A DNA stretch of 49,085 bases, taken from Bdellovibrionales bacterium (GTDB taxonomy: Bacteria; Bdellovibrionota; FAC87; UBA2466). The translations under genes were made by a program, and so were the position numbers. Positions 1-49,085 of this stretch are shown one piece after another. The DNA lies in the NCBI GenBank assembly GCA_005776395.1, contig SXPJ01000032.1, positions 1 through 49,085 on the forward strand, read 5' to 3'. Position 1 is the first letter of the stretch, and the number at the start of each line of letters is the position of its first letter. Below the pieces are notes generated by a model. The model was given only the letters and a program-made list of their open reading frames with translations, was not told the origin of the DNA and searched no databases.

Positions 1-513
1 AAGAGCCATTGACTAAAAGAGTTGGAATTTTTGTGGGTAAAACAGCAGGTTCTTGAAGAGAGTTATCATAGTTAGGATTAAAGTTAACAGTCTCTTTTTC
101 TAAATCAGCCAGAACTTCATTGGTGATTTTAGCAAGTCGAACTTCAGTGTATCGCATGGCCGCAGCAGCATCACCATCTACGGAACCGAAGTTTCCTTGG
201 CCATCCACTAATGTATATCGCAAGCTAAAGTTTTGAGCCATCCGAACCATGGTTTCATAAACCGCAGTATCTCCATGAGGATGGTATTTACCAATAACAT
301 CTCCTACGATGCGAGCCGATTTTTTATAGGCTTTGTCGTAAGTGTTTCCCATGTCATACATGGCGTATAAAACGCGTCGATGTACAGGCTTCATGCCATC
401 ACGAACATCTGGTAATGCTCTTCCGACAATAACCGACATAGCGTACTCGAGATACGCATCTCGCATCTGATCTTCAATGCTAACCTGACTAAGTTGTAAG
501 TCTTTTGTTTCCA

Positions 514-514
<1 letters not shown>
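1..514 (-). CDS. gyrA: DNA gyrase subunit A, 5' part (runs off the window)
   Basis: This encodes the N-terminal ~171 residues of GyrA, the DNA-breaking and rejoining subunit of gyrase (GyrA2GyrB2), which introduces negative supercoils ahead of forks. Translation of the minus strand gives the conserved N-terminus with [18 protein letters not shown], the quinolone-resistance-region helix [17 protein letters not shown], and [11 protein letters not shown] containing the active-site tyrosine. The QRDR positions equivalent to E. coli Ser83 and Asp87 are Thr and Glu, both found as natural variants elsewhere. The ATG at 514-512 shares one base with the gyrB stop (TGATG), so the two are translationally coupled. 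The 3' end lies outside the window. Confidence 0.97.
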
Positions 515-2946
<2,432 letters not shown>

Positions 2947-2991
2947 TTAAATTTCTTTTATCTTTAAATGATTAAGAGTTAAGTAAAAAAA

Positions 2992-4146
2992 TCAAATCCT
3001 CATTGGCATCACTACGCTGGTGTGATTAGGTCCATCTGAGGAACGAATGACTCCAGGATTTTGTTTTCCTCGAATCTCCAAAATAATTTTTTTACCTTCC
3101 ATAGTAGAAACAGCATCGATTAAATATCGGGAGTTGAAACCAATTTTAATTTCATCTCCCTCATAATCAATACTAATTTCTTCATTAGCATCCCCTAATT
3201 CTGGGCTTTGACTAGAAAGCTGCAAAACACCAGGAGTTAAACAAAACGTTAGACTACGGGATTTATCGGATGACATCAAAGAAATTCGCTTAAGCGATGC
3301 TAGAAAGGCTTCGCGGTCAACCCTAATAGTATTAATGGATTGATCAGGAATAATACGTCGATAATCAGCGTATTTACCTTCAATTAACCTCATTGATAGA
3401 AAGATATTATCTCTTTTTACAAACAACATCTTTCCTCTGATAGTAACGAAGAAATCGTCTTTTCCTTCAGATAAAAGACGTCTTAATTCATTTAACCCTT
3501 TACGAGGAACAATAATTCCCTCTTGAAATAGTTTCCAGGCGTTTTCGTCAAATAAAGTCTCTGGATTATCGACGAGAGAAAGTCTATGCGCGTCAGTTGC
3601 CACCATGCGAAAAACTTTTTTCCCTTTTTGATCTCCCTCACTAAGATTTTCTAGGGTTTCAAAGTAAACGCCATTCAAATGATAACGCGCCTCATCAGTA
3701 GAGGCTGCATAAAGAGTTTTATCAAGCATCGACATTACAGCCTGTCCGTTCATTCTTACGAATTGCTGATGTTCTTCTGAAGAAAAACTTGGGATCTCAG
3801 GAAAGTCTTCAGCAGGTAGTCCTACGATATTAAAAATCGATTTATTGGCTTTTATTTCAAGTCTGTTGTTGTCTCGAGTTTGAAATTGAATAACGGTGTC
3901 GGGAAGCTCTCTAACAATATCCAAAAGGCTTCTTGCTTTCACTGTTATCGAACCATTTTCCATGATTTCTGCAGGTAAAATCGACTGAATTCCAACTTCT
4001 AAGTCAGTAGCTGACAATGAAAGACCATTTTTTTCTGTTTTTAAGAGCGCATTTGACAAGATTGGCATCGTTGTTCGTCTCTCTACAACATTTTGTACAC
4101 GCTGGAGTCCTAACAACATTTGGCTTTTCGAAATCTGCAATTTCAT
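2992..4146 (-). CDS. dnaN: DNA polymerase III sliding clamp (beta subunit)
   Basis: DnaN forms the ring-shaped dimer that tethers DNA polymerase III and many other DNA enzymes to DNA. The 384-residue protein (E. coli 366) starts MKLQISKSQML and ends VVMPMRI, the family's near-invariant C-terminus, with the three repeated clamp folds between. A GGGGG-type ribosome site lies just upstream of the ATG. It follows dnaA across the putative oriC and precedes gyrB. Its leader contains the AT-rich palindrome and DnaA-box cluster, so its expression may respond to DnaA. Confidence 0.97.
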   Translation of the reverse strand: MKLQISKSQMLLGLQRVQNVVERRTTMPILSNALLKTEKNGLSLSATDLEVGIQSILPAEIMENGSITVKARSLLDIVRELPDTVIQFQTRDNNRLEIKANKSIFNIVGLPAEDFPEIPSFSSEEHQQFVRMNGQAVMSMLDKTLYAASTDEARYHLNGVYFETLENLSEGDQKGKKVFRMVATDAHRLSLVDNPETLFDENAWKLFQEGIIVPRKGLNELRRLLSEGKDDFFVTIRGKMLFVKRDNIFLSMRLIEGKYADYRRIIPDQSINTIRVDREAFLASLKRISLMSSDKSRSLTFCLTPGVLQLSSQSPELGDANEEISIDYEGDEIKIGFNSRYLIDAVSTMEGKKIILEIRGKQNPGVIRSSDGPNHTSVVMPMRI

Positions 4147-4184
4147 GATTCCCCCGAAATCTCCGGTCTCTTATCTTTTTCTTT

Positions 4185-4202
4185 ATCTATATATATATAG
4201 AT
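4185..4202. repeat. 18-bp perfect AT-rich palindrome, likely part of the unwinding element
   Basis: The run reads ATCTATATATATATAGAT and is its own reverse complement. It sits in a strongly AT-rich tract (about 4171-4260) on the dnaN side of the DnaA boxes, the position expected for a DNA unwinding element. It could also form a hairpin in the dnaN leader transcript. Function is inferred from position and composition only. Confidence 0.5.
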
Positions 4203-4205
4203 CTT

Positions 4206-4220
4206 TAGTAGTAGTAATTA
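4206..4220 (+). promoter_or_regulatory. Candidate DnaA-trio array
   Basis: The plus strand shows TAG TAG TAG TAA TTA in register (4206-4220), then GC and a degenerate box TGTTAATAA at 4225-4233. The known basal unwinding system has repeats of 3'-(G/A)AT-5' next to a DnaA box, onto which DnaA loads as a filament. The triplets here have that polarity and lie between the AT palindrome and the box. The adjacent box is weak, and the nearest TGTGGAT-type box (4277) is about 60 bp away, so the assignment is tentative. Confidence 0.45.
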
Positions 4221-4276
4221 GCATTGTTAATAAGTTAATAACTCAGTTAACTCTTCAATAACATTTACGATCCCCC

Positions 4277-4353
4277 TGTGGATATCGTTGTGGATAACTT
4301 TTTAAAACCTGTGGATGAACTGTGGATAAAAAGTTATCAACAAGTTATTAACA
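4277..4353 (-). promoter_or_regulatory. DnaA-box cluster
   Basis: Four boxes on the minus strand read, as TGTGGATNN on the plus strand: 4277-4285 (TGTGGATAT), 4289-4297 (TGTGGATAA, perfect), 4310-4318 (TGTGGATGA) and 4321-4329 (TGTGGATAA, perfect). Two weaker opposite-strand boxes follow at 4334-4342 and 4345-4353. All four minus-strand boxes keep the TCCACA core, so the first two positions of the 9-mer vary. Confidence 0.8.
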
Positions 4354-4414
4354 AACAACTAACAAACAATTAACAATGTTTTCAACATAGTTATTAACAA
4401 GCCCCCCAATAAAA

Positions 4415-4442
4415 AGCATACCTAGTTATCCACATATGGCAA
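4415..4442 (-). promoter_or_regulatory. Candidate dnaN promoter with a DnaA box in its spacer
   Basis: Read on the minus strand, TTGCCA (4442-4437) and TATGCT (4420-4415) are separated by 16 bp, a plausible sigma-70-type pair. A perfect TTATCCACA DnaA box (4426-4434, plus-strand reading) lies inside the spacer, so bound DnaA would block polymerase. It is about 270 bp upstream of the dnaN start. It is recognised by motif only, and other start points are possible. Confidence 0.35.
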
Positions 4443-4460
4443 TAGTAACGTATATCAATA

Positions 4461-4469
4461 TTATCCACT
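4461..4469 (+). promoter_or_regulatory. Outlying near-consensus DnaA box
   Basis: TTATCCACT differs from the consensus only at the last base. It lies on the dnaA side of the origin region, 26 bp from the perfect box at 4426-4434 and in the same orientation. Confidence 0.5.
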
Positions 4470-4536
4470 AAGGCTATCGCCAGAACCCCTTTTTGCTATA
4501 ATGCAGAGCGCTAACAAGTCTCTAAATGATGAAGAC

Positions 4537-5838
4537 TTAATGAAACAAACTTTCTATCTTTGAGATGTTACTTTCAAGTTCGGGATCGGCCTTGGAACGG
4601 ATAATAATCTCATTCACTCCATGCAGAATAGTTGTGTGGTGTCGGTTCCCCATAAAAGTTCCAATTTCTGGAAGAGACATCATCAAATGCTTTCTTAATA
4701 AATACATACAAATTTGTCTGGGTTCGCTCAGATTTCTGGATCTCTTATCTGATTTTAAATCCGCAATTTTTAAACCAAAGGTTAGAGCAACCAGTTTTAA
4801 AATCCCATCAGGGGTTAGTTCATGACGAATTCTGGGAACTAAATCTCTGAGAGTTTGTTGGGCAAGCTCCAATGTAATTGCTGAACCATTCAATGAGGCA
4901 TGCATTTGCAATCTGTGCAAGGACCCTTCAAGCTCTCGTATATTTGAGGTGACATGAGAGGCTACATAATGAGCAACTTCATCCGGCAGATTAATATTTT
5001 GTTCATCCGCTTTATTTTTTAAAATGGCGACCCTTGTTTCTACTTCAGGGGGTTGAACATCAGCGACTAACCCCCACTCGAATCTAGTTTGAAGCCGATT
5101 TTCTAAGCCTTGAATGTCTTTAGGGTATCGATCTGAGGTAATTACAATCTGTTTTCGGGATTCATGAAGATAATTAAAAGTATAGAAAAACTCTTCTTGG
5201 GTTCGTTCTTTTCCTGCCAGAAAATGAATATCATCTAGCAAAAGAACGTCACAACTCATTCGATACTTTTCTCTAAACTCTCGCATACGATCGACTCGAA
5301 TAGCTTGAATTAACTCGTTGGTGAAGGCTTCGCTTGTTAGAAACAGAATTCTTAGGTTGTTTTGGTTTTTGTGAAGTTCATAACCGATTGCTCGAAGCAG
5401 GTGGGTTTTCCCAAGCCCTGCTCTTCCAAAAATAAACAAGGGGTTGTAGCACTGCCCGGGTTGCTTGGAGACAGCTTGGCAAGCGGCATGGGCAAATTGG
5501 TTTGAAGATCCGATAACAAAGGTTTCGAAAGTATATTTAGGATCAAAAGGACTTAAAGTTACGGCGGAAATAGACGAAGGTTCGGGCCGAATTATAGTAG
5601 GTTTAAGCACGGATAGCGAAACACGCTTTTTATCTAAAGCTAAGTCTTTAAGCGCCGATCTCATTGGAGATAGGCATTTCTCTTCAAAGCTTTCTTTAGT
5701 GAAAGTATTAGGAAAAGAGAGCTCTAAAGACTCGTCATTTTCGAAACAAGAGGTTGATTCAACTAAAGAAGAAAAAACATGAGAAGGCAAAGAAATCTTC
5801 AATCGTTCTCTTATCTGGAACCAGGAATTTGAACTCAT
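4537..5838 (-). CDS. dnaA: Chromosomal replication initiator DnaA
   Basis: DnaA binds DnaA boxes, forms an ATP-dependent filament, melts oriC and loads the helicase. From the ATG at 5838 (433 residues) the order is domain I (starting SSNSWFQIRERL), a short linker, the AAA+ domain with Walker A GRAGLGKT (~138-145), Walker B LLLDDIHF and sensor TSDRYP, and the C-terminal helix-turn-helix. A longer reading from TTG at 5904 would add 22 residues. I prefer the ATG because DnaA proteins normally begin a few residues before the conserved Trp, although no clear ribosome site precedes it and AGGG precedes the TTG. The DNA-contact loop reads GNRHHTTI where most DnaAs have G-x-RDHTTV. Confidence 0.95.
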   Translation of the reverse strand: MSSNSWFQIRERLKISLPSHVFSSLVESTSCFENDESLELSFPNTFTKESFEEKCLSPMRSALKDLALDKKRVSLSVLKPTIIRPEPSSISAVTLSPFDPKYTFETFVIGSSNQFAHAACQAVSKQPGQCYNPLFIFGRAGLGKTHLLRAIGYELHKNQNNLRILFLTSEAFTNELIQAIRVDRMREFREKYRMSCDVLLLDDIHFLAGKERTQEEFFYTFNYLHESRKQIVITSDRYPKDIQGLENRLQTRFEWGLVADVQPPEVETRVAILKNKADEQNINLPDEVAHYVASHVTSNIRELEGSLHRLQMHASLNGSAITLELAQQTLRDLVPRIRHELTPDGILKLVALTFGLKIADLKSDKRSRNLSEPRQICMYLLRKHLMMSLPEIGTFMGNRHHTTILHGVNEIIIRSKADPELESNISKIESLFH

Positions 5839-6138
5839 AAATGAAATTTTTTTACCGTAATTTGCCGAATTGAGTGAATTAGCAAAGCGTTTTTGGTTTG
5901 GCAACAGACAGACCCTGTTTTTAAAGAACTAGTTTTGTTGACAAGCTATCAAAGCCCTATTTAACGACTAAAGGAGTTTGGGTCTGTTAAAAACGGCTTT
6001 CACCTATAAATAGCTCCCCAAAGCCTGGGGAATCAAAGGAATAAAGAACTTTACCTTACAAAGAAATTTGACACAGGACGCAGAAACTCATAATATGCGG
6101 CGGTTAAAATATACGTATAACTTAAGTAGGGGTTTAAA
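5839..6138. other. dnaA-rpmH divergent intergenic region
   Basis: This 300-bp region separates minus-strand dnaA from plus-strand rpmH, so it should hold both promoters. It contains no recognisable DnaA box. An 8-bp inverted pair ACAGACCC (5908-5915) and GGGTCTGT (5980-5987) flanks a TTGACA at 5938-5943 that lacks a good -10. A short GC stem CCCC-AAAGCCT-GGGG lies near 6016-6030. The rpmH promoter candidate is listed separately. I could not identify a convincing dnaA promoter. Confidence 0.5.
6068..6096 (+). promoter_or_regulatory. Candidate promoter of the rpmH-rnpA operon
   Basis: A perfect -35 TTGACA (6068-6073) is followed by CATAAT (6089-6094, spacer 15) or TAATAT (6091-6096, spacer 17). 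The start codon of rpmH is about 45 bp downstream. This would drive rpmH-rnpA-yidD-yidC and probably the genes beyond. Confidence 0.6.
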
Positions 6139-6288
6139 GTGAAAAGAACATATCAGCCCAGTCGAATCAAAAGAAAAAGAACTCATGGTTGGATTAAGCG
6201 AATGAGTCGGAAAGATGGCAGATTATTATTGGCCAGACGTCGTCGCAAAGGGCGTAAAAAATTAGTGGCTACCATTTCTGGTAAGTAA
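6139..6288 (+). CDS. rpmH: 50S ribosomal protein L34
   Basis: L34 is a small basic protein of the large ribosomal subunit. The 49-codon frame starts with GTG and gives [14 protein letters not shown], then [23 protein letters not shown], matching the family (46-49 residues, Arg/Lys-rich). AGTAGGGG about 7-10 nt upstream is a good ribosome site. rnpA follows after 12 nt, the near-universal arrangement. Confidence 0.97.
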
Positions 6289-6300
6289 GAAAGAGCTAAA

Positions 6301-6684
6301 TTGGAAGGCGAAAGAAAGCTTTCTTCTCGTTCGCAGAAGTTTACTAAGGCATCGAGATTAAAGAATAAAAAAGACTTTAGATTTGCTCGTTTCAAGAGAA
6401 TCAAGACAAGATATTTCGTTTTTGTGGTGAGTTCGGAGGGGCGAGGTAGATTAGGAGTTTCTCTATCCAAGAAAGTGCTTAAAACTGCAGTTGCCAGAAA
6501 TCGTGTACGGAGGCTTCTTAGAGAGGCTTTTCGGAGAAATCCTGGAATCTTTGAAAACAGGGATATAAATGTTTTGGCCTTGGATGCTTTATCTAAATAC
6601 TGGAAAAGACTTAGCTACTCTGAGGTCGAAGAGGAAATTTTTCAAGTCCATAACCAACTCCACGGAGATATCCAAAATGGATAA
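6301..6684 (+). CDS. rnpA: Ribonuclease P protein component
   Basis: RnpA is the protein cofactor of RNase P, which with the RnpB RNA matures tRNA 5' ends. The 127-residue basic protein has the N-terminal RLKNKKDF segment and the signature ARNRVRRLLREAFR (RNR motif) that contacts the RNA. The start is TTG at 6301, preceded by GAAAGAG. There is no ATG or GTG between it and the conserved core, so a non-ATG start is required. Its last eight bases overlap yidD. Confidence 0.95.
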   Translation: MEGERKLSSRSQKFTKASRLKNKKDFRFARFKRIKTRYFVFVVSSEGRGRLGVSLSKKVLKTAVARNRVRRLLREAFRRNPGIFENRDINVLALDALSKYWKRLSYSEVEEEIFQVHNQLHGDIQNG

Positions 6685-6922
6685 AACTTCGAAAAAATGG
6701 CTAGATCTTCCAGATCTTATAGTGGTTATGGTAAGAAGCTTTCATCTGTTTTTTTCATTTGGTGGATGTTGTCGATTTGAACCCACCTGCTCCCAATACA
6801 GTTCCTACGCTATAAGAACGCAGGGATTTTTTTGGGGGGGCTGGTTGAGTTTAAAGCGAGTTTTAAAGTGTCATCCTGTGGGGCGGCACGGTTTTGATTT
6901 TGTAGAGCGGAAGGTAGGATAA
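6677..6922 (+). CDS. yidD: Membrane protein insertion efficiency factor YidD
   Basis: YidD is a small membrane-associated protein encoded between rnpA and yidC in most bacteria and thought to assist membrane protein insertion. The 81-residue product carries the family core CRFEPTCSQYSSYAI and KRVLKCHPVGRHGFD with the conserved cysteines. I chose ATG 6677, preceded by GGAG, rather than the longer frame upstream, which lies wholly inside rnpA. It overlaps rnpA by 8 nt and ends 2 nt before yidC. Confidence 0.93.
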   Translation: MDKTSKKWLDLPDLIVVMVRSFHLFFSFGGCCRFEPTCSQYSSYAIRTQGFFWGGWLSLKRVLKCHPVGRHGFDFVERKVG

Positions 6923-6924
6923 AA

Positions 6925-8532
6925 ATGGCCTCCAGAACATGGTTAGCAGTTTCGTTAATGTTACTTATTTGGTTTGGGTATATGAGGTGGCTTGCGCCAG
7001 TTCCTCCTACTTCTACAAATAATAGTGTAGCCACTCAGGCTTTGCCATCGCAGGCTACAGATTCCTCTGGTTCTAGTATAAAAGTTTCCGCAGCAGCCCA
7101 ATCTGCAACTGTTTCAAATTTCAGTCCCATAGTATTAGGGCAAACAAGCGCTATTAAAACTTCTGGACTTGATCTTTTATTTTCCTCCAACGGGGGAAAA
7201 CTAATGGTAGCAAAACTCAATAAATTTCACGAAACTATCGACGATAAATCGCCTTTAATTGCACCTGTTTCCAATGAAAAAAGTTCATTGGCCTTTGGGG
7301 CGCTTTTTACGGATGAAAAGCTTTCTGATTTTTCTAGGGGTGCATTTGAAGCAAAACAAATTGGCAGCGTCTTAACGTTTTCAAAAAAGAATAAGATTGC
7401 TTCTGTTACAAAAGAGTATCGCGTTTCTGAATCTTCAAACTTTATTGAGGCAAATTTTAAAATTTCTTTTCCCAAAGAAGATCGGCGAGAGTGGGGCAAT
7501 CTTTTAATCCCAGTGGGAACAAATGATACAGAGGTTTTTGATGGTCAGATTCCATTAAGCGCTTGGGAAGTGGTTTATTATCAGAACGATGAAATTAATC
7601 GGGTAGCTTTAGACAAACTTAGAAAAGAGGATGAATCGGTTAAACAAGGGCACACCGAGTGGCTTGCTTTTGGGAACAGGTATTTTTCCAGTGTTGTTAT
7701 TAACCAAGAGAGTCAAATAAATCCCGATGTCGTTTTTAAGAAAACGGAAGGATTTAATGGGGCCTATTTAAGATATCCCATTGTGTTAAAAAATGGACAA
7801 AAAGAGATCCAGTTCTCTCTCAAGTTTTACTTAGGGCCTAAGGAATACAATGAGCTATCTACTGTGCCAGGACTAAAAAAACTGATCGACTTTGGGACAT
7901 TTGCAGTCTGCGCTTACCCCTTGTTAGATCTACTAAGGTTTTTCTATAAATTTATTCATAACTATGGTGCGGCCATTATTCTTCTTACGATTTTGGTAAG
8001 AGCTCTTTTTTATCCTCTGTCCCAAAAAAGCATGAAGTCCATGAAGCAGATGCAAAAACTTCAGCCCAAAATTGCAGCACTAAAAGAAAAATATAAGGAT
8101 GATCAGAAAAAGCTCAATGAGGAGCAAATGGCGCTGTTTAAGACGCATAAGGTCAATCCCGCTGGGGGCTGTCTCCCTATGTTGGTTCAATTACCAGTAT
8201 TTATTGCATTGTATGCCGTATTGGGTAATTCGATTGAATTATTTCATGCGCCATTTTTTGGATGGATCCAAGATCTTTCCACAAAGGATCCGTACTATAT
8301 TTATCCAATCCTGATGGGTCTTGCGATGTTGATTCAACAAAAGATGACTCCTAGCGCCGGAATGGACTCTGTGCAGCAAAAAATGATGTATTTCATGCCG
8401 GTAATTTTTACTTTTATGATGGTCAATTTACCTTCTGGCTTGACCCTGTATATTTTTGTAAGCACTCTTCTTGGAGTGTTGCAACAAGTTGCCCTTAAAG
8501 ACAAGAAGGGGACTGTTCCGCAACCGGCATAG
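6925..8532 (+). CDS. yidC: Membrane protein insertase YidC
   Basis: YidC inserts and folds inner-membrane proteins, alone or with SecYEG. The 535-residue protein has an N-terminal membrane anchor (TWLAVSLMLLIWFGYM), a large periplasmic beta domain (~50-330) typical of Gram-negative YidC, then the conserved C-terminal core with about five membrane spans. The hydrophilic-groove arginine appears in TILVRALFYPLSQKSM, followed by the cytosolic coiled hairpin (KLQPKIAALKEKYKDDQKKLNEE without a break) and NPAGGCLPMLVQLP. It is immediately followed by mnmE; no jag/khpB gene is present. Confidence 0.97.
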   Translation: MASRTWLAVSLMLLIWFGYMRWLAPVPPTSTNNSVATQALPSQATDSSGSSIKVSAAAQSATVSNFSPIVLGQTSAIKTSGLDLLFSSNGGKLMVAKLNKFHETIDDKSPLIAPVSNEKSSLAFGALFTDEKLSDFSRGAFEAKQIGSVLTFSKKNKIASVTKEYRVSESSNFIEANFKISFPKEDRREWGNLLIPVGTNDTEVFDGQIPLSAWEVVYYQNDEINRVALDKLRKEDESVKQGHTEWLAFGNRYFSSVVINQESQINPDVVFKKTEGFNGAYLRYPIVLKNGQKEIQFSLKFYLGPKEYNELSTVPGLKKLIDFGTFAVCAYPLLDLLRFFYKFIHNYGAAIILLTILVRALFYPLSQKSMKSMKQMQKLQPKIAALKEKYKDDQKKLNEEQMALFKTHKVNPAGGCLPMLVQLPVFIALYAVLGNSIELFHAPFFGWIQDLSTKDPYYIYPILMGLAMLIQQKMTPSAGMDSVQQKMMYFMPVIFTFMMVNLPSGLTLYIFVSTLLGVLQQVALKDKKGTVPQPA

Positions 8533-8534
8533 TT

Positions 8535-9902
8535 ATGCTGCGAAAGAATCTTAGTCTAGAAGATACCCTCTTTGCCCTTACTACGGGAACTCTTCCAACT
8601 GCTGTGGCCATTGTCAAATTGTCAGGCCCTTTAGCTTTTTCAATTGCGGAAAAAATCTTTTTTCCTTCAGGTGAAAAGTTTTCTAGAAAGAGAAGTGTTT
8701 GGTTTGGAGAGCTACGGTCTAGCCAGCAAAAAATGAAAATTGATGACATTGTGGCAATTACATTTGTTGCACCCTTTTCTCATTCAGGGGAAGACACTGT
8801 TGAGTTTCATTGTCACGGTTCCTTGGCAATAATAAGAACCCTAGAAAAAGAGTTGATACAGCTTTTGGCAAGACCAGCTTCTAAGGGAGAATTTTCTTAT
8901 CGAGCAATGTTGAATGGAAAGCAGTCTCCTGCAGACTTGGAAAATTTGGCAGATATTTTTAAGGCGGTTCATTCGGCAGATCTTGAGGCGATCTATGCAA
9001 GAAAAGATGGAGGGCTAGAGAGAAAAATAGAGGAGTTGAGATCTAAACTAATAGCTCTTCAGGCCATTTTAGATACGGCAGTTGATTTTTCCGAAGAATA
9101 TTCCCAAGTGGCTGAGCAGTCATCTAAGGCTATAGACAAGCTTATTCATGAGTGTTCAGAGGTTAGTCAGAGGTATTCACGGTTTAGGAGTGGAAAAACA
9201 CTGCCTAAAATGGTTTTGGTGGGACTTCCCAATGCAGGAAAATCATCTTTGTTCAATGCACTTTTAGGTAGGTATCGTGCCATAGTTTCAGAAGAGGCCG
9301 GGACAACTAGAGATGCCATCGAAGAACAGATCGAAATTTTAGATAGGCCTTGGAATGTGGTCGATACCGCGGGAATTAGATCAACACAAAACAGAGTTGA
9401 AAAAGAGGGCATTGAACTCGGAACTGCTTTTCTTTCCTCTGCATCAATTTGGATTTTGGTTGTGGATGGGACTCGAGGCATCACAGATAAAGAATACGAA
9501 CTTTTAGAGAGTTATAAACAGAGCCCACATCTAGTGCTTTGGAACAAAAAGGATCTTAGGGAATGGAACCCTGCCCCCAAGGAGCTTTCGACTCAAGTGG
9601 TCGAGGGATCGGTATTCGATACCGGAGATATTGAGGGCTTTTGGCGTAAACTTGAAGAGTTATGTCAATCTAGTCATATAGGTCAACTTGGGCCCACTCC
9701 TACCGCAGCCCAAGCTGGAAGGTTAGACACTGTGGCTGGCCTCCTTAAAGATTTAAAAGAGTTAGTAGACTTAAGACTGCCCCCAGAGATTTTAGCTGAA
9801 AAGAATCGAAGTGTTATGGTTCAGCTGGAAAATGTGGTAGGGAAAGTTGAAACGGATGACGTTTTAGGACGTATTTTTTCTGAATTTTGCATTGGAAAGT
9901 AG
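8535..9902 (+). CDS. mnmE: tRNA modification GTPase MnmE
   Basis: MnmE works with MnmG to install the (carboxymethyl)aminomethyl group on U34 of certain tRNAs. The 455-residue protein has the N-terminal tetrahydrofolate-binding domain (SGEDTVEFHCHGS), a helical domain split by the G domain, G1 GLPNAGKS (~230-237), G2 region EEAGTTRD, G3 DTAG (~277-280) and G4 NKKD (~337-340). It ends in the catalytic C-terminal CIGK with Cys452. It begins 2 nt after yidC and is followed by its partner mnmG. Confidence 0.97.
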   Translation: MLRKNLSLEDTLFALTTGTLPTAVAIVKLSGPLAFSIAEKIFFPSGEKFSRKRSVWFGELRSSQQKMKIDDIVAITFVAPFSHSGEDTVEFHCHGSLAIIRTLEKELIQLLARPASKGEFSYRAMLNGKQSPADLENLADIFKAVHSADLEAIYARKDGGLERKIEELRSKLIALQAILDTAVDFSEEYSQVAEQSSKAIDKLIHECSEVSQRYSRFRSGKTLPKMVLVGLPNAGKSSLFNALLGRYRAIVSEEAGTTRDAIEEQIEILDRPWNVVDTAGIRSTQNRVEKEGIELGTAFLSSASIWILVVDGTRGITDKEYELLESYKQSPHLVLWNKKDLREWNPAPKELSTQVVEGSVFDTGDIEGFWRKLEELCQSSHIGQLGPTPTAAQAGRLDTVAGLLKDLKELVDLRLPPEILAEKNRSVMVQLENVVGKVETDDVLGRIFSEFCIGK

Positions 9903-9905
9903 AAA

Positions 9906-11810
9906 ATGTTCCACGTGAAACATTTTGATGTCGTTGTAATAGGGGGTGGCCATGCTGGGTGCGAAGCAGCCCTTGCCTCAGCCAGGATGGGAAGCTCTAC
10001 CCTCCTAGTTACAATGAATCCAGATAAGATTGCCGAGATGTCCTGTAATCCATCCATCGGAGGGGTGGGTAAAGGGCAGTTAGTTAAGGAGATTGATGCG
10101 CTCGGTGGAGAGATGGGAAAAAATGCTGACTTCACCGGGATTCAGTTTAAGAGACTCAACACTCGAAAAGGAAGCGCAGTTCAATCTTCTAGATGTCAGG
10201 CAGATAAGAAACAATATGCTCTACGGATGCAGAATATAGTAGCTAGTACCGAAAATCTTCATGTCTGTCATGGAGAGGTCAAAGCCCTTTGGGTGGAGGG
10301 GGCCGAAATTAGGGGGGTAAAGGTATTAGCCAAGGCAGGAAATACCCTGGAAGTCCAGACGGGATCTGTGGTGATTACAGCCGGAACCTTTATGAAAGCC
10401 GTCATGCATACTGGCTTCGAAAGATCTGAAGGGGGACGGTTTGGGGAGTCTCCATCGCTTGGTCTCTCGGATACCCTTAGGGACTTGGGATTTACTCTGC
10501 TTCGATTGAAAACAGGAACTCCAGCTCGACTTATAGCCGAGTCTATTGATTTCTCCCAAATGGAGGAGCAGAAGGGGGATGAACTTCCCAGTAAATTTAG
10601 TTTCTGGGAAAGCTCAATCATTCTTCCCCAGGTATCTTGCTTCCTAACCTTTACTAACGAGAAAACCCATCAAGCGATTCGAGATAATCTTCATCGATCC
10701 CCACTCTATAGTGGTGAGATTAAGGGGGTAGGCCCTAGATATTGTCCTTCGATTGAGGACAAAGTGGTTAAATTTCCAGATAAGGGGCGGCATCAACTAT
10801 TTTTTGAGCCTGAATCATTAGATTCTAATTGGATTTATCCCAATGGAATATCAACAAGCCTTCCTTCAGACGTGCAAGAAAGCTTCATCAGGTCGATTCC
10901 AGGTTGTCAGGAGGTCAAAATTGCCCGCTATGGATATGCTGTTGAGTATGATTGTATTGATCCGCGCCAACTTAAGCCTTCCTTGGAATCAAAAGCAATT
11001 AAAGGGCTGTTTCTAGGGGGACAGGTCAACGGAACCTCTGGATATGAAGAGGCGGCAGCTCAAGGACTTCTAGCTGGCATAAACGCCGCACTTCTTTCCC
11101 AAAAACGAACTCCATTTATACTATCTAGAACAGAATCATACATTGGAGTGATGATCGACGATTTAACGACCCTTGGAGTAAGTGAGCCCTACCGGATGTT
11201 TACTTCTAGAGCAGAATATCGACTCTCCCTAAGGGAGGACAATGCCGATTTGAGGCTGAGTCGCTATGGGTTTGTTCTAGGGTTGTTGAGTGAGGAACAA
11301 AAATTAGGGTTTGAGGAGAGGAGTAAAGCGGTTGTTGAGATGAAGCAGTTTCTCAAACGGACATTTGTTAAACCAACTCATAAAGTTCAAGAGCTTTTGA
11401 CCTCAAAAAATCTATCTCCATTGATTCAGGGACAATCTTTAGATTCTCTTATTAAGCGACCCGAGTTGTCCCTTGCAGAAGTTCTTGAAGTTTCCGATAT
11501 TCTAGCACCTCATTCTTTAAGTCGCGAGACTTCAGAAACCCTCGAAGTTGAAGTTAAGTATGAGGGCTATGTAGCCATGCAGATGCAGGAAATTGAGAGA
11601 ATGAAGAAGTTGCAGACCCTTTCTATTCCCAAAGAGCTTAAATATGGGGTAGTGGCAGGACTTTCTATTGAGATTAAAGAGAAACTTGAAAGGATTAAAC
11701 CTTCAACTCTCGCTGAAGCGGCCCAAATATCTGGAGTGACACCCGCAGCTTTATCGGCACTATTGTTTCATTTAAGGCAAAGACCTCTAAGCAAAGAAGT
11801 TTCATGTTAA
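9906..11810 (+). CDS. mnmG: tRNA uridine-5-carboxymethylaminomethyl synthesis enzyme MnmG
   Basis: MnmG (GidA) is the FAD-dependent partner of MnmE in wobble-uridine modification. The 634-residue protein has the dinucleotide-binding motif VVIGGGHAGCEAALA near the N-terminus, MSCNPSIGGVGKG, LKTGTPARL, and GLFLGGQVNGTSGYEEAAAQG further on, matching the family in length and order. The first codons ATG TTC CAC GTG AAA CAT contain a parS-like site (9907-9922), so the N-terminal MFHVKH is dictated by a DNA signal. Its stop overlaps rsmG. Confidence 0.97.
   Translation: MFHVKHFDVVVIGGGHAGCEAALASARMGSSTLLVTMNPDKIAEMSCNPSIGGVGKGQLVKEIDALGGEMGKNADFTGIQFKRLNTRKGSAVQSSRCQADKKQYALRMQNIVASTENLHVCHGEVKALWVEGAEIRGVKVLAKAGNTLEVQTGSVVITAGTFMKAVMHTGFERSEGGRFGESPSLGLSDTLRDLGFTLLRLKTGTPARLIAESIDFSQMEEQKGDELPSKFSFWESSIILPQVSCFLTFTNEKTHQAIRDNLHRSPLYSGEIKGVGPRYCPSIEDKVVKFPDKGRHQLFFEPESLDSNWIYPNGISTSLPSDVQESFIRSIPGCQEVKIARYGYAVEYDCIDPRQLKPSLESKAIKGLFLGGQVNGTSGYEEAAAQGLLAGINAALLSQKRTPFILSRTESYIGVMIDDLTTLGVSEPYRMFTSRAEYRLSLREDNADLRLSRYGFVLGLLSEEQKLGFEERSKAVVEMKQFLKRTFVKPTHKVQELLTSKNLSPLIQGQSLDSLIKRPELSLAEVLEVSDILAPHSLSRETSETLEVEVKYEGYVAMQMQEIERMKKLQTLSIPKELKYGVVAGLSIEIKEKLERIKPSTLAEAAQISGVTPAALSALLFHLRQRPLSKEVSC
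9907..9922. promoter_or_regulatory. parS site 1 (ParB-binding 16-mer)
   Basis: TGTTCCACGTGAAACA is one base away from the widely conserved parS sequence TGTTTCACGTGAAACA. It overlaps the mnmG start codon. With the two sites near 12.4 kb and parAB just downstream, it is very likely a ParB nucleation site close to oriC. Confidence 0.85.
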
Positions 11811-12436
11811 TCGAACAATTCAAATCTCATTCGGATAAGATCTCAGCTCTAGGCAAGCTTACGGATAGAGAGCTGGAACTATATGAGACCCATTTTGCGC
11901 TTTTGCGTAGCTGGAATGAGCGAATGGCTCTTGTTTCTAAAAAAAGTATTGATAGGTCTTTTGCTTCTCACTATGTCGACAGCATTTTTATTTCCGATTT
12001 CGCGGAAAAACTGAGAAAAGGCCGTTTCGTGTATGATTTTGGAACTGGTGCTGGTTTCCCAGGTATTGTCTACGCCATTCGATATCCTTCGACTAAAGTC
12101 AGCGTTTATGAACGGAGCTTGAAAAAACAGACCTTCCTTTCGGCCGCTCTTGCGACTTTAAATCTGGTTAATATTCAAATGGGTGGAGAGTTTCCTGTCG
12201 AGCGAAGATCAGGGGTCTTTTTAGCGAGAGCAGTGTTGCCCCCCCAGGAGCTTTTCAAATTCATGAGCAATAGAATGGTAGAAGGCAGTACTTTAGTTGT
12301 GAATTTGGGAGGAAGCAGTGAACCCATTGAAGTTCCTCCCCAGTTCGTTAAGACGGATAAAGAGGTTTATGACCTTCCCATGGATTGTGGTTCGCGAAGA
12401 GTTGAGAGTTTTGACTATGTTCCACGTGGAACATAA
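11804..12436 (+). CDS. rsmG: 16S rRNA (guanine527-N7)-methyltransferase RsmG
   Basis: RsmG (GidB) methylates G527 of 16S rRNA with S-adenosylmethionine. The 210-residue protein has the N-terminal LVSKKSIDRSFASHYVDS segment, the SAM-binding loop DFGTGAGFPGI, and the C-terminal SRRVESF. It overlaps mnmG by 7 nt. Its last codons (VPRGT) are written in a perfect parS palindrome, so the C-terminus is shaped by the segregation site. Confidence 0.95.
   Translation: MLIEQFKSHSDKISALGKLTDRELELYETHFALLRSWNERMALVSKKSIDRSFASHYVDSIFISDFAEKLRKGRFVYDFGTGAGFPGIVYAIRYPSTKVSVYERSLKKQTFLSAALATLNLVNIQMGGEFPVERRSGVFLARAVLPPQELFKFMSNRMVEGSTLVVNLGGSSEPIEVPPQFVKTDKEVYDLPMDCGSRRVESFDYVPRGT
12418..12433. promoter_or_regulatory. 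parS site 2 (perfect palindrome)
   Basis: TGTTCCACGTGGAACA is a perfect 16-bp palindrome of the parS family. It overlaps the 3' end of rsmG, just before the TAA at 12434-12436, and is about 245 bp upstream of parA. Confidence 0.9.
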
Positions 12437-12677
12437 TAACGCGATATTTGTTCCACGTGGAACCGACTAAAAAGACACCCAACAAATTAAACGGCTCTTC
12501 TTTATTAACGATCTTTTCTATCGATACTATTAGATCTCTTTAGTGGAATCTGTTTTGGCTCGACGTTCCATTTAAGTTCTTGAAACTATTATTTTTTTAT
12601 TGGAAAAAATTTTGAAGACTAAAAAAAAATATGATAGAAATACCAATCACATAATCTATTTAGAACTCTAAAATCTT
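12437..12677. other. rsmG-parA intergenic region
   Basis: Besides parS site 3, this 241-bp AT-rich stretch holds no gene. It is the likely place for a parA promoter. TTGAAG (12612-12617) and TATGAT (12630-12635) are present but too close together (12 bp) to be convincing, and no strong ribosome site precedes the parA ATG. ParB bound at the nearby parS sites could affect parAB transcription. Confidence 0.4.
12449..12464. promoter_or_regulatory. parS site 3
   Basis: TGTTCCACGTGGAACC matches site 2 at 15 of 16 positions, with only the last base changed. Its centre is 31 bp from the centre of site 2, about three helical turns, so ParB dimers would bind on the same DNA face. Confidence 0.85.
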
Positions 12678-13601
12678 ATGGCAAATATCATAGCGATCGC
12701 AAATCAAAAGGGCGGTGTCGGTAAAACCACTACAGCAGTCAATCTTGCGGCTTCGGTCGCGGCTGCTGAAAAAAAGGTTTTGTTAGTAGATCTAGATCCC
12801 CAAGGAAATGCTTCAAGTGGTTTAGGAGTCGATAAAGGGCTTTTTACCGATAAAAATATTTATCATGTACTTATCGATGAGTTATCGATCAGAGATGCTA
12901 TTTATCCTACGGGGCTTGAATTCTTAAAAGTTTGTCCTTCTGATAATAATTTGAGTGGTGCAGAAATTGAATTGGTGCAGGCGATTGCGCGAGAACTAAG
13001 ACTTAAAAATGCATTTGAGGAGTTGGAAAGATCTGAAGGAATTAAGTTCGATTATATTTTTATCGATTGTCCCCCTTCTCTGGGACTCTTAACTCTAAAT
13101 GCTTTGACTGCTTCCAACTATTATTTGATTCCCCTACAATGTGAGTACTATGCAATGGAGGGATTGGGACAGTTTCTTCATACTGCAGAGCTGATTCGAA
13201 AAGGGCTCAACAAAAAACTTCAGCAACTTGGAATTGTTTTAACGATGTTTGATTCGAGAAATAACCTCTCTCGACAGGTCGTAACTGAAGTAAAGAATCA
13301 TTTTAAAAGCACGGTTTTTGACACGGTAATTCCTAGAAATGTTAAGCTTAGTGAGAGTCCAAGTCATGGTAAGCCAGTTCTTTTGTATGACATTAGTTCA
13401 ACGGGTTCTCAGAGTTATTTAAGTTTGGCTCAGGAAGTGATTAAAAGATTAGAGGGAACTGATAAAGTCGAAACGGAAAAACAAAGTCTCAAGCCGCTGA
13501 CTGAGGAATCGATCATAGAAGATCTTCCAGAAATTCCAGCAGAAATTTTAAATGATATCGGACCGACTGAACAGAAAGGCGTAGAATATGGCAACTCTTG
13601 A
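12678..13601 (+). CDS. parA: Chromosome-partitioning ATPase ParA (Soj)
   Basis: ParA is a Walker-type ATPase that binds DNA as an ATP dimer and moves ParB-parS complexes. The 307-residue protein has the deviant Walker A motif NQKGGVGKTTTAVNLAA, VDLDPQGNAS, and the Walker B segment FIDCPPSLGLLTLNAL. The core ends near residue 260. A further ~45 acidic residues (SLKPLTEESIIEDLPEIPAE) are not part of the ParA fold and have no clear assignment. It overlaps parB by 14 nt. Confidence 0.96.
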   Translation: MANIIAIANQKGGVGKTTTAVNLAASVAAAEKKVLLVDLDPQGNASSGLGVDKGLFTDKNIYHVLIDELSIRDAIYPTGLEFLKVCPSDNNLSGAEIELVQAIARELRLKNAFEELERSEGIKFDYIFIDCPPSLGLLTLNALTASNYYLIPLQCEYYAMEGLGQFLHTAELIRKGLNKKLQQLGIVLTMFDSRNNLSRQVVTEVKNHFKSTVFDTVIPRNVKLSESPSHGKPVLLYDISSTGSQSYLSLAQEVIKRLEGTDKVETEKQSLKPLTEESIIEDLPEIPAEILNDIGPTEQKGVEYGNS

Positions 13602-14508
13602 TCTCGACAGAAAAAAACCATTGGGTAGAGGTTTGGCATCACTCATTCCTGAAGCACAGGGTCCGGAAGGAACTTTGCCAGGAGCGCAATTAAAAAAAGA
13701 TTTTTTCCATTGCGATATTGAAAAGATCGTTCCCAATACCTACCAGCCCAGAAAGATTTTTCAAAAAGAGGCGCTTGATGAACTTGTCGAATCGGTTAGG
13801 GTTCATGGAATTATTCAGCCCCTAGTTGTTCGTCAGAAAGATGGGCGTTATGAATTAATCGCCGGAGAGCGTCGATGGAGAGCGGCTCAACGCGCTGGAT
13901 TAAAACAGGTTCCTGTTGTTGTAAAGGAAATTGATGGGGACCAAGCCTCTCTTGAAATGGCGATCATTGAAAATATTCAACGAGAAGATTTGAACTGTAT
14001 TGAAGAGGCGATTGCTTACCAGCAATTGGTGGATGAGTTTCAGCTCTCTCAAGAAGATATAGCAACACGAGTAGGTAAAAACCGAGCTACGGTTGCCAAC
14101 ACTCTGCGTCTTTTAAAATTGCCTGCAGTTATCCGAGAAGATATTACAGCTGGAAAGATTACGATGGGCCATGCTCGGGCTTTGCTATCCTTAGAATCTT
14201 CTGAAGATCAGTTAGCGGTCCGAGAGATGATAGTTAGAAAAAAGCTCTCCGTTCGTGATACTGAGCGTAAAGTAAGCGAGGTCATTCGGGATAAAAACAA
14301 GGCTGAGGGTAACGCGCTTCATCCCAAAAATGTTCATCTTACCGCCTTGGAAGAGGACTTAAGAAGAGTTTACGGAACCATGATAAAAATTGTGGGAAAT
14401 GAAAACAAAGGACTTATTCAATTTACTTATACAACTCGGGAAGATCTAATGCGTCTTGCCGATGAACTCAAAGGTGAAAATGTTTCAACGCCGAACGGAT
14501 CCGTTTGA
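13588..14508 (+). CDS. parB: Chromosome-partitioning protein ParB (Spo0J)
   Basis: ParB binds parS and slides along DNA as a CTP-dependent clamp. The 306-residue protein has the N-terminal ParA-stimulating segment with KKPLGRGLASLIP, the CTP-binding region with AGERRWRAAQRAGL and IIENIQREDLN, the helix-turn-helix SQEDIATRVGKNRATVANTLRLLKLP that reads parS, and a C-terminal dimerisation part. Three parS sites lie within 4 kb upstream. Its 3' end overlaps the bactofilin gene by 29 nt. Confidence 0.96.
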   Translation: MATLDLDRKKPLGRGLASLIPEAQGPEGTLPGAQLKKDFFHCDIEKIVPNTYQPRKIFQKEALDELVESVRVHGIIQPLVVRQKDGRYELIAGERRWRAAQRAGLKQVPVVVKEIDGDQASLEMAIIENIQREDLNCIEEAIAYQQLVDEFQLSQEDIATRVGKNRATVANTLRLLKLPAVIREDITAGKITMGHARALLSLESSEDQLAVREMIVRKKLSVRDTERKVSEVIRDKNKAEGNALHPKNVHLTALEEDLRRVYGTMIKIVGNENKGLIQFTYTTREDLMRLADELKGENVSTPNGSV

Positions 14509-14878
14509 TCTTCCCTCAGTAAGTCATGAGGTTACAGTCGTTCTGCAAAAAGGCTGTCACTTAGAGGGGCGACTTCAATTTGAAGGAACCGCCCGAATTG
14601 ATGGAAGCTTTAAAGGCGAAATTTTCACCCCTGATATTCTAATTATCGGGAATGAGGCTCAGGTTACAGGTCAAATAGAGGCCGATATTGTTGTTATTTC
14701 AGGGCATTTCTCTGGAGATGTCTATGCAACTCAAAGAGTCGAGATTCAGGCTCCCGCTGTGGTAAGAGGGATGGTTCAAACTGCGATTCTTCAAATTGAA
14801 GAGGGTGCGGTATTTGATGGAAAGACTAAAATGTTGGGCCCCCTGCCCGGTCTTATTCGTCCCTCTAAGTCTAATTGA
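14480..14878 (+). CDS. Bactofilin family cytoskeletal protein
   Basis: Bactofilins polymerise without nucleotide into filaments that position cell-wall enzymes or segregation proteins. The 132-residue product has a short N-terminal tail and the single right-handed beta-helix domain with repeated hydrophobic rungs (GRLQFEGTARIDGSFKGEI, VTGQIEADIVVISG, VRGMVQTAILQIEEGAVFDG). I chose ATG 14480 because AAGGTG precedes it at good spacing; upstream in-frame TTG and ATG codons (14456, 14462) lack one. It starts inside parB, 29 nt before the parB stop, which indicates co-translation. A role beside ParAB is inferred from this overlap. Confidence 0.88.
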   Translation: MFQRRTDPFDLPSVSHEVTVVLQKGCHLEGRLQFEGTARIDGSFKGEIFTPDILIIGNEAQVTGQIEADIVVISGHFSGDVYATQRVEIQAPAVVRGMVQTAILQIEEGAVFDGKTKMLGPLPGLIRPSKSN

Positions 14879-14923
14879 CTAACTAAGAGCCTCAAAATAC
14901 TGCGTAAAAACTCATCCCCTTCC

Positions 14924-14952
14924 TTGACACACCCACGCCTGGGCTGTAAACC
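14924..14952 (+). promoter_or_regulatory. Candidate promoter of the ATP synthase operon
   Basis: A perfect TTGACA (14924-14929) lies about 110 bp upstream of the first atp gene. The downstream element is weak: TGTAAA (14945-14950) at 15 bp or TAAACC (14947-14952) at 17 bp. The 159-bp gap after the bactofilin gene is the largest break in this region and a natural place for an operon promoter. Confidence 0.4.
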
Positions 14953-15037
14953 AGAGCATCTGAAACTGTTGAGAATGTTATAAGTTCGTTGCCAAACGGG
15001 TCTCGTGACGAGGCTTAGGGTTTCAAAGAGGGTTGCC

Positions 15038-15553
15038 ATGGAAGTAATGGAAGGGCTGGTATTAAATCAACAATTCGGGATCGAATTTTTAATTCAGCTA
15101 GCTCTCTTTCTTTCGAGTTTATTTGTGATGAAGCAGTTGGTTTTTAAACCTATGCTAGAGCTTATTCACATTCGCGAACATAAAACCCATGGTTTAAAAG
15201 AGGAAGCCGAAGCCGCGAAACAAAAAGTGGTGAAGCTCAAGGCAGAATACGATACTTTTTTAAAAGCGGAACATCGTAAAACCTCTTCTTGGCTAGATGA
15301 AGAAAAGAAAAAGGTTTTAGCTGAGGAGACAAAAATTATTCAAGCGGCCCGAGATGAAGCCAGTCAAACGCTGAATGCGTTAAGAAAACAAATTAACGGG
15401 GATACAGAAAAAGTTAGAGGAGAGCTTTCCCATTTGATTTCTGATTTTGCTAGCCGCATAGCTAGTAAACTAGTCGGAAAAACAGTGAAGATCTCCAGTG
15501 TGGAGACAGAGTTAAAAAAAAACCTAAGTAATCGTCCAGTGGTGCAAGGATAG
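15038..15553 (+). CDS. atpF': F0 ATP synthase subunit b' (first b-type subunit)
   Basis: The b-type subunits form the peripheral stalk linking F0 to F1. This 171-residue protein has one N-terminal membrane span (FLIQLALFLSSLFVMKQLVF) followed by a long charged coiled coil. ATG 15038 is preceded by AGAGGG; a GTG at 15005 in the same frame is less likely. It is followed 2 nt later by a second b-type gene, so the stalk is probably a b/b' heterodimer, as known from cyanobacteria and alphaproteobacteria. Confidence 0.85.
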   Translation: MEVMEGLVLNQQFGIEFLIQLALFLSSLFVMKQLVFKPMLELIHIREHKTHGLKEEAEAAKQKVVKLKAEYDTFLKAEHRKTSSWLDEEKKKVLAEETKIIQAARDEASQTLNALRKQINGDTEKVRGELSHLISDFASRIASKLVGKTVKISSVETELKKNLSNRPVVQG

Positions 15554-15555
15554 CG

Positions 15556-16038
15556 ATGGAAACGAATGTAATCATTGCAAGTATCTTAAATTTTAGCGTA
15601 GTAATTTTTGTTTTAGTATTTTTTGGCAGAAAACCATTCGCGAAATTTCTAGTGACTCGTTCCGAAAGTTTAAAGAACGAAATTGAAGAGGCTGAAAAAA
15701 TTGCAACTGAAGCGCATAAAGAATTGGCTACTTGGGAAGCTAACTGGAGTCAGGCTAAAATTCACGCTCAACAGAACCAGCTGGATTCAGAAAACAGTCT
15801 AATACGATTTAAAGAAAAAACTTTAGCCGAAGCCAAACACGAAGCTGAAAGAATTAAAAAAGAGGCTGAGTTGATGAGTTCTGGCGAAACAACCAAGGCA
15901 AAAAAAGGGATTGAACGAGAAGTTATCGGACGAAGCGTGGAGCTCGCAGATCTTTATTTAGGGGAACATTTATCTGTGCAAGACAAGCATAAACTTGTGA
16001 CAGAATTTGTCGAGTTGGTGGGCCATGGCGCAAGATAA
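15556..16038 (+). CDS. atpF: F0 ATP synthase subunit b
   Basis: This second b-type stalk subunit (160 residues) has an N-terminal membrane span (VIIASILNFSVVIFVLVFFG), the KPFAKFL segment typical of b subunits, then a coiled coil and a C-terminal part that meets delta. It overlaps atpH by 14 nt. Together with the preceding gene it forms the peripheral stalk. Confidence 0.88.
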   Translation: METNVIIASILNFSVVIFVLVFFGRKPFAKFLVTRSESLKNEIEEAEKIATEAHKELATWEANWSQAKIHAQQNQLDSENSLIRFKEKTLAEAKHEAERIKKEAELMSSGETTKAKKGIEREVIGRSVELADLYLGEHLSVQDKHKLVTEFVELVGHGAR

Positions 16039-16567
16039 GATTTCACAGCGTTACGCAAGAGCGATTTTTGACTATCTTAAAGAAGAAGCAAAAACTCGTG
16101 TTTTGATGGCTGAACTTCAAGAGTTCACAATGATAATTGAGGGGAATGCTGAACTTTCTTTGGTTTTAACTAGTGATGTCTATTCTGAGAAAGAAAGACA
16201 GGCCGTTGTAGAGGATTTGGTTGTAAAAGCAAAACTTTCTTTTGATGCCAAAAAAGTATTATTGGTTTTGTCGATAGCAAAACGATTAGATCACTTGCGA
16301 GCCATTGTCGAAAGGCTGCAATTGATTTTATTAGAGTCGGCCAACATGGTTTCATTAAGTGTTGATACGGCAACTACCTTAGAATCAGATGAAAAGAAAA
16401 AGATCGAAGAAAAGTTTCAGACAATTTTAGGAAAAAAAGTTGAAGCTAATTACAAAGTAGATCCCGAACTCATAGGGGGTCTTAGAGTAACCGTTGCGGG
16501 CAGAACCTATGATGGTTCTTTAACGGGATGGTTAAGTAGCTTCGAAGAAAATTTAATTTCGGGTTAA
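16025..16567 (+). CDS. atpH: F1 ATP synthase subunit delta
   Basis: Delta caps F1 and anchors the b stalk. The 180-residue protein has [16 protein letters not shown] at its N-terminus and the C-terminal family signature [25 protein letters not shown] 16025 (MAQDKIS) aligns with the usual start; a longer frame from 16007 adds only WW-containing residues encoded inside atpF. It sits 10 nt before atpA. Confidence 0.93.
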
Positions 16568-16577
16568 TGGAGGAAAC

Positions 16578-18086
16578 ATGCAGCAAATTCGCGCCGATGA
16601 AATCAGTGAAATCATAAGAAAGCGCATTGAGGAATTCGATAAGGATGTTCAAGTCGCTGAGACCGGAACTGTTCTTAGCGTAGGGGACGGTGTAGCTCGA
16701 ATCTACGGATTACAGGGAGCTATGGCCGGTGAGATGGTTGAGTTTCCTGGCGGACTCTATGGCGTAGTGCTCAATCTTGACGAGGAGAGCGTTGGAGTTG
16801 CGGTTTTCGGAGAGGTTGCCACCGTTAAAGAGGGTGATGTTGTAAAGCGCACAGGAAGAATTTTACAAGTACCCGTTGGCGAAGCTCTTGTGGGAAGAGT
16901 TGTGAATGCTCTCGGTCAGTCTATAGATGGTATGGGAGCTATCAATTCTAAGGAATTTAGAAACGTAGAAATTAAGGCTCCTGGAATTGTTAAAAGACAG
17001 TCTGTTAAAGAGCCTCTTCAAACTGGAATTAAAGCTATTGATGCAATGGTTCCCATTGGCCGAGGTCAGAGAGAACTGATTATCGGAGATCGTCAGACTG
17101 GAAAAACAGCCGTTGCGATCGACACCATTATTAATCAAAAAGGCCAAGGCGTATTTTGTATCTACGTAGCTATTGGGCAGAAAAATTCTACGGTAGCTCT
17201 TGTGGTGGATAAGCTCCGTGCATCTGGAGCTATGGACTATACGATTGTAGTTTCTGCTACAGCGAGTGCTTCGGCTCCGCTCCAATACATCGCACCCTAT
17301 GCAGGGGTAACCATGGGTGAGTGGTTCCGCGATAACGGTAAACACGCTTTAATTGTTTACGATGATTTGACCAAGCAAGCGGCCGCTTATAGACAGCTAT
17401 CCCTTCTTTTAAGACGACCCCCAGGTCGTGAAGCCTATCCAGGGGATGTGTTTTACATTCACAGTCGTTTGTTGGAACGAGCTGCAAAGCTTAGCGATAA
17501 AGAAGGTGGCGGAAGCTTAACAGCCCTTCCCATCATCGAAACACAAGCTGGAGACGTTTCGGCCTATATTCCCACTAACGTGATTTCAATCACTGACGGA
17601 CAGATCTTCTTGGATACGGACCTGTTCTACTCAGGGATTCGCCCGGCGATTAACGTAGGTCTTTCAGTCTCTCGCGTAGGTGGAAGCGCTCAAACTAAAG
17701 CGATGAAATCGATTGCAGGTAACTTGCGATTGTCTCTTGCTCAGTATCGAGCCATGGCCGCCTTTGCTCAATTTGGTTCAGATTTAGATAAGGCGACTCA
17801 GGATCAGTTGGCTCGAGGAGAGCGCATGGTAACTATTCTTAAGCAAGGACAGTATGTTCCACAGCCGGTAGAAAAGCAGGTTGTAATTATTTACGCTGGA
17901 ACTAATGGTTACCTAGATAAGATTCCTACCGCAAGAGTGGGGGCTTATGAAAAGGGACTGTTTGAGTTTGTTGAACAAAAATATCCAAAACTTTTTGAAG
18001 ATATTAAAACTAAAAAGGCGATTGATGACCAAGTGAAACCTGTTCTAGTTAAAGCTCTTGAGGAGTTTGGATCAAGTTTCGCTTAA
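16578..18086 (+). CDS. atpA: F1 ATP synthase subunit alpha
   Basis: The alpha subunit carries the non-catalytic nucleotide sites of F1. The 502-residue protein has the N-terminal [13 protein letters not shown] helix, Walker A GDRQTGKT (~170-177), [12 protein letters not shown], and [13 protein letters not shown] with the arginine that reaches the catalytic site of beta. GGAGG stands directly upstream of the ATG. Length and motif order are standard. Confidence 0.98.
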
Positions 18087-18098
18087 TGAGAAGATTTC

Positions 18099-20436
<2,338 letters not shown>

Positions 20437-20439
20437 ACC

Positions 20440-20832
20440 ATGTTAAAAATAGATATTGTGACCCCCATTAAGAAGCTTGTAGATGGAGCTTCAGCAGAGA
20501 GCGTAAAGCTTCCTGGAACGAAGGGGGAGATTGAAATATTGGAAGGGCACACCGAACTATTGACCCTTCTTAAAACGGGACCCCTTACCTTTGTTAAAGA
20601 GGGGAAGGAGCGAAAATTCTCTGTAACATACGGTTTTGCCGAAGTGAGAGATAATAAGGTTTTAGTTCTAGCTGATACAGTTGAGGAGTCGACTGAGATC
20701 GATAAAACAAGAGCCCAATCTGCTCAGAAAAAAGCTGAACAGGCTCTTATGGGAACTTTAAGCGAAAGCGACTTTAATAAGCAACAATTGAAACTTGAGC
20801 GAGCCATAGTTCGACAGCGAATTTCTATTTAG
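20440..20832 (+). CDS. atpC: F1 ATP synthase subunit epsilon
   Basis: Epsilon is a rotor subunit that also restrains ATP hydrolysis. The 130-residue protein has the N-terminal beta sandwich with the family motif LPGTKGEIEILEGHTELLTLL and a C-terminal two-helix part. It is the last gene of the F1 group. No a or c subunit gene (atpB, atpE) is present anywhere in the window. Confidence 0.94.
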   Translation: MLKIDIVTPIKKLVDGASAESVKLPGTKGEIEILEGHTELLTLLKTGPLTFVKEGKERKFSVTYGFAEVRDNKVLVLADTVEESTEIDKTRAQSAQKKAEQALMGTLSESDFNKQQLKLERAIVRQRISI

Positions 20833-20837
20833 TTTTA

Positions 20838-21488
20838 ATGGATGAAGTAAAAATAAAAATCAACGAGATCTTTCATAGCATTCAAGGCGAGAGTCTATTG
20901 GCTGGCAAGCCTACGGCTTTTATCAGAACCTCATATTGTAATTTGCGGTGTAGCTGGTGTGATACTAAATACGCTTATTGGGAAGGAACGCTTACATCGG
21001 TTGCCGAGATCTTAGAAAAGATAAAACCCTTTGAAACACAGTATGCCTGTGTGACTGGTGGAGAACCTCTTAGTCAGCGTGGGACTCTAGCGTTATTGAA
21101 AGCCCTTCTAGAAGCAGAATATACAGTTTCACTAGAAACCAACGGAAGTTTTTCGATCCAAGAGGTTCCGGCTGAGATCATTAAAGTTATCGACGTTAAA
21201 TGTCCTGATAGTGGTGAGTCTGACAAAATGGCCTGGGAAAATTTCGATTTGGTTCAGAAACACGATCAATTCAAATTTGTAGTGGCATCCAAGAAAGATT
21301 TTGAGTGGGCACAAGAGATTTGTCATAAACATGGATTGCATGAGCGGTGCACAGTTTTATATTCTCCAGCCTTTGGTTTAGTGAGTCCCGCTGAACTTGC
21401 AAAGTGGATTTTGACAGCCAAGGCCCCTGTCACATTACAGACCCAACAACATAAACAGATTTGGGGAACCGATGAGCGCGGCGTTTAG
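20838..21488 (+). CDS. queE: 7-carboxy-7-deazaguanine synthase QueE (radical SAM)
   Basis: QueE rearranges 6-carboxy-tetrahydropterin to 7-carboxy-7-deazaguanine in the queuosine pathway. The 216-residue protein has INEIFHSIQGES near the N-terminus, the radical SAM cluster motif CNLRCSWC (Cys34, 38, 41), VTGGEPL for SAM binding and SLETNGS. It starts 5 nt after atpC and is probably co-transcribed with it. No other queuosine genes are in the window. Confidence 0.92.
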   Translation: MDEVKIKINEIFHSIQGESLLAGKPTAFIRTSYCNLRCSWCDTKYAYWEGTLTSVAEILEKIKPFETQYACVTGGEPLSQRGTLALLKALLEAEYTVSLETNGSFSIQEVPAEIIKVIDVKCPDSGESDKMAWENFDLVQKHDQFKFVVASKKDFEWAQEICHKHGLHERCTVLYSPAFGLVSPAELAKWILTAKAPVTLQTQQHKQIWGTDERGV

Positions 21489-21619
21489 TTCCTAAAGCCA
21501 TGTTATTTTAATACTTTAGCCTATTCCCAGTTTAAAGGGGGGCTAGTTCAAAATAACCCTCTCTAGACTATAGTGTTGATTGCCTAACCCTCCTTTTTCT
21601 ATTACAAATTCATATAATT
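21489..21619. other. queE-lipA intergenic region
   Basis: This 131-bp gap separates the atp-queE run from the lip-pdh run and probably holds the lipA promoter. TATAGT (21569-21574) is a fair -10 without a good -35. A TATAAT at 21613-21618 is one base from the lipA ATG, too close to serve it. There is no clear ribosome site before lipA and no terminator-like stem with a T-run. Confidence 0.4.
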
Positions 21620-22516
21620 ATGGGCTCTATACAACACACAACTCATAAGCCTGAATGGCTTAAAATTCGCCCTCCTGGAGGAGAAAACTATTTGCGAATT
21701 AAAGAGCTTCTTCGAGGCTTAAAACTTCATACGGTTTGTGAAGAGGCTCGCTGTCCGAATGTGGCCGAGTGTTGGGGAGGGGGAACCGCAACCGTAATGT
21801 TGATGGGAGATACCTGCACACGTGCTTGTCGCTTTTGCCATGTAAAAAGTGGAAATCCCAAAGGGGTATTGGACATCAATGAGCCCGTTAATGTCGCAAG
21901 TGCGATTAAAGAACTTAAACTTCGTTATGTAGTTCTAACCTCGGTCGATAGAGATGATTTGCCGGATGGTGGGGCGGAACATTTTGCGCGAACTGTTGAA
22001 GAGATTAAAAAGCGAAGTCCTGAAACCTTAGTTGAGGTTTTAATCCCCGATTTTCAAGGGGATAAAAAAAGTGTGGAACGCATTTGTCTCTCAGGTGTTG
22101 ATGTCATAGCTCATAATATAGAAACGGTAGAGCGACTCACTTCGACGGTGCGTGATCGACGGTGCGGATATCAACAATCTCTAAATGTTCTTAAAAAAGT
22201 TAAAGATTATTTCCCTAAGATTTATACAAAATCATCTGTGATGATTGGGCTTGGAGAGAGCAAAGAGGAAGTTTTTAAGGCAATGGATGATTTGCGAGCT
22301 GTAGGAGTTCAGATTGTTACTTTCGGTCAATATTTGAGACCTACGACATGGCATTTGCCTGTTGAAGAATATATTCACCCAGATCTTTTCAAAGAATATG
22401 AAACAGTGGGTTTAGAAAAAGGATTTCTATGTGTCCCTTCAGGACCTTTGGTTAGAAGCTCCTATCGAGCGGCTGAAAAATTTCTTGAAGGACTTTTGCG
22501 ATCGAGGGCTCATTAA
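21620..22516 (+). CDS. lipA: Lipoyl synthase
   Basis: LipA inserts two sulfurs into the octanoyl chain on lipoyl domains. The 298-residue protein has the auxiliary-cluster cysteines CEEARCPNVAEC (Cys40, 45, 51), the radical SAM cluster CTRACRFC (Cys66, 70, 73) and the C-terminal RSSY whose serine ligates the auxiliary cluster. KPEWLKI close to the N-terminus matches the start of the conserved part, so the ATG at 21620 seems right despite the lack of a ribosome site. It heads a run that includes its substrate E2 and lipB. Confidence 0.96.
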   Translation: MGSIQHTTHKPEWLKIRPPGGENYLRIKELLRGLKLHTVCEEARCPNVAECWGGGTATVMLMGDTCTRACRFCHVKSGNPKGVLDINEPVNVASAIKELKLRYVVLTSVDRDDLPDGGAEHFARTVEEIKKRSPETLVEVLIPDFQGDKKSVERICLSGVDVIAHNIETVERLTSTVRDRRCGYQQSLNVLKKVKDYFPKIYTKSSVMIGLGESKEEVFKAMDDLRAVGVQIVTFGQYLRPTTWHLPVEEYIHPDLFKEYETVGLEKGFLCVPSGPLVRSSYRAAEKFLEGLLRSRAH

Positions 22517-22518
22517 CT

Positions 22519-23739
22519 ATGGAATCGGAAACAGATTTAATGAAGAAAAAAACTAAAAGCCAAATAACCGTAACAAAAAAGAAGCCGATCAAACCAGAAA
22601 AAGGTTTATTGGGCGGATCTGTTTTGAGAGAAGACTGTTATCGAATAATGAATGAAGATGGGACAGTTGATTCTAAAGCTGATCCAAAACTCGATAAAGA
22701 GATTCTTTTAAAAATGTATCGCAATATGGCCCTGACAAGAGCGTTTGATGAAAGAGGGATGATGTTGCAGAGACAAGGAAGAATTGGTTTTTACGTTCCG
22801 TCTTTCGGACAAGAAGCGATTCAAACCGGAACTGCGGCCACTCTTGAGAAAAAGGACTGGGTTTTTCCCTCTTACCGCGAGCCAGGAATTTTTCTGTACC
22901 GTGGAGCGGGGCTTTACGAAATGCTATGCAATTTATGGGGAAACAACGGAGATCTTTCCAAGGGAAGACAGATGCCTGTTCACTATAGTTTTCCTGATAT
23001 TAAAATGTTTAGCGTTTCAAGTCCTATTGCGACTCAATTGATTCAAGCTGTCGGCGCTGCGATGGCATCTAAAATTTCAAAAACAAAAGAGGTTGCTATT
23101 TCATATTGTGGAGATGGTGGAACTTCGGAAAATGATTTCCACACAGGGCTTACTTTTGCGGGAGTTTACAAAGCCCCCGCAGTTTTTATTATTACCAATA
23201 ATCAGTATGCGATCTCAGTCCCCTTTTCTAAACAGACAGGTGGAAAACGGATTGTAGATAAGGCAGTAGGCTATGGAATGCCTGGAATCGCTGTCGATGG
23301 CAATGATGCTTTAGCAGTCTATTTAGCAACCAAAGAAGCTGTAGATAGAGCTCGACGAGGTGAGGGCCCCTCACTCATTGAGTGTGTTACCTTCAGAATG
23401 GGACCCCATTCCTCTTCAGATGATCCCACTCGATATCGTGATGAGAAGTTGTATCAAGCTTGGTTAAAGAGAGATCCGATCAAGAGATTACGAACCTATT
23501 TAGAAAGCAAAAAGCTTTGGGATGAAAAAAAGGAAAAAGTTCTTCAAGAGGAGCTTAAAGCAAAGCTTGCGGAGGCGGTAGAGAAAGCAGAGGCACAACC
23601 TTTATCTGATCCCATGGATCTATTTGAAGATGTTTATGCGGAGCTGACACCACAGCTTAAAAAACAAAAAGCGGAACTTTTGCATGAAGTTGAGCTTAGA
23701 GGAAAGTTTGAAAATACCAGCGAGGCATTTCCACTTTAA
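22519..23739 (+). CDS. 2-oxoacid dehydrogenase E1 component, alpha subunit (pyruvate or branched-chain type)
   Basis: E1-alpha, with E1-beta, decarboxylates a 2-oxoacid using thiamine diphosphate. The 406-residue protein has a Lys-rich ~30-residue N-terminal tail, FGQEAIQTG, GKGRQMPIHY-like SKGRQMPVHY, SSPIATQL, and the ThDP motif starting GDGGTSEND (~198) and ending TNN (~228), then GPHSSSDDPTRYR. The SKGRQMPVHY, SSPIATQ and GDGGTSE-DFH details resemble branched-chain 2-oxoacid dehydrogenases, while the gene context suits pyruvate dehydrogenase. Substrate cannot be settled from sequence. It begins 2 nt after lipA. Confidence 0.88.
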   Translation: MESETDLMKKKTKSQITVTKKKPIKPEKGLLGGSVLREDCYRIMNEDGTVDSKADPKLDKEILLKMYRNMALTRAFDERGMMLQRQGRIGFYVPSFGQEAIQTGTAATLEKKDWVFPSYREPGIFLYRGAGLYEMLCNLWGNNGDLSKGRQMPVHYSFPDIKMFSVSSPIATQLIQAVGAAMASKISKTKEVAISYCGDGGTSENDFHTGLTFAGVYKAPAVFIITNNQYAISVPFSKQTGGKRIVDKAVGYGMPGIAVDGNDALAVYLATKEAVDRARRGEGPSLIECVTFRMGPHSSSDDPTRYRDEKLYQAWLKRDPIKRLRTYLESKKLWDEKKEKVLQEELKAKLAEAVEKAEAQPLSDPMDLFEDVYAELTPQLKKQKAELLHEVELRGKFENTSEAFPL

Positions 23740-23748
23740 GAGGCAAAT

Positions 23749-24723
23749 ATGGCGAATTTAACTTTAGTTCAAGCTGTTCGTGATGCGTTGATGTGTGAGA
23801 TGACTCATGATTCTCGAGTTGTTCTCATGGGAGAAGATGTCGGGGTTAACGGTGGAGTTTTTAGAGCCACTGAGGGATTACAAAAAGAGTTTGGAGAAGA
23901 GAGAGTTTTCGATACTCCTCTTAATGAAAGTGGAATTATTGGAATGGCCATGGGAATGGCAGTGAATGGATTAAGACCTGTTCCTGAAATTCAATTTATG
24001 GATTTCATCTATCCTGCATTCGATGAAATCGTGAGCGAAGTGGCTAAGATTCGTTATCGAAGCGGCGGAGGATTTACCTGCCCCATGGTGATTCGAACTC
24101 CTTACGGTGGCGGTATTCGTGGAGGGCATTATCACTCTCAAAGCTCAGAGGCCTATTTTATTCACACTCCAGGACTTAAAGTCGTTGTTCCCTCAAACCC
24201 TTACGATGCTAAGGGGCTCTTAATTAGTGCGATTCGAGGTGAAGATCCCACAATGTTTTTAGAGCCTAAGCGACTTTATCGTTCAATAAAAGGTGAGGTC
24301 CCAGAGGGAAGCTATACCGTTGAAATTGGAAAGGCCTCGGTAGTTCGTCCCGGAAAAGATGTGACCCTTCTTTGTTGGGGAGCCATGGTGCCAGTTTGTA
24401 TGAAGGCTGCAGAGCTTTGCGAGCCTCGTGGAGCCGACTGCGAAGTTATAGATCTCAGAACCTTAGCGCCTCTTGATGAAGAAAGAATTTTTGAATCGGT
24501 AAAAAAGACTGGAAGGGTTGTTATTGTTCACGAGGCTCCGAAAACTTGTGGCTTTGGAGCTGAACTTTCTGCCCTCATTAATGAAGAGGCGATTTTGTAT
24601 TTGGAAGCTCCTATCGTGAGAGTGACGGGGCTAGATACCCCGTTTCCATATGCCTTGGAGCATATTTATATGCCAGACGCCGAGCGAGTGGCTTTAGCGG
24701 TTGGAAAAGTAAAAAACTTTTAG
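23749..24723 (+). CDS. 2-oxoacid dehydrogenase E1 component, beta subunit
   Basis: This is the partner of the preceding E1-alpha. The 324-residue protein has the conserved MGEDVGVNGGVFRATEGL, TPLNESGIIGMAMGMA, EIQFMDFIYPAFDEI and C-terminal VTGLDTPFPYALEHIYMPD. Residues from this chain complete the thiamine diphosphate site. AGAGG precedes the ATG, and E2 follows 11 nt downstream. Length is normal for the family. Confidence 0.93.
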   Translation: MANLTLVQAVRDALMCEMTHDSRVVLMGEDVGVNGGVFRATEGLQKEFGEERVFDTPLNESGIIGMAMGMAVNGLRPVPEIQFMDFIYPAFDEIVSEVAKIRYRSGGGFTCPMVIRTPYGGGIRGGHYHSQSSEAYFIHTPGLKVVVPSNPYDAKGLLISAIRGEDPTMFLEPKRLYRSIKGEVPEGSYTVEIGKASVVRPGKDVTLLCWGAMVPVCMKAAELCEPRGADCEVIDLRTLAPLDEERIFESVKKTGRVVIVHEAPKTCGFGAELSALINEEAILYLEAPIVRVTGLDTPFPYALEHIYMPDAERVALAVGKVKNF

Positions 24724-24734
24724 AGGATAAAATA

Positions 24735-26009
24735 ATGGACTTTAAATTACCTGATATTGGAGAAGGTGTTCACGAGGGTGAAATTGTTAAGTGGCTGATA
24801 AAAACAGGAGATACTTTAGCTGAGGATCAACCCATGGTCGAAGTTATGACCGATAAAGCTACTGTCGAGATTCCATCTCCAGTCGCAGGAACTGTGGCTG
24901 AGCTTTTGGCGAGTGAAGGGCAGACGATTGAAGTAGGAAAGGTGATCATTCGAATTTCAGAAAACGGAAAACAGGCAGCTAAAAAACCGGCAGAAAAAAC
25001 GGAGGCCAAAACTGCTCTTGCTACAATCCCAGCTAAATCTATCGAGAGAATTGTAGAGCCAGTAGCGCCAGCAGAAGAGCCCATTCCTTATCATATTCTT
25101 TCAACGCCAGCGACCCGCAAGCTAGCCCGTGATTTAGGGGTGGATTTAAAAACTATAAAAGGAACAGGTCTTCAGGGGCGTGTCACCAAAATGGATGTTC
25201 AATTGGCTCACGAAGGACATCAAGCCGCAACACCTCGTTCATCTCATAATGTTGTAGCAGTTATGCCCTCAGTTTCTCCTCAAAGGTCCAGCGTTGCAAT
25301 CGGAGCTCGCGGAGCTTTGCAAGTCGTTCCTCTTAAAGGGATTAGAAAGAAAATTGCGGAGTCAATGGCTTACTCCAAACACACGGCAGCCCATTTTACT
25401 TATGTAGAAGAGGTGGACATGTCGGCCGTAGTGAAGTTACGAGCTTCAGCTCAAGAAGAGGCCCAAAAACGAGGCGTGAAACTTACCTACCTACCTTTTA
25501 TTATTAAGGCTTTGATCCCAGCCCTTATGGAATTTCCCTATTTGAACTCATCCTTAGATGATGAAAAGCAGGAGATTGTTTTAAAAGGTGATTACAATAT
25601 TGGCGTCGCAACCGATACCCCTAATGGTTTAATGGTGCCTGTGATTAAAGCCGCCGATCGAAAAAGCATTTGGGAGGTGGCAACCGAAATTCAACTGCTT
25701 TCTGAAAAGGCTCGAACTGGAAAAATTTCGCTTGAGGATCTTAAAGGCGGAACTTTCACGGTAACCAATGCCGGTTCTATTGGGGGCGTTTTAGCAACTC
25801 CAGTGATTAACCATCCTGAAGTAGCAATTTTGGGAGTGAACGCGATAAGAAAACGACCCGTCGTTAAGAATGATCAGATTGTAATTGGAGATGTGATGTT
25901 CTTATCATTGTCTGTGGATCATAGAGTTGTCGATGGAGCTGATGCTGCACGGTTTATGAATCGATTGATCTACTTTTTATCTGAACCCTCTCGATTGGTG
26001 TTTGCATGA
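24735..26009 (+). CDS. 2-oxoacid dehydrogenase E2 component (dihydrolipoamide acyltransferase)
   Basis: E2 forms the core of the complex and transfers the acyl group to CoA. The 424-residue protein has one lipoyl domain with the target Lys41 in VEVMTDKATVEIPSP, an Ala/Lys-rich linker, the E3-binding domain (~121-156, STPATRKLARDLGVDL and GRVTKMDV), a second linker, and the catalytic domain ending in DHRVVDG (His396, Asp400). Its stop overlaps the E3 start (ATGA). The lipoyl lysine would be served by LipB and LipA encoded in the same run. Confidence 0.93.
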   Translation: MDFKLPDIGEGVHEGEIVKWLIKTGDTLAEDQPMVEVMTDKATVEIPSPVAGTVAELLASEGQTIEVGKVIIRISENGKQAAKKPAEKTEAKTALATIPAKSIERIVEPVAPAEEPIPYHILSTPATRKLARDLGVDLKTIKGTGLQGRVTKMDVQLAHEGHQAATPRSSHNVVAVMPSVSPQRSSVAIGARGALQVVPLKGIRKKIAESMAYSKHTAAHFTYVEEVDMSAVVKLRASAQEEAQKRGVKLTYLPFIIKALIPALMEFPYLNSSLDDEKQEIVLKGDYNIGVATDTPNGLMVPVIKAADRKSIWEVATEIQLLSEKARTGKISLEDLKGGTFTVTNAGSIGGVLATPVINHPEVAILGVNAIRKRPVVKNDQIVIGDVMFLSLSVDHRVVDGADAARFMNRLIYFLSEPSRLVFA

Positions 26010-27430
26010 AAAATTTTGATGCTGTTGTGATAGGGGCTGGCCCAGGGGGATATCCCACAGCTATTCGTTTGGCTCAGTTAGGGCTTAAGACCGCTATTAT
26101 TGAAAAAGAAAGCTTCGGCGGAGTCTGTCTTAATGTAGGCTGCATTCCCTCTAAGGCTCTTATCTACGGGAGCTCTCAGTTTTGGAAAATGAAAAACGAG
26201 TCTGAAGAGATGGGAATTACCGTTAAGTCGGTGGACTGCAATTTAGAAAAGATGCAGGAGTGGAAGTCAGGCGTTGTAAAAAAACTGACGACAGGAGTTC
26301 AGGGGCTTTTAAAAGCAAATGGAGTTGAGATCATTAAGGGTACGGCCTCTTTTAAGGATAATAAAACCTTGGAAGTGGTTTCCGCTCAAAGTAAAGAAAC
26401 TGTAACTGCTACAAATTTTGTGATTGCTACGGGATCGAGAGTTGTTCAGATTCCTACTCTTCCATTTAATGGCAAAAATATTATAAGTTCTACCGAAGCT
26501 CTTTCTTTGAAAGAACTCCCTAAAGAGATGATTGTCATTGGGGGGGGATTTATTGGAATTGAGATTGGAACAGTTTACGCAAAGCTAGGATCAAAAGTAA
26601 CTATCGTTGAGGCCTTAGATCAGCTTTTAGCGACTGTGGATAGTGAGCTTGTAAGTGTAGTTCAAAAGAAGATGAAGCACTTTGGAATTACTGTTCATAC
26701 GGGAGCTAAAGCGCTCGGGATTAAAGAGAAAGAGGCTGCAAAAGCGAGTAAACTTAACTTGGAAATTGAGACCAAAGATAAAACCAAGCAAACTCTTAGT
26801 GCTGATATCATCTTGGTTTCTGTGGGAAGAAAACCCAATTCCGATAATTTGGGGCTAGAGAAAATTGGGATCAAAATGGATTCCAGGGGAAATATTCTAA
26901 CGAACAATCAAAGCTTAACAAATCTATCGAATATTTATGCTATTGGGGATGTGGCAGGGGCTCCACAGCTCGCCCATAGAGCCACGATGGATGGTCTTCT
27001 TGTGGCAGAATGTGTTGCCGGTAAAAAATCCTTTAAGGATTATAAAACAGTTCCTTGGGCTGTATTTTGTGATCCAGAGATCGCAGTTGCAGGACTCACC
27101 GAAAAAGAGGCTACGGAAAAAGGGTTTAAGATTAAGGTGGGCCGATTTCCATTTGCTGCCTCCGGAAAAGCTTTAGCGATGAATGAGTCAGAGGGCATGG
27201 CTAAGATTGTTATCGATGAAAAAACAGAGGCTATTTTAGGTGTTCATATCGTCGGGCCTGAAGCCGCAAACTTAATTGCAGAGGCAGCTCTTGCGATTGA
27301 AATGGGGGCTACAGTTGAGGATCTAGTAAGAACCATTCATACCCATCCGACATTACCCGAAGTGATGCCTGAAGCAGTTGAGGCCGCTTTTTATAAAGCC
27401 ATTCATATTTATAAACCTAAACGAGGATAA
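26006..27430 (+). CDS. lpdA: Dihydrolipoyl dehydrogenase (E3)
   Basis: E3 reoxidises the dihydrolipoyl arm of E2 and reduces NAD+. The 474-residue flavoprotein has the FAD motif VVIGAGPGGYPTAIRLA, the redox disulfide GGVCLNVGCIPSKAL (Cys41, Cys46), the NAD site IVIGGGFIGIEIGTVYAKLG, NIYAIGDVAG and the C-terminal active-site base HTHPTLPEVMPEA. It overlaps E2 by 4 nt and is followed by lipB. Confidence 0.96.
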   Translation: MKNFDAVVIGAGPGGYPTAIRLAQLGLKTAIIEKESFGGVCLNVGCIPSKALIYGSSQFWKMKNESEEMGITVKSVDCNLEKMQEWKSGVVKKLTTGVQGLLKANGVEIIKGTASFKDNKTLEVVSAQSKETVTATNFVIATGSRVVQIPTLPFNGKNIISSTEALSLKELPKEMIVIGGGFIGIEIGTVYAKLGSKVTIVEALDQLLATVDSELVSVVQKKMKHFGITVHTGAKALGIKEKEAAKASKLNLEIETKDKTKQTLSADIILVSVGRKPNSDNLGLEKIGIKMDSRGNILTNNQSLTNLSNIYAIGDVAGAPQLAHRATMDGLLVAECVAGKKSFKDYKTVPWAVFCDPEIAVAGLTEKEATEKGFKIKVGRFPFAASGKALAMNESEGMAKIVIDEKTEAILGVHIVGPEAANLIAEAALAIEMGATVEDLVRTIHTHPTLPEVMPEAVEAAFYKAIHIYKPKRG

Positions 27431-27431
27431 A

Positions 27432-28130
27432 GTGCCTATAGCGTTCTTTGAAATCGATGATCGCGGAGTGAACGATTACAATGAGACCTACTACACCCAG
27501 CTGGATGTTATTAATAAAAAAAAGAAGAGCGATTACTATCCTGATCGATTGATTTTGGTTGAGCACCCTGATGTTTACACTTTCGGGAGAAAGAGCAAAA
27601 ACTCAATTCCTTGGAATTTAAAAAATGCATTTGCCATTGAACGTGGGGGTGAAGCCACCTTCCACAATCCGGGGCAATTGGTTTGTTATCCCCTTCTCAC
27701 TTTAAGAGAGGGAGAAAAAGATGTTCATTTACACTTAAGACGACTTGAAGAAACGATTATTTCAGTGCTTAAAGAGTTTGGGAGTTTGGGTGAGCGTCGA
27801 ACTGGGGCAACTGGAGTTTGGATAGTGGGAAAACAAAAGAAAATCGCGAGTATTGGAATAGCGATTTCTTCCTGGGTTACATTTCACGGGGTGGCTTTGA
27901 ATGTGAACAATGATCTTTCTGGGTTTTCAAAAATAGATCCTTGTGGATTTAATGCAAATGTTATGACCTCTATGAAGGAAGAGCTTGGGGATAGTTGTCC
28001 TGCGATTGAAATCTTGAAGAAAAGTTTTATCAAGCATTTCTCGACACAGTTTAATCGTTTACCTGCTGAGATTGCACTGAATCTAAAAAAAAGAGAGACC
28101 ACAAAAGTTGATAAACAACTAGTAGAGTAA
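27432..28130 (+). CDS. lipB: Octanoyltransferase LipB
   Basis: LipB moves octanoate from acyl carrier protein to lipoyl domains, the step before LipA. From GTG 27432 the protein has 232 residues: RGGEATFHNPGQL (family RGG-x2-T-x-HGPGQ), KIASIGIAISSWVTFHGVALNV with the catalytic Lys137, and DPCGF with Cys171. GAGGA lies 5 nt before the GTG; a longer frame reaching back to 27378 lies inside lpdA. The usual HGPGQ is HNPGQ here. Sits 1 nt after lpdA. Confidence 0.93.
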   Translation: MPIAFFEIDDRGVNDYNETYYTQLDVINKKKKSDYYPDRLILVEHPDVYTFGRKSKNSIPWNLKNAFAIERGGEATFHNPGQLVCYPLLTLREGEKDVHLHLRRLEETIISVLKEFGSLGERRTGATGVWIVGKQKKIASIGIAISSWVTFHGVALNVNNDLSGFSKIDPCGFNANVMTSMKEELGDSCPAIEILKKSFIKHFSTQFNRLPAEIALNLKKRETTKVDKQLVE

Positions 28131-28133
28131 TCT

Positions 28134-28916
28134 ATGAAAAAACCGCCACTTTTTTTTATGGGGAATTTGCCGCACTCTACCCCCAAAGAAGCCATTGCTT
28201 TTGTAAAGCAACATTCAATTCACCTCCCCTTTCTTCCCCAGCTATCGGAAAGCAACCCCCAGGAGGATATGATTGGCCAAGTTTTAAGAGGAATAGATCT
28301 TGGATTTTGGGATGAGCGAGCTTCGAGTTGTTTGGAGCTTTTTCAGAATGAGTTTGTCGATGCTCCTCGGTTTAAAATTCAGATCGCAGGCCCCTATACC
28401 GTGGCTCGATCAATGAGTGCAAAGTTCGTAGATCTAGCTCCTCTTTGGGTTGGATTTTGGAAGGGGTTAAGGAAGCAACTTAATGAGGCGGCTTTTAAAG
28501 GGGAACTTTGGCTTCAATTGGATGAACCCTTCTGGTCGAAAGAGTCGGAGTATATGGCGGATGGCTACACCGCTTTTTTACAGGCAGTAAAGGAGATAGG
28601 AGGGGATATTAAACTGGGAATCCATAGCTGCGCCGCTAAAAGACCGAAGTTATTTTCCGACCATATTAGACTGCTCGACTTTTTTGCTTTTGATTTTACT
28701 AAGGAGCCCCTTTCTCCATTCGAGGAGGAAACTTGGAAGGGGCTACTACGGGAGGAGGGGAAAATTCTTGTTTATGGTGGTCTTGAAGTTAAAGGCAAGC
28801 CAATCATGACCCCATTATCTCAAGAGCCCCATTTTTGGATTTCTGCCCCCTGTGGATTTTACGGATGGGATGTTCAGGAGTTAGAAAAGCAGGTTATGGA
28901 ATGGGAGAAGCAATAG
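28134..28916 (+). CDS. MetE-like TIM-barrel protein, probable zinc methyltransferase fold
   Basis: I cannot name this gene. The 260-residue protein has the layout of the catalytic half of cobalamin-independent methionine synthase or uroporphyrinogen decarboxylase-like barrels: LPFLPQL near the start, RFKIQIAGPYTVA, LWLQLDEPFW, IHSCA and SAPCGFYGW. His164, Cys166 and Cys240 fall where MetE has its zinc ligands, with Asp187 where MetE has Glu. It is much shorter than MetE (~750) and lacks its N-terminal half. It starts 3 nt after lipB, so it is probably co-expressed with the lipoate genes. Substrate is unknown. Confidence 0.7.
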   Translation: MKKPPLFFMGNLPHSTPKEAIAFVKQHSIHLPFLPQLSESNPQEDMIGQVLRGIDLGFWDERASSCLELFQNEFVDAPRFKIQIAGPYTVARSMSAKFVDLAPLWVGFWKGLRKQLNEAAFKGELWLQLDEPFWSKESEYMADGYTAFLQAVKEIGGDIKLGIHSCAAKRPKLFSDHIRLLDFFAFDFTKEPLSPFEEETWKGLLREEGKILVYGGLEVKGKPIMTPLSQEPHFWISAPCGFYGWDVQELEKQVMEWEKQ

Positions 28917-28959
28917 GATAGCTTGCCTAAAAGCCTTCTGATAAGATAAAAACCACGTT

Positions 28960-29319
28960 ATGGAAAAGAGACAAGGCAATCCAGCAGAAGGCAAAGCTGA
29001 ACGAAAAAAACTACCCCGTTCCTATGCTGTAATTGATCAGCGTGGATGTACGGGTTGTCACGCCTGTATTCCTGTTTGCCCAGTAGACTGTATTGAACAG
29101 GTTCCCGGGGCTGAACATCCAGACTTCATGAGATTGGTTGAAGTTGATCAAGATCGTTGCATTGGTTGCGAAGCCTGTGCAAAAATTTGTCCATGGGAAA
29201 CCATTTTTATGATCCAGCCGACAGAGTTAGATCAAAAAGCTAAAGAGTGGACAGTTCGTTCCATTATGTATTCCGATCTTGGCGACAACGCTAAAAAGAA
29301 AACCGGAACCGACGAATAA
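28960..29319 (+). CDS. Ferredoxin-like protein with two [4Fe-4S] clusters
   Basis: The 119-residue protein carries two complete four-cysteine motifs: Cys30, 33, 36, 40 (CTGCHACIPVCP) and Cys67, 70, 73, 77 (CIGCEACAKICP), so it can hold two [4Fe-4S] clusters. It has a basic N-terminal tail of ~20 residues and a ~40-residue C-terminal extension, beyond the ~60 residues of a minimal ferredoxin. No signal peptide or membrane span is visible, so it is probably a cytoplasmic electron carrier. It is 43 nt downstream of the MetE-like gene, without a strong ribosome site. Confidence 0.85.
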   Translation: MEKRQGNPAEGKAERKKLPRSYAVIDQRGCTGCHACIPVCPVDCIEQVPGAEHPDFMRLVEVDQDRCIGCEACAKICPWETIFMIQPTELDQKAKEWTVRSIMYSDLGDNAKKKTGTDE

Positions 29320-29419
29320 ACTTTACACTATTTAAATTCCTTCAAAGGTTTGAAGATTTCTAAGCACTTTTAAAGGCGGTTCTTAAATTCAGGGCAATAA
29401 AGATCTGGAGGGGAGACGC

Positions 29420-29650
29420 TTAGCCATCATTTCCAATGGCCTCTACAGGACAAGCAACCATAGCTTCTTCACATTGTTGCTCCTCTTCAGGAGTTTCGGG
29501 TTGTTTGAAGACAAAATCATGATCTCCACTTAAAGCCTCTTTAAAGTTTTTAGGGGCCGCTTCAGAGCAAACACTACAAAGGATACACTTTTTATCTACG
29601 TACCATTTTCCAGAAACATTATCTTCGTAACGATCTTTTTTATCAGACAT
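29420..29650 (-). CDS. Small ferredoxin with a single [4Fe-4S]-type motif
   Basis: The 76-residue acidic protein has Cys22, 25, 28 (CILCSVC) and Cys67 followed by Pro (ACPVEAIG), the pattern of one-cluster ferredoxins of the Pfam Fer4_13/Fer4_15-like kind. An extra Cys60 is present. It reads towards the two-cluster ferredoxin, with 100 bp between their stops. Probable cytoplasmic electron carrier; the partner is unknown. Confidence 0.85.
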   Translation of the reverse strand: MSDKKDRYEDNVSGKWYVDKKCILCSVCSEAAPKNFKEALSGDHDFVFKQPETPEEEQQCEEAMVACPVEAIGNDG

Positions 29651-30322
29651 ATTAAATTACCTAATGAATACCTGCATAGACGGACTATTGTGAAACATAA
29701 AACTTGAAGACCGGAGTGTACTAGTTTTTATTTCATTTTGGTCGACATTTTTCATATAAAGCCCCTGTTTATGGCATAACGGGTCAATGTCGTCAATGAA
29801 CATAGCCTCACGATTGACTAAGCCTAACCCATTAAAAGAATTAGATAAAATATCGCTTTGTCATCGCACTGTAATTGAAGCGCTAGGGTTAAAACGGGGT
29901 AATTAGAGCTTCTGTGGCGAGAGACTAACTTACTGATGTTGAGATTGCATTGAGTTGTTTACGATGGCTCTTTAGGGAGCTTTGTTATTAAAATTCTTAA
30001 GAAAAATACCGTATACCAAAATAGAAACTTTAACTGTCAAAACTTCTAACAGCTATTATTTCAGGTGGGACTTTTAAAAAAATACAAAGCATTTCAAAGA
30101 GCTATATTATTTTTTGCGCAGGATTGCTCATAAGATTAACACCCTCTCAAAAACCCCTCTTTTTGAATACATCCCGGTTTTTTAACGGCCCCGCACAAAA
30201 GCGTTACTGGAACACCCATTGCAACCTTAACAACAAGTAGTTCTATAAGTGTATTTTGTGGAGGAGTGAGAAGAGACTTAAGGCTCTCTCAATTTTAAGT
30301 ATTTGTGAAAGCGGGGATGAAG
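29651..30322. other. Long intergenic region at a change of gene direction
   Basis: This is the longest gap in the window (672 bp). It should hold the ferredoxin promoter (minus) and the promoter of the secreted protein gene (plus), but I see no clear -35/-10 pair. A 39-codon frame at 29787-29906 has no ribosome site and no recognisable product. Several T- and A-runs occur, and a GGAGGAG at about 30260-30266 is not followed by a start at usable distance. No tRNA, CRISPR or insertion-sequence end is visible. Confidence 0.5.
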
Positions 30323-31948
30323 ATGAAACAGTATCAATTAACGGTAGCCGGGCTAATCATGCTGTGTTGTTTAAATACAGTTCAATTGAGCTTTGGAGAA
30401 AGCACTCAAAACCACGATAACAATAACAGCGGGTCTAGTTTAAGTGGTGCGGGGAGTCGCCCTGCTAGTGACAATCAAAAAATTTCTGAAAACTTTGATA
30501 GGCTCATTCAAACTTTAGCAGGCTTCAATCAGGGAGCCACCATTGTTTATAATTTAAAGAAATTCTCTAGCTCAGAAGTCTCTTCGATTACTTTAGACAA
30601 TCAGAAAATAGTAGAGCTTAAGAAATCAATTGAAGCTGTAAAAAACTATGCGGAAAAACTTAAGAAGTGTGGAGAATCTGCAACCGAGGATAGAGTTTCC
30701 TTTGAGTTATTAAAAACACTCAATGATTTTATAACCTTTATAGTGGAGCAAAAAGCGGTCGGTAACTTTACTCCGAAAGGAACTTTGATTGATAAAGAGA
30801 TCAATACCTTTGTAATCAGAGTTCAGAGGGCGTTAGAGGAAAAAGCAACTAAGTTTAAGAACGATGTGAACTTTTTCGAAAAGGCTGACAAGGAACTTAA
30901 TACACAGTTAGTAGTGATAGCGAAACTATTACAGGGGGGATCTTGGGATAGGACCGTATTTGATGAAGAGAAGGTCAAAGAAGATCTCACAAGAAAAGCT
31001 ATTAGAGATGCTAATAAGGATACAAAAATGTGTCGGTTAGAAGGTGGAGCACAAGAGAGTGTTCCAAACCAGCCTGCGCCTCCTACATTAAGTCCTGCCG
31101 TTCCTGCCGTTCCTGCCGTTCCTGCCGTTCCTGTCGTTCCTGTCGTTCCTGCCGTTCCTGCCGTTCCTGCCGTTCCTGCCGTTCCTGTCGTTCCTGCCGT
31201 TCCTGCCGTTCCTCCTCTAGATCCTTCCGGCGGAGGGTTTGTAAGTACCCAGTTAAGAGATGCTTTAGATGCTCTTCGAAGAGCTGAAGATGATAGGCTC
31301 CGTGAGCGTCAACAACAAGATAAGCTCGTGAGAAGACTGTTAGATCAAGAGAACAGAAACGGTGATCAGGCCTTAAAAGCACTTCAAGGGGCTTTGGCTT
31401 CATCGCAACGGCCGAATGTTTCTCGAGGAAATTCGGAAGGGCCTCAAATTAGCCCTTCTCTAAGTATTCCTCCGAGTCAACAACAGCCTTTACCGCAGAT
31501 GCCTCCGTTTCAAATGCCACCTCCTCCCCCGCCATTGCCTTTGGGTGCGCTGATGAATAGTGGCCCTTCACAACCTATTATTCCCTATACGCCAAGTCGA
31601 TTTAATGATGACATTCCAAGGCCGGCAGCACCGGTTCAACCGGATCCCTCAACCTCGGCTCTATTGCAAAGCATGCAGCAGCAGAACCAGATGTTCCAGC
31701 AGATGATGATGGGGCGTTACCCTTATATGGGAAATGGAGTTCAAAATGTGAATGGAGCTGGAAATGTTGGGCAAGCTCTTCAAAACTTTGGGGGCGGGCT
31801 ACGATATAGCACAGGTGGTGCGACCGGTAGAGGGCCGAGACTTCTTCCTTCTCGATTTAGAGGAAATGCCAGGGGTGGAATTCAAGGTAGAATGAGTACT
31901 AATCCCGTTGCTAGAACTGCAATTCCCTCAAGAATAGGTCGCCGATAA
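30323..31948 (+). CDS. Secreted low-complexity protein with Pro-Ala-Val tandem repeat
   Basis: Function unknown. From ATG 30323 (GGGG 6 nt upstream; GTG 30305 and ATG 30317 are alternatives) the product has 541 residues. Residues 1-25 form a Sec signal peptide (MKQYQLTVAGLIMLCCL, then SFG-ES). Then come a helical, charged domain (~50-230), 13 copies of Pro-Ala/Val-Val (258-296) encoded by a 9-bp minisatellite, an Arg/Gln-rich helix (~305-355), a Pro-rich tract with PPPPPP, a Gln/Met stretch (MQQQNQMFQQMMMG) and a basic Gly/Arg-rich tail. This looks like an envelope or periplasmic scaffold. No enzymatic motif is seen. Confidence 0.8.
   Translation: MKQYQLTVAGLIMLCCLNTVQLSFGESTQNHDNNNSGSSLSGAGSRPASDNQKISENFDRLIQTLAGFNQGATIVYNLKKFSSSEVSSITLDNQKIVELKKSIEAVKNYAEKLKKCGESATEDRVSFELLKTLNDFITFIVEQKAVGNFTPKGTLIDKEINTFVIRVQRALEEKATKFKNDVNFFEKADKELNTQLVVIAKLLQGGSWDRTVFDEEKVKEDLTRKAIRDANKDTKMCRLEGGAQESVPNQPAPPTLSPAVPAVPAVPAVPVVPVVPAVPAVPAVPAVPVVPAVPAVPPLDPSGGGFVSTQLRDALDALRRAEDDRLRERQQQDKLVRRLLDQENRNGDQALKALQGALASSQRPNVSRGNSEGPQISPSLSIPPSQQQPLPQMPPFQMPPPPPPLPLGALMNSGPSQPIIPYTPSRFNDDIPRPAAPVQPDPSTSALLQSMQQQNQMFQQMMMGRYPYMGNGVQNVNGAGNVGQALQNFGGGLRYSTGGATGRGPRLLPSRFRGNARGGIQGRMSTNPVARTAIPSRIGRR
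31094..31210 (+). repeat. 9-bp minisatellite, 13 tandem copies
   Basis: The unit is CCTGCCGTT, with three of the 13 units reading CCTGTCGTT (copies 5, 6 and 11). The array is 117 bp, uninterrupted, and encodes Pro-Ala-Val or Pro-Val-Val. Because the unit is three codons long, gain or loss of copies changes protein length without shifting frame. The repeat also keeps other frames open on both strands, which creates spurious frames such as Cys-Arg-Ser and Glu-Arg-Gln repeats. Confidence 0.95.
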
Positions 31949-31999
31949 AGAGAGATTTACAAGAATTAATGAGAGTAAAAAAGTTTTCATGATGTCTTT

Positions 32000-33055
32000 T
32001 TAGACGGAAATCTTTGAGCTTAGTGATAAATCTTCAAACTGAATTATATGAGAAAGGTGAGAGTTCTCATGTACTCTACTACCAGCTAATAAAATTGAGT
32101 CTTTGACGGAAGTTTTCTCTTCCAAAGAGCAGTTTTCTCCAATGATAGAGTAAGGGCCCACTTGGCAATTTTTTCCAAATTCTATGTTTTTTCCGATGAT
32201 CGCAGGACCAGAAATCTTTAAATAAGAGGGTAAAGAGAATCCCCTTTCAATCCAAATACCGGGTTTAATCTCTTCATAAGGGGTGTCTAAAGCCAAAAAG
32301 AGATCAGTGATAAAAGGGTCTCTTTTTAGCAGCCTCTCTAAAAGCTGCCGACTCGTTTGAAAAAAAGCCGAAATATCTCCAGTGTCATACCAAAAAGCTT
32401 TAGAATCTATAAATCCGTGAACTGCTCTGGAGTACTCTTTCATGAGTCTTGGATAGAGAGTATCATTGATTCCGCAAGGCCCCGCCTGTAGAAAACTTAA
32501 AATTTCTGGATTTAAGATGTGTATCCCAGTGAAAATGCCAAATTGATTTGGGGTTTGGGTTTGAAGTTTTGGAAGGCTTACTAAGCGTTCATTGGGATCG
32601 ATTCCGACTTTTGAATAAAGAGGCTGTCGAGAGGGATCCTGAATTAGCAGCATGGAGGCCAGGGACTTTGTAGAAAAATGTTTTTCTAAATAGTAATTGA
32701 TATCAATGTTAGTTACAAAATCACAATTGGCCAAAATAAAAGTAGAATTATTTAAGAACTTCTCTGCATTCTTTACCCCTCCCCCTGTCCCTTGAATGGG
32801 ATCTTCGTGGGTGAAAAAAAAGTTCATTTCAAAAAACTTTCTTTGCAGAAAAAATTCTTCCATTCTTTCTGAAAGATGAAAAAGATTCATGACTACATCA
32901 TTGATCCCTGCTCGCTTAAGAATAAAGAGAATGTGGAGAATGTTGGGAATGTTGAGCACTGAAACTAACGGTTTTGGCAGTTTCTGAGTAATGGGGTTCA
33001 GGCGAGTTCCTAGCCCTGCCGAGAGAACCATTGCTTTTTTTACAGGGTCGATCAT
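32000..33055 (-). CDS. Sugar-phosphate nucleotidyltransferase, MurU-like with left-handed beta-helix tail
   Basis: The N-terminal ~240 residues are a nucleotidyltransferase domain with AMVLSAGLGTRL and KLPKPLV, as in MurU (N-acetylmuramate-1-phosphate uridylyltransferase) and mannose-1-phosphate guanylyltransferases. Residues ~275-351 show hexapeptide-type repeats (PAIIGKNIEFGKNCQVGPYSIIGENC in two parts), a left-handed beta-helix that the ~223-residue Pseudomonas MurU lacks. It lies 4 nt after an AmgK-like kinase, the pairing known from the anabolic MurNAc recycling route, which favours MurU. The tail leaves a GDP-mannose-type role possible. Confidence 0.75.
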   Translation of the reverse strand: MIDPVKKAMVLSAGLGTRLNPITQKLPKPLVSVLNIPNILHILFILKRAGINDVVMNLFHLSERMEEFFLQRKFFEMNFFFTHEDPIQGTGGGVKNAEKFLNNSTFILANCDFVTNIDINYYLEKHFSTKSLASMLLIQDPSRQPLYSKVGIDPNERLVSLPKLQTQTPNQFGIFTGIHILNPEILSFLQAGPCGINDTLYPRLMKEYSRAVHGFIDSKAFWYDTGDISAFFQTSRQLLERLLKRDPFITDLFLALDTPYEEIKPGIWIERGFSLPSYLKISGPAIIGKNIEFGKNCQVGPYSIIGENCSLEEKTSVKDSILLAGSRVHENSHLSHIIQFEDLSLSSKISV

Positions 33056-33059
33056 TTCG

Positions 33060-34076
33060 CTATTGTATCTTTATCTGAGAAACAAGTGTTATCCATTTTT
33101 GGAGATCAATAACGCTTGATTTCACTCCAACCCCTTTTTTCTGTAGTTCAAGAGCCGAGGTGAGAACGGGAATTAAGTAGGGCCAGTGAGTTGTTTTACC
33201 AAAGCGGATAAAAAAAGAGGCAAAGGATCCAGCCGCTTTTATAGTTCGTTGAAAAGCAACTTGATGAAGATTGGATTCAAAAATAGGCCAATCTATTTTT
33301 TGGGAAACGGGAAATTTGGAGAGCTTCTCACGATAAAGCTTAAGCAGCTCGGCACGTTCCGTATCTGTTATGGGCTCATAGGCATCATATAGAAGGCTTG
33401 CCAGATCATAATGGGGAGGTCCCATTCTTGCGTCTTGAAAATCGATCATGACCAGTTGGGTATTTAGAACTAGTAGGTTTCTACAGTGATAGTCGCGATG
33501 AGAAAAAACTGCGGGAGTCATTTGTGAAATATTTTGACAGAAAAGTTGAAGCTCTTGCAACTGGGATTGTGACAGCTTGGACTGATTTAAAAGCTTGAGA
33601 TGTAAATATTCCAAAGTAAATTCAAACTCGGAAAAATATTTTTCCGAATCAAAAAAACGTTGAGCTACAGGCAGGTCTGCAGGAACCGGGAAAGTTTTTC
33701 CATGGAGATCTGCAAGAAGAGACACTGCCCGGTTTAACCAAAAAAGAGGGGGTTCAGTTTTTTTTGCAATTCTAATTTGGAGAAGTTCATCTCCAAGATC
33801 TTGCATAAGCAAAAAACCTTGATTGGGATCAAGGTGAAAAAATTCAGGAACCGGGATTCCATTTTTATTTAAAAAACTTTGGTGGGCCGGGTAATCCTGT
33901 GTTTGAACCCATTGTGGGTCTGAAATTAAAATGTAACTTTTTGAGGGGGTTAGAATTCGATAAAAAGATCGATTAGACCCATCCCCCAAAAGCAATAAAA
34001 CGCTGAAGTCGGTGGGTAGTCTCTCTTTGGATAACCAATTAGCTATCCAAACTTCAATGGATTGTTGAATGGTCAT
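33060..34076 (-). CDS. AmgK-like sugar kinase (N-acetylmuramate/N-acetylglucosamine anomeric kinase)
   Basis: AmgK phosphorylates MurNAc at C1 so that MurU can make UDP-MurNAc, bypassing de novo synthesis. The 338-residue protein has the aminoglycoside-phosphotransferase fold: GDGSNRSFYRIL with YILISDP, the catalytic loop HRDYHCRN (~193-200, Asp195) and IDFQDARMGPPHYDLASLL with the metal-binding Asp212. IDFQDA-GP-YDL is characteristic of AmgK. I chose ATG 34076, with AAGG 8 nt upstream; a TTG at 34118 would add 14 residues. It is followed by the MurU-like gene. Confidence 0.78.
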   Translation of the reverse strand: MTIQQSIEVWIANWLSKERLPTDFSVLLLLGDGSNRSFYRILTPSKSYILISDPQWVQTQDYPAHQSFLNKNGIPVPEFFHLDPNQGFLLMQDLGDELLQIRIAKKTEPPLFWLNRAVSLLADLHGKTFPVPADLPVAQRFFDSEKYFSEFEFTLEYLHLKLLNQSKLSQSQLQELQLFCQNISQMTPAVFSHRDYHCRNLLVLNTQLVMIDFQDARMGPPHYDLASLLYDAYEPITDTERAELLKLYREKLSKFPVSQKIDWPIFESNLHQVAFQRTIKAAGSFASFFIRFGKTTHWPYLIPVLTSALELQKKGVGVKSSVIDLQKWITLVSQIKIQ

Positions 34077-34259
34077 AGGCACAGCCTTAAGAATATCCAG
34101 AATATCCAGTAAAATCAATAGTTTATTTTTCCTAAAGCCTTGAAAAAAAAATACCGAACGATATACTTAAGAGGAAGAATCTACTTTTAAGTTTCCTGCT
34201 CTTCCCCAGAAGTAACCCCCAAAAATGAATTAACAGACGCATCACAGGGACGTGAATGG

Positions 34260-37073
34260 GTGTCTAAGCGAAGCAAATTTCAGCTTTCCTATCCTAAGGC
34301 TATCGCTGTCACGGCCGTTTTTTGTGCTTTTGTTATGGTTAAGTTTCAGGAACCTCGCCAGAAAACTTTCAGCAAAAAAGGCACAAAAATTTCTAGCCGT
34401 AAAATAACGACAGCTAGTTTACAAAACAGAATTGTAGAACAACCTAAGATAGAACAGCCCGCGATAGAGCCCTCTCAAAAGGTTCAAGCCCCAGTAAATA
34501 TTTTATCCATTTCAAACTCTTCTAAAGTAAATGCAGAAAGCAAAAACAGGTGTCTTTCGAGTTTTTCTAAGTTGGGGGGCACACCCTCTATTAATAAAGC
34601 TGAGCTTTTAGGAAGAGAGCCCGAGATTTTAGCTACAGTTGCTAAGAAAAGTTCAAAAAAAGTGTCTAAGCCTATTCATCCAAGGATTAAGAAGGCTAAA
34701 AATAAAATAGAACGCATTGCAATGCCAAAATGGATTGAAGAGGATTTGGATAATCCAGAGCTTAATAGTCAGAACGCTTTGGATAATCCCTCGCCACTAG
34801 ATGAATTGGCCCAACAATCTTTTAAAGAAGATTTTCAAGAGGGCAATACTACGATTGATCCATTAATGGCTGCTGTTCAGTGGCAGTATTTTGAGGATCC
34901 CAGTTTTCCCTTTGAGAAGGAACGTCCTTTATATGTAACAGAGAGTGTTTTTCAGCGGATGCCATTTGATGACTTGAGAAATAAGCTCAATGTTTTGAAA
35001 TCCTCTGAGGATACAGTTCAAATGGGCGTAGAGGCGCCAAAGGCTACATTGGCATGGAGTCAGACTTTAGAGGGCCATGAATTGGTTTTAAGCGAAATCA
35101 GAAAAACGAAGGCGCAAGACCAGAACTCAGAGGGAAATGAATATTCATCTACAAATAAGAATTTAGGGATCAATGATCTAAGAAATGAAATCATTCTACC
35201 TGCTTCATCTAAGATTGGAGAAGTTCTAGCTGAAGCCAATTTTGAAGTGAAAAATGGAATTAATAAAGATGAGGTAAATAATATTTTGGTTAACCCCTCA
35301 AAGAGATCGACTCAAGACCTAAAGGGTTCTCTTGGTCCATTACTGGCCTCTCCTGTAGATCTGGGGCTAGATAAGGGTGCGACTACTCAAAGTTCAGAGG
35401 CCAAGGCCTTAACGACTATTCACAACTCAATAGTGAATTCTACGGTTCTAGAAAGTAAAGAGAGTAGTCAAAACGAAAAAGATGAGGAGTCAAATGAAAG
35501 TTCGACCGGAGGAATTATCTATGGTGAGATCAATGCAGATGATGCAACTCTCTCTTGGCTTAAGGCTCGTAAGGGGCATGTTGAACTTTATTTGAATAGA
35601 GTGGGAAGTAAGGATCCCCAAGACGCCATCTATTTACTAGATTATCAGTTTCCCAATTCCGGACGATCATTTGAAATAGATGGTACTGGAATTAAGGGAA
35701 AATATTATTTGGTGGCAGGAATCTATGTTCCCGATTCAGCAGTTCCAATTGCACAGATCTCTTATCCCAGGCCGATTTCAGCAGAAAACTACCGAGAAAA
35801 AATTCATTTAAATATTCAAAAGGATGCAATTGTAGAGAGGCCAGGGAGAGATGAGGCTCAGCGAAATGGGGTCACAGTCTCTCTAGCTCTGACTCTGTTT
35901 GATGGGGCCCCTGCAAACTATAGAAAGCCTAAGACGGTTAAGGATGGAGAGATTACAGTGGTGGGTTTTCCAGAGCTTGGAAAATATAAAACGGATAAAG
36001 AGGGTAACGTAAGAATTGGTAATGTACCTGCAGCCTCTGAGCTTATCATAGAAGCAAAGGCTCCAGGCTATTTCCCTACTCGCCATACGGTTCCTATTTT
36101 TTCGACAGTGGCCTACTCCCCTATCTACCTTGTAGAGAAAGACAAGGTTGAAGTTGTAAGCCATTACTTTACAAAGAGGCCGCAACAGATTGAAAAAAGT
36201 ATGGTTATGGGCAGGATCTATGACATTAAAACAAGAACTCCTCTAGCGGGTGAAACTTTGTCTCTATCCCAGAGGAAAGGTAGTGCTGTTTATTTCGGAG
36301 CCCTTCCAGATATTAGTGGTAACGCGACGTTAGATACCGGACTTTTTGGATTTTATAATGTTGAACCCTCTATTCGAGCGATCTCTAGAAGTTCAAATCG
36401 CCATTCGCAGCTTTTAAATATGGAGCCAGGTTATGGATACTTTGTTGAATTTGGAAGAGGGGGAAGTAGGAATCTCCTAGGACAACTTGTTGATCCTTTT
36501 TCGGGTCGTAATATTTGGGGTTCAGTTCAGTTAGTGGGCGATTCTCAAGAGCCTGAAGCGACAACAGAGATTGGAAAGTTTAAAATTCCTGAACTTGATC
36601 TTTCTCCTGGCGTAGTTACTCTTGAAGCTTATGCGGAAGGCTATCCCCGTACTTGGTTTACGATTCCTTGGACCTCTCGTGAAACTGAAAAAGAAAAGAT
36701 CTTTTATATGATGGAGCGAGATCTTATTCGTGAAAGTGCAATAAGAATTGCTAGGGTAAGACACGAGAAAAATACTGGAGTTATTGTAGGGGGGGCACAT
36801 CCCGCCTTTTTCAAAAAAGGAAGAAATAGAATTGGAATTCTTCTGTTGAATTCTAAAGGGCAACCTGTCTCTGAAGAACATGGGCCCTTTTCTTTGAATC
36901 AAATTCCAAAACATCAAGGTTCTTTTGTTATTACTCCTAAGAGTTCAGGGTTTACTTTCTTTAATCTTAGTCCTGGGGAATACATATTGAAAATGATGGA
37001 TCCCTCGGGGCGAGCCTTTCGGGCACATGTAGTTCGTGTGGGGGTTGAGCGGGTGTCAATAGTTGTAAATTAG
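34260..37073 (+). CDS. Large membrane-anchored or secreted protein with carboxypeptidase-regulatory-like beta domains
   Basis: Function unknown. The 937-residue protein starts with GTG. A short basic N-terminus and a hydrophobic segment (KAIAVTAVFCAFVMVKF, ~14-30) suggest a signal anchor. Residues ~30-400 are Ser/Lys/Glu-rich and poorly structured. From ~420 on there are beta modules: YGEINADDATLSWLKARKG, then VVGFPELGKYKTDKEGNVRIGNVPA with APGYFPTRHTVP, then MGRIYDIKTRTPLAGETLSL, LLGQLVDPFSGRNIWGSVQL and a final SSGFTFFNLSPGEYILKM. These resemble CarboxypepD_reg or Ig-like folds. It is transcribed divergently from the amgK-like gene. Confidence 0.8.
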   Translation: MSKRSKFQLSYPKAIAVTAVFCAFVMVKFQEPRQKTFSKKGTKISSRKITTASLQNRIVEQPKIEQPAIEPSQKVQAPVNILSISNSSKVNAESKNRCLSSFSKLGGTPSINKAELLGREPEILATVAKKSSKKVSKPIHPRIKKAKNKIERIAMPKWIEEDLDNPELNSQNALDNPSPLDELAQQSFKEDFQEGNTTIDPLMAAVQWQYFEDPSFPFEKERPLYVTESVFQRMPFDDLRNKLNVLKSSEDTVQMGVEAPKATLAWSQTLEGHELVLSEIRKTKAQDQNSEGNEYSSTNKNLGINDLRNEIILPASSKIGEVLAEANFEVKNGINKDEVNNILVNPSKRSTQDLKGSLGPLLASPVDLGLDKGATTQSSEAKALTTIHNSIVNSTVLESKESSQNEKDEESNESSTGGIIYGEINADDATLSWLKARKGHVELYLNRVGSKDPQDAIYLLDYQFPNSGRSFEIDGTGIKGKYYLVAGIYVPDSAVPIAQISYPRPISAENYREKIHLNIQKDAIVERPGRDEAQRNGVTVSLALTLFDGAPANYRKPKTVKDGEITVVGFPELGKYKTDKEGNVRIGNVPAASELIIEAKAPGYFPTRHTVPIFSTVAYSPIYLVEKDKVEVVSHYFTKRPQQIEKSMVMGRIYDIKTRTPLAGETLSLSQRKGSAVYFGALPDISGNATLDTGLFGFYNVEPSIRAISRSSNRHSQLLNMEPGYGYFVEFGRGGSRNLLGQLVDPFSGRNIWGSVQLVGDSQEPEATTEIGKFKIPELDLSPGVVTLEAYAEGYPRTWFTIPWTSRETEKEKIFYMMERDLIRESAIRIARVRHEKNTGVIVGGAHPAFFKKGRNRIGILLLNSKGQPVSEEHGPFSLNQIPKHQGSFVITPKSSGFTFFNLSPGEYILKMMDPSGRAFRAHVVRVGVERVSIVVN

Positions 37074-37088
37074 TTCATCCTTAAAATC

Positions 37089-38372
37089 TTACAGATCACA
37101 AATCTCTTTAGGTACAGCGCCATTGTTTTTAAACACTAGTGCGCTATCTATTCCATTTAATAGACTTCCGAAAAGCTCTTCTTTATAGGCCTCTACAAGG
37201 TTTGCGGCTAAAAACTCACTGTAAAAATTCTTTCCTGCAAAACCCAAGGTGTCATTATGGGTTAGTTCTATGAGTTCCGCCACATTTGAGATTCGATATT
37301 TTTCTATAATTCTTCGTACTCGTCCAACTCCTGAATTGTAAGAGGTAATTGTAGTTCCCCAGTCAGGAAGAACCGATCGATAGAGTCTAAGTAATTTCGC
37401 AGCGCTTTTAGTTTGTCTTAAGGGATCTGCCCATAGGTGTTCAGCCTTATCATGAATGAGCTCTTTCGCTGTCTCGGGAGTGAATTGCCATATTCCAACC
37501 GCTCCAATTTTTGATAAAGCCTTTGTATTGAAAGAGGATTCCACAAACGGAATTCTTGCTAGGGCTACGGGAAGCCCTTGTTGTTTAAAAACACTTTCGA
37601 TGTGTGGAAGAAGATATTTTGCTCTTTGAAGCGCTACTAGGAACATGTCACTTTGACCCGTTTGGGTACGAATATTTTTAATGAGACGATTGTAGCTAAG
37701 TTTATCTAGCGCTCCGCTTCGAGACAGAAACGCCTGAAGGGCAGTTTTTTCATCAATAGAAAGGAGGTGAGTTTTACTGACTCCCGCGGCTTCATCTAGT
37801 CGAGATCTAAGCTCCTTTAAAATTTTATCTTCAAATTTAGCAGCTTTAATTTCAGCGGCAACTTGAGATCTCATATTTCTGTATAAAGCCCTGAAGTCTA
37901 TGTAACCGAACATGACCTCGGGGTGACGACGATCATGGATAATTCGGGTTTTGCTGCTAAATCTGGAATAAATATCAATCCAGAACTGAACCCTTCCTTT
38001 AATTTCATTAGAGGGGAGAAACTTTTTTTCTAATCTATTTTCAGGGTCTTCAATAAGAAGCTCTGCTTTGGAGCTTTCAATGGACTTTTCAGACTCATCA
38101 GTAGTTGCGATTAAGGTCCAGGGGCTAGTTTTAACCCATGTGGGATGGAAGTAGTCCCAGGCATTTGTAGAGAGGGGGCGATTGATCTCCGTAGGGGGCA
38201 CAGGGGGTTGTGATTGTCGAATCCACTCAATAGAGCTGGGGCGTGTAGATCTAGTTGGCTGCGCAAATCCCACAATAAATAGAGCAATAAACGCGAACGA
38301 GAGAAACAGATGGTTTTTAAGCCCCTGGTTTCTATATTTTTTTAGTATTCTTCGATAACTATTTAAATTCAC
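37089..38372 (-). CDS. Lytic transglycosylase (SLT family, MltD-like)
   Basis: Lytic transglycosylases cleave peptidoglycan glycan strands in the periplasm. The 427-residue protein has a basic N-terminus and a signal segment (HLFLSFAFIALFIVGFAQP), a ~200-residue helical region, then the SLT domain (~265-370) with ARIPFVESSFN and catalytic Glu278, SKIGAVGIWQFTPETAKEL, DPLRQTKSAAKLL and TSYNSGVGRVRRI. The C-terminus lacks LysM repeats seen in E. coli MltD. It starts with GTG, preceded by GAGG at 7 nt. It sits 133 bp after the patatin gene in the same direction and converges on the 937-residue protein gene. Confidence 0.9.
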   Translation of the reverse strand: MNLNSYRRILKKYRNQGLKNHLFLSFAFIALFIVGFAQPTRSTRPSSIEWIRQSQPPVPPTEINRPLSTNAWDYFHPTWVKTSPWTLIATTDESEKSIESSKAELLIEDPENRLEKKFLPSNEIKGRVQFWIDIYSRFSSKTRIIHDRRHPEVMFGYIDFRALYRNMRSQVAAEIKAAKFEDKILKELRSRLDEAAGVSKTHLLSIDEKTALQAFLSRSGALDKLSYNRLIKNIRTQTGQSDMFLVALQRAKYLLPHIESVFKQQGLPVALARIPFVESSFNTKALSKIGAVGIWQFTPETAKELIHDKAEHLWADPLRQTKSAAKLLRLYRSVLPDWGTTITSYNSGVGRVRRIIEKYRISNVAELIELTHNDTLGFAGKNFYSEFLAANLVEAYKEELFGSLLNGIDSALVFKNNGAVPKEICDL

Positions 38373-38505
38373 TTATGAGCCTCAAAAAACAGCCATTTTT
38401 GTCGCTCCCGTCTAATGAGAAGACAAATTCATGGCTAGAGCTCTGCTTTTAGAGCTATGACTCTTAATGTGAACGCAAGGTGTATGCCATTTGTGAGAGG
38501 TGGGT

Positions 38506-39744
38506 TTAAGATATTATTGGAACTAGTTCGTAACGTCTGAGTTCTGCCATGGCCCGTTTGTAACCAATGGAAACAACATTTTGTAGAACTTCGGGATTTA
38601 AAGAGAAGTGTTCTCCAAAAAACATCTCTCGATCCTTTGATTCGGGATGAATAAAAATGTAATTTAGTTTTTCATTAAAATCTATTCTGGTTTGTAAACG
38701 TTCAACTAGCTGTTCAAGATCTTTCTCCGGATATTTTTTCTCTGTAAAAAATTCCCTAACTGTATCCAGGGCGGTTTTCTTATTCTGATTAGCCTTTTTT
38801 GCTCCATAGACTTTTTGCTCAATGGCTTGATAGAGGCTTTGAACAATAATGGCTGGAAGGCCATATTGATTTAGGGAGCCAATCTCCTGTTTATAGTGAT
38901 AGGGCTGGTGGGTATAAGAACAGATAATCAGATCACAATAGTTTTCTTTGGCGACATGAGTGGAAAGAGTCTCTCTAATTTCTCCATCAATATAGTATCT
39001 GCTTTTGGTTTCCCCGTGTCGTACTTTGAAGGGAGAGTAAATAATAGGAAGAGACATTGAGGCGGCAACGGCCTCAGAGATTTTTGCATTCGAGGCATAT
39101 TGACAATATTCATCAAAGGTTTTTTCAGTTCCAAATCGACCAAAAACCATTTTTCTTGAATGGTCTAATTGAGTTCCAACTATAAAAAGGTCTGATTTGA
39201 GCTCGTGAAAATGTTCGGTAGGAAGAATATAGTTGGTTAAGTAGTCAGCTAACCCTTTTGTGGTGAACAAACCTGAGGTCTTTAGATTTCCTAAGACCAT
39301 CGATTCCAAAGTCTTTCCAATAACAGGCCCTCTTTTAAAAAAGTTATAGATTCCAGATTTTGTTGGCCAATTAAATGCCAACATATCTCTATACTGAATA
39401 CGAGGAATAGTTCTAAAGGTTCCAGGTATCTTAAACTTAGTACTTTCTGAAAAAGAGTTGATAACAGATTCAATGCTAATACCCGAGGCCAGCATTGTGA
39501 CAATGAGGGCTCCCGCACTTGAACCTACATAAGTCGCGATCTGTTTGGGATGATGTTTGGGTCTTGGATAGGGATAGCAATCAACCGGAGGAATATTTTC
39601 AGCAAGGCCGCCAACAAAAGAAAATTCTTTGTCTCGAAGGGCTAAGCAAACGCCAATATGGAATGCAGCGGCTTTTGTAGCTCCACCACTGCACACTAAA
39701 CCAGCTTTAGTGAACTCAAGTCTTTTTCGATTTCGTTCCTTCAA
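38506..39744 (-). CDS. Patatin-like phospholipase
   Basis: Patatin-family lipases use a Ser-Asp dyad to release fatty acids from phospholipids. The 412-residue protein has the oxyanion motif CSGGATKAAAFHIG near residue 18, the nucleophile elbow GSSAG (74-78, Ser76) and the aspartate in YYIDGEIRE (Asp253; the usual D-G-G/A is D-G-E). No signal peptide is visible. The start is TTG 39744 with GGGGG upstream, inside murB, which it overlaps by 29 nt, so it is probably co-translated with the cell-wall genes. It may act on membranes or as an effector; this is not decidable here. Confidence 0.87.
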   Translation of the reverse strand: MKERNRKRLEFTKAGLVCSGGATKAAAFHIGVCLALRDKEFSFVGGLAENIPPVDCYPYPRPKHHPKQIATYVGSSAGALIVTMLASGISIESVINSFSESTKFKIPGTFRTIPRIQYRDMLAFNWPTKSGIYNFFKRGPVIGKTLESMVLGNLKTSGLFTTKGLADYLTNYILPTEHFHELKSDLFIVGTQLDHSRKMVFGRFGTEKTFDEYCQYASNAKISEAVAASMSLPIIYSPFKVRHGETKSRYYIDGEIRETLSTHVAKENYCDLIICSYTHQPYHYKQEIGSLNQYGLPAIIVQSLYQAIEQKVYGAKKANQNKKTALDTVREFFTEKKYPEKDLEQLVERLQTRIDFNEKLNYIFIHPESKDREMFFGEHFSLNPEVLQNVVSIGYKRAMAELRRYELVPIIS

Positions 39745-40675
39745 AGTTGCCCCCTAGCACGCAGACTTCGCACTCAAGAGAAATTTCAAATTGATCTTTT
39801 ACACGTGCTTTTATGATGTCGATCAGAGTTAGAATGTCTTTGGCTGTTGCATTTCCTTTATTCAAAATAAAGTTAGCGTGTTTTGTTGAAACTTCAGCAC
39901 CGCCCACTTTAAGTCCTTTGAGGCCTGCTTTTTCAATTAATCTTCCGCTTGAATAACCCGGCCCATTTTTAAATGTTGAACCGCAACTGGGAAAATCTAG
40001 GGGCTGTTTTTCTGTTCGTTCTTGAATGATTCTATCAACTTCATTTCGAAGGGTGGTTTTGTTTCCATGTTGCAGCTCAAAAATTACCCAGACCACCAAG
40101 CTGTTTCTAACTTCCGACTCCCGATAAGAAAAATGAAGTTCATTTCGCTTAAGTTGTAGGAAGCCTTTTTTAAAATCAAAAAGACGAACCTCTTTAAGGA
40201 TATCACCATAGCAGCCATATTTGGTACCGGCATTCATATAAATTCCACCCCCCAGGGTACCCGGAACTCCAGAACTAAATTCCAAGCCGGCATAACCCTG
40301 CTGAATGGCCCAATCGAGAAGAACGGGTTTTAAGACTCCACCGCCGCACCGTACCCAGATTTTGTCGTTTTCTGGACAAGAGATCTCTTCGATATCTTGA
40401 AAGGCCTTGGCTAAAGAAATAGTTATTCCTCGAATTCCTTCATCTACGACTAGTAAGTTAGTTCCAGTTCCAATGACTGTGATTGGAATGTTATGGGCTT
40501 TTGCTGTTTCATCGATCCAATGAAGTTCAGCTTCTGTTTTTGGAAAAACTAAAATGTCAGCGGGGCCGCCCACACCGTAGGCAACATAAGGAGCTAAGGG
40601 TGCATCCGACAACACTCGGTCTTTGAAGCGATCTTTGAAAAGAGGGATCAGATCAGAAAATTTGTTTATAGACAT
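39716..40675 (-). CDS. murB: UDP-N-acetylenolpyruvoylglucosamine reductase
   Basis: MurB makes UDP-N-acetylmuramate from UDP-GlcNAc-enolpyruvate with FAD and NADPH. The 319-residue protein has VAYGVGGPADILVFP, GTGTNLLV, SSGVPGTLGGGIYMNAG, SYRES and the catalytic-Ser motif SCGSTFKNGPG, then GRLIEKAGLKGLKVGGAEVS. It overlaps murC by 23 nt and is followed by the patatin gene rather than ftsQ/ddl, which are absent here. Confidence 0.96.
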   Translation of the reverse strand: MSINKFSDLIPLFKDRFKDRVLSDAPLAPYVAYGVGGPADILVFPKTEAELHWIDETAKAHNIPITVIGTGTNLLVVDEGIRGITISLAKAFQDIEEISCPENDKIWVRCGGGVLKPVLLDWAIQQGYAGLEFSSGVPGTLGGGIYMNAGTKYGCYGDILKEVRLFDFKKGFLQLKRNELHFSYRESEVRNSLVVWVIFELQHGNKTTLRNEVDRIIQERTEKQPLDFPSCGSTFKNGPGYSSGRLIEKAGLKGLKVGGAEVSTKHANFILNKGNATAKDILTLIDIIKARVKDQFEISLECEVCVLGGNFEGTKSKKT

Positions 40676-42011
40676 TGGGAAGATCCCCTGCTCCCAGAGT
40701 TAAAATAACATCTCCTGGTTGGCTTTCTCTTAAATGTTGTTCGATGCCTTCCCAGGGAGTTTTAATATGAAAAGCTTTGGGGTGACCTAATTGCAAAATA
40801 TTGTCTACGAGAACACTGGAGTCTAAACCTGCAATCGGTGTTTCGCTAGCAGCATAAATATCGGTGATAGCAAGACTATCGCAGTCTTTGAAACAGCTTG
40901 AAAATTGATCTAAGAGATCTTCTACTCGACTAAATCTATGGGGTTGAAAGATGGCCCGAATCTGTTTTCCTTGAAATCTCTCTCTCGCAGCTTGAAGAGT
41001 GGCTCTGATTTCACTGGGGTGGTGAGCATAGTCATCAATAAATAGAACCCCGTCTTTTTCTCCTCGCTGTTGGAACCTTCTCTGAACTCCCTGGAATCGC
41101 TGAAGCGCTGATAGAGTGACCTCTCTTGGAATGGATAACTCATCAGCCACAGCTAGAGCTGCTAAGGCGTTAAGGACGTTGTGTTTCCCTGGAACTTGAA
41201 GGGTAAGTTCAAAAGTTTCTGTTCCTACTTGGATTTGGCTAATGGTTTTATCTCGATGCGAAGAATAGTTTGTGACTCGGTAATGGTTGCCAGGACGAAA
41301 ACCATAGGTTTTTTTGCGGCGATCGACTTTGGGGGAGAGAATTCTCAAATAAGGATCGTCTCCGCAAATAACACTCAATCCATAAAAAGGAACTTTGTTT
41401 AAGAATGAGAGAAAAGCTTTTTTTAATTGGGGCATGGTTTTATAAAAATCCATGTGCTCCCGGTCCATATTGGTCACAACCGCTATACTGGGAGTTAATT
41501 TGTTGAAAGATCCGTCGCTCTCGTCGGCTTCAACTACCATAAATTCTCCAGATCCGAGTCTGGCGTTAGTTCCTCCGAAATTATCCATTCTGCCTCCGAC
41601 TACTATTGTCGGGTCTAAATTTCCCTCCATGAGGATTGTAGAAATCATTGAGGTCGTTGTGGTTTTTCCATGGGCTCCAGCTACGGCAATTCCGTATTTC
41701 AAGCGCATGAGTTCTGCGAGCATTTCTGCGCGCGGAATGATGGGGATCTGCTGACTTAAAGCCTGAGCTATCTCTGGATTTTCCGGATTGATGGCTGAGG
41801 AATAGACCACAAGTTCAGTATCTAGGACATTTTCACGAGCATGGCCTTGGTAGAATTTAACCCCTCTAGAGATAAGACCTTTAACTATTTCATTGGTTTT
41901 TAAGTCTGAACCGGAAACTTGGTACCCTTCACGAAGCAAAAGCTCGGCGATGGCGCTCATACCAATTCCGCCAATCCCAATAAGATGCATCTTACTTATT
42001 TTATTATACAT
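40653..42011 (-). CDS. murC: UDP-N-acetylmuramate-L-alanine ligase
   Basis: MurC adds L-alanine to UDP-MurNAc, the first amino acid of the peptidoglycan stem. The 452-residue protein has the N-terminal nucleotide-binding GIGGIGMSAIAELL, the ATP loop GAHGKTTTTSMIS, EADESDGSF, the lysine-region and the C-terminal HHPSEIRATLQAARERF, all in Mur-ligase order. It starts 34 nt after murG and overlaps murB. Confidence 0.97.
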   Translation of the reverse strand: MYNKISKMHLIGIGGIGMSAIAELLLREGYQVSGSDLKTNEIVKGLISRGVKFYQGHARENVLDTELVVYSSAINPENPEIAQALSQQIPIIPRAEMLAELMRLKYGIAVAGAHGKTTTTSMISTILMEGNLDPTIVVGGRMDNFGGTNARLGSGEFMVVEADESDGSFNKLTPSIAVVTNMDREHMDFYKTMPQLKKAFLSFLNKVPFYGLSVICGDDPYLRILSPKVDRRKKTYGFRPGNHYRVTNYSSHRDKTISQIQVGTETFELTLQVPGKHNVLNALAALAVADELSIPREVTLSALQRFQGVQRRFQQRGEKDGVLFIDDYAHHPSEIRATLQAARERFQGKQIRAIFQPHRFSRVEDLLDQFSSCFKDCDSLAITDIYAASETPIAGLDSSVLVDNILQLGHPKAFHIKTPWEGIEQHLRESQPGDVILTLGAGDLPNVYKQIF

Positions 42012-42045
42012 TTAATAATTTCCGCTTAATCTAAAACCCCTCAAA

Positions 42046-43134
42046 CTACTTCAGGGTTACTCCACTTTGAGCTGTAATTCCTTGAGAAATCGTCTTTAGA
42101 GCGTTACCAAACCTCAAGGGAGCATAGCTTTGAGCCATTCTTTCTAACACTTTTGGCTCAAAGATTTCTAGAACTGTTTTTTCTAGCCTTTCTGCAAAGC
42201 CCTCCCCCTGCTCTACGACCTTAGCCGCGCCATGATTGGCTATAAGATAAGCATTTGTAATTTGGTCATTTTGTCCCTTTCTAGGGTAGGGAACGAAGAT
42301 GGCTGGACGGCCCACCTGGATCAGCTCTGAAACGGTTAAAGCTCCAGAACGGCCAATAACTAGAGAGGCCTTTCCATAAAGAGGGGCTATATCCTTAATA
42401 AAGGGCTCATAGATATATTGGGATTTAAATTGGTTTCCCATAAGCTCTTTGACCGACTCAAAATCTTTTTGTCCTGTTTGGTGAAAAACCTTGGCGTCAG
42501 GAAAGAGAGAAAAAAGCTTGGGCAAGAACTTAATAATGGCGTCGTTGATGGCTTTGGAGCCCTGGCTTCCCCCTAAAATCAGAATGAATTGATTGTGGGA
42601 TTGATAGGGGGGCAGGTTGTTTTGATAGAAAGCAGGACGTAAAGGATTCCCCGAATGGACACATTTTTTTTCATTAAAGTAACTACTGGCTTGAGGAAAC
42701 CCTAAAAAAAGGGTCTTTGCGAGTCGCCCTAGAAATCGATTTGCCACCCCTACTGAGGAGTTTTGTTCTTGGATAAAAAGAGGAATTCGCAAAACAAATG
42801 AGGCTAAACAAACAGGAACAGAGACATAACCCCCCACACCTAAAACAGCGGTGGGTTTTTCATGAATGAGAAATCTAATTGACCAGATAAAGCCCAAAAA
42901 AAGGTGCCACAGAGTCAAAATAATTTTAAAAACAGTTTGATTTTTTACAGCGCCAGTTTTTACGGTGAAAAATGGAAAGTTGGCTTCGGGAACAAGTTTA
43001 GATTCCATTCCGTGAGCGGTTCCCACATATTGAACGTTCCAACCTAGACGCCGCATTTCTTCTGCAATAGCTAATGCTGGAAAAACATGACCCCCAGTTC
43101 CTCCGCCTGTAATGATAATTTTATTCTGATTCAC
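42046..43134 (-). CDS. murG: Lipid II synthase MurG (UDP-GlcNAc:lipid I transferase)
   Basis: MurG adds GlcNAc to lipid I on the inner membrane face to give lipid II. The 362-residue glycosyltransferase has the N-terminal GGGTGGHVFPALAIAEEM, VLGVGGYVSVPV, the UDP-GlcNAc site LGGSQGSKAIND, and RSGALTVSELIQVGRPAIFVPYP. It follows ftsW after 4 nt. Confidence 0.97.
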   Translation of the reverse strand: MNQNKIIITGGGTGGHVFPALAIAEEMRRLGWNVQYVGTAHGMESKLVPEANFPFFTVKTGAVKNQTVFKIILTLWHLFLGFIWSIRFLIHEKPTAVLGVGGYVSVPVCLASFVLRIPLFIQEQNSSVGVANRFLGRLAKTLFLGFPQASSYFNEKKCVHSGNPLRPAFYQNNLPPYQSHNQFILILGGSQGSKAINDAIIKFLPKLFSLFPDAKVFHQTGQKDFESVKELMGNQFKSQYIYEPFIKDIAPLYGKASLVIGRSGALTVSELIQVGRPAIFVPYPRKGQNDQITNAYLIANHGAAKVVEQGEGFAERLEKTVLEIFEPKVLERMAQSYAPLRFGNALKTISQGITAQSGVTLK

Positions 43135-43138
43135 AAAT

Positions 43139-44269
43139 TTACTTCAAAGGGTCTGATGATTTTTCAGGTGAAATTATCGACGAGGATTGAACGATATTCA
43201 ATAAAATTCCCATGAGAATTAAGTTAACAATTAGAGCGGATCTTCCCCAAGAGATAAAGGGAAGGGGTAATCCTTTAATAGGAAGAAGTCCTGTAACTCC
43301 CCCCAAGTTAACGACGATTTGTAAAGCAACAGAGAGTGAAAGGCCGAAGCTTAAGTAGCAGCCGAAAGAGTCTTTAGCTGTAAGAGACACTTTAAATAAA
43401 AGATAACAGAAGTAAGTAAACAGAACTAGCAAAGTAATAGCCCCGACAAAGCCGGTCTCTTCTCCAATAAGAGCGAAAATAAAATCGGTATGGACTTCAG
43501 GCAGGAAAAATAGCTTGCTGTTTCCATTCCCAAGTCCCGTTCCAAACAGCTGTCCTGAATGAAAAGATAGAAATGATTGGATAGTTTGAAACCCTGTGCC
43601 TTGAGGATCGGCCCATGGATTTAAGTAAGCAAAAAGTCTTTTTCTTCTCCAGGCATAGTGAACGATGGCGAACACAAATCCCAAACTTCCAACTCCAAGA
43701 AAGCTAATGAGATAAGAAAGTCTGACTCCAGCAATAAAAAGCATTCCAATAAGTACAGTTACGAGCAGTGTGGTGGTTCCTAGATCAGGTTGTTTAAATA
43801 TTAGCCCCAGGGTTAATAAAATTGGAAGCCCGTTGGCGATCCATTTTTTAAGGGTGAGTGGATTTTCTTTGTGTCTAGCCAAGAGGGATGCAAAAAATAT
43901 AGTAATTGTAATTTTTGCTAATTCACTGGGTTGAAATAGCATTGGGCCTATTTTAAGCCATCTTGTGGCGCCATAAGCAAAATGACGAAAGGGGCCCACA
44001 TGAGTGGCAGCTAATAGTAAGATTTGTCCCCCTAATAGCCCATAACTAACTTTTCGCCAGAATGTGTAGGAAATGCGGGAGACTCCATACATAAGTAGTA
44101 ATCCCACGATGGCGCAGGCCGATTGTCTTAGAACATAATAAAATTCAGAAGCATGCTTTTGAATTCCCATGACTGCGGTGGCAGAGAAGAGAGCTATCTG
44201 TCCTGCTAAAAGGAAGAAAAGCATAAGGGTGATTATGCGGCGTTGCATTGAAAAGGTAGAAGAGATCAT
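43139..44269 (-). CDS. ftsW: Cell-division SEDS glycosyltransferase FtsW
   Basis: FtsW polymerises lipid II at the division septum together with FtsI. The 376-residue protein has about ten membrane spans and SEDS signatures GATRWLKIGPMLFQPSELAK, KQPDLGTTTLL, and EVHTDFIFALIGEETGF. The final signature reads PLPFISWGRSALI where most FtsW/RodA have PFISYGGSSLI. The position next to murG-murC-murB points to FtsW rather than RodA. It begins 27 nt downstream of the response regulator gene. Confidence 0.92.
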   Translation of the reverse strand: MISSTFSMQRRIITLMLFFLLAGQIALFSATAVMGIQKHASEFYYVLRQSACAIVGLLLMYGVSRISYTFWRKVSYGLLGGQILLLAATHVGPFRHFAYGATRWLKIGPMLFQPSELAKITITIFFASLLARHKENPLTLKKWIANGLPILLTLGLIFKQPDLGTTTLLVTVLIGMLFIAGVRLSYLISFLGVGSLGFVFAIVHYAWRRKRLFAYLNPWADPQGTGFQTIQSFLSFHSGQLFGTGLGNGNSKLFFLPEVHTDFIFALIGEETGFVGAITLLVLFTYFCYLLFKVSLTAKDSFGCYLSFGLSLSVALQIVVNLGGVTGLLPIKGLPLPFISWGRSALIVNLILMGILLNIVQSSSIISPEKSSDPLK

Positions 44270-44296
44270 AAGGGAAATTATATCATGATCCCTATT

Positions 44297-45724
44297 TTAT
44301 AAGCGAAAGTCCTCAGCGTTGATGTTGTATTTTTGAAGTTTTCTCAACAACGTCTTCTTGGGAATCTTTGCATGGAGCGCTGTTTGATTGATTCGTCCTT
44401 TAAATGTTTTTAGCGCACGAATAATAAATTCTTTTTCAAACTCTTCCTTAAAACGGTGGTAATCAAGAAAATCGGAATCTGATTCTAGGCTTGTGTTGGG
44501 GGGGGAACTTTCGGTGTTTGAATCAATTATGGGCTTTTGCAAATTTCCAAGTTTGAAGACATTCAAATATTCGGGTAGTGAGCGAACGGTAATTTTGTCT
44601 GTCCCTTCTACAACAAAGGCATGTTCAATCGCATTCTCTAATTCGCGAATGTTTCCGGGCCAATGATGATCTTTTAGTTTCTCCAGGGCCTGAGTTGTAA
44701 TTCCAGTAATGTTTTTTTGATGGGTTGTTACGAAGCGACCTATAAAATGGCGGACCAAATTATCAATATCCTCTTTGCGCTCTCTCAGAGAGGGGAGAAA
44801 GATGGGAATCACATTTATTCGGTAAAAGAGGTCCTCTCTAAAAGTTCCTTTTTGAATCATCTCCTCTAAATTGCGATTAGTAGCTGCGATAACTCTAACA
44901 TCCATCTCAATTTCACGATGTGAGCCTACTGGGGTGAATTTTTTTTCTTGAAGAACTCTTAGCAGTTTAACTTGCATTGCGGGTGAAAGATCTGCAATTT
45001 CATCCAGGAAAAGGGTTCCCCCTTCGGCATACTGAAACTTTCCAATCTGTCGTTGATCGGCTCCAGTGAATGCGCCCCGTTCGTGACCAAAAAGCTCACT
45101 CTCGAAAAGAGTTTCTGCAATGGCGCTGCAGTTAATTGAAACCAATTTCTGATCTTTTCTTGAGGAGTTGTAATGAATAGCGCGAGCGACCAACTCTTTT
45201 CCCGTACCGCTTTCGCCTCTAATGAGAACCGAGGTATCTACTTTAGCGAGTTTGTAGATGATATTGAATATTTTTTTCATTTCACCAGAGTGGCCCACAA
45301 ACTCTCCAGCCTCTAGCTTAACTACAGGAGCTGAGAGTGCCATTGTTCGAATCATAGCCTGTGCATCAAGGGCTCTCTGCACCATTTCAACTACAGTTTG
45401 GTGTTTAATGGGTTTTGCTAAATAATTATAGGCACCGCACTTGATAGCCTTAACAGCATCTTCAATGGTGCTATAAGCCGTCATGACAATAGCTATGATA
45501 GAGGGATCATAGTCTTTGATAGCTTTTAAGCACTCAAGCCCATTCATTCTAGGCATGTTGACATCGAGAAGGACTAAATCCATTGGGTCTTTTCTAATCT
45601 TCTCAACAGCATCTTGACCATCAATGGCTTCAAAAACCAAAAAATCATTCCGACTTAGCGCCTCAATGAGTGTTTGACGCAATTCTGTATCATCTTCTAC
45701 AACCATTATTTTATATTGGCTCAT
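44297..45724 (-). CDS. NtrC-family sigma-54-dependent response regulator
   Basis: This is a bacterial enhancer-binding protein that activates sigma-54 promoters after phosphorylation. The 475-residue protein has a receiver domain (phospho-acceptor Asp54 in VLLDVNMPRMNG, Lys104 in YLAKP), an AAA+ domain with Walker A GESGTGKE (~170-177), the sigma-54 contact loop GAFTGA (217-222), Walker B GGTLFLDEI and an arginine-finger region SLRERKEDI, and a Fis-type helix-turn-helix at the end (GRINQTALHAKIPKKTLLRKLQKY). It is preceded by its probable kinase 12 nt upstream and followed by ftsW. Confidence 0.94.
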   Translation of the reverse strand: MSQYKIMVVEDDTELRQTLIEALSRNDFLVFEAIDGQDAVEKIRKDPMDLVLLDVNMPRMNGLECLKAIKDYDPSIIAIVMTAYSTIEDAVKAIKCGAYNYLAKPIKHQTVVEMVQRALDAQAMIRTMALSAPVVKLEAGEFVGHSGEMKKIFNIIYKLAKVDTSVLIRGESGTGKELVARAIHYNSSRKDQKLVSINCSAIAETLFESELFGHERGAFTGADQRQIGKFQYAEGGTLFLDEIADLSPAMQVKLLRVLQEKKFTPVGSHREIEMDVRVIAATNRNLEEMIQKGTFREDLFYRINVIPIFLPSLRERKEDIDNLVRHFIGRFVTTHQKNITGITTQALEKLKDHHWPGNIRELENAIEHAFVVEGTDKITVRSLPEYLNVFKLGNLQKPIIDSNTESSPPNTSLESDSDFLDYHRFKEEFEKEFIIRALKTFKGRINQTALHAKIPKKTLLRKLQKYNINAEDFRL

Positions 45725-45736
45725 AGGATTCCTTTC

Positions 45737-47629
45737 TTAGACGGGTAGAGTGATTGTAAAAACACTCCCCTCTCCTATTTGGCTTTTTAAACTGACAAAA
45801 CCCTGGTGTAACTCCACAAAATATTTAACCAAGTAAAGCCCCAGCCCCGTTCCTTTTTCATTCTGGGTTTTGGGGTCGTTTAATCGATAAAATTTTAAGA
45901 ATATTTTTTCCTGCTCTTCAATTGGGATTCCATAACCATGATCGATAACACTAATTTGAATCGAAGATTGTTCCTCTTTTGATTTGAGAACAATTTTAGA
46001 GTTTGTAGGCGAATATTTGATAGCGTTTTCAACTAAATTTGCAATCACCTGCTGGATCAATTTGACATCAAACTTAAAAGAGAAGAGAGGTTCAAGATCT
46101 GTTTCAATAGTAATGTTTTTATCTCGAGCAAGAAGCGATTTTGAGGTTACCACCTCTTCGATAATCTTATTAATATCTTTTGAAGTTTTATTTAAGTGAA
46201 CTTTAGAGCCTTCAATTCTTGTTAGATCTAGAATGCTTTCAACATAATTATTTAGTCCTTCGGTGGTTTGAACTATAGCTTGGAGTGATTTTTTTTGATT
46301 TTCTGTAATGAGCTCTGAAGAATCGTTAAGGGCTAGTTCAGCGTTTCCTTGAATGCGAGCAATGGGGGTTTTGAGATCGTGAGAAACCAGAGATAAAAAG
46401 TTACTTTTAAGCTGTTCAAGCTCAGCCATAAATTCACTTTTTTCCTGGTAATGCCAACGTTTTTTATATTCGTCTACAAGACGGTAAGGGATTACTAAGT
46501 AATAGCTAATAAATAAAGTAATCAAGGGATGAACGACATCGATCCAGTATTGGAATGTATATAAAAATACCCAGGCTATTCCTAAGATAAAAACAATTTC
46601 TGAGAAAAGAAACAAGAGTCCACGTGCAGGTGAGAGGGCGAGGATCAGGTTTACAGAGAGAACGCCAATGACAAGAGTTAAGAAAACATTAAACCAGAGT
46701 GAACTTTTATAAAGCCCATCACCCTTAATAACTGTAGCTAAACTGTTCGCGGCCCCTTCGAGCAAAGTAGTATGAAAAGGCTCTCTCGAATAAGGTGTGA
46801 AAATAAAATCTGAGTCTTTATTGGCCTCAAGAGAGCTTCCGATTAGAACAATTTTTCCAGTGAAAGTCCCTGAAGGGACTTTGTGTTGGGCTAGGGCTAA
46901 CGTGGAGTAAGATTTATAAGTTCCTGTGGGTCCCTGCCATCTAATATAGGTTTGGGTTGAGTCTCCGAATTTTTCAATTCGGTTTTTAGGAAAGGTGAAG
47001 TTTGAATAGAGGTTATTGTGATAGAGAGTTGCCAACCTGCTATAGAGAGTGGGGATTCCCTCAATTGAAAGCATCACTCTTCGACTTACAGAGTCGGCTC
47101 CATAGCTAAAGGTATCACGAGAGACATAACCAGGTACGTAATGAGCCGTGTGAAACAAAGATCTGGGAGGGTTTTTTCCTAAGCTCTCACTGTCGGTGTA
47201 CCCGATATACATATGAGAGACCGTTGAAAAAATCTGAGCCATTTGAGTTAATTCTGCATCGCTATAGTATTTTTCATTAATGGGTGCAAGTAATGCGATT
47301 GCGAGGGGTTTATCTTGAGTAATAATTGAAATAGTCTGGATAAGTTCTTTAGAGGGAATCTTTTTTGAGCCCTGATATCTTGCCGAACTTTCTTGATCAT
47401 AGGCCACAAGCGAAATTGCGGGGTGAGGTTTAGAACTTAATTGAGTTCTAAAAAGCCCATCTATCAGAATGCCTCTTAAACTTTGGAGGTCCGATTGGAA
47501 CATTCCAGCTATAAAAAATAGCGTTAAGAGAGTTGCTGATAGATGAGAAAAGAATTTAGAGCGCGATTTAATGTGAGCCTCTCTTCTCTCAAATTCATTC
47601 CTGTCTGCCTGGTTTTTTGTCTTTTTCAT
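45737..47629 (-). CDS. Membrane sensor histidine kinase with CHASE2 domain
   Basis: The 630-residue protein has an N-terminal membrane span (~28-45), a periplasmic CHASE2-type sensor region (~50-300), three more spans (~311-331, 336-357, 363-380), then the kinase core: HisKA with His417 in SHDLKTPIARIQGN, the N box IANLVENAIKYSP, G1 VIDHGYGIP and G2 GTGLGLYLVK. It would phosphorylate the regulator encoded 12 nt downstream. The ligand is unknown; the N-terminal tail is Lys/Arg-rich. The ribosome site is weak (CAAGAAACC). Confidence 0.92.
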   Translation of the reverse strand: MKKTKNQADRNEFERREAHIKSRSKFFSHLSATLLTLFFIAGMFQSDLQSLRGILIDGLFRTQLSSKPHPAISLVAYDQESSARYQGSKKIPSKELIQTISIITQDKPLAIALLAPINEKYYSDAELTQMAQIFSTVSHMYIGYTDSESLGKNPPRSLFHTAHYVPGYVSRDTFSYGADSVSRRVMLSIEGIPTLYSRLATLYHNNLYSNFTFPKNRIEKFGDSTQTYIRWQGPTGTYKSYSTLALAQHKVPSGTFTGKIVLIGSSLEANKDSDFIFTPYSREPFHTTLLEGAANSLATVIKGDGLYKSSLWFNVFLTLVIGVLSVNLILALSPARGLLFLFSEIVFILGIAWVFLYTFQYWIDVVHPLITLFISYYLVIPYRLVDEYKKRWHYQEKSEFMAELEQLKSNFLSLVSHDLKTPIARIQGNAELALNDSSELITENQKKSLQAIVQTTEGLNNYVESILDLTRIEGSKVHLNKTSKDINKIIEEVVTSKSLLARDKNITIETDLEPLFSFKFDVKLIQQVIANLVENAIKYSPTNSKIVLKSKEEQSSIQISVIDHGYGIPIEEQEKIFLKFYRLNDPKTQNEKGTGLGLYLVKYFVELHQGFVSLKSQIGEGSVFTITLPV

Positions 47630-47795
47630 GGTTTCTTGAGCGTTGCGTTAAGCCGTTATACCTCAAGTGGCAGACCGACTACAAGCAATGCAAGCAAAAG
47701 GCCACGAGTCAATCGGAGTATTGCGACAAAAGATCAACAAATTTAAATATTTATAATGGTGCTATTTTGACCCCAATTTAATTTTGGAACTCATT

Positions 47796-47822
47796 ACAGG
47801 GTTAGTGTCAGAAAGGCCCTGT
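47796..47822. repeat. 6-bp inverted repeat downstream of the RNase HI-like gene
   Basis: ACAGGG (47796-47801) and CCCTGT (47817-47822) can form a stem with a 15-nt loop immediately after the RNase HI-like gene stop on the minus strand. No T-run follows, so I do not call it a terminator. The rest of the 195-bp gap down to 47630 is AT-rich leader for the histidine kinase, with a TATAAA on the minus strand but no good -35. Confidence 0.35.
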
Positions 47823-47824
47823 CC

Positions 47825-48226
47825 TTAGACTGCATCGAGAGCTTGATTACATAAAGCGTCTGCTCGCCTGTTTTCTTCTCGTCTGATGTGCTGAATTTTG
47901 GTTGAAGAAAATTTTCTCAGTAGGGCTTGAGCCTCCTGAAAAAGGGTTAGAATGTGAGGTGTTTTGACTTTGTAGATTCCATTGAGCTGTCGAACCATCA
48001 ACTCGGAATCGCTTTTAACGATGATATCTGTGGCCCCATGTTTTAAAGCGGCCTCTAATCCCCTAATCATTGCCCGATATTCAGCAATGTTATTGGTAAC
48101 CTCACCTAAACATTGCCCCTCTTCAAAAACAACAAGGGCATCTTGATACAATACGAATCCATAGGCTCCTGGGCCCGGATTTCCTCTTGAAGCGCCATCG
48201 CAAAATAGAATCATGGGATTTGCCAT
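47825..48226 (-). CDS. RNase HI-like ribonuclease
   Basis: RNase HI enzymes cut the RNA strand of RNA-DNA hybrids. The 133-residue protein has the fold's acidic residues in order: Asp10 (FCDGASRGNPGPGAYG), Glu49 (NNIAEYRAMIRGLEAAL), Asp73 (VKSDSELMVRQL) and Asp123 (RREENRRADALCNQAL). It is the compact type without the basic protrusion of E. coli RnhA. Its ATG shares one base with the stop of the preceding zinc-ribbon gene (TAATG), a pairing common in bacteria. Confidence 0.9.
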   Translation of the reverse strand: MANPMILFCDGASRGNPGPGAYGFVLYQDALVVFEEGQCLGEVTNNIAEYRAMIRGLEAALKHGATDIIVKSDSELMVRQLNGIYKVKTPHILTLFQEAQALLRKFSSTKIQHIRREENRRADALCNQALDAV

Positions 48227-48969
48227 TAAATTTGAGCGTCAGCTATATTGTTTTCATCAACCTCTGATGAGGCGGTAATTAAAATTCGGCCACAACTTGG
48301 ACAACGATGAATAGCTTTGCCCCCCAATATTTCATTAAAAAGTTGGGGCCTAATTTTCATGTTACAACCCAAGCAACCAGAGTTCTCTGTTAAACAAATG
48401 GCTATTCCTTTAGTTAAGGCAAAAACTTTTCTATAAAGCGAAGAGGTTTCAGGAGAAAGCTGACTTACGATCCCTTCCTTTTGTTGCCCTTGTTCTTCGT
48501 AAGACTTTAATAACTTCTGACTAGCCTCCTCGTACTCTTTCTTTTCTTTGTTAGTGAAGGATTCTTGTTCTTTGAACATTGCTTCGGCGTTTTTTAGGAG
48601 GGTTCTATGGCCCTCGATTCCATTCATCATGGTAAGAGCAATTTCTTCTAGTTTGTTTTTTTCGGTCTTGAAGCCTTCAATCTCTTTTTGTGCTGCCTGA
48701 TACTCTTCGTTGGTTTTGCACTCCATCATTTTACCTTCAGACTTTTGAATGAAGTCCTCTTTTTCTTTTAGATCAAGTTCAGCTTTTCGAAGCGTTTTTT
48801 CGGTGGTTTCGAAATTGTTTTTATGGAGGCCAAATTCCTCTTTGTGCTGAACTAGTTTAGCCTCTAATTTTTTAATCTCTTCTGGGATCCTTTCAAGCTC
48901 AGTCTGTAGGCGATAAAGCTTTTCATCTAATCTTTTAAGTTTTCCAAGAACGCGATATTGGGTTTTCAT
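48226..48969 (-). CDS. Coiled-coil protein with C-terminal zinc ribbon (DUF164/zf-RING_7 type)
   Basis: The 247-residue protein is an antiparallel coiled-coil hairpin (~1-170, very rich in Glu and Lys) followed by a four-cysteine zinc ribbon: GCLGC and, 20-odd residues on, RCPSCGRIL. The family is widespread and typically sits next to an RNase HI gene, as here; nucleic-acid-related roles are suspected but not established. It is the first gene of the pair and overlaps the next by one base. Confidence 0.88.
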   Translation of the reverse strand: MKTQYRVLGKLKRLDEKLYRLQTELERIPEEIKKLEAKLVQHKEEFGLHKNNFETTEKTLRKAELDLKEKEDFIQKSEGKMMECKTNEEYQAAQKEIEGFKTEKNKLEEIALTMMNGIEGHRTLLKNAEAMFKEQESFTNKEKKEYEEASQKLLKSYEEQGQQKEGIVSQLSPETSSLYRKVFALTKGIAICLTENSGCLGCNMKIRPQLFNEILGGKAIHRCPSCGRILITASSEVDENNIADAQI

Positions 48970-49036
48970 TTCTGCTCACTTCTTACAAGGTTCAACACCA
49001 CTGGGAACTCAATCCAACTAAAACTATTTCATTGAG

Positions 49037-49085
49037 TGGGCCCACCAGGACTTGAACCTGGGACCTATCGGTTATGAGCCGACTG
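49037..49085 (-). tRNA. tRNA with anticodon CAT, 3' part (tRNA-Met or tRNA-Ile2)
   Basis: The reverse complement shows an anticodon stem GTCGG/CCGAT around loop CTCATAA (anticodon CAT, 49074-49076), a 5-nt variable region AGGTC, a T arm CCAGG-TTCAAGT-CCTGG, the acceptor 3' strand TGGGCCC and discriminator A. The 3' CCA is not encoded (CTC follows). The D arm and 5' acceptor lie outside the window. CAT fits elongator Met, or Ile2 after lysidine formation; the part present cannot separate them. Confidence 0.93.

Follow-up and report, generated by a model that had tools for sequence, protein, structure and literature searches.

The window, by which we mean the whole 49,085-nucleotide stretch of contig SXPJ01000032.1 from a Bdellovibrionales bacterium, encodes a small MetE-like protein, P0001, that closes a same-strand run of lipA, pdhA, pdhB, pdhC, lpd and lipB (Table 1). 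The preliminary description of this DNA had placed the gene directly after lipB and ahead of a ferredoxin gene, and this arrangement was confirmed: P0001 starts 3 bp past the lipB stop codon and ends 43 bp ahead of the ferredoxin start. Scans for a promoter or terminator separating P0001 from the lipA–lipB run gave nothing above chance, and no riboswitch was found near metH or the window operon at the Rfam gathering thresholds. In comparisons with other species of the genus, P0001 showed a dN of 0.23–0.29 with saturated dS, indicating that the gene is under purifying selection. Further along the window, a 547-residue ORF (30305–31948) contains a long run of Pro-Ala-Val-Pro-type repeats at positions 31030–31290, where other frames are also open.

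Table 1. Genes and predicted active-site codons at the P0001 locus on SXPJ01000032.1.
Feature	Position	Strand	Remark
lipA-pdhA-pdhB-pdhC-lpd run upstream of lipB	21620..27430	+	names from ORF translations
lipB, octanoyltransferase	27378..28130	+	upstream neighbour, context only; TIGR00214, E 3.9e-46
P0001, MetE/MesB-like single zinc barrel	28134..28916	+	260 aa, ATG start
codon Asn11	28164..28166	+	position of the homocysteine-carboxylate Ser (E. coli Ser433)
codon Glu44	28263..28265	+	candidate for E. coli Glu484 (amino-group contact); alignment ambiguous
codons Asp130-Glu131-Pro132	28521..28529	+	Asp130 corresponds to E. coli Asp599; invariant
codons His164-Ser165-Cys166	28623..28631	+	predicted zinc ligands His164 and Cys166, end of strand 5
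codon Asp187	28692..28694	+	predicted zinc ligand, end of strand 6; corresponds to E. coli MetE Glu665
codon Cys240	28851..28853	+	predicted zinc ligand, after strand 8
2x[4Fe-4S] ferredoxin	28960..29319	+	downstream neighbour

A Pfam search with P0001 gave no match, including to Meth_synt_2 (PF01717), and NCBIfam returned only a weak match to the methionine synthase model PRK04326 (E 1.3e-7), far under the cut-off. The single sequence found no relative in the PDB by phmmer; profiles were needed for detection, and a profile search against structures then identified MetE (E 2.8e-9) and MesD (PDB 3rpd, E 1.8e-5). The AlphaFold2 model of P0001, calculated from a 57-sequence alignment, has a mean pLDDT of 93.3 and a pTM of 0.91 and features eight barrel strands. 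Foldseek ranked MetE (PDB 2nq5, 1u1h and 3l7r) and MesD (PDB 3rpd) highest, with the homocysteine domains of MetH and BHMT at lower ranks, the TM-scores being only about 0.5; a long, metH-linked relative (349 residues, model pLDDT 93.8) matched MetE better than P0001 did. The modelled (beta-alpha)8 fold is thus nearest to the MetE catalytic barrel, and P0001 comprises this barrel only, without the N-terminal folate barrel of canonical MetE, in agreement with the preliminary description. Its suggestion of a distinct subgroup within the MetE superfamily is likewise supported, this subgroup lying below Pfam detection. The fold and metal site are very probably of the MetE type.

The predicted zinc site was located by hhalign (96.8%) against the C-terminal halves of true MetE proteins. 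His164, Cys166, Asp187 and Cys240 paired with the His, Cys, Glu and Cys of MetE, and Asp130 paired with Asp599. In the model the four putative ligands lie where strands 5, 6 and 8 end, as do the zinc ligands of Thermotoga maritima MetE (PMC539065). Across the 57 sequences of the conservation set, in which the relatives share 15–70% identity with P0001, the sole invariant columns correspond to Asp130, His164, Cys166, Asp187, Cys240 and Gly241. Invariance of the ligands and of Asp130 is the pattern expected of a working zinc methyltransferase, and the earlier assignment of these residues to the MetE zinc positions holds.

P0001 therefore carries the His-x-Cys motif, an acidic residue and a Cys at the zinc positions, with Asp187 in place of the Glu that is the canonical third ligand of MetE. 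This zinc set had been regarded as altered, which overstates the case because Asp is the normal residue in the P0001 family and in MesB. Characterised MesB uses Asp as the third zinc ligand (PMC7857596, PMC7005905), and in the authors' view an enzyme with this Asp can still bind zinc and be active (PMC7857596). We consequently rejected the zinc set as a novelty of P0001, since the HCDC set is that of MesB. Position 11 is occupied by Ser in 55 of the 57 sequences and by Asn in P0001; the Ser at the E. coli Ser433 position binds the homocysteine carboxylate in MetE (PMC7857596). By this alignment, the odd residue of P0001 is Asn11, not Asp187.

We searched 369 genomes of the phylum and obtained matches in 65. 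Dropping the G038 match, which is a normal MetE, and counting both members of a genome that has two gives a family of 65 as well. Most members (41/65) adjoin a methionine synthase gene or sit one gene away from it. This gene is metH in 37 cases, 28 of them directly adjoining and 9 in the order metF–metH–small gene–MetE-like gene, and split metE in four. The window genome departs from this pattern, as its metH lies alone on contig 61. Members linked to split metE occur in genomes with no MetH match, and the split MetE genome G050 (90% complete) gave no confident B12-binding domain. Eleven members are located directly 3' of an iscR–cysteine desulfurase pair, seven are flanked by lipB and a ferredoxin gene, and five have none of the listed neighbours. 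The remaining member (G142) belongs to a CODH/ACS/CoFeSP cluster, where it follows a gene for a stand-alone homocysteine methyltransferase; this is likely a true MesB setting. Outside the phylum, plasmid-borne actinomycete relatives (L111, L112 and L113) follow cysteine desulfurase–mnmA, the Nocardia locus lacking an mnmA call; the neighbours are different for a relative from Desulfosarcina.

Several further features of these neighbourhoods were observed. The small gene that separates metH from the MetE-like gene (nine genomes; e.g., L068:5677-6159) encodes a protein of ~145 residues with no Pfam match. The iscR-linked gene for a class-V aminotransferase (cysteine desulfurase-like) often overlaps the MetE-like gene (L059:5147-7050, L054:3146-5073 and nine other loci). 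The CODH/ACS cluster of G142 (L109:2188-15464) contains a fused AcsB-AcsD, AcsC and RACo. The MetH activation domain is of two kinds in the phylum, one matching at ~1e-90 or better and the other at only ~1e-45; domains of the latter kind miss the first 30–45 model positions, and it is mainly these that are accompanied by long MetE-like genes.

The order lpd–lipB–P0001–fdx is conserved in all seven members of the P0001 subgroup, which come from two genera of one family and form a single clade (support 100/99). Linkage to lipA or lipB is confined to this clade among the 65 members, so conservation of the lipB neighbourhood holds within the clade and fails across the wider family. In G009, of the same family, and G014, of the same order, lipB is directly beside the ferredoxin gene with no insert, and the MetE-like gene adjoins metH. 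This indicates that P0001 moved or was inserted into its present position, and the site looks like the result of a relocation or insertion in an ancestor of the two genera, a derived or at least local arrangement. A lipoyl link as a family trait was rejected on the same evidence, and the functional tie to lipoyl chemistry that the gene order had suggested is not supported.

We also considered whether the lip clade arose simply by shortening of the long, metH-linked form present in its own family. The joint grouping was rejected (AU p 0.0007), which suggests that the lip clade may be a separate or acquired lineage; grouping with the G008 protein was not rejected (p 0.45), with long branches making any deep placement of the clade unsafe. 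The close relatives G002 and G013 are without both P0001 and a pdh-linked lipB and have only a distant lipB-like gene, for which either missing contigs or joint loss could account.

The window genome (98% complete) encodes MetH and MetF; it gave no match to Meth_synt_2 and none to CoFeSP (PF03599, AcsC/AcsD). MesX (PF08908) also had no match there, nor in the control genomes of the same search. A stand-alone PF02574 protein (MmuM/BHMT-type) was not found in 13 of 14 family genomes searched, the window genome included; G017 was not resolved.

Of the described proteins, MesB, or core-MetE, of Dehalococcoides mccartyi resembles P0001 in its single barrel, the lack of a folate domain, the HCDC ligands and the homocysteine-binding Asp (PMC7005905, PMC7857596). 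Going by the published description, MesB has 343 residues against the 260 of P0001, whose barrel is ~80 residues shorter. P0001 further differs in the Asn at the Ser433 position and in residing in a genome with MetF and MetH and without a CoFeSP match. MesB is, according to Price et al, always accompanied by CoFeSP subunits (PMC7857596), and P0001 is therefore not a MesB by that family's criteria. The same paper sets apart distant MesB-like proteins whose genomes contain other methionine synthases and whose function may differ (PMC7857596). P0001 and its relatives most likely belong among these proteins. Gene arrangements like those of the P0001 relatives, with metH, split metE or a cysteine desulfurase gene in the same operon, are not described for them in the part of PMC7857596 used here.

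MetE (PF01717) shares with P0001 the fold, the zinc-ligand positions and the Asp599 equivalent, but P0001 has no N-terminal folate barrel, carries Asp for Glu and falls below Pfam detection. MesD similarly matches in fold (PDB 3rpd), with P0001 differing by the Asp for Glu in its zinc set. A Tsukamurella relative, which we take to represent the Rv3015c family, has the HCDC set, Asp130 and a single barrel in common with P0001; it differs in its length (337 residues), its identity of only ~22% to P0001 and its location beside cysteine desulfurase–mnmA. The role of the Rv3015c-type single-domain MetE homologues of actinomycetes has been called unclear (PMC4428469).

Based on these comparisons, we propose that P0001 is an accessory zinc enzyme that methylates a thiol, most likely that of homocysteine, a reading to which we assign a probability of about 0.5. 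Both the catalysis and the homocysteine substrate are inferred. P0001 would belong to the HCDC (MesB-like) branch of the MetE superfamily and function as a zinc-dependent single barrel. Zinc coordinated by His164, Cys166, Asp187 and Cys240 would bind and activate the thiol of a small amino acid, most likely homocysteine, whereas Asp130 and probably also Glu44 would position the amino-acid substrate. The resulting thiolate would then be methylated by a donor whose binding needs no folate domain. P0001 would thus act beside the main methionine synthase, here MetH, and not replace it. Against this we count Asn11 in place of the carboxylate-binding Ser, the TM-scores of ~0.5 and a barrel shorter than that of MesB. 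Nor does homocysteine methylation explain why 11 members are linked to a desulfurase gene or why actinomycete relatives follow desulfurase–mnmA, and the seven lipB-linked members, being outside the metH neighbourhood, may have another function.

The main options for the methyl donor are a sulfonium compound, which we consider unlikely, and a corrinoid, which we consider slightly less likely again. As a salvage homocysteine methyltransferase in the role of MmuM, P0001 would use S-methylmethionine or damaged SAM. Such an activity would account for the missing folate domain and for a gene that occurs with MetH as well as with MetE, and is in line with the absence of stand-alone PF02574 proteins from 13 of the 14 genomes; however, the donor is a guess, a sulfonium site would be hypothetical too, and MmuM belongs to a different barrel family. 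Alternatively, a MesB-type core methionine synthase would have a corrinoid as its methyl donor, such as the one on the cobalamin domain of MetH. The HCDC set common to characterised MesB (PMC7857596, PMC7005905), the G142 member within its CODH/ACS/CoFeSP cluster and the metH genes adjoining most relatives are consistent with this option. The window genome, which encodes MetF and MetH but gave no match to CoFeSP, is nevertheless unlike a typical MesB genome, and the members in split MetE operons, with no MetH match and, in G050, no confident B12-binding domain, argue against a corrinoid donor family-wide.

A role in sulfur trafficking, with P0001 as the zinc-thiolate partner of a cysteine desulfurase or of an enzyme thiolating tRNA or a cofactor, appears more doubtful still. 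It would fit the members that directly follow the iscR–desulfurase pair, the actinomycete relatives 3' of cysteine desulfurase–mnmA and the lipA and lipB genes adjoining P0001 itself, but most members are accompanied by metH or metE instead, and the zinc and substrate residues match those of an amino-acid methyltransferase. That the desulfurase neighbourhood recurs in two phyla and is not accounted for by homocysteine methylation is the strongest reason to keep this alternative. The preliminary description had envisaged methyl transfer linked to lipoyl or sulfur chemistry, of which the sulfur part is compatible with our data and the lipoyl part is not supported. Methylation or demethylation of a lipoyl-pathway thiol, or other work with LipA, LipB or PDH, would concern this clade only; in spite of the gene order kept in all seven members, we regard it as highly improbable given the relatives without lipB linkage, the insert-free lipB–fdx pairs and the retained amino-acid-binding Asp130. 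Equally improbable, in our view, is that P0001 has no catalytic role and, with the fold retained, senses homocysteine or methionine or simply binds zinc. The short form, Asn11 and lack of a known donor site would suit such a protein, but the ligand set is complete in every sequence of the conservation set, unlike in the Chloroflexales MesB-like proteins, which have lost it (PMC7857596).

Returning to the accessory methyltransferase, we tentatively suggest, as a possibility well short of an even chance, that the widespread MetE-like family with HCDC ligands serves methionine and sulfur metabolism as a dedicated partner. Encoded beside the methionine synthase of the genome in question, be it MetH or split MetE, and in other lineages beside cysteine desulfurase or lipoate genes, it would carry out an unrecognised thiol-methyl reaction that needs neither folate nor corrinoid.

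The combination of a single MetE-type barrel with HCDC ligands is already known; the open-licence literature searched yielded no description of the 260-residue form, of its lipB–fdx position or of the family-wide operon pattern. Single-barrel MetE homologues are common, and their role has been called unclear (PMC4428469, PMC7857596). The occurrence of this family beside metH in some lineages and split metE in others offers a concrete, testable lead on that role and argues against a purely corrinoid-based one, and the lipB neighbourhood of P0001 is a caution against taking gene context for function.
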